Of a DNA stretch of 64,000 nt, positions 1 through 64,000 are shown one piece after another (within the stretch, counting starts at the first letter, position 1; each line of letters opens with the position of its first letter). This DNA comes from Alteromonadaceae bacterium (GTDB lineage: Bacteria; Pseudomonadota; Gammaproteobacteria; Enterobacterales; Alteromonadaceae), in assembly GCA_014872785.1 (NCBI GenBank), contig WKFJ01000065.1, forward strand, positions 1-64,000. Reading direction: 5' to 3'. The position numbers and the translations under genes are program-made. The notes beneath the pieces are model-generated. The model ran no database searches, was not told where the DNA came from, and saw only the letters and a program-made list of their open reading frames with translations.

Positions 1-214
1 ACAAGGCAGAGTCTTTGTAGTGTAGTTGCTCTACATAAAAAGGCGATAACGCAGTAGAAATACCAAACAAGCGCTGCCCGAAGGGTTCTTCCTGAGCGCA
101 TCCTGCTCTTTGTTATTGCTTTTTGACTTAGCCCGCTAGGCCTGCAAAGCAATGCCGCGATCAGAAAGCGCTCAGATTGAACAAAACTTATACCGCAAAG
201 ATCAAAAGGCTCTA
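1..214 (-). mobile_element. MITE-like repeat, copy 1 (cut by window start)
   Basis: This stretch is the reverse complement of most of the 13868-14134 element, with scattered substitutions and small indels. Its inner end (about 170-214) carries the terminal motif that reads TAGAGCC...TTGATCTTTGC on the minus strand. No transposase is encoded, so it is a non-autonomous element whose other end lies outside the window. The autonomous parent cannot be named from here. Confidence 0.8.
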
Positions 215-291
215 GTGTTAGCAATGTGCTTAAGTGACTCAAGAGAACTATCGAAAGGCGTGCCCTGCCCGTTTTGAACTGTCATTTCCAT
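202..291 (-). pseudogene. Possible 5' fragment of a gene cut by the repeat
   Basis: A 29-codon frame starts at an ATG at 291 (a second ATG lies two codons in) and stops inside the end of the MITE at 202-204. The peptide, MEMTVQNGQGTPFDSSLESL onward, looks like an ordinary globular N-terminus rather than low-complexity noise. One reading is that the element inserted after about 25 codons of a minus-strand gene whose rest lies beyond the window. It could equally be chance. The family is not recognised. Confidence 0.2.
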
Positions 292-375
292 TTAACTTAC
301 TACTACAACTACTGGACTTCTAAAACCTAGTAGATAAATGGAAAAACTCAAACAAAGTCACATTATCGCGTGTCA

Positions 376-858
376 CTAGATCTCTTTATTGTACATACAC
401 ACCGTTTTGCCTGCCGGATGCAGAATAGATTCCAACTTTTTAAAACCAAACTGTAAATGAAAGGCATGAGATGCTGGATTTGGTGGTTCGTCATTCACTT
501 CGCAGCACAGATTGTCAAGATGGCGGGAAACGCAATGACTTTGCGCAGCGTCATACAGTTGATTACCCAGTTTCTTACCTCGATATTGAGGATTCACGAT
601 AATGCGATCAATATATAAAAATTGCTTTAGCCGCTGCGAAAACCAGTTGTAATTGTAACCTTCGTAACTAGCACCTTTCTCAAATCCGATAACAAATCCT
701 GCTATTGCATATTCATCTGCCATGACTCTTGCAAACGCTGCCTCATTAATCAGCTCATTAAGCACTTTTTCATCTAATTCATTTACGTGCGGAACTTCGT
801 TGTTATTGAGCCTCAACATCTCCGGAATTTCGCGCGTTTCAATGTGTTTTAGATTCAT
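376..858 (-). CDS. GNAT family N-acetyltransferase (COG3818-like)
   Basis: Predicted acetyl-CoA-dependent N-acyltransferase, cytoplasmic, substrate unknown. The protein has a LRLNNNEVPHVN N-terminal motif, a central FLYIDRIIVNPQYRGKKLG segment (beta-4 and the R/K-x-x-G-x-G/A acetyl-CoA loop, here RGKKLG) and a C-terminal NPASHAFHLQFGFKK segment typical of this GNAT subgroup. The ATG at 858 is used as start (160 residues). A GTG at 882 would add eight residues and cannot be excluded because neither site has a strong ribosome-binding sequence. It is divergent from the efflux cassette and stands alone. The family call is firm, the substrate is not. Confidence 0.8.
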   Translation of the reverse strand: MNLKHIETREIPEMLRLNNNEVPHVNELDEKVLNELINEAAFARVMADEYAIAGFVIGFEKGASYEGYNYNWFSQRLKQFLYIDRIIVNPQYRGKKLGNQLYDAAQSHCVSRHLDNLCCEVNDEPPNPASHAFHLQFGFKKLESILHPAGKTVCMYNKEI

Positions 859-1001
859 ATATGACCCAAATTTTCTTATCACAATCCGTTACGTTAATTT
901 AAAAATTTCCGTTAGGAAAACTTTTTTCTATGTTTTTTTAAACTTTTCTGAATCTCTTTGCGACTTAGGAATTGTTCACACAATCAGGTTCAGGGAAAAA
1001 G

Positions 1002-2276
1002 ATGAAAATAGCAGATACCAGTGGTCAAGATGTGACCATTGCACCCAAATCAAAAAAACAAATGTGGATTGGCGGCGGTGCAGCCCTTTTAATATTAGCA
1101 GGCGCGATTGGGTTCATTGCCCCCAGTTACAGCGACTGGATCAGCTCTGACATCTCAGTGGCAAGAGATAGATTGCGCATTGCTGAAGTGATGAAAGGCG
1201 ACCTAGTGAGAGACCTTTCTGTTCAAGGGCGCGTTGTTGCCGCCGTCAGTCCAAAATTATATAGCCCCTCACAAGGAACAATAACCTACGCGGTAGATGC
1301 TGGCGATAGTGTTGAAAAAGATCAAATCTTGGCATCCATCGACAGTCCTGAACTGACGAACGAATTGCAGCAAGAACAGGCCAATTTACAACGACTGAAT
1401 ATTGAGTTGGATCGCAAAAAAATCGACGCTAAGCAACAAAAACTACAAAACCAAAAGTCAGTAGATATGGCTAAAGTGGCACTCACCGCCGCAGAAAGAG
1501 AAAAACGCCGTGCAGATAAAGCGTTCGAGTCAAATAGCATCAGTGAAATCGATTTTGAGAAGGCGCAAGACGATTTAGAAAATGCCAAACTCGAATATCG
1601 CCACGCAGTTGCCGATGCAGAACTGAATGTTGAAAGCCTAGATTTTGAAATCAAAACCAATCAATTGCAGGTAGACAGGCAGAATCTGCTGGTAGAGGAA
1701 CTGAACCGTCGAGTACAAGAACTTACCGTTCGCTCTCCTGTTGCCGGCATTGTGGGCAATTTAAGCGTGCAGCAAAAAAATCAAGTTGCACAAAATCAAG
1801 ACATTCTTTCCGTAGTCGACCTAAGTGAATTCGAACTAGAAGTGCAAATTCCTGAGGGTTATGCCGACGATCTTGCGATTGGCATGGAAGCGGAAGTGCA
1901 AGTTAATGGTAAAACGCATCCAGCCACACTCGTCACTATTTCCCCTGAGATCGTGAACAATCAGGTGACGGGACGGGTGCGTTTTGCCAACTCAAGTGAT
2001 TTAGGGTTGCGTCAAAATCAGCGCTTAACCACTCGCGTATTAATGGAGAACAAGTCAAATGTACTCATGGTACAGCGCGGTCAGTTTCTCGAAAGTGGTA
2101 GCGGCCGAATTGCCTACTTAGTGCGCAATAACATCGCAACGCGCACCACTATAGCCACCGGAGCAAGAAGTTTATCAAGCGTAGAAGTTGTCTCAGGGCT
2201 TACCGAAGGCGACCAAATTATCATTTCAAGTACCGACGCGTTTCGCGGTGCTGAATCAGTATTACTTACACAATAA
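1002..2276 (+). CDS. HlyD/MacA-type periplasmic adaptor subunit
   Basis: Membrane-fusion protein that should bridge the inner-membrane ABC pump encoded just downstream to an outer-membrane channel. The ATG at 1002 (424 residues) follows an AGGGA ribosome-binding site; an in-frame TTG at 972 lacks one. One transmembrane helix lies at about residues 21-40, then the first half of a lipoyl/barrel-sandwich domain, a long coiled-coil hairpin rich in Glu/Lys/Gln (roughly residues 110-230), the second lipoyl half (VRSPVAGIVGNL) and a beta-barrel plus membrane-proximal domain. First gene of a four-gene operon with 11 bp to the ATPase. No TolC-like gene is present here, so the outer-membrane partner must be encoded elsewhere. 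Confidence 0.85.
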   Translation: MKIADTSGQDVTIAPKSKKQMWIGGGAALLILAGAIGFIAPSYSDWISSDISVARDRLRIAEVMKGDLVRDLSVQGRVVAAVSPKLYSPSQGTITYAVDAGDSVEKDQILASIDSPELTNELQQEQANLQRLNIELDRKKIDAKQQKLQNQKSVDMAKVALTAAEREKRRADKAFESNSISEIDFEKAQDDLENAKLEYRHAVADAELNVESLDFEIKTNQLQVDRQNLLVEELNRRVQELTVRSPVAGIVGNLSVQQKNQVAQNQDILSVVDLSEFELEVQIPEGYADDLAIGMEAEVQVNGKTHPATLVTISPEIVNNQVTGRVRFANSSDLGLRQNQRLTTRVLMENKSNVLMVQRGQFLESGSGRIAYLVRNNIATRTTIATGARSLSSVEVVSGLTEGDQIIISSTDAFRGAESVLLTQ

Positions 2277-2287
2277 GGGGACACGTC

Positions 2288-2998
2288 ATGTTAAAGATGA
2301 AAAACATCAGCAAGGTTTTTCGCACCGAAGTAGTCGAAACTCATGCACTTAGAGAATTTAATTTGCATGTGCAAGAAGGCGACTTTGTATCGGTTACCGG
2401 GCCATCTGGTTCGGGTAAAACTACCTTCCTAAATATCGCAGGTTTACTGGAGACCTACTCCAGCGGTCGCTATTTATTAGATGGTAAAGACGTGTCCAAT
2501 CTCAACGATACAGCGCGCAGTAAACTCAGAAATGAAAAAATTGGCTTTATCTTTCAGAGCTTTAACCTCATTCCAGATCTCAACCTGTTTGACAATGTTG
2601 ACGTGCCATTGCGTTATCGCGGTTTTAACAAAACAGAGCGCAAAGAGCGCATCGAACACAGTTTAGCGCTGGTTGGCCTGAGTAATCGCATGAAGCACCT
2701 ACCCGCTCAATTATCAGGTGGTCAACAACAGCGAGTAGCGATTGCCAGAGCTCTGGCCGGGGAACCTCGCTTTTTACTTGCCGATGAACCAACAGGGAAT
2801 TTGGACTCGAAAATGGCATTTAGCGTCATGGAGCTTTTGCAAGAAATTAATAGCAAAGGCACCACTATTGTCATGGTAACCCATGATCCTGAATTAGCGC
2901 AGCAAGCTAAGCGCAACATCTATGTGCGCGACGGCAAAGTTAGTGAGCTTACCGACAATTCAGGCAGCTCAGAGTATCAAGAAGTGGTTAACGGGTAG
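2288..2998 (+). CDS. ABC transporter ATP-binding protein (MacB/LolD type)
   Basis: 236-residue nucleotide-binding subunit powering the two permeases that follow. All motifs are present: Walker A GPSGSGKTT (38-46), Q-loop in FQSFNLIPDLNLF (89-101), signature LSGGQQQR (142-149), Walker B FLLADEPTG (162-170) and switch histidine in MVTHD. The DLNLFDNVDVPL segment after the Q-loop is typical of the LolD/MacB/FtsE group that couples to FtsX-like permeases rather than importers. Its place between an HlyD adaptor and two permeases points to a tripartite exporter or a mechanotransmission pump of the MacAB type. Substrate unknown. Confidence 0.9.
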   Translation: MLKMKNISKVFRTEVVETHALREFNLHVQEGDFVSVTGPSGSGKTTFLNIAGLLETYSSGRYLLDGKDVSNLNDTARSKLRNEKIGFIFQSFNLIPDLNLFDNVDVPLRYRGFNKTERKERIEHSLALVGLSNRMKHLPAQLSGGQQQRVAIARALAGEPRFLLADEPTGNLDSKMAFSVMELLQEINSKGTTIVMVTHDPELAQQAKRNIYVRDGKVSELTDNSGSSEYQEVVNG

Positions 2999-3007
2999 TC
3001 GTCGGAT

Positions 3008-4321
3008 ATGTTTAGTTATTATATTAAGCTCGCCATGCTGAGCATAAAACGCAATCCAGTACTCAGTGCGCTTATGGTATTTGCCATCGCACTTGGTATC
3101 GGTGCCTGCATGACCACCATTACCGTCAACTACTTGATGTCTAATAATCCCATCAAGAGCAAAAGTGATGTTCTATTTCACGTGCAGTTAGATAACTGGA
3201 GTCCTTTTAATGCGGCCAGAGACCCAGACCAGCCTCCACTGCAGTTAACCTGGGTAGATGCCAACAACTTGCAAAAAGCAGGAAAAGCTTTTCGCCAAGC
3301 GGCTATGGCGCGCTCTGGTGGCGTGATCCAGCCGGAAAACCCTGACGTCAAACCCTTTCAGGACTCATTCCGTTTAACCTACACCGACTTTTTCACCATG
3401 TTCAATGTTCCTTTTATCTATGGCTCAGGCTGGGACAAGCAAGCAGATGAAAATGCCGAGTTCGTAACGGTATTATCGCGGCGTATCAACGATGAGGTGT
3501 TTGGTGGTGAAAACTCGGTGGGTAAGACGATTACCATTGTTGGACAAACATTCCGCGTGGTTGGTGTCATTGATGAATGGCACCCAGTACCCAAGTTCTT
3601 TGATTTAAACAATGATGATTTTGGTGAGCCAAGTGCCTTATTCATGCCACTTTCGCTCAAATTACCATTGGAGTTACCCTCATGGGGCAATACCAATTGC
3701 TGGAAATCGCCCGAAGGCGAAGGATTCGTCGCATTCATGAATTCCGAGTGTGTTCACCTGCAATATTGGGTGGAATTAAAAGATGCCAGCGAGCGTGATT
3801 CTTACCTTGATTTCGTCAACAGCTACGTTAACGAACAAAAAGAACTTGGCCGCTTCCCTCGCCCATTAAACAACAAAATGAGTAATGTTCAGGAATGGCT
3901 TGAATACAACGAAGTCGTTGCCGACGACGCCAAGATGATGATGTGGCTGTCTCTTATGTTCTTGTTGGTATGCTTGCTCAATACCATCGGTTTAATGCTG
4001 TCCAAGTTCATGGGTAAATCCAGTGAAATTGGCCTACGTCGCGCCGTCGGTGCAACTAAACGCGATTTGTTTTATCAACACTTAGTAGAAACTGCGTGTA
4101 TTGGTTTGGCCGGAGGTTTGCTGGGGCTAGTGATGTCTTACTTTGGTCTTCAAGGCATACGCTTGCTCTACGGTGAATTTGCCGATCGCCTAACTTCCTT
4201 GGATGGCAACATGGTATTGCTTGCAATTACTATCTCAGTGTTCGCAACAGTAATTGCTGGTGTTTATCCAACATGGCGCGCAAGCTCAATTGCCCCAGCA
4301 GGCCAACTTAAGAGTCAATAA
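3008..4321 (+). CDS. MacB-like ABC transporter permease 1
   Basis: 437-residue FtsX/MacB permease. It has one N-terminal transmembrane helix (about residues 17-42), a large periplasmic domain (MacB_PCD, about residues 43-310), then three C-terminal helices. The third-from-last helix is followed by the cytoplasmic GLRRAVGATKRDLFYQHLVET coupling helix that contacts the ATPase. The C-terminus ends in YPTWRASSIAPAGQLKSQ, the usual family tail. It lies 9 bp after the ATPase and 10 bp before a second, diverged permease, so the working pump is probably a permease heterodimer rather than a MacB homodimer with a fused ATPase. Confidence 0.85.
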   Translation: MFSYYIKLAMLSIKRNPVLSALMVFAIALGIGACMTTITVNYLMSNNPIKSKSDVLFHVQLDNWSPFNAARDPDQPPLQLTWVDANNLQKAGKAFRQAAMARSGGVIQPENPDVKPFQDSFRLTYTDFFTMFNVPFIYGSGWDKQADENAEFVTVLSRRINDEVFGGENSVGKTITIVGQTFRVVGVIDEWHPVPKFFDLNNDDFGEPSALFMPLSLKLPLELPSWGNTNCWKSPEGEGFVAFMNSECVHLQYWVELKDASERDSYLDFVNSYVNEQKELGRFPRPLNNKMSNVQEWLEYNEVVADDAKMMMWLSLMFLLVCLLNTIGLMLSKFMGKSSEIGLRRAVGATKRDLFYQHLVETACIGLAGGLLGLVMSYFGLQGIRLLYGEFADRLTSLDGNMVLLAITISVFATVIAGVYPTWRASSIAPAGQLKSQ

Positions 4322-4331
4322 GGAGTCATTC

Positions 4332-5561
4332 ATGTTAGGAACTTTAGAAATGGGGCCAATCATCCGCAGTTTGACCCGAAATAAAACAGGTGCAGTACTC
4401 ATCGCATTGCAAATCGCAGTAACCATGGCAATCGTGCTCAATGCTGTATTTATTATTGGTGAGCGCAATGACTTAATTGCCAGAGTCAGTGGTGTTGATG
4501 AAGCGAATAGCTTTCAAATTAGCAGCACCGGCTTCGCCTCAGACTTTAACCATATGCAAACGCTTGAGCAAGATTTGCTAGACATTCGCGCTATTCCAGG
4601 TGTCGTGGCAGTCACCACAATTAACGCCATCCCAACCAGTGGTAGCGGCTGGTCAATGTCGTTGCAAACCGAGTCTGGTGAGAATAAAACCGATGTTGGA
4701 ACTGCCGTTTATATGGTGGATCAAAATGGTATTGAGGCGCTTAGTGTTGAGCTCATTGCCGGTAGTAACTTTAGCGAAAATGAAATTCGCTACCGCGATG
4801 GCAACCAGGAAGGTTGGCCGCAAAACATTATCATTACTAAAGCATTGGCAAACGACATGTTTCCTGAACTGGATTATGCCGAAGTCGTGGGTAAGACCGT
4901 CTATATCAACTACACTGAGCCAATGCAAATCATTGGGATTATCGACCAATTGCAGGCGCCGTGGATTGGCTGGAACAAGCTAGAAAACGCAATGCTCTCA
5001 CCTGAACATATAGCGTCGGGTGATTTCTCTCGTTACTTCGTCAGAACCGAGCCAGGTATGCGCGATGATATTATGTTGCAAGTAGAAGAACTATTAGCAA
5101 AACGTGCAAATGAGCGCTTAGTTGAAGGATTACGCAGTTTTGAAGAGGTACGTGAACGCAGTTACAGTCGTCACGAAGCTATGATTCAAATCCTATTTGT
5201 GGTGATGATTACACTAGTGAGTATTACCGGTAAAGGAATTGTTGGGCTGGCAAGCTTTAACGTAAACCGTCGTAGAAAACAAATTGGTACGCGTCGTGCC
5301 CTTGGTGCCAGTAAAGCGCAAATAATTCGTTATTTCATGGTGGAAAACTTTCTGATTACGACCTTTGGTATTGTGCTAGGTATGGCAATGACCATGGGCT
5401 TAAACATGACCTTGGTCAGTGTTTTTGAACTGGGAAGAATGAACCTGATGTATTTACCATTGGGCGCAATTTGTTTTTGGTTGCTAGGACAATTAGCTGT
5501 ATTTGGCCCTGCAATTAAAGCGGCTTCAACACCACCGGCGCTTGCCACGCGAACGGTGTAA
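4332..5561 (+). CDS. MacB-like ABC transporter permease 2
   Basis: 409-residue permease, paralogous in layout to the preceding gene: N-terminal helix (about residues 18-39), MacB_PCD periplasmic domain, three C-terminal helices and a coupling-helix motif QIGTRRALGASKAQIIRYFM. The ATG at 4332 is preceded by AGGAG (4321-4325), which overlaps the stop of permease 1. The frame is open upstream to 4254 but that part overlaps the previous gene and has no start signal. Last gene of the operon, followed by a terminator at 5592-5622. Confidence 0.85.
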   Translation: MLGTLEMGPIIRSLTRNKTGAVLIALQIAVTMAIVLNAVFIIGERNDLIARVSGVDEANSFQISSTGFASDFNHMQTLEQDLLDIRAIPGVVAVTTINAIPTSGSGWSMSLQTESGENKTDVGTAVYMVDQNGIEALSVELIAGSNFSENEIRYRDGNQEGWPQNIIITKALANDMFPELDYAEVVGKTVYINYTEPMQIIGIIDQLQAPWIGWNKLENAMLSPEHIASGDFSRYFVRTEPGMRDDIMLQVEELLAKRANERLVEGLRSFEEVRERSYSRHEAMIQILFVVMITLVSITGKGIVGLASFNVNRRRKQIGTRRALGASKAQIIRYFMVENFLITTFGIVLGMAMTMGLNMTLVSVFELGRMNLMYLPLGAICFWLLGQLAVFGPAIKAASTPPALATRTV

Positions 5562-5591
5562 ACCATTCAAGCCACAACATTCTAACACGTT

Positions 5592-5622
5592 AAAAGCCTC
5601 TTCATTGAGGCTTTTATTTTTC
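5592..5622 (+). terminator. Rho-independent terminator of the efflux operon
   Basis: A perfect 9-bp stem AAAAGCCTC/GAGGCTTTT with a six-base loop (TTCATT), followed by ATTTTT. It lies 30 bp after the last permease stop. Confidence 0.85.
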
Positions 5623-5677
5623 CTTTTATGTGGATAGCAACTATCCTTAATTAACGTTGAACAGAAAAATATTATGA

Positions 5678-6448
5678 ATGTTGGGTAAGGTTTTCATCTT
5701 TATAAAACACTGTTTAATTATGGTGCTAATCTTGACGTCTAGTGCTGTCAGCGCCAACTCCCCTTCTCTGCAACTCTATTACGAACAGTTCCCTCCTTAC
5801 AATTTCAAGCAAGACGGTGCCATGCAAGGCATCAATGCAGAAATAGTACAAGTCATTTGTATGAAAGCTGAAATTCAATGTCAGTTTACCCTTTTGCCCT
5901 GGACGCGCGCTTTCGCCCTTGCCCAATCAGAAAAAAATGCGGGGGTATTTTCAACGGGAATGAGTTCTGAACGTCGTCCAAAATTCTTATGGGTCGGCCC
6001 CCTGGTTGCTGATCGTACTAGTATTTTTAAACTCAAATCGAGAACCGACATTACCTACTCAGAAATTGGGGGGTTGCGTCAATATAGTGTGGCTGTAGTG
6101 CGTAATACCGTAACGAAGTTCATCATGATGCAACAAGGTGTTGCCACAGAAGAAAACTTCGTTGAGTTTAGTTTTTTAGAGGACTACCTACCGCTTTTTT
6201 TCGAAGGTAAAGTTGACTTAATCCCTGGCTCGCTCCTTGCCCTTAACTATCAATTTAAGCGGTTAGGCTTGCCCATTGAAGACGTAGAACCAGTATTTAC
6301 ATTGAACGAAGATGGACTTGGCAATTACCTGGCTTTAAATAAGAACACCTCACCTGAAATTGCGGATAAACTAAATGAAGCGCTCGTTGAATTAAAGGAG
6401 CAAGGCTGGGTTGGGCAAAAGATAGCACAATACAAGCAATCTCCGTAA
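5678..6448 (+). CDS. Periplasmic solute-binding protein, SBP_bac_3-like (orphan)
   Basis: 256-residue secreted protein with a signal peptide (hydrophobic core IKHCLIMVLILTSSAVSA, cleavage likely after AVSA near residue 26) and a type II binding-protein fold: YYEQFPPYNFKQDGAMQGINAEIV at the start of the mature part, and WTRAFALAQSEKNAGVFSTGMSSERRPKFLWVGP as the usual second-lobe entry. Such proteins bind amino acids or other small polar ligands, but no permease or ATPase genes are nearby, so it may serve a sensor or an unlinked transporter. The ATG at 5678 is chosen; an ATG four bases earlier runs into a stop. A second protein of the same type is at 18921-19670. Confidence 0.75.
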   Translation: MLGKVFIFIKHCLIMVLILTSSAVSANSPSLQLYYEQFPPYNFKQDGAMQGINAEIVQVICMKAEIQCQFTLLPWTRAFALAQSEKNAGVFSTGMSSERRPKFLWVGPLVADRTSIFKLKSRTDITYSEIGGLRQYSVAVVRNTVTKFIMMQQGVATEENFVEFSFLEDYLPLFFEGKVDLIPGSLLALNYQFKRLGLPIEDVEPVFTLNEDGLGNYLALNKNTSPEIADKLNEALVELKEQGWVGQKIAQYKQSP

Positions 6449-6470
6449 CTTCAGCCTCCCTTAATAAATA

Positions 6471-6532
6471 ATTTCCTCTATTTTGTAGAATATATTTGTA
6501 AATCATTTCCATTTCCTCTACTTTGTATAATA
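6471..6532 (+). promoter_or_regulatory. Duplicated operator-like motif before the PadR operon
   Basis: A 22-bp motif ATTTCCTCTAtTTTGTAgAATA at 6471-6492 recurs as ATTTCCTCTAcTTTGTAtAATA at 6511-6532, exactly 40 bp apart (about four helical turns). The second copy contains a TATAAT-like -10 region (TATAATA) 21 bp before the padR ATG. PadR proteins usually repress their own operon, so these are the natural candidate binding sites. This is inference from position and repetition. Confidence 0.5.
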
Positions 6533-6552
6533 AATAATGTAATAGCGTAGTT

Positions 6553-6885
6553 ATGTCCGATAAGAATTCACATCTGGGCGAATTTGAGCACTTGTTACTT
6601 TTGGCCTTAATGCAGTTAGGCGGCAAAAGTCATGGCACACTCATTCGTCACAATTTAAAAGACCTGGTAAACCGAGACGCCTCCATTGGTGCGCTTTACG
6701 CCACACTTGAACGCATGGAAAAGAAAGGCTATGTCACATCCTCAGTGGGCGAGCCTACAGCAGAACGTGGCGGGCGCGCGAAGCGTTATTTTGAGGTTAC
6801 AGCTGAAGGTAAGAAACTACTAAAACAAACCAAGAAGAACTTAGAGGTGATGTGGCAAGGGGTGCAGTTGTGGCAGAACCTGTAA
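6553..6885 (+). CDS. PadR family transcriptional regulator
   Basis: 110-residue winged-helix regulator with the PadR layout: GEFEHLLLLALMQLGGKSHGTLI (helix 1-2), ASIGALYATLERMEKKGYV (recognition helix and wing start), ERGGRAKRYFEVTAEGKKLL (wing and C-terminal helix). It lacks a long C-terminal ligand/dimer domain, so it belongs to the short PadR-s2 type. First gene of a three-gene operon with overlapping reading frames; it is likely to repress that operon through the duplicated motif at 6471-6532. PadR regulators of this short type often sit in front of permease-prefix-domain transporters, which matches the next gene. Confidence 0.85.
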   Translation: MSDKNSHLGEFEHLLLLALMQLGGKSHGTLIRHNLKDLVNRDASIGALYATLERMEKKGYVTSSVGEPTAERGGRAKRYFEVTAEGKKLLKQTKKNLEVMWQGVQLWQNL

Positions 6886-7550
6886 AACAAGAAAAGCAGC
6901 CTCCACGTCTCGCACAGCGCATTTTGAGTCTTTCAATTCCCATATCTATTAGAGAGCAACTCATCGGGGATTTGATTGAAGAGTACTACATTTTTCAAGC
7001 ACCTGAACGAGGCACTGTTGCCGCAGATCTATGGTTTTGGAAGCAAACTATTTTAAGTACCTACGAATATTTAAATAAACAACAAGGTGGCATTATTATG
7101 TTCACGATCAGTCTTTTCATTTTTGTCGCAATAATTGCTCTAGCAATGGTAATGGGAGGCGAACTAGGTATTTTTATCGATATTCCTATTTTGCTTATTA
7201 CTCTTTTACCCGCCATTGCTTTTGCCATCGCGAGCACTGGAAAAAACACAATTAAAGCGTCCTTTAAGTACTTATTCAGTGAACAAAGCCACCCCGGAGA
7301 AGCCTCTGTTAAAAATGCAATTCGCTTTTGGACAGTATTTGGCAATACCAGTGTGCTTATGGGTTGGATACTTTTTTTCATCGCACTTGCCAGTATCGGC
7401 AGTACACTGTTTACAGATCCGACCCATCATCACGTAATTGCCAGTAGCGGTTTTGTCACTAAATCTCTGATGTACGCTTCAATCGCAAAATTGCTTGGTT
7501 ACGTTTGCAGCCAGCGTATTGAGCGTCTTTTTAGTGGGGATAACACATGA
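6852..7550 (+). CDS. Permease-prefix-domain protein fused to a MotA-like membrane domain
   Basis: 232-residue protein starting at GTG 6852 inside the padR 3' end (a GTG at 6870 is the alternative). Residues 17-68 (PPRLAQRILSLSIP, REQLIGDLIEEYYIF, ADLWFWKQ) match the 'permease prefix domain 2' pattern normally fused to large FtsX-type ABC permeases. Here it is instead followed by four predicted helices (about 76-97, 100-125, 160-185, 197-216) with a GG-ELGIFIDIPILLITLLPA segment resembling the start of MotA-type stator proteins. The same arrangement of helices recurs in the next protein. No MotB/ExbD partner is nearby. Function unknown; a small channel, or a regulated membrane sensor controlled with PadR, are both possible. 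Confidence 0.6.
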   Translation: MARGAVVAEPVKQEKQPPRLAQRILSLSIPISIREQLIGDLIEEYYIFQAPERGTVAADLWFWKQTILSTYEYLNKQQGGIIMFTISLFIFVAIIALAMVMGGELGIFIDIPILLITLLPAIAFAIASTGKNTIKASFKYLFSEQSHPGEASVKNAIRFWTVFGNTSVLMGWILFFIALASIGSTLFTDPTHHHVIASSGFVTKSLMYASIAKLLGYVCSQRIERLFSGDNT

Positions 7551-8020
7551 GTGTGTTTATTAGCTTGATACTTTTCAGCCTAGTGATTGTCTTTACGCCC
7601 TACTTTTTAAATAAGGACATTACCTATCTAATCAATATTCCAAGTGCGATGATTGTATTTCCAGTCACCTACTTTTTCGCAATTGGAATAGTTACCGCCA
7701 AACAAGGAAACATGGCTTTAAAATCAGTGTTTCACCTAGAACGTTTGAACCAAACACAGCTAGAAAACAGCAAAGTATTCTTCAAAATTTGCGGCGACCT
7801 CAGTATCGCTATCGGGATTATAGGTGTATTCATAGGCCTGGTTGCAATGGCGCATTATGTCTGGGATGAACCAAAAGCATTTGGATCAGCACTAGCCGTA
7901 TGCATACTGACTATTTTGTACGGCTTATGGGCGAAGCTTCCCTTTTACGTGCTCGAACAAAAATGTGAATTTTTATTAGAATCAATAGCTTCCACGCAGA
8001 CTAAAACCGAACATTTTTAA
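7547..8020 (+). CDS. Small MotA-like four-helix membrane protein
   Basis: 157-residue inner-membrane protein overlapping the previous stop as ATGA (7547-7550), so translation is probably coupled. It aligns by eye with the membrane half of the preceding protein: LINIPSAMIVFPVTYFFAIG corresponds to IDIPILLITLLPAIAFAIAS, and the FFKICGDLSIAIGIIGVFIGLV segment to the third helix there. The segment IGIIGVFIGLVAMA followed by GSALAVCILTILYGLWAK strongly recalls the TM3-TM4 region of MotA/ExbB/TolQ proteins (GLIGTVxGL ... ALLTTLYG). No charged C-terminal motor domain is present. Likely forms a complex with its paralogue; the role is unknown. Confidence 0.6.
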   Translation: MSVFISLILFSLVIVFTPYFLNKDITYLINIPSAMIVFPVTYFFAIGIVTAKQGNMALKSVFHLERLNQTQLENSKVFFKICGDLSIAIGIIGVFIGLVAMAHYVWDEPKAFGSALAVCILTILYGLWAKLPFYVLEQKCEFLLESIASTQTKTEHF

Positions 8021-8046
8021 AATTTTCACAAAACTGTCTTTGAGGT

Positions 8047-8103
8047 CCGACCAGTTGTGTGAGTATACTAGTCATCCGACCAGTTGTTTTTTTCGACCGG
8101 TTG
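8047..8103 (+). promoter_or_regulatory. Triple operator-like motif upstream of HMG-CoA reductase
   Basis: Three copies of CGACC(A/G)GTTG lie at 8048-8057, 8077-8086 and 8094-8103. The third is almost palindromic (CCAACCGGTCG on the complement), which suggests a dimeric repressor such as a TetR-family protein with an ideal site near CCRACCGGTYGG. The block ends 44 bp before the start codon of the downstream gene. The regulator is not encoded in the window and the class is a guess from symmetry. Confidence 0.45.
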
Positions 8104-8147
8104 GATGAACACAATACTCACAACACAGATGAAAAAGGACGAACTCA

Positions 8148-9323
8148 ATGAGAGACGATATTCGTATCCCCCGCTCTAAAGAAAACGACTACAGCCCAGA
8201 AATGGCGACCAAACGTCGTGAATTCATTAAAGAGAAAACGGGTGAGCCAATGACGCTTACAGGCCAATACACCATTGATACAGGTGTGTTGCCGGGCAAT
8301 ATCGAAAATTTCATTGGTATTTGTCAGATGCCAGTCGGCGTCGCGGGTCCCTTGCGTATAAATGGTGAGGATGCCCAAGGTGACTTCTATGTTCCACTTG
8401 CAACAACTGAAGGCACACTGGTTGCCAGTTATAGCCGTGGTATGCGAGTTATCACCGAAAGTGGTGGTGTAACCACTACAGTGGTTGAACAGTATATGCA
8501 GCGCGCACCTGCGTTTTTATTCGATAATGCGCGTCAAGCACGTGATTTTGGTGAGTGGGTCAAAGACAATTTTGACAACATTAAGGCAGCCGCAGAGACA
8601 ACCACCAGCGTTGGTAAACTGAAACACATTCATCAGTGGTCTGTCGCAAAATCGCGTTATTTGCGATTCAACTACACCACTGGTGACGCTGCTGGGCAAA
8701 ATATGGTGGGTAAAGCCACATTAATGGCCTGTGAATGGATCAAGCGCAACTATCCGGGTGGTGCTAATTATCTGCTATCAGGCAACATGGATACCGATAA
8801 AAAGCATTCACACCTGAATATGCTGCACTCACGCGGTAAACGCGTCATTGCCGAGCTAACGGTTAAAAAAGAAGTATTGAAGGCCATTATGGGCGTAGAT
8901 ACAAAAATGCTGGCAAAAGCCACGGTACTTGCAAACACAGGTGCCTTGATGGCAGGTGCGGCCTACAACGGACCACATGCTGCCAACGGAATAGCCTCGC
9001 TATTTATTGCCACCGGTCAAGACGAAGCTAACGTTGTAGAATCTCATGCCGGATTGTTCTCACATGAGCTGTTGGACAATGGCGATATTTATTTAGCCGT
9101 TACTCTTCCCTCGCTCATCTGTGCTACGTTCGGGGGTGGTACTGGATTGCCCACTCAGCAGGAATGTTTAAACATGTTAGGTTGCGTGGGCAAAGGTAAA
9201 GCCAACAAATTTGCAGAGATTGTTGCAGCGACGGTACTTGCGGGTGACATTTCACTTGGCTGCGCAGTAATCGCTGGTGATTGGGTATCGAGCCATGATG
9301 CACTTGGTCGCAACCGTGGCTAA
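8148..9323 (+). CDS. Hydroxymethylglutaryl-CoA reductase, class I type
   Basis: Catalyses the NADPH-dependent interconversion of HMG-CoA and mevalonate plus CoA. The 391-residue protein is only the soluble catalytic domain. Visible motifs are ENFIG (53-57), MPVGVAGPL (61-69), ATTEG with the catalytic Glu (85-89), the cofactor loop GDAAGQNM (179-186; D-x-x-G-x-N), NMDTDKKHS with the catalytic Lys, NGPHAANG, GGGTGLPTQ, and a C-terminal SSHDALGRNRG carrying the catalytic His. The Asp-Lys-Lys and C-terminal His pattern fits class I (archaeal/eukaryotic-like) rather than class II. No other mevalonate-pathway gene is present here. It is preceded by a triple operator-like motif and followed by a terminator. 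Confidence 0.92.
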   Translation: MRDDIRIPRSKENDYSPEMATKRREFIKEKTGEPMTLTGQYTIDTGVLPGNIENFIGICQMPVGVAGPLRINGEDAQGDFYVPLATTEGTLVASYSRGMRVITESGGVTTTVVEQYMQRAPAFLFDNARQARDFGEWVKDNFDNIKAAAETTTSVGKLKHIHQWSVAKSRYLRFNYTTGDAAGQNMVGKATLMACEWIKRNYPGGANYLLSGNMDTDKKHSHLNMLHSRGKRVIAELTVKKEVLKAIMGVDTKMLAKATVLANTGALMAGAAYNGPHAANGIASLFIATGQDEANVVESHAGLFSHELLDNGDIYLAVTLPSLICATFGGGTGLPTQQECLNMLGCVGKGKANKFAEIVAATVLAGDISLGCAVIAGDWVSSHDALGRNRG

Positions 9324-9354
9324 GCAAAAACCACTACTTAACAAATGATAAAGA

Positions 9355-9380
9355 AAAGGCCAGCATTGCTGGCCTTTAAT
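9355..9380. terminator. Terminator between the HMG-CoA reductase and SDR genes
   Basis: A perfect 10-bp stem AAAGGCCAGC/GCTGGCCTTT with a 3-base loop sits between two convergent genes. A-rich and T-rich flanks on both strands suggest it works in both directions. Confidence 0.75.
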
Positions 9381-9391
9381 ATTTCAATGAT

Positions 9392-10063
9392 TTACCAGGG
9401 TAAGACTTCACCACTGGCGTGCCAAAAAGTGCCTGTATTGTTCAAGGTCAAATTATCCATTCTTGCCATTAAGCGACTCGCGGAATCTTCAGCTGTAACA
9501 TCACCTCTAAAATTAACCATGCCGGTTTGTACATAGCCTGGATGCAATATTGCCACAGCAATACCCAGAGGTTTGACATCTTGCGCAACCGAAACTGCCG
9601 CGGCATTTAATGCCGCTTTTGACATTCGATAACCATAACGTCCACCAGAACTGTTATCAGCCATTGAGCCCATTCGACTGGTAACAAAACCAATCTTACC
9701 GCCTTCACGCATTTGTGCTAACAACAAGTCAGTGACCACAAGCGGAGCAATAGCATTTATCTCATACTGTTTTTGAATTTGTGACACTGAAACACTACCC
9801 AGTTGTTCGTCGTGTAACAGCCCGGCGTTGTTGATCAGGATATCTATTTCCAGGTGTTTCAGCGCACCTAGCTTAGTTGCAAGCCCTTGATAGTCGGTTA
9901 ACTCGACACCTTCAATAACCTTTGCGTTGGTTTGACTGAGCACTTCACTGCTTTGTCGACAGATCGCCCAAACCTGACACCCGCGCGCTAAATACAACTG
10001 CGTTAACGCTAAACCAATCCCCCTATTAGCTCCTGTAATTACGACATTTCTGGGAGCAGCCAT
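9392..10063 (-). CDS. Short-chain dehydrogenase/reductase
   Basis: 223-residue classical SDR. It shows the nucleotide-binding TGANRGIG motif at residues 10-17, NNAG (about 78-81), catalytic Ser in VTSRMGS, and the YxxxK pair in GYRMSKAALN. The C-terminal part lacks an extended substrate-binding region, in keeping with small carbonyl reductases of the C-factor/CsgA-like group. Its start abuts the kdsB stop with no gap (10063/10064), so it is probably the last gene of the kdsB operon. Substrate unknown. Confidence 0.85.
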   Translation of the reverse strand: MAAPRNVVITGANRGIGLALTQLYLARGCQVWAICRQSSEVLSQTNAKVIEGVELTDYQGLATKLGALKHLEIDILINNAGLLHDEQLGSVSVSQIQKQYEINAIAPLVVTDLLLAQMREGGKIGFVTSRMGSMADNSSGGRYGYRMSKAALNAAAVSVAQDVKPLGIAVAILHPGYVQTGMVNFRGDVTAEDSASRLMARMDNLTLNNTGTFWHASGEVLPW

Positions 10064-10828
10064 CTATTGTTTCGTCCTGGCCAACGCATTTTGCAAATCT
10101 TCCGGCGTATCAATACCCGCAGGAGGTGCTACCTTAGCTTCTTCAACGTGGATGGTAAGCCCGTGCCATAGCACGCGTAATTGCTCCAGCGATTCTATTT
10201 TTTCAAGCGGCGACACTGGCATGTCAATGTACTCTTTAATAAAACCTGCACTGTATGCATAAATGCCGACGTGACGCTGATAAAAGTCGCCAAACGATTT
10301 TATTTGTTCCGGTGTTTTATTGAGAAAACGTTCTCTATCATAAGGGATAGTTGAACGACTGAAATACAGCGCATTACCCTTGCTATCGGTCACCACCTTT
10401 ACCGCATTTGGATTGAGTACTTCATCTAAATCATCTATAGCAACGGATAAGGTCGACATAACAGCAGTGTTGTTTTCAATGAGATTGAAGGCAACCTGTG
10501 AAATATTTTCGGGTGGAATAAAAGGTTCATCACCTTGCACGTTCACCACAATTTGTTCTGGCTCTAGCGCAAGTTTGTCTACCACTTCGGCCAATCGCTC
10601 AGTGCCACTTTCATGGTCGTCTCGGGTCATACAAACTTCACCACCAAAACGAGCGACTTCACTGGCAATACGTTCGTCGTCTGTTGCCACAACAACTCGT
10701 TTTGCACCTGACACCTTAGACTGCTGATAGACGCGTTCAATCATCGTCATGCCATCAATCATTGCCAGTGGCTTACCTGGAAATCGACTGGACTGATAAC
10801 GCGCGGGAATAATCACCACAAAACTCAT
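10064..10828 (-). CDS. kdsB: 3-deoxy-manno-octulosonate cytidylyltransferase
   Basis: Activates Kdo with CTP to CMP-Kdo for lipopolysaccharide inner-core assembly. The 254-residue protein starts with [20 protein letters not shown], the nucleotide-binding loop of the family, followed by [23 protein letters not shown] with the metal-binding Asp, and [16 protein letters not shown]. Length equals the usual 245-255. It lies 2 bp downstream of ycaR in the order known from E. coli (msbA-lpxK-ycaR-kdsB). Confidence 0.97.
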
Positions 10829-10830
10829 GA

Positions 10831-11025
10831 TTAACGATACGCCTCAACTTCTTCAAGAGTCAGTTCTCTTGCTTCGTTTTCTAACATGACCGGGATATTT
10901 TCTTTAATTGGGAAAGCGAGTCGGTCAGCAAGGCATATAAGTTCTTCTGCCTCTTTGTCATAAATCAATTTACCAGTGCACACTGGACAAGCCAGTATCT
11001 CTAGCAATTTAGAATCGATGGGCAT
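10831..11025 (-). CDS. ycaR: Trm112 family protein YcaR
   Basis: 64-residue protein of the Trm112/UPF0434 family. [20 protein letters not shown] carries the first CPxC pair, and the [20 protein letters not shown] segment is the conserved second half. In this version the second pair is reduced to a single Cys, as in other bacterial YcaR proteins. The ATG at 11025 is used; the frame is open further upstream to 11055 without family similarity. Function in bacteria is unclear; it is nearly always next to lpxK/kdsB. Confidence 0.9.
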
Positions 11026-11084
11026 AGTTGTTCCTTCTGTTTGATGGCATACCATTTAGTCTTATCGACATCTTATGGGATTCA

Positions 11085-12059
11085 CTACTTTAATGCTTTT
11101 AATTTTGCCAAAAATGCCTGTCTAAATTCAGGCGTTAAATTAGCCGATACGGGCAGATACCACCATTTATCGGATGCGAATTCTGTACACTTAACCGCGT
11201 CTTTTTCGGTCATAAACACCGTTTCATCAGGCAAGTCTGTTACTTTATAAGCGTGGTGGTCTTTGAATGACTTAGCGTCTTTAATTTTGATCCCGCGCTT
11301 GGTTAAGGTATTGAAGAACCGTTGTGGGTTGCCAATTCCCGCCGCCGCGACAACTGGCAAGGCAAAATCAGATAACGGCTGACTGACGTTTTGATACTTA
11401 ACATTTTGTGCGCGTCCGACATCAAACGACATTAAATATTCACCGTTTTTTATCGGCCCGCCGTTATTCACGATAAAATCGACCGTGTCCAAACGCCATT
11501 CGCCTTCTCTCAAAGGACCAACTGGCATCAGCTGATTATTGCCATGTCGACGCTGTCCGTCGATAACTACAATCTCTATGTCTCTTGCGAGCTTATAATG
11601 CTGCAAACCGTCATCGCACACGACAACATTACACCTAAGGTCATTAATCAGCTTCTCAGCGCCACGTTTGCGATTTGGGTCAACTACTACCGGACAATTA
11701 ACGCGCTTGGCAATTAATTTAGGTTCATCCCCTACCTCGTTGCCATTTGAAGCAAAGGTAACTTGTATCGGGTAATTCTCAGATTTACCACCATAACCAC
11801 GTGACAATACGCCAGGGTAATATCCCTGTTGCCGCAGGAGGTCACACAAGTACACCACCATAGGTGTTTTACCATTGCCGCCAACACTGATATTACCGAC
11901 GACGATGACCGGCGCATTTAGTTTGTGACTTTTTAATATGCCACTGCGATAAAGCGCTCTCCTACCACTGCTAATGGCAGCGAATAGCAGCATTAATGGC
12001 GTCAGTAACCATATCCAAATTTGTTTAGGGTCGTACCAAGCACGTTCAATTGCGCGCAA
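11085..12059 (-). CDS. lpxK: Tetraacyldisaccharide 4'-kinase
   Basis: Inner-membrane kinase that phosphorylates the lipid A disaccharide at the 4' position. 324 residues with an N-terminal hydrophobic anchor (IWIWLLTPLMLLFAAISSG), the P-loop VGNISVGGNGKTPM (about residues 56-69) and the VVCDDGLQHYKLARDIEIVVID segment with the catalytic Asp. Translation appears to start at TTG 12059, the codon immediately after the msbA TAG; no ATG exists before the anchor, so an uncommon start coupled to msbA termination is the best reading. Confidence 0.93.
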   Translation of the reverse strand: MRAIERAWYDPKQIWIWLLTPLMLLFAAISSGRRALYRSGILKSHKLNAPVIVVGNISVGGNGKTPMVVYLCDLLRQQGYYPGVLSRGYGGKSENYPIQVTFASNGNEVGDEPKLIAKRVNCPVVVDPNRKRGAEKLINDLRCNVVVCDDGLQHYKLARDIEIVVIDGQRRHGNNQLMPVGPLREGEWRLDTVDFIVNNGGPIKNGEYLMSFDVGRAQNVKYQNVSQPLSDFALPVVAAAGIGNPQRFFNTLTKRGIKIKDAKSFKDHHAYKVTDLPDETVFMTEKDAVKCTEFASDKWWYLPVSANLTPEFRQAFLAKLKALK

Positions 12060-13805
12060 CTAGCTGCCCTCACTGAATTGCATCTTGTGTAACTGGGCGT
12101 ACATGCCATCTTTTTCCAGTAACGCTTGATGTCGACCGCGCTCTTTAATCTCACCGCGTTCAATCAATAAAATCTCATCGGCGTTTTCGATGGTCGACAA
12201 TCGATGCGCTACTACAATGCTAGTTCTGTCTTTTTGAAGTTCATCCAACGCTTCTTGGATGAAACGTTCCGACTCAGTATCCAGCGCAGACGTCGCTTCA
12301 TCTAAAATGAGTATTGGCGCATTTTTCAAAACTGCTCTGGCAATCGCAATGCGCTGTCTCTGCCCACCGGATAGCATTAAGCCATTTTCGCCAACTATGG
12401 TATCGAGTCCTTCAGGTAATTGTTTTGCAAACTCTAGCACGTGTGCTACGCGTGCCGCTTCTTCAATATCTTTAGGGGTGACCTTTTCTTCAATGCCATA
12501 AGCAATGTTGTTAGCAATTGTATCGTTAAACAAGGTCACATGTTGCGACACTAACGCAAACTGTTTTCTGAGGGCACGCAACTCAATGTCTTCAATATTT
12601 TGACCGTCGATAACTACTTTGCCCGATTGCGGACTGTAAAAGCGGGTCAACAAATTTGAGATGGTGGATTTTCCGCTACCAGAGCGCCCAACTAAAGCAA
12701 TGGTTTTCCCAGCCTCAGCGGTAAAAGAAACCTCTTTTAGTACAGGCTCACCTGGCTTATAGGCAAAATCAACGTTTTCAAAGGCGAGATGTCCATTTAC
12801 TCGCTCTGGCTTCACACGCCCGTTGTTTGGCTCAATCGCTTGGTCTAACACATCAAAAATACTTTCGCAGGCGGCCATACCTTTTTGGAATTCGCTGTTC
12901 ACCGTTGTAAGCTGTTTCAATGGCTTCAATAGCATGGTCATACTCACCACGATAGTGGTGAAAACGCCTGCAGTCAGGTTTTCTACCATTTCAGGCATAC
13001 TGGCAATGAACAAAACAACAGCCAGCGCGACTGAAGCAATAACTTGGATTGTCGACACCGATAGTATTTTCGAAACAACCAATTTCATGTGCTGTTGACG
13101 GTTGTGGTTGTTCTTGTGCTCAAATCGATTCTCTTCTTTTTCTTGGCCGTCAAACATCAACACCACTTTATGGCCCTTTAAAATCTCTTCAACAGAGGTA
13201 GTCAAATTTCCCATCGACTTTTGAATATTTTTGCTCACTGATCGAAACCGTTTACTAACGATAGATACGATGACCGCTACGATGGGACCGAGTAGTAAGA
13301 ACACCACACTGAGTTGCCAGGATTTATAAAACATCATGGTCAAAAGGCCTATGACTAACGCCCCCTCACGGATCAAAGTGAGCAGTGCTTTGCTTGCTGC
13401 ATGCGCCACTTGCTCGGTGTCATAGGTGACTTTTGAGATTAAGGTACCTGTAGAATGTTGATCGTGAAATGACACGGGCAAATGCACATAACGACTGAAT
13501 AGTTGCTGACGAATACGCATCACAACCATGTTGCCTATCCAAGCCAACGTGTAGGCGCCCATGAAATTAAATAATCCGCGCATGATGAAAATAGGCACCA
13601 CAAAGAATGCCGCTAAACGCAGATAATCGTAATCGCCATTGACCAAGCTTCTGTCTATCACAGAATCGAGATTAGAAATGAAAGAGACATCGATACAGGA
13701 ATAACCAATCATTCCTAGCACTGCCACGAAAAATGCGAGTTTGAACTCTTTTAAATAAACACTAAACCGACGGAATACCTGTTTAGTTGATTGGGGATTG
13801 GACAT
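12060..13805 (-). CDS. msbA: Lipid A export ABC transporter MsbA
   Basis: Flips lipid A-core across the inner membrane. 581-residue half-transporter: six helices in residues 1-310, then the ATPase with Walker A VGRSGSGKST, Q-loop LVSQHVTLFNDTIANNI, signature MLSGGQRQR, Walker B APILILDEATSALD and switch His in VAHRLST. Length and order match E. coli MsbA (582 residues). Followed without gap by lpxK; upstream of it lies a MITE that separates it from comEC, which normally belongs to the same gene series. Confidence 0.96.
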   Translation of the reverse strand: MSNPQSTKQVFRRFSVYLKEFKLAFFVAVLGMIGYSCIDVSFISNLDSVIDRSLVNGDYDYLRLAAFFVVPIFIMRGLFNFMGAYTLAWIGNMVVMRIRQQLFSRYVHLPVSFHDQHSTGTLISKVTYDTEQVAHAASKALLTLIREGALVIGLLTMMFYKSWQLSVVFLLLGPIVAVIVSIVSKRFRSVSKNIQKSMGNLTTSVEEILKGHKVVLMFDGQEKEENRFEHKNNHNRQQHMKLVVSKILSVSTIQVIASVALAVVLFIASMPEMVENLTAGVFTTIVVSMTMLLKPLKQLTTVNSEFQKGMAACESIFDVLDQAIEPNNGRVKPERVNGHLAFENVDFAYKPGEPVLKEVSFTAEAGKTIALVGRSGSGKSTISNLLTRFYSPQSGKVVIDGQNIEDIELRALRKQFALVSQHVTLFNDTIANNIAYGIEEKVTPKDIEEAARVAHVLEFAKQLPEGLDTIVGENGLMLSGGQRQRIAIARAVLKNAPILILDEATSALDTESERFIQEALDELQKDRTSIVVAHRLSTIENADEILLIERGEIKERGRHQALLEKDGMYAQLHKMQFSEGS

Positions 13806-13867
13806 CTATTTGTAAATTCCGAATATTTAACAATAGTTTACAAGGGTATAGCGATCTTTGCTAATTC

Positions 13868-14134
13868 TAGAGCCTGTTGAACTTTGCAGTATATGTTTTG
13901 TTCAATCTGAGCGCTTTCTGATCGCGGCATTGCTTTGCTGGCCTAGTGGGCTAAGTCAAAAAGCAACAACAAAGAGCAGGATGCGCTCAGGAAGAACCCT
14001 CGGGCAGCGCTTGTTTGGTATTTCTACTGCGTTATCGCCCTTTTATGTAGAGCAACTACACTACAAAGACTCTGCCTTGTTCAAATACCAAACAAACTGC
14101 TGCAAAATAATACCGTGAAGATCAACAGGCTCTA
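13868..14134 (+). mobile_element. Complete 267-bp MITE-like element, copy 2
   Basis: The element has terminal inverted repeats: TAGAGCCTGTTGAACTTTGC at the left end, and GTGAAGATCAACAGGCTCTA at the right end, which is the complement of TAGAGCCTGTTGATCTTCAC. With the flanking bases both ends read CTAG. The interior has no open frame worth keeping. Copy 1 (1-214) is the same sequence in opposite orientation and 18851-18897 is a deletion derivative. It sits between comEC and msbA, both on the minus strand. Confidence 0.85.
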
Positions 14135-14190
14135 GCCTGTGCCTGTCAATATGGGGAAAAACTACATAAATTCAATTCAAAAGCAGCACT

Positions 14191-16467
14191 TTAATCTGTG
14201 CGGGCGGGCAAATACCAACGGTCGTATGTGGTTTTTCGGGTTTGTTCAATCACAAAGGGCTTATTTTCTTCGATGACAAGCGTGATTTGCCCCGATGAAG
14301 ACGTATTTAGCGTACCTATAGATAATTTGTGATATCGCTCTATCACATCAGGATGAGGCATGTTCCAACGGTTCTTGTACCCTTGGGAAAATATCGCCAA
14401 TTCTGGAGCGACCGCCTTTAAGAAAGGCAAAGTGGAAGACGTTTTACTGCCGTGATGTGGCGCAATAAGTACGTTCGCTGACAAATCCAGTAAACCTGCG
14501 CGGTGCAATTGTACTAGCCTAAATTCTGATGTTTTTTCTATATCTCCGCTCAACAGCACACTAAACTGATCGCCGCTTATTTTCATCACACAAGACTGGC
14601 TGTTATCGGCCAAATTACCCACCGATACTGGCCATAAAAACTCAAGTGTTAAGCCTTGCCAATTGAATACATTTCCCTGATAACAAAGGTTTTCATTTGT
14701 TACCCATTGCCGAATCTCAATTGCGTTAGCCAATACACTTGCACCACCACTATGATCATTATCTCCGTGACTTAATATGACCCAATCAAGTTGCTCAATT
14801 TGCCTTGCACGTAGGTATGGCAATATGACTGCATCAACCATATTAAAACCACTCGGAAACGCCGCACCTGTATCATAAAGCATAGCGCGCCCTCCTCTCG
14901 CCACAACCACAGCCAGCCCCTGCCCTACATCAAAAATCGCCACCTCCCAGCGCTTGTTTTTTGATTGTGGAATGTTACTTAACAAAGGAAGAATTAACAG
15001 AACACTCCAAGGCCTCGCAAGGGGAAAGCTAGGCACACACCACAACAAAAGCATGATGAGCAGTAACAAGCCTTGCCACCACTGACTGATTGGGACGGGT
15101 AACCAAAGGAAAGACCAAGTAGCGACTTCCGTCAGCACAGACACCGAATAATCACATAACTCTCCAGTCAAAACGATTAAGTCAGGTGCAAATGGCCACT
15201 GCATCCACAACACCAAAACACTCAACAGCGACAATGGCAACAATACAAACGTCACTATGGGAACAGCGATTACATTCACAAAAGCCGACGCCAAACTAAC
15301 CCCACCAAATATAGAGGCGACAATCGACAACATAAGAATCGTTATGGCCAATTGAAACTTAAATACGTAGATGCACTTCGCAAGTATAGAGCGATTATGC
15401 CGCGTATAGGACATAAACCAATTGATCAACGCAATGCTCACCACAGCAGCAAAACTAAGCCAAAAACTAAAAGTAAAAACACTCAGTGGGAACAACAGAA
15501 TAAACATAGTTAGACTGGCGAGGATAAACCGGCTCAACTGCCAGTTTTTCATCAAGAAAGTAAGTATTGTTGCCAGTAGCAGCATCGCCAATGCGCGCAT
15601 TGTGGGAAGCGCCATTCCGGCTATATAGCAATACAATGCACACCCGGGCAATATCATCAACAGAGCCATCTTTCCAGGCTCTGTATAGTTAAGATCCTTG
15701 GCACCTAGAGCAAGTAAAGCACAAACAAACTTGCCCAAATGGAACAAGAAAAAAGCTAGCATCATCAAATGCAAACCAGAAATGGCCATTAGGTGTGAGG
15801 TACCAGTTTTTTGCAATACTTGCCAATCCTGCTGTGTTAACAAGCCGCGATAACCAAGAGACAAACCGAGCACCCATTTGCTACCACTTGCGCCTAACTC
15901 ATTGATTGCGCTAACCAGGGTTTGACGTGTACTGACATCATTATTAGTTAACTGATTAACGCTGTTTTCCCTAACATACCCCGTTGCCAAGATGTTATTA
16001 GCAAACAACCATTTTTGTCGATTAAAGCCATATTCATTGGCAAGCCCGTAAGGTTTCTTTAATTTGACTTGTAATCTGACAGTTTGTCCTTGTTGCACTA
16101 TCCAAGTCGGTTTTTGCCAAGAAACTAAGATAGTGGGTTGAAAAAATGCGTATTCGAACGCATCTATACTGTTCACTGACAGCTGCATGGAAAGGTATTG
16201 GTTTTCAGTATGCAGTGAGTCGATAGACGCCAATACTGTAACGGGTTGTGAAAATACTTGGTTAGGGAGTTGCCAATAGTGAATGCAATGACCTACACTC
16301 GCCATCCAGATTATGCCGAATCCGATGCCAGTGAAAAGCATTCGATTCGAGGCAATTGTGTAGACAAGCGAAACGCCAACCAACACAATAGTAAAAACAT
16401 TAGGAAGTTGCTGCCATAGTAGGCTGGAAACACTGGCGGTAATGAAACCGAAAAAAAACCTGTCCAT
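14191..16467 (-). CDS. comEC: ComEC/Rec2 family DNA internalisation protein
   Basis: Inner-membrane channel for single-stranded DNA uptake in natural transformation. 758 residues from the ATG at 16467, which has AGGAAG upstream; the frame is open to a TTG at 16509 without such a signal. An N-terminal DUF4131-like region with helices is followed by the competence domain (GASGSKWVLGLSLGYRGLL ... GTSHLMAISGLHLMMLA) and a C-terminal metallo-beta-lactamase-like domain with SHGDNDHSGG and APHHGSKTSS. The gene is intact and full length, so DNA uptake may be functional if pilus genes exist elsewhere. Confidence 0.92.
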   Translation of the reverse strand: MDRFFFGFITASVSSLLWQQLPNVFTIVLVGVSLVYTIASNRMLFTGIGFGIIWMASVGHCIHYWQLPNQVFSQPVTVLASIDSLHTENQYLSMQLSVNSIDAFEYAFFQPTILVSWQKPTWIVQQGQTVRLQVKLKKPYGLANEYGFNRQKWLFANNILATGYVRENSVNQLTNNDVSTRQTLVSAINELGASGSKWVLGLSLGYRGLLTQQDWQVLQKTGTSHLMAISGLHLMMLAFFLFHLGKFVCALLALGAKDLNYTEPGKMALLMILPGCALYCYIAGMALPTMRALAMLLLATILTFLMKNWQLSRFILASLTMFILLFPLSVFTFSFWLSFAAVVSIALINWFMSYTRHNRSILAKCIYVFKFQLAITILMLSIVASIFGGVSLASAFVNVIAVPIVTFVLLPLSLLSVLVLWMQWPFAPDLIVLTGELCDYSVSVLTEVATWSFLWLPVPISQWWQGLLLLIMLLLWCVPSFPLARPWSVLLILPLLSNIPQSKNKRWEVAIFDVGQGLAVVVARGGRAMLYDTGAAFPSGFNMVDAVILPYLRARQIEQLDWVILSHGDNDHSGGASVLANAIEIRQWVTNENLCYQGNVFNWQGLTLEFLWPVSVGNLADNSQSCVMKISGDQFSVLLSGDIEKTSEFRLVQLHRAGLLDLSANVLIAPHHGSKTSSTLPFLKAVAPELAIFSQGYKNRWNMPHPDVIERYHKLSIGTLNTSSSGQITLVIEENKPFVIEQTRKTTYDRWYLPARTD

Positions 16468-16502
16468 AGTAAACGTGCTTCCTGCAGATAAGTTGTAATG
16501 AA

Positions 16503-17039
16503 ATGCCAAAAAAGTTAATCAAGCGTTACCTGCCCGATCACAAATCGATAAAAGAGCAAAAAGCTCTTTCGATTTTTGGTACGTTGCTCCATGACGCCAA
16601 TCTTTGGCATTTAAATCGCAAATCAGCCTGTGGTGCATTTGGTATTGGCCTGTTTTACGCATTTTGGCCAGTGCCATTTCAAATGTGGCTAGCCGCGGCA
16701 ACCGCTATCCCTATGCGTGTAAACCTGCCGCTTTCTGTTGCAACAGTATGGATAACCAACCCTTTCACCATGCCCCCAATATTCTATACGGCATACCTGG
16801 TGGGCACCCTCATCATTGGGACGCCTACACAAAATTTTGAGTTTGAATTAAGTTGGCAGTGGGTGGTCAATAGTCTTGAAACTATTGGGCCTGCATTTCT
16901 TGTTGGTTGCGCAGTATGTGCGGTAATTGCGGGTTTGGTAGGTTATTTTGGACTTAACTACATGTGGCGGTTCTCAGTCAAAAAAGCATGGCAGCAACGT
17001 CAGATAAAACGGGCTAAGCGCGCACAAACTGCGGGATAG
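16503..17039 (+). CDS. DUF2062 domain membrane protein
   Basis: 178-residue protein. Residues about 40-150 carry the DUF2062 pattern: ACGAFGIGLFYAFWPVPFQMWLAAATA, then RVNLPLSVATVWITNPFTMPPIFYTAYLVG, and a final helix pair before a basic tail (KKAWQQRQIKRAKRAQ). Three to four transmembrane segments. It is divergent from comEC, 35 bp apart between start codons. The biochemical role of the family is unknown. Confidence 0.85.
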   Translation: MPKKLIKRYLPDHKSIKEQKALSIFGTLLHDANLWHLNRKSACGAFGIGLFYAFWPVPFQMWLAAATAIPMRVNLPLSVATVWITNPFTMPPIFYTAYLVGTLIIGTPTQNFEFELSWQWVVNSLETIGPAFLVGCAVCAVIAGLVGYFGLNYMWRFSVKKAWQQRQIKRAKRAQTAG

Positions 17040-17051
17040 TACGGCTTATTC

Positions 17052-17495
17052 TTAGGTCTCTATTTGCCGATAAATATCTGGCCTAAATATCTCCATGTAA
17101 CGCTCTGGCGCACCAAGCGTTTCAAATCCAAATTGCTTATAAAGCCCATGTGCATCTTTGGTAGTAAGTGTAAAACGTCTTAAGTTTTGAAGATGCGGAT
17201 GTGCCAAAGTAAACCTTAATAGCTGCTTGGCTATGCCATTACCTTGATACTCATCCACAACAAACACATCTAATAAATTAGCAAAAGTCGCATAGTCTGT
17301 TACTACGCGACAAAAACCCACCTGCGTTTTTCCTAAATAAGCGCCAATACACAACGAGTTTTCCAGCGCGACCACCAAACGTTCAAGCGAAATGCCTTTT
17401 GCCCAATAACTCTTCTCAGCAATATATTGATACACCAAATCGGTATCGATGAGTTGTTTGTCATCACTCAATTCCAACTTTTGTACTTCGGACAT
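17052..17495 (-). CDS. GNAT family N-acetyltransferase
   Basis: 147-residue cytoplasmic acetyltransferase. DVFVVDEYQGNGIAKQLLRF contains the acetyl-CoA loop (Q/R-x-x-G-x-A form, here QGNGIA) and LTTKDAHGLYKQFGFETLGAPERYMEIF is the typical C-terminal strand-helix region, seen in the YesJ/AAC(6')-like GNAT subgroup that ends with an RPDIY-like tail. Substrate unknown. Convergent with the DUF2062 gene with only 12 bp between stops. Confidence 0.85.
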   Translation of the reverse strand: MSEVQKLELSDDKQLIDTDLVYQYIAEKSYWAKGISLERLVVALENSLCIGAYLGKTQVGFCRVVTDYATFANLLDVFVVDEYQGNGIAKQLLRFTLAHPHLQNLRRFTLTTKDAHGLYKQFGFETLGAPERYMEIFRPDIYRQIET

Positions 17496-17635
17496 GTAGC
17501 ATTCCCTTTTATTATACGTTCGTTATATGAGAAGCCCGTGATTACAGTGACTCCATCGCTGCAAAGTTTATGGTGTTAATTCCACCTAAGCTACACTATT
17601 CTGCATTTATCTCAGTTATATCGATAATTCCCACC

Positions 17636-18436
17636 ATGTCATACACCATTTATTTTGTAGACGCATTTACGCAACAACTATTTGCCGGCAATACGGCAGC
17701 TGTACTAATTACCGAGCAGTGGTTAGATGACCGATTAATGCAGAACATTGCGGCAGAAAACAATTTATCCGAAACCGCGTTTATCGTACCCAATGACGAC
17801 GATAACTTTGCCATCAGGTGGTTCTCTCCCCTGTGCGAAATCGATTTTTGCGGGCATGCCTCACTCGCCGCCGCATCGGTTATTTTTGAGGAATATGGTA
17901 AACAACATATTGTATTGACGACCAACACGGTAGGTACTTTGAGTATCCAAAAAGAGCCTTCAGGTCGCATATGTATGACCTTCCCAAGACGAGAGGCGCT
18001 TAAACCAAATACCATCCCCGATGACTTGTTACATGCGCTTAATGTACAACCCGAGCATATTTTGAAAAGTCCACAGGCATGGTTTGCTATTTACCAAAAC
18101 GAAGCGCAGATAAAAGCATGTAAGCCTGATTTGGACAAATTGAAAAAACTCGCCCCACTTGACCTAGTCGTCACTGCACCGGCGTCGAGCAGCGACAAAT
18201 ATGATTTTGTGTCACGTTATTTTTGGCCAGCCAACGGTGGTGATGAAGACCCGGTAACTGGTTCAATACACGCAGGCCTAGCCCCCTATTGGGCGTCGAG
18301 GTTAAACAAGACGAGCCTCACAGCGCATCAAGTCTCCACTCGCGGTGGCGTACTGTACTGTGATGTAACTGAGTCAGATGTCGTTGTATCTGGCTACACA
18401 AAAAGATATTTAATAGGGCAAATCAATATAGTTTAA
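17636..18436 (+). CDS. PhzF family isomerase
   Basis: 266-residue member of the PhzF/diaminopimelate-epimerase-like fold. The start at 17636 gives MSYTIYFVDAFTQQLFAGNTAAV, the usual family N-terminus with the G-N-x-A-A-V loop; the frame is open to 17570 without a signal. Further motifs are NNLSETAFI (catalytic Glu), RWFSPLCEIDFCGHASLAAA and EDPVTGSIHAGLAPYW. Substrate unknown; family members act as isomerases on small amino-acid-like compounds, including PhzF in phenazine synthesis, but no phenazine genes are present. Confidence 0.9.
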   Translation: MSYTIYFVDAFTQQLFAGNTAAVLITEQWLDDRLMQNIAAENNLSETAFIVPNDDDNFAIRWFSPLCEIDFCGHASLAAASVIFEEYGKQHIVLTTNTVGTLSIQKEPSGRICMTFPRREALKPNTIPDDLLHALNVQPEHILKSPQAWFAIYQNEAQIKACKPDLDKLKKLAPLDLVVTAPASSSDKYDFVSRYFWPANGGDEDPVTGSIHAGLAPYWASRLNKTSLTAHQVSTRGGVLYCDVTESDVVVSGYTKRYLIGQINIV

Positions 18437-18457
18437 CCCCCCAATTGCGCTCACAGT

Positions 18458-18751
18458 TTATTGTAGCTGTTCGGCATCAAAGATTTTCAACGTGGGCGGC
18501 GCAATCGCTATTTTTGCGATTGACTCGACAAATTGAATCGACGCTGGCACTTTAAAGTGCACTTGCAACGCAGGCATATCTTGCCACTCTTCATAAAACA
18601 CAATGGTGCTTGGCTTATCGATAGAAACCTGCGCCGAATGATGCAAACAGCCAGGTTCAGCCAATGAACGCTCTACATGCTCTGCACTTAGTATCTTAGC
18701 TGCATCGAGGTGCTCTGGTTGTATCTCGACTTTACCCCATACAATGATCAT
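18458..18751 (-). CDS. Antibiotic biosynthesis monooxygenase (ABM) domain protein
   Basis: 97-residue single-domain protein of the dimeric alpha/beta-barrel ABM/YgiN type. Motifs are VWGKVEIQPEHLDAAKILSAEHVERS (strand 1 and first helix), EPGCLHHSAQVSIDKPSTIVFYEEWQD (strands 2-3) and LQVHFKVPASIQFVESI (last helix with the conserved His). Relatives include quinol monooxygenases, but many have no known substrate. Convergent with the PhzF gene, 21 bp apart. Confidence 0.85.
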   Translation of the reverse strand: MIIVWGKVEIQPEHLDAAKILSAEHVERSLAEPGCLHHSAQVSIDKPSTIVFYEEWQDMPALQVHFKVPASIQFVESIAKIAIAPPTLKIFDAEQLQ

Positions 18752-18850
18752 TGCTTTACTCCTTCACTTAATTGGTACTGAGCATAACGGATATTTGGCG
18801 TTGTGTATCTCGTCTAATGTGGTAATTTTTTATTAGAATTTATAGGTATC

Positions 18851-18897
18851 TAGAGCCTATTGATCTTTGCAGTATAAGTTTTGTTCAACGGGCTCTA
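18851..18897 (+). mobile_element. 47-bp MITE deletion derivative, copy 3
   Basis: It begins TAGAGCCTATTGATCTTTGC, continues AGTATAAGTTTTGTTCAA like the left ends of copies 1 and 2, then passes directly to CGGGCTCTA, the complement of the other terminus. Both ends are therefore kept and the 220-bp interior is lost. It lies just before, or over, the 5' end of the next gene. Confidence 0.75.
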
Positions 18898-18920
18898 GCG
18901 ACACAAGAGAAAACCCGCCA

Positions 18921-19670
18921 TTGGATAAGTTGCCAACAATAACGAAATACGCGATTTGTACTTGCTTACTCTTAGCGCTGCTATCCCCTTCTACTAGCAA
19001 CGCCACTGGCGCTCATGTTAAACCTGTTTATCAGATAGGGAATGTCATTTTCCCACCGTACATCGTTCGCAACAGCAAAGGGGAACTAACGGGTGATTGG
19101 ATGGACAGCTTCTATCAAATCATGACCAAAGCAGAGCTAGAATATGAATTTACGCAATACCCGGTAGCGCGTTTTTATAAACACCTATTGGACGGCAAAA
19201 TTGACATTTCTATCGTCAGTAAAAACATCGGAGATCAAAGTAAAGTATTGCTCTTGAGTAAACAGCCAATATCTAAATTAGATGTGCGACTGTTTTGGTT
19301 GCCAGGAACTACAACTATTACCGAACTTAGCCAACTCAAAAGCCAAGCTGTTGTAATAATGCGAGGCTATCAATACGGCGGCATATTAGAAGAACTGCAA
19401 GCACAAAATGGAACCACTGAACAGCTTATTCAAGTGACAAGACACGAAGAAGCTATCCAAATGCTGACACGAGGCCGAGCGCACTATTTCCTCGGTTATT
19501 GGCGCTTGGTTGACTACCTGGTTAAAACGCAATCCAGAGTGCAGTTAGACACGCTTAGATTGGCAGAAATTCCTCTACATGTATCTGTACACAAAGAAGT
19601 AGAAAATGCAGAGGCTCTTATCGATAGGCTAAATAGTGCAATTTTTATAATTGGAGTAGAGGAGCAATAG
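18921..19670 (+). CDS. Periplasmic solute-binding protein, SBP_bac_3-like (orphan)
   Basis: Secreted protein of about 249 residues with a signal peptide (KLPTITKYAICTCLLLALLS, cleavage near SNA). Mature start YQIGNVIFPPYIVRNSKGELTGDWMDSFYQIM and YPVARFYKHLLDGKIDISIV fit type II binding proteins used for amino acids or as chemoreceptor/transport partners. No ATG lies near the signal peptide. A TTG at 18921 is the best available start; the frame is open further back into the 47-bp MITE (TTG at 18867). The insertion may have removed the native start or promoter, so expression is uncertain. No permease is linked. Confidence 0.65.
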   Translation: MDKLPTITKYAICTCLLLALLSPSTSNATGAHVKPVYQIGNVIFPPYIVRNSKGELTGDWMDSFYQIMTKAELEYEFTQYPVARFYKHLLDGKIDISIVSKNIGDQSKVLLLSKQPISKLDVRLFWLPGTTTITELSQLKSQAVVIMRGYQYGGILEELQAQNGTTEQLIQVTRHEEAIQMLTRGRAHYFLGYWRLVDYLVKTQSRVQLDTLRLAEIPLHVSVHKEVENAEALIDRLNSAIFIIGVEEQ

Positions 19671-19832
19671 AGAAATTCCCCTTACCTGTTTCAATTATTC
19701 CGAGACACTCTTCAAAAGTCGTTTATTACTTAGGTGCCCTAAATGTAGGGACATTGATTCAACAACTATTGATTTTGAGTTCGCTTAAACCAAAGAGGAA
19801 GTTGCCCAGTACAGGCAGCGAATGACTATCAC

Positions 19833-21779
19833 TTATAGAGATTGTTGTTTGGCCAGTGACGCCAATCCTTCCGCGTGTTGTTGATTGTTCTCAGCCTGAG
19901 TTGATATATCATCAGCCAACTCCGACATTGCATTGAGTTTTGTTTCCAGCGAACGAATTGCCTGCTCTTGTTCTGTCGCTTGCGAGAAGATTGTCATGTT
20001 GCATTGCAGCAATTCGAATATCTGATCGTTAATAGCGGCAAAGTTCTGATGTGCCTGATCTGACATTTCCTGCGTTTCAGAAGCAAGTGTTAGCGCGTAT
20101 TCAATGTCTTTCGCCGTTTTGTTGGCTTGGCTCGATAAACCCAACAACCGCTCGGATATCTCTTGTGTCGCATTGTAAGTACGTTTTGACAAAGTACGCA
20201 CCTCGTCGGCTACTATGGCAAAGCCCCGTCCATGCTCTCCAGCCCTAGCAGCTTCAATGGCGGCATTTAACGCCAGTAAATTGGTTTTGTCTGCAATGTC
20301 CCTGATGGTATTTAAAGTTGCCTCAATTTCAGAAGAGGCTGAATCTAAGGCATTGGTGGTTTTACTGGTTTGTTCGATAATATTAGCAAGGCGGGCAACC
20401 GATTCTCTGGAAGACGTGGCCAGTGCTACCCCTTCTTGCACTTTCGCTTCTTTCTCTTCTGTCAAAGCAACTGCATCACGACAAGTACCAACAACGTGCT
20501 CTACGGCTTTACCCAGCTGTCCTGCCGACGTAGACGCCTCTTCTAGTTCGCCTTGTTGTTTATGTAGTGTTTCGTTAAGACTTCGGCTAATGCCGTTGAG
20601 CTCATCGGACATATCACTCAGTTGCAGGCCGCTGGACTTTAATCTTTCAGAATACTGGTTAACGGTATCGACAAACACTTTAATGTCATTTTGCAGCCAA
20701 TGATATTCAGTGATCTTGTAGTGCTGCGATTGCCAAATAATTTGCTCACCTTTTACCACAGCTTCGCTCATCTGCTTAAAGGAATTTGCCAGGGAATGAA
20801 TAGGGGCTGATAACTTCTTCGCTAAATAAATGCCAATGAGTACAAACATTACCAGTAAAAACAGGGCAACCAGCGCCATTTTTAAGCCCAGTTCGTTAGC
20901 AGGAGCCAATACGTCAGAACTTTTTATGACACTAAATAGATTCCAGTTCAAAGACGTTATTTGATGCTTGTAGACAATGTAATCTTCGTCGTCGATTTCA
21001 ATATCGTGTAACTTACCCGCTATCACATTGACGAACTGACCTTTGGCAATCTGGTTTAAGCCTTTAAAGTTATTGTTGGGGTTCACAGAGTCAACTAATA
21101 CGTTTCCAGAGGAAATTTCGCTAACCACAAGGTAACCTCCGGCGCCTACCTCAACTTTTTTTAACATATCTGTAAGCTGGGTTACGGCAATATCCATTCC
21201 TTGCACACCACTTATCCCTGAATTGGGGTCGGTTATTTTTCTCACCATTGAAACTATGACAGCATCGTCTTGCTCCCAATAGTAGGCTTCGGATAACTGG
21301 GGAGTAGTGCCATTGCTCATGCCTTTTTTGTACCAAGGCCGAACTCGTGGGTCATAGTTGCTACCTACGTTGCCTACAGGCCATTGCAAATAACCGGACT
21401 GTTCCGTTCCCATGTACATGTAAGCGAGTAATGGATGCGACTCGGCAAATTGAACATACAGCTGGTATGCCTCGGATTCTTTTGGCTGTAAGTTTGCAGG
21501 CAATATTGGGTTATCAGAAGCGCTGTCCTTATAGGAAGTAATTTGAGAAAGGGCACTGGTAACGGTATTGTGTTCGCTAATGTAATTGACGTCGAATTTT
21601 ACCTGCTCAAAGAATCGGGTTAATGCATAATCAATATGCCGAGATTCATGTTTCGCGGATAGCAGAAAGTTGTCAATTGACTCGGTTCTAATTTGATAAA
21701 TAGATATGCTCGTCATCATGATAACCAACGCCGCAATAGAGACGATATTTGATAACGATAATGTTCTAACCAGGCTCAT
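19833..21779 (-). CDS. Methyl-accepting chemotaxis protein with dCACHE sensor
   Basis: 648-residue inner-membrane chemoreceptor. TM1 (about 11-27), a periplasmic double-Cache domain with [12 protein letters not shown] and [18 protein letters not shown]2 (about 300-325), a HAMP-like region ([16 protein letters not shown]) and a long cytoplasmic coiled coil whose hairpin tip reads [37 protein letters not shown]. No C-terminal CheR-binding pentapeptide is present. The RPWY motif is typical of dCACHE sensors for amino acids and organic acids. A single gene without linked che genes; the ligand is unknown, though two orphan binding proteins occur within 15 kb. Confidence 0.93.
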
Positions 21780-22223
21780 TTTTTACAACATTTCTTAGAC
21801 ATTCGTCGAAGAGTAGCAATCGCAGTTTTTCTCAGCTATACGACTAAAGTATACTCTCACCAAATATGTAGACATAGACCCCACATACGGCTACTTAACC
21901 GCCCTATGTGTATTTTTACATGCACTTTTGACCAGTATTTGGGGTGTTTTATGAATATTGTGGGTAATACATGTTTTTTTAAGGGATTTCTAATTTCGCG
22001 CCCCGAATCTCCACCATTTTAAGTAGAACGCTCCTTACTTTTGGTGTGCTTACCACCATCAAAACGATGGACTTACATGGACGAACTTACACGGACAGCC
22101 ATCAGAACTGTACCAAGGTACAAGTACATCGAGGTTGATTTTCCGACAGAATAGAGGTTCGATAAAGTAGGCTCAGGAAGAGCTATCATGCCAAAAGCCA
22201 GGAAGACGCAAATCAGCCTCCCT

Positions 22224-22516
22224 TTGGCTTGTCGTTAGTGCTTAAAACTGTTTGACGTTTTCACAGTTTTCTTGGGCCACTCACCCGTCACTCAACGTGG
22301 TTATTTTATGTATTGCTGAAAATATGGATTTTGGAGTTTAATTAGATGGTGGGGTAAATTGCGCCCGGACGAAGATTAATTATCTTCGTCAGTAATTTAC
22401 GGGGAGCCACGGAAGGCGAGCCTGGGTGACGATCATCAGGGATGTGTTGATAACGCGTTTAGATTGAATGAGTCCTCGTGTGCTGGATTGACTCGTATCA
22501 TCCTGATACTCGCCCT
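22224..22516 (-). repeat. 360-bp-period tandem repeat downstream of tRNA-Lys, unit 1
   Basis: 293 bp repeated at exactly +360 with over 90% identity by eye. The strand given is that of the tRNA transcript. Read that way, it contains a GTATCA-GGA-TGATAC hairpin (22493-22508 region) and a 47-nt stem-loop (22354-22400): an outer stem GTAAATT/AATTTAC and an inner 9-bp stem GACGAAGAT/ATCTTCGTC. The stem-loop is directly followed by CCCACCATCTAA, the same bases found at the tRNA-Lys 3' end and its flank. No believable gene. The layout recalls the rtT repeats of E. coli tyrT. Confidence 0.8.
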
Positions 22517-22583
22517 CCTCCATCTTTTGTAGCGCACCTTGTTGGAAACCGTCCATGGTAAGGGCTTCCAGCCAAGCCATCCG

Positions 22584-22876
22584 TTGGCTTGTCGTTCGTG
22601 CCTAAAACTGTTCCACGTTTTCACAGTTTTCTGGCGCCACTCACCCAGCACTCAACGTGGTTATTTTATGTATTGCTGATAATAAAAATTTGGGAGTTTG
22701 ATTAGATGGTGGGGTAAATTGCGCCCGGACGAAGATTAATTATCTTCGTCAGTGATTTACGGGGAGCCACGGAAGGCGAGCCTGGGTGACGATCATCAGG
22801 GATGTGTTTATGACGCGTTTAGATTGAATGAGTCGTTGGGGGCTGGATTGACTCGTATCATCCTGATACTCGCCCT
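22584..22876 (-). repeat. 360-bp-period tandem repeat downstream of tRNA-Lys, unit 2
   Basis: Second copy of the unit, with stem-loop at 22714-22760 and the same CCCACCATCTAA junction. One base of the outer stem differs (GATTTAC for AATTTAC on the plus strand), giving a G-T wobble in place of an A-T pair. The part between 22877 and 23000 is a diverged third partial copy: it keeps ACTCAACGTGG and the AGATGGTGGG junction but runs into the real tRNA-Lys gene instead of the stem-loop. Confidence 0.8.
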
Positions 22877-23000
22877 GCGGGCTGCTAAAGCAGTCCAAAA
22901 CGTTCCATACGTTTTGTCGAACCTACTCTGGTTCTCATCCGGCACTCAACGTGGATGATTTTTATTTTTCGGGAAACTGAAACTTAGAAGGAAGTTTAGA

Positions 23001-23076
23001 TGGTGGGTCGTGCTGGATTCGAACCAGCGACCAATTGATTAAAAGTCAACTGCTCTACCAACTGAGCTAACGACCC
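23001..23076 (-). tRNA. tRNA-Lys (anticodon TTT)
   Basis: 76 nt including encoded CCA. Reading the minus strand: acceptor GGGTCGT, D-arm AGCTCAGTTGGTAGAGC, anticodon loop CTTTTAA with anticodon TTT, T-loop GGTTCGAATCC, then ACGACCC-A-CCA. Identical to the second copy upstream. It lies downstream of cpoB, the position of the lysine tRNA cluster in E. coli. Confidence 0.97.
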
Positions 23077-23106
23077 ATCTAAATTGGAATACAAGTTTTG
23101 CGAAAG

Positions 23107-23182
23107 TGGTGGGTCGTGCTGGATTCGAACCAGCGACCAATTGATTAAAAGTCAACTGCTCTACCAACTGAGCTAACGACCC
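23107..23182 (-). tRNA. tRNA-Lys (anticodon TTT), second copy
   Basis: 76 nt, identical to the copy at 23001-23076 and 30 bp upstream of it in the same transcript, with CCA encoded. The short CTTTCGCAAAACTTG-type spacer suggests a common precursor. Confidence 0.97.
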
Positions 23183-23221
23183 TTTTTCGCTTTTCTTGTG
23201 CCGCCTTGGCGACGGCGGCTT

Positions 23222-23249
23222 ATAATACTTAAATACAGATAAGGTGCAA
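23222..23249 (-). promoter_or_regulatory. Promoter of the tRNA-Lys transcript
   Basis: On the minus strand, -35 TTGCAC (23244-23249), a 16-bp spacer and -10 TATTAT (23222-23227) are followed by a GC-rich discriminator (GCCGCC), as is usual for stringently controlled stable-RNA promoters. The start would lie about 30 bp before the first tRNA. Confidence 0.6.
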
Positions 23250-23353
23250 GCGGAATTTGCAGAAATATTTCAGATTTATGATCAAATGTCGAAAATCAAA
23301 GCAACCTGTACAAATACTCGTCTATCCGTTTGCATCTTATTAACAAACCTTAC

Positions 23354-24106
23354 TTAATTTTGCTGTAAGTTCCTCAAACGATTTTCTGCAAGGCGTTTCT
23401 CTGAAGCATTAGGATATTCAGAAATGACCTGCTCAAATAATTGAGTCGCACGAGCAATATTGGATTTCTTTTGTGCAATTACGCCCAGTTTAAGCATAGA
23501 GTCTGCTCTTTTGCTTGAGTCAGGGTAAAAACGTACAACCTGATCAAAGTGCTGCTCTGCATTTGCCCAATCGCGTTTATTAAACAAAAGTTGCCCAAGC
23601 CAATAATGCGCATTAGGCGCATAAGAAGACTGTGGGAAATCCTTCAAGAATTGCTGAAATTCAGGAATCGCATCGTCGTAGCGTTTTTCTTTAAGGATCA
23701 AGTTGACAGCTTTGTCATAAGCGTCGTTTTCACTTAAGGAGTTGCTTGCCGGTTGCGCTGGTTGCTGAGCAACTTCTTGCGGCAACGTTTGTGGTTGTGT
23801 CAGCACCGCTTCCATTCGTTTATCTATTTCCAGATAAAGCTCTCGCTGACGCTGCAGAATTTGTTCGAGTTTATGAGTATGAAGTTCAACCGCACCGCGC
23901 AATTCGTTCACCTCTAACTGCATTTCATCCAGTTGAGTTTGAATGGTCTGCTGCGCATTCATACGTGCACTGATTGTGCGCTCCAGAGCGCTTAATCGCT
24001 GTTCAGTTGAACCGCCAGATAGATTTTCAACAGGCGCTTGCGCAAAAGCCGCATTGAATGCGGCTCCTTGCAATAATCCTGCTAACAGGAAATATTTAAT
24101 TTTCAT
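23354..24106 (-). CDS. cpoB: Cell division coordinator CpoB (YbgF)
   Basis: Periplasmic protein that links peptidoglycan synthesis (PBP1B) with Tol-Pal during constriction. 250 residues: signal peptide ending FNAAFAQA, an N-terminal coiled coil (about 35-100, ALERTISARMNAQQTIQTQL and following) for trimerisation, a Gln/Pro linker and three TPR units (YDKAVNLILKEKRYDDAI, APNAHYWLGQLLFNKRDWANA, SMLKLGVIAQKKSNIARA). Last gene of the tol-pal cluster, 6 bp after pal. Confidence 0.93.
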   Translation of the reverse strand: MKIKYFLLAGLLQGAAFNAAFAQAPVENLSGGSTEQRLSALERTISARMNAQQTIQTQLDEMQLEVNELRGAVELHTHKLEQILQRQRELYLEIDKRMEAVLTQPQTLPQEVAQQPAQPASNSLSENDAYDKAVNLILKEKRYDDAIPEFQQFLKDFPQSSYAPNAHYWLGQLLFNKRDWANAEQHFDQVVRFYPDSSKRADSMLKLGVIAQKKSNIARATQLFEQVISEYPNASEKRLAENRLRNLQQN

Positions 24107-24112
24107 AGGTGT

Positions 24113-24670
24113 TTATTGGTAAACCAATACCGCTCTACGGTTTTGAGCAAATGCTGACTCAGTATCACCCATAGCCACTGGCTTTTCTTCACCAAATGAC
24201 ACTACGCGAATTTGAGAACGGCTAACGCCGGCATTTTGCAAGAAAGTTTCAATTGACTTAGCACGACGTTCACCCAACGCGATGTTGTACTCTGGCGTAC
24301 CACGCTTGTCACAGTGCCCTTCAATTACCACAGTTTCACCTGGGTTCTGCACCAAAAATTGTGCGTGCTCATTTAGCATTGAATAGAATTTTGAATTTAC
24401 GCTTGAACGGTCAAAATCAAAAAGAATAGTTTGATTCGCCATCAGCTCAGCTTTTTGCTCTTGCTTGATCTCTTCTGGAGATTTATCTCTTGCTACAGAG
24501 CCAGTTTCAACGGTTGCACCAGTAGAGGTAGTTGTTGCAGAAGACTCTTGCGCCGCTTGATTTGTGCTAGCCTGCTCTGCTTGTTGGCTGCTGTTATTCG
24601 AAGAACAAGCCATAAGCGTCACTACAGGTAGAGCGATGAACACCCCTTTCATTATTTTATTTAGTTGCAT
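24113..24670 (-). CDS. pal: Peptidoglycan-associated lipoprotein Pal
   Basis: Outer-membrane lipoprotein that holds the outer membrane to peptidoglycan and is the endpoint of Tol energisation. 185 residues: lipobox LMAC (Cys22), a low-complexity linker rich in Gln, Ala, Ser and Thr, and an OmpA-like domain with ILFDFDRSSV, the peptidoglycan-binding GHCDKRGTPEYNIALGERRA and a final NRRAVLVYQ. Positioned between tolB and cpoB. Confidence 0.96.
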   Translation of the reverse strand: MQLNKIMKGVFIALPVVTLMACSSNNSSQQAEQASTNQAAQESSATTTSTGATVETGSVARDKSPEEIKQEQKAELMANQTILFDFDRSSVNSKFYSMLNEHAQFLVQNPGETVVIEGHCDKRGTPEYNIALGERRAKSIETFLQNAGVSRSQIRVVSFGEEKPVAMGDTESAFAQNRRAVLVYQ

Positions 24671-24712
24671 CCTCTGGATCCTTTTTATGTCAAATCGATT
24701 TGTATGTTCTTA

Positions 24713-26071
24713 CTACAGTAGAAAGGGAGACCAGCTCGGTGATTTCACCTCCCCCTCAGCTGCTGGTATTCTTGCCTTGAAGCGGCCATCTAGCGACACT
24801 AAGGACAACACTTGTTGGCCTTGATGCAGTCGACTGTAGATAATCATCGCTCCATTTGGCGCAACGCTTGGTGATTCGTCCAAAAACGTTTTAGTTAACA
24901 CCTGCATTGCATTGGTTTTAAAATCTTGTCTTGCTATGTGATAGTTTCCGCGAGTCCGGTTTACTAACACCATTTCCTGGCCATTTGGTGTTACCGTCGC
25001 ACCAAGATTCATTTCACCTTCAAAAGTTAAGCGCCTAACTTTCCCAGATGCTAAATTTACGCGATAAATCTGCGGTTTACCACCCCGTTCTGAGGTAAAA
25101 ATGATGCTTTTTCCGTCCGGCGTCCAACTTGGTTCAGTATCTATGTTCTTATTTCGTGTCATACGTTTAATTTGACGACTGGCAATATCTAAAACATATA
25201 TTTCGGCGTTGCCGTCTTTAGACAACACCATCGCTAATTGTCTGCCGTCTGGCGAAAACGCTGGTGAGCCATTGATACCAGGGAAATTGGTAAGCTCAGT
25301 ACGACTTTTACTATAAATATCTTGCATGAAGATTTGTGAATTGCCGTTTTCAAAACTCACATAGGCAAGCTTGTTACCATCTGGTGACCAGGCAGGTGAC
25401 ATCAAAGGCTCAGACGAACGCAACAATACCGACTCGTTCTCACCATCGTAATCTGCAACGATAAGTTGGTACGGTGTTTCATACTTATTGCGGTCTTTAA
25501 CCGTTATATAAGCGATGCGAGTTCTGAAGGCGCCTTTAATACCTGTAAGTTCTTCAAATACGATATCGCTAATGTAATGTGCATGGCGTCTAAAACGATT
25601 ACCATCAACCACAATTTGTCGGGTATCTAGTACGTGATCTTTGGCATCAACAAGTTTGCCGGCGCTAAGTACTCTTGCATTACCGCCAGTAATTTGTCCA
25701 CGCAACACATCGATTAACTCAAACGTTACCAAATAGCGGTTGATTGAATAAGGTTCGACCGAACCCACCAAAATAACTTCAACACCTGCAGACGCCCAGG
25801 CGGCGTAATCAACTTCTGCATCAACCGAAGGCAATTGTGGCATAGAACTTTGTCCGATAGGGTTGAACTTGCCGCTACGTCTGAGGTCTGCAGAGATAAC
25901 ACTTGCTAATTCACCTGGCATCACGCCATCGCCTTTCCATTTAAATGGTACAACGGCGATTGGTTTGGCACTGTCAATCCCTTCGGTAATCACGATTTCC
26001 AATGCCGCATAACTATTAAACGCGAATAATAGCGGTGTCAGCATTAACAATCGGTACAAATTCTTAAACAT
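24713..26071 (-). CDS. tolB: Tol-Pal system protein TolB
   Basis: Periplasmic beta-propeller protein that contacts Pal and TolA. 452 residues: signal peptide ending FNSYA, an N-terminal alpha/beta domain ([24 protein letters not shown]), and WD-like propeller repeats with [32 protein letters not shown] and [14 protein letters not shown]. Follows tolA by 1 bp and precedes pal by 42 bp. Confidence 0.96.
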
Positions 26072-26072
26072 A

Positions 26073-26966
26073 CTATTCCCTATCCCCTAGTGTCAGGTTA
26101 ATAGACTTCATTTCTTCAAATACATCAGGCTCAGATGAAACCGGAAGTGTATCAATTTTATAAATGGCAGTTTGTGCAGATTGACAAACTATATCATCAC
26201 CTTCAAGCACTGTGATCTGAGTCACCAAACCATTTGAGGCTAATCGCAAGTTCAACCTACAGTACTTGCCTTTCATAAACTCTTGTTGACGCCAATTGCG
26301 CTGTATCTTTTGCTTGATAAGCGCTTGATATTTGCCGACTTCAGATATAACTACCTGCTGACGTCTCTTATTTCTCGCAGCCTGCTCTTTTTGAAGCTGC
26401 TCTTCCATTAATCGCTCTTGTTCAGCTTTTTCTTGCGCTTCGCGTTTTTTGCGCTCGGCCTCTCTTAACGCTTTTTCCTCTCGCTCGCGCTTTTCCTTAG
26501 CTTCCTTAGCTTTTTTCTCAGCGGCTTTACGTTCCTTCTCTTTGCGAATGCGTTCTTGTTCTAACTTTTGCGCGCGCTCTTTTTCTTTTTGCTGCTTCTT
26601 ACGGGCATCGGCAGCCGCCTGATCAGCTTTGCGCTTCTCTTCTTCTTTTTTCTTTTTCGATTTTTCTAAGTTCTTAATACGAACTTCTTCTTGCTTTCTA
26701 CGCTTTTGCGCCTCTGCAGCTCGCTGCTCTAATTCTCGAACTCGTTTTTCTTCGGCCCTTTGTTTCGCAACGTTCTGATTTCGTATTTGCTGCATTTGCT
26801 TTTCAAGCGCAGCTTGGTCAACAGTTACGGCCTCTATACTCGATAAGTCGTTCGTAACGGGATCGGGCGTTTTAGGCGGTGCAAAGTGCATACTGGTGCC
26901 CAGTATCACTACCAGCCCAATATGCAGTAATGCAGATTTTCCTAGTGCTGCCCCAATCGTGTTCAT
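26073..26966 (-). CDS. tolA: Tol-Pal system protein TolA
   Basis: Inner-membrane protein spanning the periplasm to reach TolB/Pal. 297 residues: one N-terminal helix (about 10-26), a long Lys/Glu/Ala/Arg-rich helical domain (about 50-205, many KxxEE and AEKKAKE blocks), and a compact C-terminal domain ([21 protein letters not shown] onward). Shorter than E. coli TolA (421) mainly in the helical domain. Start abuts the tolR stop (26966/26967). Confidence 0.93.
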
Positions 26967-27395
26967 TTAACTCTCTGGCATGTCCGTCATTAAACCCACT
27001 GAAGGGACGCCGGCGCGTTGCAGTAACACCATCAATTGCACCACATTATTGTAGGGAACATCGCCATCACCCTTTACAATGACAGGAGTTTGCGGATTTA
27101 CTTGCAACTGCGCCGCAACGAGTGTGGCGAGATCAACAGCGTCCATTGGTTTATCTTGCGTATCGCCCACGTTTAAGTAGTACTGACCTTGAGCATCTAC
27201 TGAAGCTATCATGGGCGGCTTGGAATCTTTGTCCAAGGGTTCTGCCGACGCTTTCGGCAAATCGACCTTTACACCTTGAGTAACCAAAGGTGCTGTCGCC
27301 ATAAAAATAATCAAAAGTACAAGCATGACGTCGATATACGGCACCACGTTGATTTCAGCGACTGGTCTTCTCTTTTTACGAACGTAAGTGACCAT
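26967..27395 (-). CDS. tolR: Tol-Pal system protein TolR
   Basis: 142-residue ExbD/TolR family protein; one helix with the channel aspartate in INVVPYIDVMLVLLIIFM (D at about residue 23), followed by a periplasmic domain ending in VVQLMVLLQRAGVPSVGLMTD. With TolQ it forms the proton channel that drives TolA. Confidence 0.95.
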   Translation of the reverse strand: MVTYVRKKRRPVAEINVVPYIDVMLVLLIIFMATAPLVTQGVKVDLPKASAEPLDKDSKPPMIASVDAQGQYYLNVGDTQDKPMDAVDLATLVAAQLQVNPQTPVIVKGDGDVPYNNVVQLMVLLQRAGVPSVGLMTDMPES

Positions 27396-27400
27396 GATGC

Positions 27401-28090
27401 TTAACCTGCCGTTTTATGATTAGCCAATGCCTGACGGTGTAAAATACTGGAAAACTCTTCCATGAAATTTGCATAGCTGGTTTCCAGCTTTTCCACTCGG
27501 TGACTGAACCGGTTGTACGCAATGACCGAAGGTATCGCTGCAAACAAGCCCATTGCCGTCGCAATGAGTGCCTCAGCAATACCGGGAGCAACCATTTGTA
27601 AGGTAGCTTGTTGTACTTCACCTAGTGCGATAAACGCGGTCATGATTCCCCACACCGTACCAAACAAGCCAATGTAAGGGCTTATCGAACCCGCTGTGGC
27701 TAAAAATGGTAGGTGACTCTCTAAGTTATCAACTTCTCGTGATAGAGAAACCCGCATCGCCCTGTGCGTACCTTCCATAATGGCTTCAGGCAAAGATGAA
27801 GCGTTTTTGCTTAGTCGAACAAACTCTTTGAATCCCGCGCAAAAAACAGCTGCCATTCCAGGTACAGTTTGGCGCGCCGATAATTCTTGGTACAAACGGT
27901 TCAAGTCAGCTCCTGACCAAAATCGATCCTCGAATTTTTTTACTTCAGAGTTAGCGTCGTTAAGCGCCTTACTTCTTTGAAAGATAAAGGTCCATGACAT
28001 AATGGAGATGATAAGTAACAACAACATGACCAGTTGCACAAGCAAGCTTGCCTGCAAAAACAGGTCAAAGAATGACATTTCAGACGACAC
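27401..28090 (-). CDS. tolQ: Tol-Pal system protein TolQ
   Basis: 229-residue MotA/ExbB-type channel protein with three helices (about 14-36, 138-160, 172-195). LDLF-like N-terminus [38 protein letters not shown] and [24 protein letters not shown] are family hallmarks. The start is taken as GTG 28090, overlapping the ybgC stop by 11 bp, as in E. coli tolQ; an ATG four codons later (28078) is an alternative. Confidence 0.95.
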
Positions 28091-28493
28091 TCGAAAATTC
28101 CCCTAACATATTCTTGGGTATTGCCTTTGGTCTCATTGTACTGAGATCAACACAAGCAACCCTAACTAGCGCTTGCACCAGCAGGTCTTGTTGTTCGTTT
28201 AATATTTTTTGTTCGAACACCAGACTGGCGCGTTTTAATTCTACAATTTGACAGAAAATACTCAACTTGTCGTTGAAGCGAGCCGCTTGAATATTTTCCA
28301 TGTTCAGTGATTTGACGACAAAACCGATGGATTGTTCCAACAATTCATCTTGCTCAAACCCCAGAAACCTCAACCACTCGGTCCTGGCGCGTTCCATGTA
28401 CTTCAAATAATTCGCATGATAAACGATTCCGCCAGCGTCCGTGTCCTCATAATAAACGCGAACTAGCCACTCAAAAGTACTTTTTGGTTTCAA
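28080..28493 (-). CDS. ybgC: Acyl-CoA thioesterase YbgC
   Basis: 137-residue hot-dog thioesterase of the Tol-Pal cluster. The active-site motif [28 protein letters not shown] carries the catalytic Asp (D18). First gene of the ybgC-tolQRAB-pal-cpoB operon; it hydrolyses short acyl-CoA or acyl-ACP thioesters in related species. Confidence 0.95.
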
Positions 28494-28952
28494 AACGTGT
28501 TTCTTTGTACGGTAGTAAGTAGTGGTTAGTTTATCACAGCTGTAGATATTGTAATTCAGCTTCTGTTAACAAAGAGAAAATATTATAAATCTGTTAAGCG
28601 AATTTTCGATGTTCTGCCTCATTTTTAATAATCTAACTTCCCAAGCCACCTAAAATAGTGAACTTAGGACAAAAACAGTACACGTTTTCTCCTCAATTAA
28701 TAACAGTTCTTCCTCATTTAACTTTATTTATCTAGAAATAAATTGAGATATCGCTGAAAAACATGCAAAACTCGGTAATGAAAACCGATTTGCCAGACTA
28801 TAATTAATACCAAGATAACAACAAATCAAATATCAAATCATTACATTTCAATGGTTTAGGTTATCTTTTGATTATTTATCAAGCAGGTTAACGAAATGTT
28901 AAGGGCTATCAACCATTAGTTTTTCTAATGCTTATAAATGAATTTTTTTCAG

Positions 28953-28980
28953 TTGTGGGATTGCAGATAGGATTTATAAT
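28953..28980 (+). promoter_or_regulatory. Promoter of the plus-strand small RNA candidate
   Basis: -35-like TTGTGG (28953-28958), 16-bp spacer, and a consensus -10 TATAAT (28975-28980). The start point would be near 28986-28988. No coding gene begins downstream on this strand, so the promoter would serve the structured RNA ending at the terminator at 29088. Confidence 0.55.
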
Positions 28981-28985
28981 GCTCG

Positions 28986-29116
28986 CATGTTTCGAAGAGA
29001 TTGACCGGACAGTCAATTTTCTTGAGTTTATCTCCGATTTTCGGACATGTTCCTTGGATTTTATTTTCCTTCAACACTTGTTGTTTCGCCCGCTTAATTA
29101 AGCGGGCTTTTTTTTT
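28986..29116 (+). ncRNA. Candidate small RNA between ybgC and ruvB
   Basis: About 130 nt bounded by a TATAAT promoter and a strong terminator, antiparallel to both neighbours. It can fold into nested helices: CATGT (28986-28990) with ACATG (29045-29049), GAGAT (28997-29001) with ATCTC (29030-29034), and an inner hairpin ATTGAC/GTCAAT (29000-29005/29012-29017) with loop CGGACA. The T at 29001 and A at 29000 can belong to only one of the two inner helices. A CU-rich single-stranded stretch (TTATTTTCCTTCAAC) precedes the terminator, as in Hfq-bound RNAs. There is no convincing ORF. No known family is recognised. Confidence 0.5.
29088..29116 (+). terminator. Strong plus-strand Rho-independent terminator
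   Basis: A perfect 20-bp palindrome GCCCGCTTAATTAAGCGGGC (29088-29107) followed by nine T residues (29108-29116) on the plus strand. The minus side of the hairpin has no T tract (it continues GAAACAAC), so it does not suit the minus-strand ruvB transcript that ends at 29140. Confidence 0.85.
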
Positions 29117-29139
29117 GCCTGAATAAAAGTCAACTTACT

Positions 29140-30144
29140 CTAATCTGAAACCGTAAAACCAAAATGCGTGTAAGCTCGTTGGGTTGCAATTCTGCCTCTT
29201 GGCGTTCGTTGTAAAAAGCCCTGTTGTATCAAGAAAGGTTCAATGACATCTTCAATTGTGTCCTTCTCTTCACCGATAGCCGCAGACAAGTTATCTAAAC
29301 CAACCGGTCCACCCGAGAACTTGTCGAGTATGGCGGTTAATAGTTTTCTATCCATATAATCAAAGCCTTCTTTATCGACATCCAGCATATCCAGTGCTTT
29401 GTTGGCAACATCTTGGTTTACCTTGCCTTCGGCTTTCACATCAGCGTAGTCTCGTACTCTGCGTAAAAGTCGATTTGCTATTCGTGGTGTCCCTCTGGAT
29501 CGTCTTGCAATCTCGGTGGCACCCTCTTTGTCAATGGTTAACTGCAAAAAGTGGGCAGACCGCGAGACGATGGAAGTAAGGTCCTTTACGTTGTAGAACT
29601 CTAGGCGCTGTACGATTCCGAAACGGTCTCTAAGTGGAGAGGTTAGCGATCCGGCTCGCGTAGTGGCACCAATTAAGGTAAATGGTGGTAAATCCAGTTT
29701 AATAGAGCGCGCGGCCGGTCCCTCACCAATCATAATATCTAACTGGTAATCTTCCATTGCGGGATAAAGTACTTCCTCGACAACCGGGCTCAAACGGTGG
29801 ATTTCGTCAATAAACAACACATCATTTGCCTCTAGATTGGTCAACATCGCCGCTAGATCGCCTGCTTTTTCCAATACCGGCCCTGAGGTTGTTTTGATAT
29901 TCACTTGCAATTCGTTTGCAACAATATTCGCGAGGGTGGTTTTACCCAAGCCCGGTGGGCCAAAGATAAGCAAGTGATCCAGCGCGTCCTGACGTTTGCG
30001 GGCAGCTTCAATGAAAATCTCCATTTGCTCGCACACGTGTTGTTGTCCGGTGTAGTCTTGCAACAGCTTGGGGCGAATAGCTCTGTCTAATACCTCTTCC
30101 TCATCGCTGGCACCTGCAGAGATCAACCTATCTGCTTCAATCAC
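29140..30144 (-). CDS. ruvB: Holliday junction branch migration helicase RuvB
   Basis: Hexameric AAA+ motor that drives branch migration with RuvA. 334 residues: [20 protein letters not shown] (Walker A), [10 protein letters not shown] (Walker B), [18 protein letters not shown] (sensor 1/arginine finger), and a C-terminal winged helix ([18 protein letters not shown]). Starts at GTG 30144. Last gene of ruvCAB, 23 bp after ruvA. Confidence 0.97.
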
Positions 30145-30167
30145 TTGCTATTATCCTATTGTCACTA

Positions 30168-30788
30168 TCACGCTACGCTGCGAAGCGCGTCGCGAATAAT
30201 CTCTTCGCTTGTTAACGACTCTTGATAAACGCCCTGCACCATTTTTTCTGCTTGCGCTTGTTTGTAACCCAGCGCAATCAAAGCAAAAATGGCATCGTCT
30301 TTAATCGACGTCTGCTGTAATAATGGCGTAGTTTCGGTCACAACTTGCTCTGGCGCCATAACTGTATCCACAGATTCGCCAAATAAAGACTTGAGGCGAT
30401 CTTTCATTTCAACAATTAATCGCTCGGCGGTTTTCTTACCAACGCCTGGCAGCTTGACCAATGACGTCACATCACCGTTATTAACGACCTGTACAAATTG
30501 CGCAGCCGACATACCAGACATAATAGTGAGTGCCATTTTAGGCCCCACACCATTGGCTTTTATTAATTCACGAAATAGCGAGCGTTCCTGCTTATCTGCA
30601 AAACCAAATAGGAGTTGGGCATCTTCACGTACGACAAAATGTGTATACACCTTCACTTCCATTCCAGTTTCAGGCAACTGATACAAGCTTGTCATGGGCA
30701 TTTGAATTTCGTAGCCAACCCCGCCTACGTCTATAAGTACATCTGGTGGGGATTTTTCGACTAGTATGCCTCTTATTCTTCCAATCAA
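30168..30788 (-). CDS. ruvA: Holliday junction DNA-binding protein RuvA
   Basis: 206-residue tetrameric junction-binding subunit. N-terminal OB fold ([27 protein letters not shown]), two helix-hairpin-helix motifs ([17 protein letters not shown] and [18 protein letters not shown]) and a C-terminal domain III ([21 protein letters not shown]) that contacts RuvB. Normal length (E. coli 203). Confidence 0.97.
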
Positions 30789-30869
30789 GGTTAGCTCCGA
30801 ACTGTTTATTTATACAGTATCATTTCATATTCACCGCGGCACAGCAAATACTTTTTAGTGAAGTGCCCT

Positions 30870-31391
30870 TTAACGCAGTCTGCCACGAACGACTTTGCTG
30901 GCCTGTCCAGACAATTTAATGAGGTGTTGTTGTGTATGTTGATGGCAAAGCGCCACTGCAAGTGCGTCCGCCGCGTCTACCTGAGGCTTTTTGGTCAGTT
31001 CTAGAATATGCATCACCATATGCTGTACTTGAGCTTTCTCTGCGTTACCTTTACCAACAACAGATTGCTTTATTTGCCGTGCCGAATACTCCGCAACAGG
31101 CAAGTGTGCTTGTGTCGCTGCGACTATTGCAGCTCCTCTTGCCTGACCAAGTTTAAGCGCCGAATCAGGATTTTTAGCCATGAAGACTTGTTCAATAGCA
31201 AATTCAGTCGGCTTGTACATCTTGATTATTTCAGACACGCCCTCAAAAATCTGTGCTAACTTACCGGCGAGATCCGCATCTTGAATGCGAATACAGCCAC
31301 TGGCAAGGTATGCGGTTTTGTTGGCATTTTTTTTGACGATACCATACCCAGTAATCCGTGAGCCTGGATCGATTCCTAGGATAATTGACAA
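30870..31391 (-). CDS. ruvC: Crossover junction endodeoxyribonuclease RuvC
   Basis: Cuts Holliday junctions by paired nicking. 173 residues with the four acidic residues of the RNase H fold: D7 in [10 protein letters not shown]66 or so in AIEQVFM, and two Asp in [13 protein letters not shown]. It appears to start at TTG 31391, since the family N-terminus is [10 protein letters not shown]. YebC, usually upstream of ruvC, is missing; nudB lies there instead. Confidence 0.96.
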
Positions 31392-31409
31392 ACGTTAGAA
31401 TCCCAATAT

Positions 31410-31856
31410 TTATACCAGATGTGATTGCAGTCGTTTAACCGCGGCTACATTACTTGGTGACCATAATAGCGCAAGCGCTTTGTCGAGACTGAGCCAGTGG
31501 TAAGCCAAATGTTCCGTGAGGACAATCGACTCTTCTTTGGCAATTTTCAGATAAAACACGTACTCAGTGTTAACCGTATTTCCAGGCCCATAGCGGTATT
31601 GCCATTCTTTGCGTATGGCGTACTGATTCACCACACGAGCATCAACCAGGTGATATCCATTTTCAGGACTATTAACATCTACACCAATTTCTTCAGCGAC
31701 TTCTCTTATTGCTGTCACAAGAGGTTCTTCGCCCACTTCCATTGTGCCGGTAATAGACTGCCAAAAATCAGGATCATCTTGACGCTGTAGACACAGAATC
31801 TGATTATCCTCGTTATACACGACGACAAGCACAGATTCTGGTCTTTTAAAGCCCAC
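31410..31856 (-). CDS. nudB: Dihydroneopterin triphosphate diphosphatase
   Basis: 148-residue Nudix hydrolase of folate synthesis, removing pyrophosphate from dihydroneopterin triphosphate. The Nudix box reads GTMEVGEEPLVTAIREVAEE followed by IGVD (Gx5Ex7REVxEExGx pattern). The N-terminus FKRPESVLVVVYNEDNQILCL and ...HLAYHWLSLDKAL match NudB. Starts at GTG 31856, 5 bp after aspS, as in other gammaproteobacteria. Confidence 0.93.
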   Translation of the reverse strand: MGFKRPESVLVVVYNEDNQILCLQRQDDPDFWQSITGTMEVGEEPLVTAIREVAEEIGVDVNSPENGYHLVDARVVNQYAIRKEWQYRYGPGNTVNTEYVFYLKIAKEESIVLTEHLAYHWLSLDKALALLWSPSNVAAVKRLQSHLV

Positions 31857-31861
31857 CGGTA

Positions 31862-33625
31862 TTAGTCTTCTTTCTTCGCCAAGCTTGTAATTGCCAATTC
31901 TTCAAGCTGCTGCGGATTGGCAAATCCTGGGGCGTCGGTTAATGGGCATGCGGCCGTAGTCGTTTTTGGGAAAGCCATCACATCTCGAATAGACTCTGAG
32001 CCGGTCATCAACATAACCATTCTATCTAAGCCAAATGCTAATCCTGCGTGTGGCGGTGCCCCAAATTTAAGTGCATCAAGCAGGAAGCCAAATTTCTCTT
32101 CAGCTTCTTGTTCATCAATACCCAAGATAGTGAACACTTGTTGTTGCATTTCTTGGTTGTGAATACGAACCGAGCCGCCACCCAATTCGACACCATTGAG
32201 TACCATGTCATAAGCGTCTGATAAGGCGTTCCCCGGATTCTCAGCAAGTTGAGCTGGAGTCAGGTTGCGAGGTGCGGTAAACGGGTGGTGTAACGCGTGG
32301 AAGTTACCGTCAATTTCCTCAAACATTGGGAAGTCAACTACCCATAATGGCTTCCACTCACCTTCTAATAATTCGAAGTCTTCACCGAGTTTCAATCTCA
32401 GTGCACCCAAAGCTTCACATACTACTGTGTAGCTGTCGGCGCCGAATAACAATACATCACCGTCTTGCGCGTCAACTCTTGCTACTATTGCGTTTGCAAC
32501 CTCTTCACCTAAGAACTTCAGCACTGGCGATTGCAGTCCTTCTACTCCTTTAGACTTGTCGTTTACTTTCATCCAGGCGAGACCTTTCGCGCCATAGATG
32601 CCAACGTATTTTCCGTATTCGTCTAGTTGTTTTCTCGACAGCTTAGCACCGCCTGGTACTTTAATTACTGCAACACGACCATTTTCGTCATTGGCCGGAC
32701 CGCTGAACACCTTGAATTCTACATCCTTTACCAAGTCCGCAACATCGACGATTTCAAGTGGATTACGCAAATCAGGCTTGTCACTTCCGTATCGCTGCAT
32801 TGCTTCAGCAAAACTCATGCGTGGGAATTCGCCAAGGTCGACGTCTAATAAATTTTGAAACAGCTGCTTAACCATGGTTTCCGTTACTTGCATAACACCG
32901 TCAGCGTCCAAAAAGGTGGTTTCGATATCAATTTGGGTAAATTCTGGTTGGCGGTCAGCACGTAGGTCTTCATCGCGGAAACACTTTACGATTTGATAAT
33001 AACGATCTAGGCCAGACATCATTAACAATTGCTTAAATAGCTGCGGTGATTGCGGCAACGCAAAGAATTGGCCTTTGTGGGTGCGGCTCGGTACCAAATA
33101 ATCACGAGCACCTTCAGGGGTTGCTTTAGTCAGAATGGGGGTTTCAATATCTAAGAAGCCGTTGCCATCTAAGAAGTTTCTTACTGCACTAGTGACTTTT
33201 GCTCTGAATTGTAATTTTTCAGACATTTCGGGGCGGCGCAAATCCAGGTAACGGTACTTAAGACGTTGCTCTTCAGAGTTGTCTTGATTGAAATCCAATG
33301 GCAACACGTCAGCTTTATTTAGAATTTCCAACGATTTACCGAGAATTTCAATTTCGCCGGTGCGCATGCCTTTATTGACTTGTCCCTCAGGTCTTGCTCT
33401 AACAAGGCCTTCAATCTTCACGCAAAACTCTTGACGCAAACTGTTTGCTAACTCGAATACTTCGGGTAAGTCTGGATCATAAACAACCTGGACAACACCT
33501 TCGCGATCGCGTAAGTCCAAAAAGATAACACCACCTAAATCTCGACGTTTGCTCACCCAACCACAAAGAGTGACGTTTTTATCAATAAAACTGGCGTTTA
33601 TATTCCCACAATAATCCGTGCGCAT
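31862..33625 (-). CDS. aspS: Aspartyl-tRNA synthetase
   Basis: Charges tRNA-Asp. 587 residues: N-terminal OB anticodon-binding domain ([21 protein letters not shown]), class II motif 2 ([23 protein letters not shown]), the bacterial GAD insertion (about 280-400) and motif 3 ([15 protein letters not shown]). Size fits the bacterial type (E. coli 590). First gene of the aspS-nudB-ruvCAB run. Confidence 0.98.
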
Positions 33626-33966
33626 TTGCTAACCTTAATTACTTCGTCTAGTGACACGATTAGCCCCATACTGTTTATTGGGCAATCGCGTGAATTCAAT
33701 CGTTATTTCAAAGACCGCCAAGTATACCTGCAACGCCACAGAAGCACATCCCTGAATTACATCAAAGCACTGTTTGTTCGTTTCATTTGTCGGATTATTA
33801 GGCATAGTTGCGGCAATTGTTATTTTAGGATTAGCGCTCACAATGACTTTGCGCTAGATTTACTTTCATATGTTCTTTGTTTAATGCGACAGTAGTTCTT
33901 CTATTTGTAACCTTATACACATATGATAACTCTCTGTATTGCTTACTGTTTTATCCGGGAATTTGT

Positions 33967-36900
33967 GTGCCAACACGTTTAAACAGTTTTTCATTTTTAC
34001 TCTCTGTGCTTCTTTGCATTTGTTTTTTCAAAGCCGAAGCCGCGTTCTTCTCTTCAGTGAAACGTTTCAGTGTAGAAGACGGCTTGCCAGCCACCACCAT
34101 TTATTCGATGTTAAAAGACAATAGAGGTTACTTTTGGTTGGGCACGCCATCCGGTTTAGTGCGTTTTGATGGCTATGATTTTGAAGTTTACAGTCCTCAT
34201 AATACCCACAATAAAACCATCGAAGTAGCGAACGCAGGAAACATCTTCCAAGACAGTCAAAACAGGATTTGGATTGGCTCCTGGGGTAAAGGCGTTTTGA
34301 TTTACGACCAAAATTTAAATTTAATTGCGCATTATCAAGAAGACTTGTCTGACCCTAACGCGTTACAGAGCAACATGGTACAGGTCTTTTTTGAAGACAG
34401 TGACGGCAATATTTGGCTGGGTTCTAACGGCGGAGGTTTGGCGAAGTATGACGATGCAACGAAACAATTTACTAATTTTAAAAACACACCAGATGACAGT
34501 AAAAGCATAAGTCACAATCGTGTATGGAGCATAGCTCAAGACAGCAAAGGCAATATATGGGCTGGTACCAGTAATGGTTTGAACCTATTGACCGATCAGA
34601 ATGTCGGCACATTTGAGCGTTTTATGTCTATTGAAAATGAGCCTACCAGCATCGACCATCCTATTGTGCGTGCGCTTTATATTGACCAGAGTGACCGAAT
34701 TTGGATTGGCACCGAGTTGAGTTTTGGTGAGTTCAGAAAGGCTACGGGTCACTACAAGCCAAAGAACCCTCAAGGTGCCAATATTAACGCGGCGATAACG
34801 CGTATTCGCCAAGGCAAAGAGAAAGAAATTTGGGTAGGAACACAAAAAGGTTTGTACCGATATCAACCTAAAGATGACCAGTTCACAGCCTTAATCAACG
34901 CCACTAAATATGCGTTAATGCCACATGACGATATTCGCGACATTTACGTTGACCAAGAAGAGTCTATTTGGGTAGCCACCCGCTATGCCGGTTTGAGTCG
35001 CATTGAGTTTACGCCGAGTAGATTCCAAAAATATCAATATTATTCTGAACAAAGCGGCCTCCAGTCCCCAATTAAGATGGTGTACTCCATGTTGCAAGAC
35101 AGTGTTGGCAACGTTTGGATAGGCACCTCGGAAGGTTTACTACTTTGGACGCCAGAAGCAACGCGAAAAATCAGCTTTGATAACTTACCCAGTGACGCCG
35201 ATGTATTTGCTTTGGAAGAAGATGATAAAGGTAATCTGTGGCTAGGCATGGACAGTGGTCTGGGTATGTTACCGCTGGACAGGAGGTCGTTTGTCATCCG
35301 CAACGATATTCTCAAAGGATATGAAAATCTCGCCGTCACTAACTTGTATTTCAACAGCCGCAACTATCTCTGGATAGCCACTAATCACGCCGGTGCAGTG
35401 CGTTACAAGCAAGATGATGTCAGTTACTTTAAACACAATATTAATGATCCCGATAGCATTTCAGGCAATAGTATTGGTGAGATTTTTGAAGACGACAAAG
35501 GTCGCATGTGGGTGTCTTCTCAAGGCAATGGTGTTAACCGGTTAGATCCAGGCAGAACCAAGTTCTTCCATTACTCTGCAGGTGGAGATGAATCTTTAAA
35601 GTCGTCTTCGATAAACGACATTCAACAAACCAGCGATGGCACAATGTGGTTTGCAGGTGAACAATCATTGGACAAGCTCGACGATGTTACCGACACCTTT
35701 GAGAATATTACTCGCGGAGGAGGGCTAGAAAACGCCAACATAAGAGCAATTGTTGAAGATGATTTTGGCGACCTTTGGTTAAGTACTGACTACGGACTGA
35801 CTCAATATAGACGCAAGCAAAAGTTTTTTGTTACTTATAGGTCTGAAGATGGTTTACACAATAATCATTTTTTCCAGCGCTCACGTCTGAAAAGTGACAA
35901 ATATGGTATTTTCTTCGGCGGTAACAACGGCTTCACCCGGATTACCTCGGTCGTGTCAAACCTCAGCAGCCAACTACCTAACCCGGCAATAACTGGCGTT
36001 TGGGTCGACGGCAAAAAGCTTCCTCGCTTTTCGTTTAATGACGGTTCACCACTAAAACTGCCACATACGGTGAAGAATATTGAAATTCATTTCTCGGCAT
36101 TGGCATACACGGATACTGAAAACAACCAATATCGACATCGCTTAGTTAATTTTAACGACCAATGGTCTGACAATAGCAGAGAGAACAAAGTCAGTTTCTC
36201 TGGGCTTGATTCAGGCGTGTACACATTTGAGTTGAGAGCAAGTAACAGTTTTAACGTGTGGTCCTCGCGTCCCAATCAATTGATCATTGATATTAAAACA
36301 CCATGGTGGCGTCTATGGTGGTTACGGATACTTGCGCTGTTGTTGGTAGTCTCCACGATTTATGGCTGGTATAAACACCGAACTCAAGCGCTTGCGTCAC
36401 AAAAACGATTACTTGAAGAACAGGTGAATTTGCGCACTGAAGATTTAGTCAACGCGCACAAACAGTTAATTGAGTCAGAGAAAAACGCGTCGCTGTCAGG
36501 CCTTGTAGCCGGAGTTGCCCACGAAATAAATACCCCTGTGGGTATCAGTGTTACTGCCGCCTCGAATCTGATAGAACGTTGTAAATTATTACAACGCTCC
36601 TTTGATCAAGGTACATTGAAAAAGTCGGAGTTTGCAGGCCATGTAGATAACATTTTCCAAAGTGCCGATATGGTGCTTTCAAACCTTACCCGAGCAGCAG
36701 ATTTGATACGGAGCTTCAAAGAAGTATCAGTTGATCAAATCTCTCAACAAAGAAGAACTTTTAACTTCCGCCATTACTTAGATGAGATAATGGCAAGTCT
36801 TAATCCAAGGTTACGTCGAGAAAACGTCAGTGTTGAAATTGATTGCGACGCAGATATTCAGATTGACTCATACCCCGGCGCCATAGCCCAGTTAATAACC

Positions 36901-37212
36901 AATCTGGCGATCAACGCTGTCTTACATGCGTTTGAAGAACAGGACGGCGGCATTATTAAGATCCATGTGCGCAAATCGGGAGACATGATAAATTTAAATT
37001 TCAGTGACAACGGTCGCGGCATACCAGCAAGCGATTTAGACAAAATTTTCGAACCTTTTTACACAACAAAGCGCGGAAAAGGCGGTAGTGGTCTTGGACT
37101 ACAAATCATCAGTAATATCGTTAATATTCGCTTGGGCGGTACCATCAAGTGCGAAAGCGAACTAGGTAAAGGCACGACTTTTCACATGCAGTTTTTAGCA
37201 ACGCCGGCATAG
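33967..37212 (+). CDS. Two-component sensor kinase with periplasmic propeller domain
   Basis: 1081-residue protein of the 'hybrid two-component system'-like sensor group, but without a receiver. Start chosen at GTG 33967 (GGGA upstream), giving a clean signal peptide (RLNSFSFLLSVLLCICFFKAEA); the frame is open to a TTG at 33877. Residues about 30-690 hold two seven-bladed propellers of Reg_prop repeats (VEDGLPATTIYSMLKDNRGY, IWIGSWGKGV, IWLGSNGGGL and about ten more), then a Y_Y_Y domain (700-770), one helix (about 795-815), a coiled coil, and a kinase core: H in GLVAGVAHEINTPVG, N-box TNLAINAVLHAF, DNGRGIP and FEPFYTTKRGKGGSGLGLQI. No response regulator is adjacent. Convergent with the TRAP genes. 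Confidence 0.9.
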   Translation: MPTRLNSFSFLLSVLLCICFFKAEAAFFSSVKRFSVEDGLPATTIYSMLKDNRGYFWLGTPSGLVRFDGYDFEVYSPHNTHNKTIEVANAGNIFQDSQNRIWIGSWGKGVLIYDQNLNLIAHYQEDLSDPNALQSNMVQVFFEDSDGNIWLGSNGGGLAKYDDATKQFTNFKNTPDDSKSISHNRVWSIAQDSKGNIWAGTSNGLNLLTDQNVGTFERFMSIENEPTSIDHPIVRALYIDQSDRIWIGTELSFGEFRKATGHYKPKNPQGANINAAITRIRQGKEKEIWVGTQKGLYRYQPKDDQFTALINATKYALMPHDDIRDIYVDQEESIWVATRYAGLSRIEFTPSRFQKYQYYSEQSGLQSPIKMVYSMLQDSVGNVWIGTSEGLLLWTPEATRKISFDNLPSDADVFALEEDDKGNLWLGMDSGLGMLPLDRRSFVIRNDILKGYENLAVTNLYFNSRNYLWIATNHAGAVRYKQDDVSYFKHNINDPDSISGNSIGEIFEDDKGRMWVSSQGNGVNRLDPGRTKFFHYSAGGDESLKSSSINDIQQTSDGTMWFAGEQSLDKLDDVTDTFENITRGGGLENANIRAIVEDDFGDLWLSTDYGLTQYRRKQKFFVTYRSEDGLHNNHFFQRSRLKSDKYGIFFGGNNGFTRITSVVSNLSSQLPNPAITGVWVDGKKLPRFSFNDGSPLKLPHTVKNIEIHFSALAYTDTENNQYRHRLVNFNDQWSDNSRENKVSFSGLDSGVYTFELRASNSFNVWSSRPNQLIIDIKTPWWRLWWLRILALLLVVSTIYGWYKHRTQALASQKRLLEEQVNLRTEDLVNAHKQLIESEKNASLSGLVAGVAHEINTPVGISVTAASNLIERCKLLQRSFDQGTLKKSEFAGHVDNIFQSADMVLSNLTRAADLIRSFKEVSVDQISQQRRTFNFRHYLDEIMASLNPRLRRENVSVEIDCDADIQIDSYPGAIAQLITNLAINAVLHAFEEQDGGIIKIHVRKSGDMINLNFSDNGRGIPASDLDKIFEPFYTTKRGKGGSGLGLQIISNIVNIRLGGTIKCESELGKGTTFHMQFLATPA

Positions 37213-37219
37213 CGCTAAT

Positions 37220-38500
37220 TTAGTCTACAAAAACAAGTGAAAGTGCTGGCCAGTAAGTAATAATGACTAGGGACAGCAGTAGTATTAGCGTGAAGCTAAT
37301 GGTGGCCTTATATATCTCTGTGATAGGTTTGTCGAAACGATAGCTAGAGATAAATAGGTTCATTCCCACTGGCGGGGTCATATAGCCTATCTGCATGTTA
37401 GCTAGGAAGATAATACCCAAATGAACTGGGTGAATGCCGAAAGATATGGCAATAGGCAATAACAAAGGCACCATAATGACAATTGCCGAAAAGATGTCTA
37501 AAAAAGCGCCCAAAATCAATAAGAAGATATTGAGCATAATTAAAAATTCAAGCGGACTGCTGATAGTTTCACTTACCCAGTCAAACAATCTCGTTGGTGC
37601 TTCTATCTCAATAAAATAGCTAGTTAATACAAGCGAGGCGCTCAAGATAATTAAAATCCCGCCCACCATGACCATTGCCTCACAGATAATGCCCGGCAGT
37701 TTCTTAGGTGCGATATCTTTATAAACCAACACTTCGACAATCAAAAGATAAATCACGGTAACTACGGCTGCTTCTGAGAGTGCAAAGAAACCAGAATATA
37801 TGCCGCCTAAGAGGACAATGGGCAATGGAATTTCAAATCGACTTTCCCAACATGCCTGTTTCAATTCCTGCAAAGAAAAAGACTGCTTTGCGATGGGATT
37901 GTCTCGCTGCATCCACATACTCCAAGCTGAGAGCATCCCAATCATTAATAAGCCTGGTAGTAGCCCAGCCACGAGTAAATCTTCGATAGTCATAGACACC
38001 GACAAATCGAGTTGTAGCGCAATCACCCCGAACAATATCAAAGGTAGCGAAGGAGGAAATAATAAGCCCAAGCTACCGGACGTTGTCACCAAGCCTAAGC
38101 TGAATTTTTGATGGTATCCTGCCTGTTGTAGCGCTGGGTATAACAAAGCTCCAAGTGCAACGATGGTAACCCCAGAGGCACCTGTAAAGGCGGTAAATAA
38201 TGCGCATGTAATAAATGCAACAACAGCAAGACCACCGGGCATCCAGCCAAGTAATGCTTGCGTCAGACGCACTAAACGCTGTGAACTATTACTGGCACTG
38301 AGTAAGTAACCTGCAAAAGTAAATAGCGGAATCGCTTCGATCAAAGGGGTTTGGGTAATGCGATACATATCTACCGCGACCACCATCAAATCGATGTCCA
38401 CCATATAAAAACCCAGCATGGCAATAGCCAATATGCCAGCAAACAGTGGCATCCCCATTAACAGCAGAATTACGCAAAGTGCGATAAGTAATTCGATCAT
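37220..38500 (-). CDS. TRAP transporter large permease (DctM type)
   Basis: 426-residue inner-membrane permease with about 12 helices, carrying the sodium/proton-coupled transport path. The N-terminus LLIALCVILLLMGMPLFAGILAIAMLGFY and internal ASGVTIVALGALLYPALQQAGY and FLANMQIGYMTPPVGMNLFIS segments are DctM hallmarks. Three-gene order P-Q-M with a fourth TatT-like gene upstream of dctP. Two-base gap to the small permease. Confidence 0.94.
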   Translation of the reverse strand: MIELLIALCVILLLMGMPLFAGILAIAMLGFYMVDIDLMVVAVDMYRITQTPLIEAIPLFTFAGYLLSASNSSQRLVRLTQALLGWMPGGLAVVAFITCALFTAFTGASGVTIVALGALLYPALQQAGYHQKFSLGLVTTSGSLGLLFPPSLPLILFGVIALQLDLSVSMTIEDLLVAGLLPGLLMIGMLSAWSMWMQRDNPIAKQSFSLQELKQACWESRFEIPLPIVLLGGIYSGFFALSEAAVVTVIYLLIVEVLVYKDIAPKKLPGIICEAMVMVGGILIILSASLVLTSYFIEIEAPTRLFDWVSETISSPLEFLIMLNIFLLILGAFLDIFSAIVIMVPLLLPIAISFGIHPVHLGIIFLANMQIGYMTPPVGMNLFISSYRFDKPITEIYKATISFTLILLLSLVIITYWPALSLVFVD

Positions 38501-38502
38501 AC

Positions 38503-39009
38503 TTATGGCTTCCCTTCTTCTGCATGCGCGTGATTGGCCTTTTGCACCACGTACAGCAAGGGTACTTTCCAGACAAGAACAGCAAAGCGCATCGCCATCA
38601 ATAAGAAAACAACCGGAATAATTAATTCACATACCCATGTAGGAATGCCAAGAAAAGCGTCGATTGGGTCTTCGTACTCTAACAGGACAAATTGCGCCGT
38701 GTAATATGCACAAGCGGCACATATCAAGCCGGTAATTAAATAGATAAGGCGATAAATAGCGTTAGCAATTTTAATGGGGAGAAAGCGAGTGATCACATCA
38801 ATATTGATGTGTTTGGCTCCACGGGTAGCGTAAAGTGCACCAGACATCGCTAACCACAGCACCAACACTTTTATTGCTTCGTCGGCCCAGACCAGCCCAG
38901 AATCAAAAAAATTCCTCAGCAAAATTTGTACAAATGCCAAGCCCAGCAGCGAAAGGAATAAACCAGCCAGGAAGCCGCGTTCAAATCTGTCTATCAATTT
39001 CCCTAGCAT
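38503..39009 (-). CDS. TRAP transporter small permease (DctQ type)
   Basis: 168-residue four-helix subunit with the DctQ core LLRNFFDSGLVWADEAIKVLVLWLAMSGALYATRGAKHINIDV. It pairs with the large permease. The C-terminal tail is charged and His-rich (KANHAHAEEGKP). 24 bp downstream of the binding-protein gene. Confidence 0.93.
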   Translation of the reverse strand: MLGKLIDRFERGFLAGLFLSLLGLAFVQILLRNFFDSGLVWADEAIKVLVLWLAMSGALYATRGAKHINIDVITRFLPIKIANAIYRLIYLITGLICAACAYYTAQFVLLEYEDPIDAFLGIPTWVCELIIPVVFLLMAMRFAVLVWKVPLLYVVQKANHAHAEEGKP

Positions 39010-39033
39010 GAACCCTATTCGCTTTACGTTAAC

Positions 39034-40011
39034 TTATTTTAAAAGTGCTTTGAGTTTTGCTACAGACTCTGCGCTCACAGCACCCGCTTGAACCATACGA
39101 CCACTGGCAATTTCAGCTAAGCGTTTCCACTCAGCTAGATCAGATGCGCTTGGCTCTAATATTTCAATACCCTGGCTTGCCAATGCCGCCAAAGCCTTAT
39201 CGTTATCCGCTTTGTTCTCTACTTCCAACTCGGCAAAAATGCGTTCGAAAACCTCTTTTACTATTAGTTGATCCGGGTCTTTAAGTTTATTAAAGGCTTT
39301 ATCTTGGACTGCTAATGCCGCATAAATATAAACAAGCGGAACTTTAGTCACATACTTCACCTGAGTGTGCCATTGCAGCGTGACAGCCCCCACAGGAGAA
39401 GTCGCAATAGTATCGATAAGTCCTGTCTGCAGGCCAGCCAACACGTCACCTATTGGCAAAGGAATGGGAGAGATAGAAAATGTATCAAACGCCGCTACAG
39501 TGGCAGCATCGTCACCTGGCGCCCACGCTTTTTTACCAATGAGATCTTTTGGATGACGGATGGCGTCTTTCGACATGATGTAGGCGAAACCACCGCCGGC
39601 AAAACCGAATGTTATGAATCCGCCTTTCTCAAAACCCTCACTAATAATAGGGTCAAAGGCTGCTCTTGCGACATCCACTTGCTCTAAAGAATCAAATCCC
39701 ATCGGTATAGAGTACACTTGGCTATCGGGATAAAAACGCGCAAGACTGCCCGCAGTAACTGCGCCACCGTGTAATTGACGAATGCGGATCTTCTTCAATA
39801 CAGACTCGTCGTCTCCCATCACGCCGCCGGGATAAAATTTAATTTTTACGCGGCCGTCGGTACGGGACTTAATCTCTTTGGCACCGGCTCTGAACTTTTG
39901 CATCCATGCCGAACCGTCGGGAGAAAGCGTTGCGATTTTTAGCGTAGCAGCATTGCTTATAGAACTAGCTACTAATAAACATGAAGCTAACAATACCTTA
40001 GCGAGTTTCAT
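39034..40011 (-). CDS. TRAP transporter substrate-binding protein (DctP family)
   Basis: 325-residue periplasmic binding protein with signal peptide ending SNA. Family features are LSPDGSAWMQKFRAGAKEI, GGVMGDDESVLKKIRIRQLHG and the GLQTGLIDTIATSPVGAV segment. The site where classical DctP/SiaP proteins carry the ligand-clamping Arg (GLKxRV) reads GKKAWAP here, without the Arg. Together with the TatT gene next door this points to the TatP-T branch, which is thought to bind non-carboxylate, possibly hydrophobic, ligands. Confidence 0.92.
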   Translation of the reverse strand: MKLAKVLLASCLLVASSISNAATLKIATLSPDGSAWMQKFRAGAKEIKSRTDGRVKIKFYPGGVMGDDESVLKKIRIRQLHGGAVTAGSLARFYPDSQVYSIPMGFDSLEQVDVARAAFDPIISEGFEKGGFITFGFAGGGFAYIMSKDAIRHPKDLIGKKAWAPGDDAATVAAFDTFSISPIPLPIGDVLAGLQTGLIDTIATSPVGAVTLQWHTQVKYVTKVPLVYIYAALAVQDKAFNKLKDPDQLIVKEVFERIFAELEVENKADNDKALAALASQGIEILEPSASDLAEWKRLAEIASGRMVQAGAVSAESVAKLKALLK

Positions 40012-40034
40012 TATATGTTCCTATCGAAATACTT

Positions 40035-40901
40035 TTAGAAATAGTCTTCACCGCTCGCAAGCAGCGCCCTAGCCTGCTCTTGAGCCATCCAATTGGTCAG
40101 GGTGAATTGTCCCTGCTTGGGATCTGTAGACAGCACCTCATTGAGTAACTTGTCATGTAACTCTTGGTCAAACATCATGCGGGCGTACTGCTGTGCATAG
40201 GTCACCTTGACCATCAAATTTTTACCCTCAGACAAACTAATCGCTTTCTCAAAATGGGCTCTACCCACTTCTGGTTTACCACCTACTGCGGGGGGTAATA
40301 AGGTACCAATGACACCTAAATATAGATGCGCACTACCGTCTTGATAGGTTTCGTCCAATTCCACTATTTTTTGCATAACTGCCGTAATTTTAGGTAAATC
40401 AGCAATGGCAGTAAAATCGCTTGAGTTTGCCTTGAGCCAGTTGCCCCACGCAGTGCCGAGAGCGAACAAAGCGGGGACATCTTCTTTAGTGGTGGAAGTA
40501 AGTAACTGAGTTACCGCTTCATAGTTTTTCTCGGTAATACCACAGTATTTTGACTCCTGAACACATATGGCTCTTTTACCATAGTCCAATGCTCTTTGAG
40601 CGAGTCTCTGCTGTCTTTCGAGGTCGTCCACAAAAACCGAAGAATACGCCGTATATAAACCCGCAGAAGCCATCAGCAAATCAGCGTCCGGGGATTTCTC
40701 ATCAATAAAACTTTCCATCATCAACATGTAAGCTGGAAGCGCTTGTTTAACCATTTCAGGGTCGTTGTGCGAACTTATTGTGGATTGCAATTGGTCAGCT
40801 AAACTTTTTGACGCCGTAGAGACGAAAGAGGCACAACCAGAAAGCCCCACAAAGACAAAAGCGACGAGCAATAATCGTATTATCGAGCCAGAATATTTCA
40901 T
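40035..40901 (-). CDS. TRAP-associated TatT-like lipoprotein
   Basis: 288-residue predicted lipoprotein (ATG 40901; a TTG at 40946 gives 15 more residues). Lipobox LSGC follows a hydrophobic stretch (IIRLLLVAFVFVGLSGC). The mature part is helical and TPR-like (LLMASAGLYTAYSSVF, AHLYLGVIGTLLPPAVGGKPEVGRAHFEKAI), as in Treponema Tp0956 (TatT), which forms a trimer that can partner the TRAP binding protein. Its position directly upstream of dctP fits. Probably anchored to a membrane facing the periplasm. Confidence 0.85.
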   Translation of the reverse strand: MKYSGSIIRLLLVAFVFVGLSGCASFVSTASKSLADQLQSTISSHNDPEMVKQALPAYMLMMESFIDEKSPDADLLMASAGLYTAYSSVFVDDLERQQRLAQRALDYGKRAICVQESKYCGITEKNYEAVTQLLTSTTKEDVPALFALGTAWGNWLKANSSDFTAIADLPKITAVMQKIVELDETYQDGSAHLYLGVIGTLLPPAVGGKPEVGRAHFEKAISLSEGKNLMVKVTYAQQYARMMFDQELHDKLLNEVLSTDPKQGQFTLTNWMAQEQARALLASGEDYF

Positions 40902-41047
40902 GTGAACGTTAACGTTGTGATTTGTATTTATGGACGTTTGAGACAAGTGTAGTCTATGCTTCGGGATATTTTAAATCGGCGCAAACTTTAGCACTAACCA
41001 CCGTATAAAAAAATCGAATTCACCTGAATTGTTGGTAAAAAAATGTA

Positions 41048-41074
41048 AAAAAAGTGCCACACGAGCACTTTTTT
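41048..41074. terminator. Terminator downstream of the TonB-domain gene
   Basis: AAAAAAGTGC/GCACTTTTTT stem with a 7-base loop. On the minus strand it ends in TTTTTTT and follows the TonB-like gene by about 38 bp; the other strand also ends in Ts. Confidence 0.75.
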
Positions 41075-41111
41075 ACACCAAACCTAGATTTACTTAAAAA
41101 ACGGGAAAAAC

Positions 41112-42179
41112 TCAGCTTCTAGAAAGCTCAGACAAAGTAAATGAAACGCCAGGATCCGAGTTCACGTATACCATGCACTGTCCCCACTTTTCAGGGATTG
41201 TAAACGTATTACCCATGACCGAATTATAGGTTGAGCGTTTGTTGTCACAGCGAATTTCAACTCTGTCTAAGGGTTTCTCTGAGACCAGTTCGAATTCACT
41301 ACGAACTAGTTTGTGCGACCAAGATTTACCATCGTCAATATTGCCACTGATCACCAAAGGGTTACCACTAGCAATATAGTCTTCTATTTTCTTTTGATAA
41401 GGCGCTAACTTAACTGCGACGTCACTATCAGGAGCGTGTTCCTTAATGACATTATACGCCTCGGTTGCATATGCCAACCTATTGGTTTTTAAATTAGTGA
41501 CAAAAAGCTTTTGCATCATTGACATATACAGCGTGTCATTGAGATACCCTTTCCCGCTAAATTTTATCCGAGCCAATGCGCTCAACATTTTTTCGTTGTC
41601 TTGTTGCCCTTCAGCTAATAACGCCTGCAACACCCATAGATAATTACTCTCGGTAAAATTGTATTGTTCTCTTTGTTCCAACTCTTCGATGATCGTCGTT
41701 GCTGCATCAAAGTCTTTTGCACTGATAAGCTTGGATGCTTCTTTGTATTTAGATTTGAATTTGCGAGTAACAGACGCTTTGCTGTCACGCATTTTAAAAC
41801 TTAGCTTTACTCTAGAATGACACTGCTCAACAGGTTCTCCATCCACCATCGCCGGTGTGTATTTCCATTTTTTGACCGCGTTTAGGCTAGCTTTTTCAAA
41901 TCCATGAACACCCGACGAATCATGGATGACGGGATCTACGACATTGCCTTCTTCGTCCACCACAAAGCTCACTTGCACCCAGCCTTCTTTTCCTCTTCTA
42001 GCGGCGGAAACTGGGTAGGTAGGGCTCACTCTCTCAAGTGGAGTTGCGCGCTCCATAACCTCGAGTTTTATCGGTTCATCAGCATAGGCAGTTGCGGCGT
42101 TTTGTTCATAGTTGGCGAGAACAGAATGGGGTGAACAAGTAATAAACCCGGTCAAAACAGATAATAATAAACGTTTCAT
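41112..42179 (-). CDS. Secreted protein with N-terminal TonB C-terminal-like domain
   Basis: 355 residues. A cleavable signal peptide (ending SVLA) is followed directly by a TonB_C-type domain (about 45-130): RVSPTYPVSAARRGKEGWVQVSFVVDEEGNV ... GFEKASLNAVKKWKYTPAMVDGEPV. The remaining 220 residues form a helical, tetratricopeptide-like region and a short beta-rich tail. Ordinary TonB has the reverse order: membrane anchor, Pro-rich linker, then this domain. It therefore looks like a periplasmic TonB-like protein with a different job. Single gene; neighbours do not help. Confidence 0.75.
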   Translation of the reverse strand: MKRLLLSVLTGFITCSPHSVLANYEQNAATAYADEPIKLEVMERATPLERVSPTYPVSAARRGKEGWVQVSFVVDEEGNVVDPVIHDSSGVHGFEKASLNAVKKWKYTPAMVDGEPVEQCHSRVKLSFKMRDSKASVTRKFKSKYKEASKLISAKDFDAATTIIEELEQREQYNFTESNYLWVLQALLAEGQQDNEKMLSALARIKFSGKGYLNDTLYMSMMQKLFVTNLKTNRLAYATEAYNVIKEHAPDSDVAVKLAPYQKKIEDYIASGNPLVISGNIDDGKSWSHKLVRSEFELVSEKPLDRVEIRCDNKRSTYNSVMGNTFTIPEKWGQCMVYVNSDPGVSFTLSELSRS

Positions 42180-42252
42180 AAACTTCCCTGTCAGTTTTTA
42201 TAAAGTTATCTAGAGAATAAAAATTTACGCACAATTTGCAATTATTGTAATG

Positions 42253-43119
42253 TTATTTTTTGTTATTTTCGCTGCCTTTTTGTGTGCGTTGTTTGTGCTT
42301 TTGAATAGAGCGGCGCATTCTAGAGAGTCTCACGTGATCTAGCTTGCCCTGCTCTTTGTGAAATTTCGTTTGTGTTTCGGGCGGTAGGTGCACAGATTTG
42401 CGCAGCTGATTAATGTCTGGTAGTTCTAACTCAACCCAAGCACCTATTGGTAAACGGCTTTTTAACTCTAACGGCCCATAGCGCACGCGCATTAGTCTGC
42501 TTACCTGCACTTCTTGCGATTCCCAAATACGTCTAACCTCGCGATTACGTCCTTCCGCAATAGTGACGTTGAACCACTGATTCATTGACTCGTCATCTCT
42601 ATTGCGACGCTTAATTTCATTAAACTTAGCTTCGCCATCTTCCAACATGACGCCCTTTTTAAGGGTTTTTAACATGTCTTCTGTGACTTCTCCAAACACG
42701 CGCACCGCGTACTCTCTATCTACTACGTTGCGCGGGTGCATGAGCCTGTTAGCCAACTCACCGTCGTTGGTGAACAACAGTAAACCACTGGTGTTTATGT
42801 CTAAACGACCAATTGATATCCAGCGACCATGGTTAATGTTGGGTAACCTTTCAAAAACAGTACGACGGCCTTCAGGATCTTTGCGACTGCATATTTCTCC
42901 TTCGGGCTTATTATACATTAAAACGCGACAAAACTGAGATGCTTGCTCATTAGTCACCGGATTACCATCGACTTTTATTGCGTCACTGGTTTCAACCCGC
43001 GCGCCCAATGTCGCGATAGCGCCATTTACCGAAACTCGTCCTTGCTCAATCCAGCGCTCCATTTCTCGACGCGAGCCAATACCGGCATTTGCTAATACTT
43101 TCTGTAATTTTTCACTCAT
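42253..43119 (-). CDS. rluB: 23S rRNA pseudouridine(2605) synthase RluB
   Basis: 288 residues with an N-terminal S4 domain (EKLQKVLANAGIGSRREMERWIEQGRVSVNG) and the catalytic segment ISIGRLDINTSGLLLFTNDGELANRLMHP, Asp in RLD as nucleophile. The basic C-terminal tail (RRSIQKHKQRTQKGSENNKK) is typical of RluB. It lies beside scpB, as in many gammaproteobacteria. Confidence 0.93.
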   Translation of the reverse strand: MSEKLQKVLANAGIGSRREMERWIEQGRVSVNGAIATLGARVETSDAIKVDGNPVTNEQASQFCRVLMYNKPEGEICSRKDPEGRRTVFERLPNINHGRWISIGRLDINTSGLLLFTNDGELANRLMHPRNVVDREYAVRVFGEVTEDMLKTLKKGVMLEDGEAKFNEIKRRNRDDESMNQWFNVTIAEGRNREVRRIWESQEVQVSRLMRVRYGPLELKSRLPIGAWVELELPDINQLRKSVHLPPETQTKFHKEQGKLDHVRLSRMRRSIQKHKQRTQKGSENNKK

Positions 43120-43164
43120 AACTTAATCATATCTCCACGACATTATCATTTGGTTAACGGTCGA

Positions 43165-43752
43165 TTAGGCACTATCAACCTCATCGTCCAGTACAATATT
43201 CTCAGGTGCCGCCTTCGCCTGGGCTTCAAATAGGCCAGTTGAGGGTAACTCGTCCAGTGATTTTAACCCAAAATAGCTCAAAAAGGTTTTTGTTGTTGCG
43301 TATAATGCGGGGCGACCTGGCACTTCTTTGTGACCTACCGCTTTTACCCAATCTCTTTCGACTAGCGTTTTAACAATATGCGAACTCACACTGACGCCGC
43401 GTACCTGTTCTATTTCACCGCGCGTAATAGGTTGCCGATACGCTATCAAACTCAACGTTTCTAGTAAGGCACGTGAATACTTTGGGGCTTGTTCTTGCCA
43501 TAATCGCCCAACCCAGGGGTTTAAACTTGGATCTGATTGAAAACGATAACCTTGTGCTACTTCAACGAGGTGAATGCCACGAGGCTCATAATGGGCTTGA
43601 ATGGCCTTGATAATATTCAGGACTTGTCGGCGCGTTAAGTCAAATTCCAACAAAACGGTTTCTTGAATACGTTCAATCGATAACGCGCCATCGGCAACGA
43701 AAAGTGCGGCTTCGACGATATATTGTAGTTGTTCTTTGTTTACCTTAGCCAA
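43165..43752 (-). CDS. scpB: Segregation and condensation protein ScpB
   Basis: 195-residue winged-helix kleisin partner. Motifs are YIVEAALFVADGALSIERI (first winged helix) and YSRALLETLSLIAYRQPITRGEIEQVRGVSVS (second). With ScpA and SMC it condenses the chromosome. Starts at TTG 43752 by homology; no ATG is available in the first 70 residues. Confidence 0.93.
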   Translation of the reverse strand: MAKVNKEQLQYIVEAALFVADGALSIERIQETVLLEFDLTRRQVLNIIKAIQAHYEPRGIHLVEVAQGYRFQSDPSLNPWVGRLWQEQAPKYSRALLETLSLIAYRQPITRGEIEQVRGVSVSSHIVKTLVERDWVKAVGHKEVPGRPALYATTKTFLSYFGLKSLDELPSTGLFEAQAKAAPENIVLDDEVDSA

Positions 43753-43772
43753 CGCTTTTAACCATCTAATTA

Positions 43773-44594
43773 CTAAGCTTCAAATTCACCGGACGTCAAT
43801 TTAACTTGAATAGCACCATAAGGATCTTGCTGCTGAACAATCAACAACTTCTCTTTCACTAACTCCAGGATGGCCAAGAACGTCACAACAACGCCAGCTT
43901 TGCCCTCATCCTGACTGAAAAACACCTCAAAACCAGTATAAATTTTATCATTAACCATATCCAGAATTTGGCTCATTCGCTCTCTGGTAGAAAGTGCCTC
44001 TCGCTCAATAGCATGGTGTTCAAAGGCCGCTTCACGTTTGAGCGCATCCTGAAAGGCGAACACTAATTCTTGTAGACTCACATCAGGTAACACTCGCAAC
44101 GGCTGGCATTCCTCATGTACTTCAGCTTTCCCAAGGTGAAAATCACGTTCTTGACGTGGCAACATATCAAGTTGCTCAGCTGCAATCTTGGTAATTTCAT
44201 ATTCCTTTAACCGACGCACAAGCTCGGCTCTTGGATCTTCCTCTTCATCGTCCTCATTTAGAATTTTGGGTAAGAGCAGGCGCGATTTAATTTCAGCGAG
44301 AATAGCTGCCATAACTAAATATTCAGCGGCAAGTTCTAATTTGATGTCCTTCATTACATCAACGTATTCCATATACTGCTGAGTAATCTGCAATATAGGT
44401 AAATTAACCACATCGAACTTTTGTTTACGTATGAGATATAGCAGCAAGTCTAAAGGCCCTTCGAAGGCCTCTAAAATAACTTCGAGCGCATCGGGGGGAA
44501 TGTACAAATCTTCTGGTTTGTCCATCAACGCTTCACCGTTTATGAAGGCCAATGGCAATGTTTGCTGTACCATCATCTGAGGGTCAGATGGCAT
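43773..44594 (-). CDS. scpA: Segregation and condensation protein ScpA
   Basis: About 273-residue kleisin subunit. EAFEGPLDLLLYLIRKQKFDVVNLPILQI is the N-terminal SMC-binding helix region; EYLVMAAILAEIKSRLLLP and the C-terminal VVTFLAILELVKEKLLIVQQ segment follow. The ATG at 44594 is preferred over a TTG at 44627. Operon with yciO, scpB and probably rluB. Confidence 0.92.
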   Translation of the reverse strand: MPSDPQMMVQQTLPLAFINGEALMDKPEDLYIPPDALEVILEAFEGPLDLLLYLIRKQKFDVVNLPILQITQQYMEYVDVMKDIKLELAAEYLVMAAILAEIKSRLLLPKILNEDDEEEDPRAELVRRLKEYEITKIAAEQLDMLPRQERDFHLGKAEVHEECQPLRVLPDVSLQELVFAFQDALKREAAFEHHAIEREALSTRERMSQILDMVNDKIYTGFEVFFSQDEGKAGVVVTFLAILELVKEKLLIVQQQDPYGAIQVKLTSGEFEA

Positions 44595-44630
44595 TTTTTC
44601 ACTTAGCTCTAAGTCTGATTCTTGCAACGT

Positions 44631-45254
44631 TTAAAAACCCAGTTGCGACAAGTCTCCGCTTCCCTCACGGATAATCTGATAGTCATCTTCCGACATGTCG
44701 ACCACAGATGTAGGCTGCTCACCTAAATAACCACCATGAATAATTAGCCCGACCAGCTTTTCCAATTTATCGCGTATCTCGTCAGGATCAAATTCCGCCA
44801 TATCATTACCGGGTAAAATGAGTGTGGTTGACATTAATGGTTCGCCCAACTCTTCGAGTAACGCAAGTGCGATAGCATTATCAGGAACTCGAATGCCTAT
44901 GGTCTTTTTCTTTGGGTTTTGAACGCGTTTTGGAACGTCTTTAGTGGCCTTTAAAATAAAGGTAAAAGGCCCTGGTGTATTATTTTTTATGAGCCTAAAC
45001 GCCGTATTGTCGACTCTCGCGTAGAGAGAGAGTTCTGACATGTCACGACACATCAAGGTAAAATTGTGATCTTTATCGATAGAGCGAATACGACATATTT
45101 GCTCAAGTGCGGCTTTGTTGTCTAATTGGCAACCAAGCGAATAGCCTGAGTCGGTGGGGTAAACAATTACGGCACCAGACTTGATTAGCTCACAGGCTTG
45201 TCGAATAAGTCTGAGTTGCGGATTATCTGGGTGTATGTAAAAAAATTGGCTCAT
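44631..45254 (-). CDS. yciO: Sua5/YciO-family threonylcarbamoyl-AMP synthase-like protein
   Basis: 207-residue YrdC/Sua5/YciO fold protein. GAVIVYPTDSGYSLGCQLDNKAALEQICRIRSIDKDHNFTLM and ...NNTPGPFTFILKATKDVPKR carry the basic ATP/bicarbonate site; STTLILPGND and VDMSEDDYQIIREGSGD close the fold. It matches E. coli YciO, which sits at the same place near trpL, better than TsaC itself, so its role in tRNA t6A synthesis is uncertain. Confidence 0.88.
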   Translation of the reverse strand: MSQFFYIHPDNPQLRLIRQACELIKSGAVIVYPTDSGYSLGCQLDNKAALEQICRIRSIDKDHNFTLMCRDMSELSLYARVDNTAFRLIKNNTPGPFTFILKATKDVPKRVQNPKKKTIGIRVPDNAIALALLEELGEPLMSTTLILPGNDMAEFDPDEIRDKLEKLVGLIIHGGYLGEQPTSVVDMSEDDYQIIREGSGDLSQLGF

Positions 45255-45290
45255 GCTTTAAGATTACCAAGTATTTGAGATTGAGGCATT

Positions 45291-46154
45291 TTATTTTTCA
45301 ATTTCCACTACGTCCAGGTGCCAGTCATGCCACACAGGCGTAAGTTCATCAGGAATCGACAGGTTTCTACCAAGCTCAGTCCATTTATTCGGATAGTGAA
45401 AATCAGACCCTACAGACGCTTCAAACCCGTATTCCGCAGCATAAATTGCCAATTGCTGCCGCACCTGAGGTGATATCCTTGGGTGACGCACTTCGATGCC
45501 AATACCACCGGCTTCTTTAAATTGCACCAACAGCCGGCGTAACCATTTTGCAGTCAATTGATAATGCCCAGGATGCGCCAATACCGCTTTACCACCCGCG
45601 TCTCTTATCCACTTAACGGCTTGTTCAATGGTGATCCATTGAGGTTTGACGTGGGCGCGTTTGCCTTTTCCTAGATATTTTTTGAAAGCACTATCAAAAC
45701 TGTCTACATAGCTCATATCAACCATTGCACTGGCAAAATGAGCTCTAGTAATCTGCCCTTTTCCTGCGCGTGTTTTCGCTTTCTCATACACACCAGCAAG
45801 ACCACACTTGGTTAGCTTTTCACCTATGCTAAGTGCCCGCCTCTCGCGCGACTGCGACTGTTCATCTAGTCGCTGTTTAAACTGCGTATTGTGTATATCA
45901 ACATTTAGCCCAATTACGTGAATATCAAAACCGTGCCATGCGGTAGACAGTTCAACACCCGCGATTATTTGCATTTGTCTTGTTTGCTGCGCTTGGAACG
46001 CGTTTGCTTGTTCAATTGCGGCCGTTGTATCGTGATCTGTTATTGCCAGCGCGTCTACCTGCATATTGTGTGCACGCATGACTAACTCTTCAGGACTCAA
46101 CTGTCTGTCTGAGTAATGCGTATGGCTGTGCAAATCAATTTTTAACGCTGTCAT
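45291..46154 (-). CDS. rnm: PHP-domain 5'-3' exoribonuclease RNase AM
   Basis: 287-residue PHP metallohydrolase (ATG 46154; the frame is open to 46190). Motifs are KIDLHSHTHYSDRQLSPEELV (metal ligands HxHxxxSD), ALAITDHDTTAAIEQA, AVLAHPGHY and EASVGSDFHYP. E. coli Rnm (YciV) removes 5' ends of rRNA precursors and degrades 3',5'-pAp. It is divergent from trpL, the order known from E. coli. Confidence 0.92.
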   Translation of the reverse strand: MTALKIDLHSHTHYSDRQLSPEELVMRAHNMQVDALAITDHDTTAAIEQANAFQAQQTRQMQIIAGVELSTAWHGFDIHVIGLNVDIHNTQFKQRLDEQSQSRERRALSIGEKLTKCGLAGVYEKAKTRAGKGQITRAHFASAMVDMSYVDSFDSAFKKYLGKGKRAHVKPQWITIEQAVKWIRDAGGKAVLAHPGHYQLTAKWLRRLLVQFKEAGGIGIEVRHPRISPQVRQQLAIYAAEYGFEASVGSDFHYPNKWTELGRNLSIPDELTPVWHDWHLDVVEIEK

Positions 46155-46211
46155 TATTCTAAAATTATCTAGACCGTCATATTCTTGCATATATAAATGG
46201 CAACTAAATTG

Positions 46212-46243
46212 TTGACATTAATAACGAATTGTTTTCTTCTTAT
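46212..46243 (+). promoter_or_regulatory. Possible trp operon promoter
   Basis: A consensus -35 TTGACA lies at 46212-46217. The best -10 (TCTTAT, 46238-46243) is 20 bp away, which is long. No clear TrpR-like palindrome was found, so regulation may rest mainly on the attenuator downstream. Confidence 0.35.
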
Positions 46244-46331
46244 AGGGCACAGAGTATATCGCAACACACGATGAAGTGCGCATAAGATTTAACACGCGAG
46301 ACGTTGGCCTCGCCAAATATAAGAAAGCGAA

Positions 46332-46424
46332 ATGAACAACACACTACACAAGCACATTGATACCAACAGCGCTAGCGCGTCTGTAGCTTGGTGGTGGCAC
46401 TTCCCGAACGATGGCGGGTTGTGA
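46332..46424 (+). CDS. trpL: trp operon leader peptide
   Basis: A 30-residue peptide, MNNTLHKHIDTNSASAS followed by VAWWWHFPNDGGL, with three consecutive Trp codons at 46389-46397. AAGAAAGCGAA upstream offers a ribosome-binding site. Ribosome stalling at the Trp codons would set the choice between the antiterminator and terminator described in the next entry. Confidence 0.9.
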   Translation: MNNTLHKHIDTNSASASVAWWWHFPNDGGL

Positions 46425-46476
46425 CCTATTGTTGTAGAGTCAGAATACTTAAAACCCGCCTAAGAGCGGGTTTTTT
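46413..46476 (+). promoter_or_regulatory. trp attenuator
   Basis: Segment 2 GGCGGGTT (46413-46420) can pair with segment 3 AACCCGCC (46453-46460) as antiterminator. Segment 3 can instead pair with segment 4 GCGGGTT (46466-46472) to form a hairpin followed by TTTTTT, the terminator. Segment 2 begins at the end of the leader peptide, 15 nt past the Trp codons, as needed for attenuation. Confidence 0.88.
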
Positions 46477-46518
46477 CATTTTTAAGGCATTGCAAGGCAA
46501 AAACAACGAGACGAAAAG

Positions 46519-48105
46519 ATGAGTTTAGCCGAATTAACAAATATTCCAGGTCAAGTAGAAAGCATAATTCGCCAATGTAACTACATCGCTGACCCATTGA
46601 GTGCGTATCAGCACATTTGCGCAAACAATAGCAACACCATGTTGCTTGAATCCGCTGAAATAGATAGTAAAAACCACCTTCAAAGCCTTATATTGGTTGA
46701 CGCTGCACTGAAGCTAACCTGTTCAGGCGACACCGTGAGCGCACGCGCATTGAATGATAATGGCAAACCACTACTGGCATTTTTGGCACAAAAATTAGCC
46801 GATGTTCAATGCCTTCGTAGCAACGAAAATGAAATAACATTTGTTTTTGCTAGGGCCAAATCGTTACTTGACGAAGACGCTCGGCTTAAAAGTGTGAGTG
46901 TTTTCGATGTATTGCGTTGTCTTCAGCAAGAAATAGACGCATTAAACGACCACCCGCATGCCGTTTTTGTGGGCGGCACATTTGCCTACGACTTACTGGC
47001 AACCTATGAAACACTGCCTGAAGTGCCAGAGGGCGATAATGATTGCCCCGATTACGTATTTTATTTAGCACAGTGTCTAGTGTTGATAGATCACAAAGCG
47101 CAAACCAGTGAAATTATTGGCAGTGTCTTTAGTGGTAAAGATGTTGCACATAACTATTTTGCCGTCAGTCAGCAAGTTGAGACACTTTGTGCTGATGTAA
47201 AACAGCTTGAGCCGACAACTGTCGTGAAAGAAGAAATCGGTGAGCAAGCACCGCCCGTTTCAGTAAATAAATCTGATGCCGAATACTGCGAAGAAGTTGT
47301 ACAACTCAAAGAGCGAATTTTAGCAGGTGATATATTTCAGGTAGTACCATCGCGTTGTTTCTCTTTACCCTGCCCTAACCCGCATGAAGCTTATAAACAG
47401 TTAAAACTTCACAACCCTAGCCCTTACATGTTTTACATCAATGACGATGATTTCATTATTTTCGGTGCATCACCTGAATCGGCATTGAAATACCAACACG
47501 ACTCGAACCAAGTGGAGGTTTACCCTATTGCAGGTACGAGGCCGCGTGGAAAACGCGGCAACGGCGATATAGATCCAGATTTAGACAGTCGAATTGAGCT
47601 AACTTTGCGTGAAGACAACAAAGAAAAGGCCGAACATTTAATGTTGGTAGACTTAGCTCGGAACGATATTGCGCGCGTTGCCAAGCCCGGTACCCGTCAC
47701 GTAAAAGATTTGCTAAAAGTTGACCGCTATTCTCATGTGATGCATTTGGTTTCCCGTGTCGTTGGGCAATTACGAGAAGACCTAGATTGCTTACACGCCT
47801 ACCAGGCCTGCATGAATATGGGAACACTTGTAGGTGCACCTAAAGTGCGTGCAGCGCAACTAATAAGAGAAGTTGAACAGACCAGACGTGGCAGTTACGG
47901 TGGTGCTGTAGGCTACATTAACGGCAAAGGCGACATGGATACCTGCATCGTTATCCGATCGGCTTTCATTAAAAATCACACGGCATTCGTACAAGCAGGT
48001 GCTGGCGTGGTTTATGATTCAGTTCCACAGGCTGAGGCTGATGAAACCAGAGGCAAAGCGCAAGCCGTAATTCACGCTATACAAGCGGCTCACAACGCAA
48101 AGTAA
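46519..48105 (+). CDS. trpE: Anthranilate synthase component I
   Basis: Chorismate to anthranilate with ammonia from TrpG. 528 residues: the tryptophan feedback site LLES (about residues 40-43), then the chorismate-utilising core with IFQVVPSRCFSLP, IFGASPESALKY, PIAGTRPRGK, DLARNDIARVA, HLVSRVVGQL and GTLVGAPKVRA. First structural gene of trpEGDCFBA, 12 bp before trpG. Confidence 0.97.
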   Translation: MSLAELTNIPGQVESIIRQCNYIADPLSAYQHICANNSNTMLLESAEIDSKNHLQSLILVDAALKLTCSGDTVSARALNDNGKPLLAFLAQKLADVQCLRSNENEITFVFARAKSLLDEDARLKSVSVFDVLRCLQQEIDALNDHPHAVFVGGTFAYDLLATYETLPEVPEGDNDCPDYVFYLAQCLVLIDHKAQTSEIIGSVFSGKDVAHNYFAVSQQVETLCADVKQLEPTTVVKEEIGEQAPPVSVNKSDAEYCEEVVQLKERILAGDIFQVVPSRCFSLPCPNPHEAYKQLKLHNPSPYMFYINDDDFIIFGASPESALKYQHDSNQVEVYPIAGTRPRGKRGNGDIDPDLDSRIELTLREDNKEKAEHLMLVDLARNDIARVAKPGTRHVKDLLKVDRYSHVMHLVSRVVGQLREDLDCLHAYQACMNMGTLVGAPKVRAAQLIREVEQTRRGSYGGAVGYINGKGDMDTCIVIRSAFIKNHTAFVQAGAGVVYDSVPQAEADETRGKAQAVIHAIQAAHNAK

Positions 48106-48117
48106 GGAAGCGAAATC

Positions 48118-48711
48118 ATGTCACCTATAAATATTGTTTTACTCGATAACTACGACTCCTTTACTTACAACCTTGTAGACGAATTGCGCGCACTGGGTCA
48201 ATCTCTGAAAGTGTTTCGCAACAGCGTTGATGTATCAGTAATTTGTAAAGAACTTGCTTCTAGCCCAAATAGTCTTTTACTGCTGTCGCCAGGGCCGGGT
48301 AACCCTGCTCAAGCGGGATGCATGTTGCGTCTGATTGAGGAAGTTCAAGGCAAATATCCGGTTCTCGGCATTTGTCTCGGGCATCAGGCTATTGTGCAAC
48401 ATTACGGCGGTAATATTGTCAGAGCACCAGAAGTGGTGCACGGAAAATCCTCCCCCGTAACACACTGCGCTGACAAGATGTTTGCAGAATTGCCCAACCC
48501 ATTCCCAGTTGCTCGATATCATTCTTTGATGGCCGAATCGGTTCCAGAACCGTTACAGGTTATCGCCAATTACCAACACATACCTATGGCGGTCTACCAC
48601 GAAGCTGATCAAATGCTGGGATTACAGTTTCACCCTGAATCAATTTTGACCTCGCAAGGCAGTGTCTTACTACAACAAAGTATTCAATTCTTAAGTAAAG
48701 GAGCCAAGTAA
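48118..48711 (+). CDS. trpG: Anthranilate synthase component II
   Basis: 197-residue class I glutamine amidotransferase. Triad: Cys in [12 protein letters not shown] and the HPES motif in [26 protein letters not shown] at the start is typical of TrpG/PabA. A free-standing subunit, not fused to trpD as it is in E. coli. Confidence 0.96.
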
Positions 48712-49727
48712 TGGCTGATATTCACGGTTTATTGGAAAAAGTGTTTGCTCGACAAGACCTTGAGCAACGTGAAGCACAAGCATTTTTCGCTATGATTATG
48801 CGTGGCGAGCTCGATGATATTTGTATCTCATCGATGTTAACAGCACTAAAAATGAAAGGCGAAACACCTGAAGAAATCGCGGGCGCAGCCAGTGCTATGA
48901 TAGAAAACGCAACATCAATTGAAAGACCAGCGTATACCTTTGCTGACATTGTAGGTACTGGCGGAGATGGTCATAACACCATCAATATATCGTCAGCGTC
49001 GGCAATCGTTGCTGCCGCATGCGGACTTCCTGTTGCTAAGCACGGTAACCGCAGCGTGTCGAGTAAATCAGGTTCTGCAGACCTGTTTCGCGAATTTGGA
49101 TTGGATTTGACCATGACGCCCGAAACCGCAAAAAAATGTCTCGATGAGACAGGGTTGTGTTTCTTATTCGCACCGGTTTACCATGCTGGCGTGAAACACG
49201 CGATGCCGGTTCGAACGACACTCAAAACGCGAACTCTTTTCAATCTGTTAGGTCCACTAGCTAACCCCGCCAAGCCAAGTCATATTATGATCGGCGTTTA
49301 TAGCCCCGATTTGATTACACCTTATGCTGAAACATTACAATTATTGGGCTATCAGAACGCTTTGGTCGTACATGGTTCAGGTTTAGACGAAATTGCCTTG
49401 CACGGTGTTACCAAAGTGGCAGAAGTACACGGTGACAAAATAACTCAATATGAGCTTAGTGCAGCAGATTTCGGTTTGCCTGAATACGCACTTGAAGACA
49501 TCAAAGGGGGCGAGCCAGAAGAAAACAAACAAATGATAGCCGATATGCTTGCGGGCACGGGCGCCGCAGCACATACAGCAGCAGTTGCCGCCAACACCGG
49601 AGCATTGTTAAAACTTGCGGGAATAGTTAAGACATTTGAAGAAGGCGCCTCCAAAGCAACCCAAGTCATTGAATCTGGCAAAGCATTAGAGGTTATTCAA
49701 CAAGCCGCGACCGTTAGTCAAGCGTAA
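48711..49727 (+). CDS. trpD: Anthranilate phosphoribosyltransferase
   Basis: 338 residues. [15 protein letters not shown] (PRPP-binding glycine loop), [21 protein letters not shown] and [20 protein letters not shown] are family motifs. Start overlaps the trpG stop (TAATG), so the two are translationally coupled. Confidence 0.97.
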
Positions 49728-49749
49728 GCGTTGATAAAAGAACAGATAC

Positions 49750-51162
49750 ATGAGTGAAGTAACTGAAAAGAAAAATGTCCTACAGAAAATTGTGGAACAC
49801 AAACGCACGGAAATCGAACAGTACAAAAAAGAATTCCCAGCCAAGTTGTTCATTGCAGGATTCACGAAATCAGAAAAAAGCCTATTTGAATCTCTAGCAA
49901 AGGATAAAGCTGGCTTTATTTTTGAGTGCAAAAAAGCCTCGCCGTCAAAAGGGCTGATAAGAGAGCATTTTGACCTCGAAGAAATTTTGAAAGCTTATGT
50001 GCCTCATGCTGCGGGTATATCAGTGTTAACAGACGAGAAGTATTTTCAAGGTAGTTACGACTATCTGGATTACGTCACACAACACGCAGTGCAACCGGTA
50101 TTGAACAAAGATTTTTTCATTGATGAATACCAGGTGCATTTAGCGCGTAAGTACAATGCGGATGCCATTTTATTGATGTTGTCTGTGTTATCTGATGAGG
50201 AATACAAGCGTTTGGCGTCCCTTGCTGAAGAGTACGGCCTGGATATATTGACTGAAGTCAGTAATGAAGAGGAAACGCTTCGCGCTATCGCACTTAAAGC
50301 AAAAATCATCGGTATCAATAATCGCAATTTACGAGATTTGAGCACGGACTTGGCCACAACCGAGAAGCTAGTGCCACTTATCGAAGAGCGCGCTAACCAT
50401 GAATACGTAATCATCTCTGAATCAGGCATTTACACAAATGAAGACGTGAGAAGACTGGCACCAAAGGTAAACGGATTCCTGGTAGGTAGCTCATTGATGG
50501 CGCAAGACGATTTACCTAAAGCGGTGAACCAGCTTGTTCATGGCAACGTGAAAGTGTGTGGCGTGACAAGAACGGCAGATGCACAAACCGCCAAATCATT
50601 GGGTGCAAGTTACTTAGGTCTTATATTCGCGCCAAAATCAAAACGTTATGTCGATTTGCAACGCGCGAAACAGATAACGCTCGCTGTGCCATATAATTAT
50701 GTCGGCGTATTTGTAGATAGCGACGTTGAGACAGTCTCTACCACTGCGACTGAACTGAATCTAGCAGCGGTACAACTGCATGGTAACGAAAACGATGAGT
50801 ACATAGACAAGCTCAAACAGACGTTGCCTCAAAATTGTGAGATCTGGCGAGCGTTAGGCGTGGAAACGGACTTACCAATAGCCCACATTCAGAATCCACA
50901 TCCACATGTGAATAAAACCTTATTAGATTGCAAGTCAGGTAATCAGTCAGGAGGAACCGGTAAACAATTTGACTGGCACATGTTGGATGCATTAAACGAC
51001 AAACAGACACTAATTTTGGCAGGTGGCATCAATACCAATAATATTCAAACCGCACAACAGCAAGGTGTGTTTATGTTGGATATCAATTCTGGTGTTGAGA
51101 GCAGTCCTGGTATTAAAGACCATGAACTGTTAACAAAAGCTTTCCACCAGCTTAAAGCTTAA
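49750..51162 (+). CDS. trpCF: Bifunctional indole-3-glycerol phosphate synthase / PRA isomerase
   Basis: 470-residue fusion of TrpC (about 1-255) and TrpF (about 258-470), as in enterobacteria. TrpC motifs: [63 protein letters not shown]. TrpF motifs: [15 protein letters not shown] (Cys general base), VQLHGNE and a final [28 protein letters not shown]. Confidence 0.97.
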
Positions 51163-51188
51163 TAATTTTTAAAGTTCGAGTTAGAAAA

Positions 51189-52397
51189 ATGAATCAATTA
51201 GACAGTAAATTCGGCGAATTCGGTGGTATGTATGTGCCAGAGCTTTTGATCCCTGCATTGGATCAGTTGGAAGCGGCATTCATCGAAGCCCAAGATGATC
51301 CAGAGTTTCAAAAGCAGTTTTATGAGTTGCTTACCGACTACGCAGGTCGACCAACCCCGTTGACTAAGACCCGCAACCTTGTGAGTAATCCCAAAGCAAC
51401 CCTCTACTTAAAACGCGAAGACTTACTGCATGGTGGCGCTCACAAAACCAATCAAGTATTGGGGCAAGCCCTATTAACCAAACGCATGGGTAAAACCGAA
51501 GTTATTGCAGAAACCGGTGCCGGCCAACACGGCGTGGCTACCGCTCTTGCATGCTCACTATTAGGTTTGAAAGCGCGTATTTACATGGGCGCAAAAGACG
51601 TTGAGCGTCAAGCCCCGAATGTATTTAGAATGCGTTTAATGGGTGCAGAAGTTATTCCAGTAAATTCCGGTTCTGGTACCTTAAAAGACGCGGTTAATGA
51701 AGCTATGCGAGACTGGTCTGCGACCTATAACGATGCGCACTACTTGCTGGGTACTGCGGCCGGCCCACACCCCTTTCCTACCATCGTACGAGAATTTCAC
51801 CGAATGATTGGCGAAGAAACCAAAAAACAAATTTTGGAAAAAGAAGGGAAACTACCAGATGCAGTTGTGGCATGCGTAGGTGGTGGTTCCAACGCAATCG
51901 GCATATTCGCTGACTTTATTGACGACAAAGATGTGCGCTTGGTCGGCGTTGAGCCTGGCGGTAAAGGTATTCACACGCATCATCATGGAGCTGCTATAAG
52001 CACAGGTAGCAAGGGTATCCTGCATGGAACCTACAGCTACATCATGCAAAATCAAGATGGCCAAATCGAAGAGTCATACTCGGTATCTGCCGGTTTAGAC
52101 TATCCAGCTGTTGGTCCACAACACGCACACTTACATGCGACTGGTCGCGCTGAATATGTGGCTATTGATGATGACGAGGCACTAAACGCCTTTCAAATTC
52201 TCGCCCAAAAAGAAGGCATCATCCCTGCTCTTGAATCTTCACATGCACTTGCTCATGCATTGAACATGGCGGATGAAGCGGAAGAAGAAACGCTAATAGT
52301 TGTAAATTTATCTGGCCGAGGTGACAAAGACTTAGCCCATGTTCACAGTATTATTGGCGAACGAGTCGACAGCGCATCTAACAAGGAGAACAGTTAA
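51189..52397 (+). CDS. trpB: Tryptophan synthase beta chain
   Basis: 402-residue PLP enzyme joining indole and serine. PLP Lys in [24 protein letters not shown], phosphate loop [13 protein letters not shown], and [29 protein letters not shown] is the normal N-terminus. Stop overlaps the trpA start (TAATG). Confidence 0.97.
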
Positions 52398-53200
52398 TGG
52401 ATAGATATAATAGCTTATTTACTGGATTACGTGAAAAGAGCGAAGGCGCGTTTGTTCCTTTTGTGACTATTGGCGATCCAGATAAACAAACCAGTATCGA
52501 CATTATAAGTACACTAGTTGAGGCCGGCGCTGATGCACTTGAGCTTGGGATCCCTTTTTCAGACCCAATTGCAGATGGCCCCACCATTCAAAAAGCGAGT
52601 ATTCGCGCGCTAGACAATAACATCACACCAGCCGATTGCTTTGAAATCATCGCCGCTGTTCGCGCCAAATATGCAGATGTGCCAATTGGTTTGTTGTTAT
52701 ACAGCAACTTGGTATTGGCCAACGGTATTGAGCATTTTTATGCTAGCGCCGCCGAAGCTGGTGTTGATTCCATATTGATTGCCGACGTACCTGTTCGCGA
52801 GTCAGGTAGATTTGTAAAAATTGCTCGTAATCACGGTATTAAACAGATACTCATTGCCCCACCGAATGCCAGTGAAGCCACTTTACAAGCGCTTTCAGAG
52901 TCCAGCGAAGGATACACTTATTTGTTGGGTCGTGCCGGCGTGACGGGCGCAGAAACCAAGGCGGAAATGCCGGCCTCAGAATTAGTAGCAAGACTGTCTG
53001 AGCTCAACGTCGCTCCGCCACTACTCGGGTTTGGTATTTCGAAACCAGAGCAGGTGCGCGAAGCGATTGAAGCAGGTGCAGCTGGCGCGATATCAGGGTC
53101 GGCCACCGTAAATATTATTGAGCGTAATCTGGAAGATAAAGCGGCTATGCTGACGGAGCTAGCCACTTTTGTCGCTAACATGAAAGCCGCCACCAAATAG
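52397..53200 (+). CDS. trpA: Tryptophan synthase alpha chain
   Basis: 267-residue TIM barrel that cleaves indole-3-glycerol phosphate. [38 protein letters not shown] with the catalytic Glu/Asp pair, and [14 protein letters not shown] are diagnostic. Last gene of the operon, followed by a terminator. Confidence 0.97.
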
Positions 53201-53221
53201 AATAATCAACGCCAAAATACT

Positions 53222-53245
53222 AAGGGCGCTATCTGCGCCCTTTTT
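53222..53245 (+). terminator. trp operon terminator
   Basis: AAGGGCGC/GCGCCCTT stem with a 5-base loop (TATCT) and a T run, 21 bp after trpA. Confidence 0.88.
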
Positions 53246-53268
53246 AATGCGAATTAAAATTTGATGCC

Positions 53269-53826
53269 TCATTTACCCAAGTTTTTTTCAACTATGTGTG
53301 TCGGTAACCCATCAATTGAGTTTTGATTTTTCTTTTCCCAATATTTTTCGATACCGTCTTTGCCTTGTTTATCAGCCCAGTTTTTCAGCTGTTCTCTATC
53401 TTCACTGAAATCAAAAAATGGCACTGCCATACCGCAGGAAGATTGCACCATGTCCACTTGCATATCGAAAACCTGTCTAGCACCGGGCAGCGGCTCAAAA
53501 TGGTCGTACAACTCTTGCCATTGTTCATCCTGTTGATGCACAGCAACGGCCGTACCGTATAGACGTAAAATAAGTGGTGCTCCCTCAAATGCACAGAACA
53601 TTATGGTCATTCTAGGGCACTGTTCGATATGGGCGGCTGTCTCGTTACCGCTTCCGGTGACGTTGAGCCATATAATACGGTTGTCTGCGAGCACACGGAA
53701 TGAGTCCATTCCTTTTGGCGATATATTAACTCGACCAGATCCTGCGGCTGTACCAACAAAAAATATACGTTGATTGGCAATAAATTCTTTGTGCTGTTTA
53801 TTGAGGCATTCGAATTGCTGTCCCAT
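53269..53826 (-). CDS. Pyridoxamine 5'-phosphate oxidase family protein
   Basis: 185-residue flavin-binding split-barrel protein. IFFVGTAAGSGRVNISPKGMDSFRVL (strand pair and flavin contact), GSGNETAAHIEQCPRMTIMFCAF and PLILRLYGTAVAV match the family group also seen in plants and algae as 'PNPOx-like'. It lacks the C-terminal residues of true PdxH, so it is unlikely to make PLP. Convergent with trpA. Confidence 0.85.
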   Translation of the reverse strand: MGQQFECLNKQHKEFIANQRIFFVGTAAGSGRVNISPKGMDSFRVLADNRIIWLNVTGSGNETAAHIEQCPRMTIMFCAFEGAPLILRLYGTAVAVHQQDEQWQELYDHFEPLPGARQVFDMQVDMVQSSCGMAVPFFDFSEDREQLKNWADKQGKDGIEKYWEKKNQNSIDGLPTHIVEKNLGK

Positions 53827-53883
53827 GTAATGTCCTTATTAAAATTTCCACCTAGAAATCCATTGTACAGAACCAACTGATTG

Positions 53884-53913
53884 TTAAAAGAAAAAGGCCT
53901 CATAAATGAGGCC
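53884..53913 (-). terminator. Terminator of the 104-residue hypothetical gene
   Basis: On the minus strand GGCCTCATTTATGAGGCC (53896-53913) is followed by TTTTTCTTTT (53886-53895). It lies 34 bp after the stop at 53948. Confidence 0.82.
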
Positions 53914-53947
53914 AATCGGATAACAACACTTGTACCAAAGATTCAGT

Positions 53948-54262
53948 CTATTGATTTCGATGTAAAACCAACTGCTTTTTAAGGCTCATAGATTCTACAA
54001 AATGATGTGCTAACTCTTTATTCTTGAAGACTTGCAGAGGATAAACGTGAAAATCTCTAGATGAGTGCCCTTGCGTCATTTTGGCATCAATCCACTCTTC
54101 TACCGATTCGATACTAAAAACTTGTTGATCGTTGCACCAAAACACGGCCACAGGTGTTTCATGAGCAACTTGCGGTGACACTATTTCGCGAATAGGCTCT
54201 GCTATAGACGCCAGATCTGGTGGCGACATAGAAGTTGAATTACTTATTGAGGTAGCTCTCAT
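53948..54262 (-). CDS. Hypothetical protein, 104 residues
   Basis: No family recognised. The start is supported by AGGA four bases before the ATG at 54262 and the gene has its own terminator, so it is probably real. The protein begins with a Ser/Thr-rich stretch (MRATSISNSTSMSPPD), has a small mixed core (TPVAVFWCNDQQVFSIESV, EEWIDAKMTQGHSSRDFHVY) and ends in a basic helix (SMSLKKQLVLHRNQ). No signal peptide or membrane segment. Confidence 0.65.
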   Translation of the reverse strand: MRATSISNSTSMSPPDLASIAEPIREIVSPQVAHETPVAVFWCNDQQVFSIESVEEWIDAKMTQGHSSRDFHVYPLQVFKNKELAHHFVESMSLKKQLVLHRNQ

Positions 54263-54454
54263 AAATCCTCACTGTGTATTTCGCCAGTGTAGATTCAATG
54301 CGGTAATTTTTCAAACCTTTTGGGGAATTTATTCCCACATCAGACCTGTGTAAACAAGAGCATATTTTTATAACTATCCAATGCTGCATTACAGAGCCCC
54401 TTTCGCAAACGAGCTTATTGATGCAAACTGCCGCAAAAACAAAGGAAGATCAAA

Positions 54455-54754
54455 ATGTACTATTTAATTTACTCTGAAGATGTCCCTAATAGTTTGCCAT
54501 TGCGCAAGCAAGCAAGACCCGCGCACATAGCCAGGCTTGAACAACTAAAAGCAGAAGGTCGCTTGTTGGTTGCAGGCCCTTGTCCTGCGATCGACTCAGA
54601 AGAGCCAGGGGATGCCGGGTTCACTGGTTCAATGGTTGTCGCAGAATTTGCCACTCTTGAGGATGCTCAAAATTGGGCCGATGCAGACCCGTATCTTGCC
54701 GCAGGGGTTTACGCCAGTTCTGTAGTGAAACCCTACAAGAAAGTGCTGCCCTAG
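54455..54754 (+). CDS. yciI: YciI family protein
   Basis: 99-residue YCII-domain protein (dimeric alpha/beta barrel). [44 protein letters not shown] (with the conserved His) and [23 protein letters not shown] are typical. Good AAGGAAG ribosome-binding site. In E. coli yciI also lies a few genes from trp. Function unknown; proposed hydrolase or stress role. Confidence 0.9.
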
Positions 54755-54767
54755 CTGGGGGTGACTA

Positions 54768-55475
54768 CTAAGCGGGCGTGGGTACGCACTCTTTTAATCT
54801 GCGGTTCATGTCCTCCATTACGCGTTTTTTAAACTCGACATGAGCCTCTTTCCCAGAATCAATTTTCGCTTTCATTTGCGCTTTGTAGTCAGAGATGTTT
54901 TGCAGTTCCATGTTAGCTCGTAACGTTTTGAACAGATTTGGCCATTTATCACCGGGAGCTTGAATATGGTGTAAACCTCCAGAATAAACAAAGAGGATCT
55001 TACCTTCATCCAAACATTCTAATACATCAGCAACGCCACCTCTCACAGACATGGGCTTACCGTGTTTGTCCAATCCATTTCGACGCTTCATCCGCCCCTC
55101 GGGTAAAATCGCAGTGATTTTGTCGTTGCGTACATGGCTTAGGAAGTACAACCAGGAGTGATCATTTTTGCGCGTGATTGGAATACATCCGGGCATCAGA
55201 GCTTTTAATACACGTCCAGCAAATGGCCGTCTCATTGTTATATCAGCGCCCGGCACCACTAAGTGCTGCGCCATATTCCAAACGTACTGCCATGTAGCGA
55301 ACTTGATAAATAATGGTTCAAATAAACTTGTGTGATTCAGTAGCACCATCAACTTGACATCTTTCATGCTCTCTTCTTGTTCACGACTTAGCCATTCGGC
55401 TCGGCCGCGATAGAAAACATGAGACAATAATTTAACGCCAGCCATAATTAAAAAACTGAAGAACTTAAACAACAC
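54768..55475 (-). CDS. PlsC-like acyltransferase family protein
   Basis: 235-residue membrane-associated protein with an N-terminal hydrophobic helix (FKFFSFLIMAGVKLLSHVF). Motif I reads NHTSLFEP, i.e. H-x4-E rather than the usual H-x4-D of glycerolipid acyltransferases. Motif III is present as ILPEGRMKRRNG, motif II as CIPITRKN. The Glu variant could still act as the general-base partner, but substrate and activity are open. Convergent with yciI, 13 bp apart. Confidence 0.7.
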   Translation of the reverse strand: MLFKFFSFLIMAGVKLLSHVFYRGRAEWLSREQEESMKDVKLMVLLNHTSLFEPLFIKFATWQYVWNMAQHLVVPGADITMRRPFAGRVLKALMPGCIPITRKNDHSWLYFLSHVRNDKITAILPEGRMKRRNGLDKHGKPMSVRGGVADVLECLDEGKILFVYSGGLHHIQAPGDKWPNLFKTLRANMELQNISDYKAQMKAKIDSGKEAHVEFKKRVMEDMNRRLKECVPTPA

Positions 55476-55708
55476 TACGCCCTTTTTTGCTCATTGTGCG
55501 CATCATTTAGATGTATTGGATTATTTGATGCACTAAAACTATGCACATTTACTATGACTTAAACAACCGTCAATTTACTCAATTACTTTAAGACTTTTTT
55601 AGTGCAATTTTTTGCAATCTCATAACCCATTGTTCTAGTAAAAAACCCTTTAGCTTTTTTCTGTTTCGCCGATACCCAAATCAAGTCAAGATGGGACAGA
55701 GTAGTATT

Positions 55709-56146
55709 ATGAGATTCCAAAATAAAAATATAGCAAAACAGCTAAAACTTATTAGCCTGATTGTAGTTTTATTTTCAACAACTCTAATGACTGGCTGCAT
55801 CAAAAGTAACGCGGCAACGCGCTTCGCCTTTGACAAAAATGCAGATGTGTCCGAAGCAACAATTAAGCAAGTGAACCTTGCCTTTCGCAAATCCTTTCTA
55901 GGTGGTGATTGGTATTATCAAGGCGCGCAAGCAATGAATGGTACGGTCAATGCCTATATCCAAATTCCAACTAAGTTGGAAATGGCTGAGAGAGAGCAGA
56001 AGAACTACCTAAAAATGGCCATATGCCCGAAAAAAGATAAGGTGCAAATGTGGCAAAGTCTAAAGGAAATTCCTCTGTCTGTGCACATATACACATCGAA
56101 CAAGAAGTTCACCGTGTATGCGCATTGCGAGAATCCTTTGGTTTAA
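55709..56146 (+). CDS. Predicted lipoprotein, unknown function
   Basis: 145-residue protein from the ATG at 55709 (GGGACAGAG upstream); an ATG at 55691 adds six residues. A basic N-terminus and hydrophobic core (LISLIVVLFSTTLMTGC) end in a lipobox with Cys. The mature part is basic (PKKDKVQMWQSLKEI) with no family that I recognise. It has TATATTTTT-like AT-rich upstream sequence but no clear promoter. Confidence 0.6.
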   Translation: MRFQNKNIAKQLKLISLIVVLFSTTLMTGCIKSNAATRFAFDKNADVSEATIKQVNLAFRKSFLGGDWYYQGAQAMNGTVNAYIQIPTKLEMAEREQKNYLKMAICPKKDKVQMWQSLKEIPLSVHIYTSNKKFTVYAHCENPLV

Positions 56147-56342
56147 GAATTGCGATTGTTGGGGTGAGAGCCAGCAATTGTATATGGAAATGTAACCCTC
56201 GCGGCGGTTACCTACTTACGGATGAGATGAGAGAGAGTTTTGCAACATAATGGATAGTTGCGTCCACGTCGATGGCCAAGAATGGGACTATATGGAAAGA
56301 GTCACATCTTACCCCTCAGTCATCGCAATGTGGAGTAAGTGA

Positions 56343-56369
56343 GTAAGGGGCTTTGTGCCCCTCCCTTAC
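56343..56369 (+). terminator. Weak hairpin after the lipoprotein gene
   Basis: GTAAG-GGGC/GCCC-CTTAC stem with a bulge, then CCTTTTC. It may terminate the lipoprotein transcript; the T run is poor. The 390-bp interval 56147-56538 otherwise holds nothing I can support as a gene. Confidence 0.3.
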
Positions 56370-56538
56370 CCTTTTCAGTATACTTCCTATTTCGCACGAA
56401 ATTCCCTTTAATCACTTATATGCCGACACTAAAACAGGTATTTCCGGTTGCTGTTACCTTAACCTTGGTAAAGTCTAAATTCAGGCAAAATTCAGTGTCT
56501 TCAGCTTACCCTTAAGATAAAGAATGAGGAGAACTGTT

Positions 56539-57174
56539 ATGAACAAGTTAATCAAGAATCTCTCAATTTTGTCACTGATGTTTAGTCTGCCAGCGCTTGC
56601 AGATCACGAACATCACGAATATTACGAATATGGTCGAGTTGTCAGCGCTGAGCCTGTTTATCACTATGTTGAACACTCAACACCAGTCACCCATTGTTAT
56701 CCACAAAAACACCGTAAGTACCGTCGGCACTACAGCACTTATCATCACAGTGCAACGCCAACTATAGTGGGCGCTATTGTTGGTGGCGCTATTGGCCATG
56801 CAATTGGCCACAACAAAACCAATAAAAAAATAGGGCTTGCTGCAGGCGCGATATTGGGCGGCTCCATCGGCCATGACGTAGGTAAAAACCACTCTCATAA
56901 AGGCCATGGCTACAGAAGACACGACTATCACGGTAATAGCCATAGACATCACGGTTACCGCAAGCACGGCTATCGAAATCATCACAGCGACCACTACTAT
57001 GCGGGTGAGCATTGCAGTGTCACTTATGAATATGGGCCTAGGGTAAAAAAACTAAAGGGTTATAATGTGACTTATCGTTATAAAGGCGATCGCTATTACA
57101 CATTTACCAAACATCATCCAGGCAAGCGAATTAGGTTACAGGTCAATGTTACACCTGCAGATTATGACTATTAA
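56539..57174 (+). CDS. Glycine-zipper 2TM-type surface protein, His-rich
   Basis: 211 residues from ATG 56539, which has GAGGAG upstream (56526-56531). Signal peptide ends SLPALA. A His/Tyr-rich segment (HEHHEYYEYGR) is followed by the glycine-zipper ATPTIVGAIVGGAIGHAIGH ... IGLAAGAILGGSIGHDVGK and a second His/Tyr/Arg-rich stretch (about 125-165). Zipper proteins of this kind sit in the outer membrane or periplasm. The two His-rich runs suggest metal binding. It lies 65 bp before the PepSY-PhoPQ-like operon. Confidence 0.8.
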   Translation: MNKLIKNLSILSLMFSLPALADHEHHEYYEYGRVVSAEPVYHYVEHSTPVTHCYPQKHRKYRRHYSTYHHSATPTIVGAIVGGAIGHAIGHNKTNKKIGLAAGAILGGSIGHDVGKNHSHKGHGYRRHDYHGNSHRHHGYRKHGYRNHHSDHYYAGEHCSVTYEYGPRVKKLKGYNVTYRYKGDRYYTFTKHHPGKRIRLQVNVTPADYDY

Positions 57175-57239
57175 AACAGTTTACACTAGGCAGAAAAAAA
57201 GGTTACGCTCCCTGTCCAAGGAAGCTTCGGAAGTATTGA

Positions 57240-57470
57240 ATGCGATTGGTTAAGTTAGTTTTTTTATTGGTTACTTTGTTCATTGGTTCAGCAATGGCAA
57301 GTGAATACGCGGCGAATAAATCAGAGGCGGCTGCGATAGCTATGCAAAAAGTCTCTGGACGGGTATTGAAAGTCGACGAGTACAAAAACAAATACCGCGT
57401 GAAGCTTTTACAGGAATCAGGGCGCGTTGTTTCAATAGAAGTGAAACGAGAAAACAAGAAAAAGAGTTAA
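57240..57470 (+). CDS. Small periplasmic PepSY-like protein
   Basis: 76 residues; signal peptide RLVKLVFLLVTLFIGSAMA with cleavage near SAMA-SE. The mature part AANKSEAAAIAMQKVSGRVLKVDEYKNKYRVKLLQESGRVVSIEVKRE follows the PepSY pattern, with helix then strands. It lies 9 bp before the response regulator and is probably cotranscribed, a common arrangement in which the PepSY protein modulates the neighbouring sensor kinase. Confidence 0.82.
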   Translation: MRLVKLVFLLVTLFIGSAMASEYAANKSEAAAIAMQKVSGRVLKVDEYKNKYRVKLLQESGRVVSIEVKRENKKKS

Positions 57471-57479
57471 AGGGAAACT

Positions 57480-58154
57480 ATGAGAATTTTAATTGTTGAA
57501 GACGACGCTAGATTATTAACTCAACTAGACCAGCTTATGCAGCGAAATGGTTACAGCGTCGATTTAGCTGATGACGGCAAAAAGGCACTGTTTTTGTTCG
57601 AAGAATACCCTTACGACGCCGCCATTGTTGATGTTGGTTTACCCGTGCTCGATGGCTTTGAACTGATTCGTAAAGTACGCCAACAAAAGCTTACCTGCCC
57701 TATTTTACTGCTGACTGCGAGAGACCGGTGGCAGGAAAAGGTAGAAGGACTCGACGCCGGGGCAGATGATTACTTGACCAAGCCGTTTCAAGAAGAGGAA
57801 TTGCTGGCAAGAGTGAACGCGCTGATTCGTAGAGCTTCAGGACAATCTAGCCCCAAAATTAGTCTCGGTCCTATCACGCTAGATACGGTGACCCAGGAAG
57901 TGGCAGTTAACGAAGAGATTCTTGATCTTACCGCGTATGAATATAAGGTAATTGAATACCTTATGATGAATCCCAAAAAGATCGTATCTAAAACCGAGCT
58001 TACTGAGCATATTTACGATCAGGACTTTGATTTGGACAGTAACGTTATCGAAGTATTCGTCGGTCGATTACGCAAAAAGCTAGACCCCGAAAACAGTTAC
58101 AAACCTATCGAAACCTTACGTGGACGGGGTTACAGGATGAATCGCAAACTGTGA
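57480..58154 (+). CDS. PhoP/OmpR-family response regulator
   Basis: 224 residues. Receiver domain with acidic pocket ED (8-9 after MRILIVEDDARL), phospho-acceptor D51 or so in AAIVDVGLPVLDGFEL, Thr in LLLTARD and Lys in YLTKPFQ. C-terminal winged helix ends in LRGRGYRMNRK. Overlaps the sensor start (ATGA-type, 58151). Closest in look to PhoP/QseB. Confidence 0.93.
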   Translation: MRILIVEDDARLLTQLDQLMQRNGYSVDLADDGKKALFLFEEYPYDAAIVDVGLPVLDGFELIRKVRQQKLTCPILLLTARDRWQEKVEGLDAGADDYLTKPFQEEELLARVNALIRRASGQSSPKISLGPITLDTVTQEVAVNEEILDLTAYEYKVIEYLMMNPKKIVSKTELTEHIYDQDFDLDSNVIEVFVGRLRKKLDPENSYKPIETLRGRGYRMNRKL

Positions 58155-59488
58155 GACGAGCTTCTCTTAAAATTCGTATTTTCTCAGCAGCGCTCCTAGC
58201 GCTGTTGTTTTTTGTCCCTCTTATGTCTTATGCACTCAAACAAGCCTTCGTCGCCAGTTTAACCAGCGCGCAAGAAGGTCGTATGCAATTGCAGTTGCTG
58301 ACCTTAATCTCTGAATTTGACGTCGTCGATCAAGAATATCTAATGCCAGAAATGATGATTAATGGCGACCTTAATCTTCCAGAGTCGGGGTTGTATGGAG
58401 TCATTCACAATCCAGATTTATTGGTTTGGAAGTCTATGTCGGCAATAAATTGGCAGGTTCCGGAGATTGACGAATTTCCAGTCCCAGGGGGAAGCAAATT
58501 TGCAACAGTGAAAGTGCAGAAAGCAGAGTATTTCCAATATACCTACACGGCAGAGTACGAAACTACCATAGGTTTTACACCAGTAGCCTTCCATATATTT
58601 CAAGAGAAATCTGGATTTAACGCAGAAGTCACTCGCTTTGAAAAAACACTTTTAAGGTGGTTGGGTATCATCTCAGCGTTATTGTTTTTACTTTTATTGT
58701 TTAGTTTGAACACGGCACTGAGTCCAATTAAGCGTTTGATTGCGGAAATCAGAGGTATCGAAGAAGGCAATAAACAGAGTATAACGCAGCAATACCCCAC
58801 AGAGTTGGAAACGTTAAAAGTTAACTTGAACCACTTATTGACCACAGAAGCAAATCAGCGTGAGCGCTATAAAAATAGCTTGGGTGACCTAGCCCACAGC
58901 CTTAAAACACCGCTTGCAGTGTTGGCCGGGATGCCCGAACTTCCGGCCGAAGGCAAAGAACCAGTAGCTCAAATAGATAATATCATTCAAAGACAATTGA
59001 AACGCGCAGTAGCAGGTACAGGTAGCGGTTGGAATCAAAAAGAACCTGTTGCACCCATCGTAGAAAAACTTACACTCGCTATGGAAAAAGTCTATGCCGG
59101 AAAAGAGTTAACCATTGAGTATGAGCTGCAAGACGATGCCAGTTTTTATGGCGATAGCACCGACTTAATGGAGTTGTTGGGCAACCTCATGGACAACGCG
59201 TGTAAAGCGGCAAAGTCCAGTGTTCTTATCACTACAATGCAATCCGATACGTCAGTTAGCATTTGGGTTGAAGACGATGGCAAAGGAATACCGCATGACA
59301 AAAGACAAGTGTTGCTTGAGCGCGGCAAACGTCTGGATAGTTATGAGTCTGGTCAAGGCATTGGCATGTCCGTCGTCTCGGATTTAATTTCCGCATATCA
59401 AGGCCAACTGGATATTCAAGATGCCGGTTTGGGTGGCGCAAAAATAATAGTAACCTTTCCCATTCCCCACGCCGAGACAACTGGTTAA
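58151..59488 (+). CDS. PhoQ-like sensor histidine kinase
   Basis: 445 residues, starting with GTG 58151. Two helices (about 9-28 and 168-190) flank a periplasmic domain of about 140 residues rich in acidic residues (DEFPVPGG and others). Phosphoacceptor His in GDLAHSLKTPLAVLAGM matches PhoQ. ATPase: N-box LMDNACKAA, DDGKGIP, GQGIGMSV. The acid-rich sensor fits a PhoQ-like response to cations or pH, but this is inference. Confidence 0.9.
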   Translation: MRRASLKIRIFSAALLALLFFVPLMSYALKQAFVASLTSAQEGRMQLQLLTLISEFDVVDQEYLMPEMMINGDLNLPESGLYGVIHNPDLLVWKSMSAINWQVPEIDEFPVPGGSKFATVKVQKAEYFQYTYTAEYETTIGFTPVAFHIFQEKSGFNAEVTRFEKTLLRWLGIISALLFLLLLFSLNTALSPIKRLIAEIRGIEEGNKQSITQQYPTELETLKVNLNHLLTTEANQRERYKNSLGDLAHSLKTPLAVLAGMPELPAEGKEPVAQIDNIIQRQLKRAVAGTGSGWNQKEPVAPIVEKLTLAMEKVYAGKELTIEYELQDDASFYGDSTDLMELLGNLMDNACKAAKSSVLITTMQSDTSVSIWVEDDGKGIPHDKRQVLLERGKRLDSYESGQGIGMSVVSDLISAYQGQLDIQDAGLGGAKIIVTFPIPHAETTG

Positions 59489-59538
59489 AAGTACTTATTT
59501 GCTTTAGTATCTGCGCTCCTAGTTGACCCACAGAAAAA

Positions 59539-60573
59539 ATGAGACCCGCTATGACGCCGACCCAACGCAAGAAAAAAATTCTAGTCATTTATACCGGCGG
59601 TACCATTGGTATGAAGCCTTCTGCGAAAGGACTGGTTCCCGAGAAAGGTTACCTTACCGATAAGTTGAACGAGCTGTTGAAATACGAACTGTCAAACGAA
59701 GGCATGCCAGATGTGACGGTAGTCGAGTACGATCCTCTCATTGACTCGGCCGATATGGACATTGCGAAAATCAATAAACTTGCTCAAGACATTAATCAGC
59801 AACGTGATAACTATGATGGCTTTGTCGTCTTGCACGGTACAGATACTATGGCATTTACTTCATCGGCGTTGTCGTTCATGCTGATAAATCTAGACAAGCC
59901 TGTTATTGTGACAGGCTCACAATTGCCCTTTGCACAATTTCGTTCGGACGGTAAAAACAACGTATTTAACGCGCTTTACATTATTTCTCATTTCGATATC
60001 AATGAGGTCTGTTTGTTCTTTAACGATAAGCTTATGCGTGGCAATCGCGTCACTAAATACAGTACCGATGGCTTTGATGCGTTTAAATCTCTCAATGCAG
60101 AGTCTATTGTCGATGTCGGTGTACAAATTAAATTAAACCCTAATTACAAACCTATCGATGTCACCTTTCCATTTCGTTTACGCGAGTTAGAAGCACAAAG
60201 CATTGAGTTTTTGTTTATTTACCCAGGTATGGACTATCAAGGTATTGAAAAGTACTTAAAGTCCAAACCCAAGGTATTGGTGATCATGTCTTATGGGATT
60301 GGTAATGTGCCAACTGTACCTGACTTTCAGGACAGGGTAAAAGCACTCATGCAAGCAGGCGTTATTGTGATTTGTTGTTCGCAATGTGCGATGGGTGAAA
60401 TGGCGATGCAGTCCTATGAAGGCGGCTTTATGCTACAACAAAGTGGCGCGCTGCAGAGTTTTTCTATGACCAAAGAAGCGCTCGTTGCAAAGCTTCAGCT
60501 TATTCTGTCTAATCCGAGCTGCTTCCCCGATTTATTGGAAGCTTGGAACAGACCTATTGCCAGAGAATTCTGA
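59539..60573 (+). CDS. ansA: Type I (cytoplasmic) L-asparaginase
   Basis: Hydrolyses asparagine to aspartate and ammonia. 344 residues: KILVIYTGGTIGM with the nucleophilic Thr, VVLHGTDTMAFTSSALSFML with the second Thr and Lys/Asp pair further on, KPVIVTGSQLPF. No signal peptide, so it is the cytoplasmic type, as in E. coli AnsA (338). A start at ATG 59551 is equally possible. Confidence 0.93.
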   Translation: MRPAMTPTQRKKKILVIYTGGTIGMKPSAKGLVPEKGYLTDKLNELLKYELSNEGMPDVTVVEYDPLIDSADMDIAKINKLAQDINQQRDNYDGFVVLHGTDTMAFTSSALSFMLINLDKPVIVTGSQLPFAQFRSDGKNNVFNALYIISHFDINEVCLFFNDKLMRGNRVTKYSTDGFDAFKSLNAESIVDVGVQIKLNPNYKPIDVTFPFRLRELEAQSIEFLFIYPGMDYQGIEKYLKSKPKVLVIMSYGIGNVPTVPDFQDRVKALMQAGVIVICCSQCAMGEMAMQSYEGGFMLQQSGALQSFSMTKEALVAKLQLILSNPSCFPDLLEAWNRPIAREF

Positions 60574-60576
60574 ACC

Positions 60577-60606
60577 TAGTAGCAGCGCTTTCTTGTGCTC
60601 CTACTA
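60577..60606. terminator. Hairpin between ansA and a small minus-strand ORF
   Basis: A 10-bp stem with one mismatch (TAGTAGCAGC paired with GCTCCTACTA) lies between convergent frames. There is no T run on either side, so its function is uncertain. Confidence 0.3.
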
Positions 60607-60632
60607 TGCCTATTAAGACTCAAACGGCTAGT

Positions 60633-60767
60633 TCACACGTTGCGTGGCAGTTTAAGCGCTCTTTCCGCGGCGGGTGCTTGAAATACAAGCACCATGACTA
60701 CGATTAGCCCCAAATACCACGCTAACGTTAGTGGTAAACTAGTTGCAAAACTTTGCATAAATTCCAT
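60633..60767 (-). CDS. Small single-pass membrane protein, 44 residues
   Basis: An ATG at 60767 with AGG five bases upstream opens a frame MEFMQSFATSLPLTLAWYLG, then a hydrophobic run LIVVMVLVFQAPAA and a basic tail ERALKLPRNV. One helix is predicted (about residues 11-31). It lies 121 bp downstream of the sortase gene on the same strand. No family recognised, but the pattern of start site, helix and basic tail is that of real small membrane proteins. Confidence 0.5.
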   Translation of the reverse strand: MEFMQSFATSLPLTLAWYLGLIVVMVLVFQAPAAERALKLPRNV

Positions 60768-60888
60768 AAAAACCTGCCGTTTTGTCGAATTATGAATGTA
60801 GAACAGGTAAAAATAATTAACAATTAAATTGTTAAACTTTTATGAAAGAGTGCCTTTAAACAGGTGATAATCATTGAATTCCCGCTGA

Positions 60889-61494
60889 CTAGGTTTCAAT
60901 TTTAGTCGCGGTCACCACATAACGATATTCTGTATCTGTACTTACGCCATCAAACGGATAACAGGTCACCAGAGTCAGTTCGTTGCGCCAACTATTGTCC
61001 ATTAATTCTATTTGTGACTCATGTGCAATGCGCATGTTTTCTACTTTGTAAAGTTTACTGCCATGCATGGCATCTATTTCAATCAAGTCACCTTTTTCAA
61101 CATATTGCAGGAAGTTAAAATGAGTATCTCGATGGCCTATTAGGACGCTATTACCCATTTGGCCAGGGAATGCGGTATGGCTCATGTGTCCCGGGCCAAA
61201 CGCAATTACAGCATCTGTTGCTCCCGCCAACACATACAACTTTTGTTGATGCGCTGGAAATGTCATCACTGCAATAGGCCAAGTATCTGCCCAATACCGA
61301 GGGCGAGTGCGCTGTCCATGCTTAAGTTGACTTTCCCAGGCTTTAGCAATCAGTAGCTGTGCTAAATTCGCTTTTGCATGTATATAAACCCCTTTGCCAA
61401 ACATTACCGCGCCGATAATCACCAAAATCGCGATAAATGCATGTTTCCAGCGGTTATTATTTTCATAAGGCTTGTATGAAACATCACTAAACAT
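60889..61494 (-). CDS. Class GN sortase
   Basis: 201-residue cysteine transpeptidase of the marine proteobacterial type. One N-terminal helix (about 18-36), then the sortase barrel: His in VLIGHRDTHFNFL, nucleophile Cys in LTLVTCYPF and catalytic Arg in DTEYRYVVTA. Overlaps the end of its target gene by 8 bp, so the two are coupled. It should join the C-terminal MPQTAT-type signal of that protein to a cell-surface partner or cleave it. Confidence 0.92.
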   Translation of the reverse strand: MFSDVSYKPYENNNRWKHAFIAILVIIGAVMFGKGVYIHAKANLAQLLIAKAWESQLKHGQRTRPRYWADTWPIAVMTFPAHQQKLYVLAGATDAVIAFGPGHMSHTAFPGQMGNSVLIGHRDTHFNFLQYVEKGDLIEIDAMHGSKLYKVENMRIAHESQIELMDNSWRNELTLVTCYPFDGVSTDTEYRYVVTATKIET

Positions 61495-63694
61495 GTTTCA
61501 CCTCGCGCACTAAAAGTTGCTTTAGAACGCCGGAGCACAAAGCAAAGAAGAGCCCAACAAGCCACACCCCAATCCCAAGCAACATCGAAAACATAGCGGA
61601 TGTCGCGGTTTGTGGCATGACAGCTTGAGATTGGGCAGACATACGGTGAAAAGACTGGCTCGCCATGGCTGGGCGTTCAATCGTTCGTTCAATAGCCACC
61701 AAACTCGTGTAATCGCTAACGAGATTGTGTTTAAGCGCAATCTCAGTGATTTCAGACTTTGCAATTGCTCGTTGTAAATCGGTTAAATTAGATTTCCGTT
61801 GCAACTGTTTGTACCAATCGATCTTCTTTTGTGCCCAGTATTTGGCAATACCTTCAGAGTCAGAAAAATAAGGCAGGTCTAGTGATTGCAGCCAACGTTG
61901 TTCTGCAAATTTACCGGACACCGTGGCTTCTGACAAAGGAGCCGGACTAAGATAACTCACCACAACCGGCTCTCCTTTGTATAAATCAGGGATCACTTGG
62001 GGGTACTGTTCCACTTCCATGCCGTAATCTATGGCAACGTCGATGAGGTTTGGACTGGATAACTTGCCAAACAATTCATTGATGCGCTCCTCAACCTGCA
62101 CAATGTCACTTATGTGGGTAAATGTCCCCTTGCCCTGCGCAGCTGCTGCCTGCATAAAGTAACTATTCGGGGCAGAGCCAATACCCACTGTAAACAAGCG
62201 TGTTTGGTTGAGTTTTGCTGCAACCAAGGCTAACAATTGTTGCTCATAATCGACTGCTCCGTCGGTAATAAATACCATTTGATTGAGTAGCTCGTGCTCA
62301 ACGGGTTCCGCAAGCGCCAATTCAATCGCTTCAATCATGTTGGTCGAGCCATCCGCATTCAATCCCGCCAAGTAAGCAAGTGCCTCTTGCCTGGTTTCGG
62401 GGCTCGCATATCTGGGGCTTTGCCACAATGAGTCGGCATAAGTATTAAACTGGACAATATTGAAACGCGTCGAATCTGAAAGGCTATTAATCGCTAGTCG
62501 CAGTGCAGCTTTAGCCTGTTGCATCGATTCACCTGCCATCGAGCCTGACGTATCCACCACAAAAGTGATACTGCGTTCAATTTCGTCAATGACACTTTCA
62601 TCTGTGGAAGGCAACAACAAAAACAATCCATACTCCCCATCCGAAGTCGCCTGTCTGTAGTGCAACACTTTGGGCTCATGTCCTTGTTGAGGGCGCCAGA
62701 CAAGTTCGAAATCTTCGTCTCCAACTTGTGGATAAGGCGTATTGACTTGATAGGTCGTCTCATCTATTTGGTAATGCTCAATATCATAGCTAGCACTACT
62801 AATTGCACTCAGTTCAGTCCCGGCTCTTAAGGTGATACTAAGATTCAGTTTGCTCGCGACATTTTCATCGACAGCTGTATCCAAGGGTTCATGGAAATTC
62901 GAAAAAGCGGCAGGGACAGACGGATACTGCTTGTCCATCGCCTGCCGCAGCAGGGACTCGGGTAATGTAAACCTCGGGGTATAAACCGTTGGAAAACGCA
63001 ATCGAAATTCATCGTTTTGATAGCGCACGAGCTGTTGATAACCGATTTCGACTTGAAGTTCTTCTCCAGGCGCAATATTTGCTACCTGACTTGTGAATAT
63101 ATTTGGCCGCTGCTGCGTGACTAAACTTGCTTTTTGGCCACGTTCACGAGCCATATCAAACAGCTTTTGTGCTTCTTGCTTTTGTTTAATTTCGCCGACA
63201 ATCTCTCGATGACCAACACGCATGAGAAGGTGATCCACCGCGGCATCCTGCGGCAGTGGAAATTGATAGCGAGCATGTACCCAATCTTGGGTTGGATTGG
63301 TAAAAGTTTGGCGCACGACAACTCTTGCCACAATTCCATCAATGTCCATATCAACATCGGTATTCATCGATGGAATAAGCCACTCACTTTGTTGGTGGTT
63401 ATACCCAACGCTGTTCTCTTCCATACCATCAATTAATCTGGGAGTGGCTTCCCCAGATACCTCAACACTGGCGTTAGATAGTGGTGTGGTTGTTCTTTTG
63501 CTTTTGTAAATAAACAAACCATTAGCAAAAGACCACTCTTGCTCCAATGTTTCTTGTTTCTCTTGTGCAGTAGCTTTTGACAATGCAAATAACCAAAGTG
63601 CTATCGTCGCAATTACACAAAAGAAGCTATTGCCCAAGACCTGTTTGGCGGTTACCGTCCCTGGCCACCATAGGGTTAAAATTATTGCTCGCAT
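61487..63694 (-). CDS. Marine proteobacterial sortase target protein (VIT/VWA)
   Basis: 735 residues: signal/anchor helix (about 20-42), VIT domain (about 85-215, with QTFTNPTQDWVHARYQFPLP), vWA domain with MIDAS motif DTSGSM (about 371-376) and downstream Thr/Asp loops, and a C-terminal sorting region MPQTAT, hydrophobic helix and short basic tail (KQLLVREVKHV). The sorting motif is MPQTAT rather than the more usual LPxTG/LPxTAT. Overlaps the sortase start; the two are always found together in this system. Confidence 0.93.
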   Translation of the reverse strand: MRAIILTLWWPGTVTAKQVLGNSFFCVIATIALWLFALSKATAQEKQETLEQEWSFANGLFIYKSKRTTTPLSNASVEVSGEATPRLIDGMEENSVGYNHQQSEWLIPSMNTDVDMDIDGIVARVVVRQTFTNPTQDWVHARYQFPLPQDAAVDHLLMRVGHREIVGEIKQKQEAQKLFDMARERGQKASLVTQQRPNIFTSQVANIAPGEELQVEIGYQQLVRYQNDEFRLRFPTVYTPRFTLPESLLRQAMDKQYPSVPAAFSNFHEPLDTAVDENVASKLNLSITLRAGTELSAISSASYDIEHYQIDETTYQVNTPYPQVGDEDFELVWRPQQGHEPKVLHYRQATSDGEYGLFLLLPSTDESVIDEIERSITFVVDTSGSMAGESMQQAKAALRLAINSLSDSTRFNIVQFNTYADSLWQSPRYASPETRQEALAYLAGLNADGSTNMIEAIELALAEPVEHELLNQMVFITDGAVDYEQQLLALVAAKLNQTRLFTVGIGSAPNSYFMQAAAAQGKGTFTHISDIVQVEERINELFGKLSSPNLIDVAIDYGMEVEQYPQVIPDLYKGEPVVVSYLSPAPLSEATVSGKFAEQRWLQSLDLPYFSDSEGIAKYWAQKKIDWYKQLQRKSNLTDLQRAIAKSEITEIALKHNLVSDYTSLVAIERTIERPAMASQSFHRMSAQSQAVMPQTATSAMFSMLLGIGVWLVGLFFALCSGVLKQLLVREVKHV

Positions 63695-63717
63695 GATGCT
63701 ATCTCTTTTTTAAGGTC

Positions 63718-64000
63718 TTAGTTTTTTGTCGCTTTATTGGGAGCCTCATTTTTTGCGGTCATGGTACCGTCCTGCGTTGCCATTCTTAAAACGACTCGGC
63801 GATCGAAAAAGTCTGATTCTTGGTTTTGCGCAACATTGACCGGCTGTGCCTCGCCATAACCCCAGGTATCAATTTGAGAGGCATCCACTCCACGACTAAG
63901 TAGGTATTGCCTAACCTGTTGTGCACGCTGCTCTGAGAGGGTCAAATTATATTGCTCGTCACCTCTTCGGTCGGCATAGCCAAAAAGCTGTACTTGCAAT
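63718..64000 (-). CDS. OmpA-like C-terminal domain protein (partial)
   Basis: The C-terminal 93 codons of a minus-strand gene whose start lies beyond the window. QVQLFGYADRRGDEQYNLTLSEQRAQQVRQYL is the peptidoglycan-binding OmpA loop and DTWGYGEAQPVN the following strand; FDRRVVLRM ends the domain. In class GN sortase loci an OmpA-family protein (PdsO-like) usually accompanies sortase and target, which fits this position (23 bp before the target's start). Confidence 0.82.
   Translation of the reverse strand, partial: LQVQLFGYADRRGDEQYNLTLSEQRAQQVRQYLLSRGVDASQIDTWGYGEAQPVNVAQNQESDFFDRRVVLRMATQDGTMTAKNEAPNKATKN

Follow-up and report, generated by a model that had tools for sequence, protein, structure and literature searches.

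A PadR-linked operon joins permease prefix domain 2 to a predicted PomA-type membrane module without the FliG-contacting parts

The window analysed here is a stretch of 64,000 nucleotides from an Alteromonadaceae bacterium (contig WKFJ01000065.1). It contains three overlapping genes on the same strand (Table 1), as the original prediction had described, and the coordinates of the open reading frames agree with that description. The overlap between padR and gene 2 amounts to 16 bases with the start GTG at 6870 and to 34 bases with GTG at 6852, while the end of gene 2 overlaps the start of gene 3 by 4 bases (ATGA). The reading of the first gene as a PadR regulator is confirmed by its Pfam match, as the score of 48 bits lies above the cut-off of 27 (PF03551). 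Gene 2 combines permease prefix domain 2 (PPD2) with a four-helix membrane part, termed mini-PomA here, and gene 3 encodes a free mini-PomA. No MotB/ExbD or ATPase gene was found in the operon, either in the list of open reading frames or in a Pfam scan of the operon frames. A Pfam scan places genes for a solute-binding protein and an FtsX/MacB-type permease on the 5' side of the operon and a gene for HMG-CoA reductase on its 3' side. The architecture of the operon is well supported, and its function we infer.

Two other membrane proteins of the window were noted. The FtsX/MacB-like permease (4254-5561, plus strand) ends about 1 kb 5' of padR, has strong Pfam matches to FtsX and MacB_PCD only and is probably unrelated to the PadR operon. 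A MotA_ExbB protein at 27473-27847 (minus strand) is an ordinary member in a 233-aa frame (E 2e-39), unlinked to the operon and perhaps TolQ.

Table 1. Features of the operon in the window
Feature	Position	Strand	Remark
Putative operator copy 1, CTATTTTGTAG, variant of palindrome CTACWWWGTAG	6478..6488	+	
Putative operator copy 2, CTACTTTGTAT	6518..6528	+	40 bases from copy 1
padR, PadR-family regulator, 110 aa	6553..6885	+	Pfam PadR E 1.3e-12
Gene 2, PPD2-mini-PomA, 226 aa	6870..7550	+	start GTG 6870, alternatively GTG 6852
PPD2 profile match in gene 2	6900-7052 (residues 11-61)	+	perm_prefix_2 E about 3.6e-6
Mini-PomA part of gene 2	7098-7547	+	four membrane helices
Putative internal start ATG in gene 2	7098..7100	+	behind AAGGTGG
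Gene 3, free mini-PomA, 157 aa, without PPD2	7547..8020	+	PomA model E 2.1e-12

PPD2 normally precedes permeases behind PadR regulators. Its presence in gene 2, proposed earlier from the letters alone, is upheld by a match to the NCBIfam model perm_prefix_2 (NF038404) with E about 3.7e-6, although the score of about 27 bits stays under the curated cut-off of 35. The same model is matched at E <= 0.01 by 26 of the 27 aligned members of the PadR-PPD2-mini-PomA family (clade 1), window included, and by all 19 scanned members of a sister PPD2 family (clade 2), with the clade-2 relative L116 reaching 41.9 bits. Gene 2 shares with the perm_prefix_2 proteins an N-terminal PPD2 of about 60 residues and an adjoining padR. 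However, these proteins carry a large permease, and in the genes described here a PomA-derived or other four-helix region takes its place; an FtsX-like permease is absent after the PPD2 of gene 2, where the membrane part is a mini-PomA. The suggestion of a module attachable to different membrane proteins is supported to the extent that PPD2 was found joined to mini-PomA, to a divergent four-helix region and, in a judgement made by eye, to a single predicted helix. Our search of the open-licence literature found no description of the term 'permease prefix domain'. Two loci (L166:2962-3339 and L167:2938-3330) have padR followed by a short PPD2 protein of 125-130 aa with apparently one membrane helix, that is, a PPD2 without a machine.

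The identity of the membrane part was established through its family. Alignment A6 combines gene 3 and the membrane part of gene 2 with 20 relatives, and the profile built from these 22 modules matches Vibrio PomA in the PDB with E 6e-19 in two collinear blocks, PomA residues 13-47 and 123-206, which correspond to helices 1-2 and helices 3-4. Gene 3 reaches PDB PomA on its own (E 2.2e-9, helices 3-4), as well as the NCBIfam PomA model (E 2.1e-12 over helices 3-4, 46.9 bits), and comes close to the gathering score of 22.9 of Pfam MotA_ExbB (E 2.4e-4, 21.3 bits). Gene 2 alone has E 0.054 and 12.8 bits against the PomA model, and it matches no Pfam family at E <= 1. It is the sole member among 27 without a PomA-model match at E <= 0.01, and the PomA assignment of gene 2 rests on the family, through which PDB PomA is reached with E 1.5e-15. 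The cut-off of the full-length PomA model NF006527 (341 bits) is far from reached by either protein, and MotA_ExbB (PF01618) is matched at E <= 0.01 by 12 of the 22 mini sequences.

Predicted structures point in the same direction. AlphaFold models of the monomers have a mean pLDDT of 86.3 for gene 2 and 80.5 for gene 3, and Foldseek placed MotA/PomA chains first for both, with best E values of 0.02 (gene 2) and 0.0011 (gene 3) so that neither model gave a hit with E <= 0.001. A second structural comparison, run with the gene 2 model, had MotA/PomA in all ten top places (Z 12-16), with TolQ at about 8. Since helical bundles can reach a Z of about 13 by arrangement alone, it is the sequence match that carries the PomA claim. 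An ExbB/TolQ identity instead of PomA was rejected on these scores (PomA E 6e-19; Z 12-16 against about 8). The MotA-like four-helix region seen earlier in both proteins is thus well founded through the family profile and the PomA match of gene 3, but weak for gene 2 taken alone. It can be sharpened to a PomA-type stator subunit minus the FliG-binding cytoplasmic domain, on the basis of the profile match and the FliG-contact residues described below.

Stator A subunits are torque generators with a rotor-contact domain. No stretch of the mini-PomA profile aligns to PomA residues about 48-122. The faces of PomA which contact FliG have been assigned to R88, K89, R232, D114 and E96, and truncation of its C-terminal helical motif is described as abolishing motility (PMC10374538). 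The missing segment holds four of the five reported contact residues (R88, K89, E96 and D114), and the mini-PomA match ends before R232 and the C-terminal helical motif; the cytoplasmic loop with the FliG-contact charges is therefore absent from mini-PomA in the family profile alignment. The ion path is retained in part. T158 is kept in 15 of 20 family rows and T185 in 18, whereas T186 and P151 are kept in none (position 186 is L in 16 rows), so that the threonine set of the Na+ site (T158/T185/T186) is incomplete in the family. Gene 3 has V at position 158 and keeps T185, and gene 2, with F at 158 and S at 185, keeps no threonine of the Na+ site.

We conclude from these alignments that the mini-PomA family is homologous to the sodium-stator subunit PomA. 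Judged by the alignments and the predicted models, it retains four membrane helices together with a portion of the ion-path motif, lacks both FliG-contacting elements (the cytoplasmic loop and the C-terminal helix), and carries PPD2 fused before helix 1, into which PPD2 runs in the gene 2 model. PomA and MotA structures (PDB 8brd, 8zyv and 8gqy) have the four membrane helices and the predicted fold in common with mini-PomA, and the helix 3-4 motif of PomA (G147, G154, G176, T185 and Y188) is largely kept. The differences are the absence of residues about 48-122 and of the C-terminal tail contacting FliG, the replacement of T186 and P151, the PPD2 fused in gene 2, and the lack of a B subunit gene in the operon. 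Core helices are common to mini-PomA and the MotA_ExbB superfamily (TolQ, ExbB, ZorA; PF01618), within which mini-PomA is closer to MotA/PomA than to TolQ/ExbB. Mini-PomA lacks features that define a functional stator subunit, and it is not to be classed as PomA.

The pair of padR and a PPD2-mini-PomA gene is conserved among relatives within the Alteromonadaceae, and the third gene was found only in the window. The first profile was matched at E <= 1e-10 in 43 of 395 genomes of the window's taxonomic family. Among the matches listed, 28 places in 27 genomes, own genome included, score 4.1e-50 or better; 27 of these have PPD2 with mini-PomA and one (G333) has mini-PomA alone. Weaker matches came from free minis, namely gene 3, a copy on contig C47 of the own genome, and G100. 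Surroundings were examined for 28 PPD2-mini genes (26 places of family relatives, the window, and G097 from the wider order), and padR lies directly upstream in 27 of them. No B subunit gene was seen in the clade-1 loci examined, and no further common neighbour was noticed among them by eye. The carriers are mostly marine bacteria, among them Alteromonas, Aliiglaciecola, Rheinheimera, Psychrosphaera, Agaribacter and Colwellia, as well as one Pseudomonadales MAG. Across 394 genomes sampled from the order, a full-length PPD2-mini gene is present in at least six (G046, G097, G452, G000, G549 and G485); 215 genomes match in all, and most of the others among the matches listed matched at PomA itself. 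In two other species of the window's genus the PadR-PPD2-mini pair lies less than 12 kb from the HMG-CoA reductase gene (78% identical), and therefore the place of the operon is probably old. Gene 2 is only 29-30% identical to the genes of these two species.

An almost invariant Met opens helix 1 of the membrane part, at the position where the free mini proteins also begin. Among 36 distinct PPD2-mini genes, a count that leaves aside the interrupted gene L164/L204, a start codon is present at helix 1 in 35: 32 have ATG at the column itself, one has GTG and two have ATG one codon earlier, and the lone exception is a truncated gene. At any other scanned column Met occurs in no more than 17 of 23 clusters. 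The Shine-Dalgarno energy in front of this position was compared with that of synonymous codons drawn at local usage, taking clusters under 60% identity as independent. Over 23 clusters the Stouffer value is -5.9, and in 21 of them the site surpasses the null median in strength. When 213 columns were scanned, the five lowest values (-5.0 to -6.4) were those of the five columns around the helix-1 start, and the next value was -2.7.

A K/R-rich stretch is expected before a membrane helix by the positive-inside rule, and the codons of such a stretch can be purine-rich. The conserved Met could accordingly be a mere part of helix 1 and the purine-rich stretch a mere basic segment, with no internal translation at all. 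The window gene would fit such an explanation, as its internal site is weaker than the synonymous expectation (z +0.81), yet its energy still places it within the top 2.4% of that gene. For the family as a whole we consider this explanation quite improbable. It is contradicted by the synonymous-codon null and by the column scan, and the Shine-Dalgarno-like site persists under differing residues (KRG, KGD, QGS and QGG). All 17 Arg codons in the R-G pairs of the site (28 genes) are CGA, AGA or AGG, a set which makes up 32% of local Arg codons, though CGG occurs at the site's Arg in two related genes added later. Moreover, genes in which the Met has been replaced still have a start, either GTG or an ATG placed one codon earlier. 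The codon evidence therefore strongly indicates that in most relatives one gene would give a long PPD2 form and, through the internal start, a short free mini-PomA; the internal start most probably marks a nested gene that also yields PPD2-free mini-PomA. Such an arrangement, with one gene, an internal start and a C-terminal short form, is described for nested-gene pairs such as SctQ/SpaO and Cas8/Cas11. The products of those systems are reported from experiments, whereas the short form described here is a predicted membrane subunit.

Gene 3 was predicted to be a paralogue of the membrane part of gene 2, and the two indeed match with E 2e-4 and 24% identity. In the alignment, gene 3 starts at most two residues from the position of the relatives' internal start. 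It retains most of the helix 3-4 family motif FGSALAVCILTILYG, much of which is gone from the gene 2 copy. Between gene 2 and L097, the relative nearest to it, identity is 67% in PPD2 and 33% in the membrane part, while 21 other pairs with a PPD2 identity of 0.55-0.80 show a mini-PomA identity of 41-70%. We infer that in the window the short product now comes from a separate third gene and that the membrane part of gene 2 has drifted, a division of labour in which gene 2 would provide the PPD2 form and gene 3 the free form. Gene 3 forms a long branch in the tree, which neither places it firmly nor shows it to derive from gene 2 by duplication.

The original prediction treated the three genes as one functional unit and proposed a neighbourhood survey for a conserved PadR linkage of the 157-residue protein. 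It mentioned neither the internal start nor the operators. The overlap of the frames was confirmed, but the conserved unit is the PadR-PPD2 pair, and the survey came out negative: gene 3 was beside the pair at none of the other loci seen. The idea that gene 3 is a conserved part of the operon was rejected, given that no free mini gene follows the PPD2-mini gene in the 27 other clade-1 loci or in further loci, with L091 not judgeable because its contig ends 140 bases downstream. Standalone minis do occur elsewhere, on contig C47 of the own genome (157 aa), in G333 (where PPD2 was not recognised in the frame), in G100, G549 and G073, and as a tandem pair in G037.

Upstream of padR there are palindromes of the form CTACWWWGTAG, mostly paired, which we take as the likely binding sites of PadR. 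The sequence TACNNNGTA is present in 49 of 64 padR-upstream regions against 2.7 in mononucleotide shuffles, the 64 regions being related to one another. With a relaxed pattern at least one copy was found in 62 of the 64 regions and a pair 30-60 bases apart, mostly 38-44, in 38; such a relaxed pair appeared in none of 200 shuffled sets. The 16-base unit TTTCCTCTAYTTTGTA occurs without mismatch at only two sites of the own genome, both before the padR of the window, which suggests autoregulation. When up to two mismatches to the unit are allowed there are 6 sites, and a reversed-pattern control also gives 6, so that only the exact pair is meaningful and other operator targets in the own genome were discarded. 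One site with a single mismatch lies at the end of a response-regulator-like gene. The pattern CTAYWWWGTA is also found in the window at 7911-7920, inside gene 3, and at 61041-61050. In total the window has four such sites against 1.6 expected; 8 of 100 shuffles reach four, and the extra sites are therefore possibly due to chance.

The sister family shows a link to stators. A clade-2 search of the same 395 genomes gave matches in 42 at E <= 1e-15, including clade-1 genes matched at their PPD2, and the best 30 of 35 full-length places were taken as clade-2 loci (in one of them, L227, the contig ends about 310 bases downstream). padR is present in all 30. In seven loci, counted as loci and not as independent origins, the gene order is PadR-PPD2-MotB-MotA (G001, G038, G182, G427, G327, G163 and G135, from six genera). 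Five of these genomes were also searched for MotB, and each has at least one further MotB; the MotB-MotA pair of the operon is therefore an additional stator there. The congener G002 has a sister clade-2 gene without MotB-MotA. The earlier statement that a MotB partner is missing is accordingly true of the window operon and of the clade-1 loci examined, where no MotB-MotA link was seen, but not of the wider PPD2 family. The membrane part of clade 2 aligned to mini-PomA by hhalign with P 0.003 and a probability of 11% (reversed control P 0.33), which is only suggestive of a mini-PomA. A class-wide sample was also searched for clade 2, and apart from the own genome none of its 368 genomes matched at E <= 1e-10. 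Separately, two congeners of the window species were seen to have two MotB genes each.

Our preferred reading, to which we assign a probability of roughly 45%, is that the operon is a PadR-controlled cassette for torque-less PomA-type subunits acting as accessories or competitors of flagellar-type stators. PadR would be bound to the CTACWWWGTAG palindromes, and its release would derepress the synthesis of the long PPD2-mini-PomA and the short free mini-PomA. Both forms may then assemble into a ring of the PomA kind, either by themselves, together with PomA or with a MotB/PomB dimer from elsewhere at its centre, with PPD2 as the cytoplasmic handle of the ring. Such a ring would be unable to grip FliG and would therefore lower or retune flagellar stator activity, either because it competes for B subunits or because it poisons PomA rings. 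A role at stators is supported by the sister PadR-PPD2-MotB-MotA operons, since these pair a PPD2 protein with an additional stator. Against the stator-modulator reading, the MotB-MotA link sits in the sister clade, whose membrane part is weakly alignable to mini-PomA. The window itself also speaks against it, with its weak internal site, the loss of T158 from both copies and the poor PomA-model score of gene 2 alone, as does the lack of Foldseek matches at E <= 0.001. FliG was found in 29 of 30 genomes, a raw count judged uninformative on co-occurrence with flagella, and it is present in the own assembly (G000). In that assembly, a draft of 94% completeness, neither a MotB_plug match nor a full PomA was found by protein search. 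The missing PomA and MotB are probably a gap in the draft, though it could also be that there is no flagellar stator to modulate. A broader picture, which we put forward only tentatively, is that the nested genes encode torque-less PomA rings with PadR-linked PPD2 on the long subunits. Such rings would be an ion machine derived from the stator, or a brake on stators, whose cytoplasmic output is new and whose subunits come in two forms from one frame; the window species would have split these forms into two genes.

Another explanation takes the membrane protein as a sensor for PadR: PPD2 would bind PadR, the membrane part would sense the state of the envelope or the ion motive force, and the operon would mainly regulate itself and a few other genes. 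The adjacency of padR to PPD2 in 27 of 28 clade-1 and 30 of 30 clade-2 loci, whatever the membrane part and including L166 and L167, is what such a sensor would predict. It is nevertheless doubtful, as it leaves the conserved PPD2-free product, the standalone minis and the MotB-MotA operons unexplained, and the exact 16-base unit occurs in the own genome only at the PadR operon. A stand-alone, non-flagellar ion-driven machine, in which mini-PomA rings turn round an unlinked B subunit with PPD2 as output domain instead of the FliG-binding one, appears unlikely. The family has largely kept the ion-path motif GP.A....LT..YG while the rotor-contact part is gone, PPD2 running into helix 1 could be an output domain if the topology deduced from the model is correct, and long and short forms together would give a ring with few PPD2 arms. 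However, T186 and P151 are lost in all 20 family rows, and the clade-1 loci offer neither a B subunit nor, by eye, any other shared neighbour. That genes 2 and 3 are fragments of one decayed permease, an idea to which the naming of PPD2 for its place before permeases (NCBIfam description) might lead and which the original prediction gave as its own refutation, can be dismissed as vanishingly improbable, because the architecture recurs in 36 distinct genes and the PomA model finds 26 of the 27 scanned members at E <= 0.01.

The open-licence literature, judged by titles and opening lines, yielded no account of an operon of this kind. A conserved, regulated family that keeps the membrane ring and sheds the torque part would be either a natural throttle on flagellar stators or a second use of their rotary core. 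The nested start together with the split copy of the window would provide a simple test bed for subunit stoichiometry, and the PadR-PPD2-MotB-MotA operons a handle on the role of the permease prefix domain. Among the free minis, the second one of the own genome (G000:C47:204177-204617; L114:6172-6645), 157 aa in length, has no adjoining padR or PPD2 and groups in the tree with the L097 module. The tandem pair (L113:4868-5918, in G037) consists of free mini-stator genes for 165 and 195 aa, likewise without PPD2 or padR.
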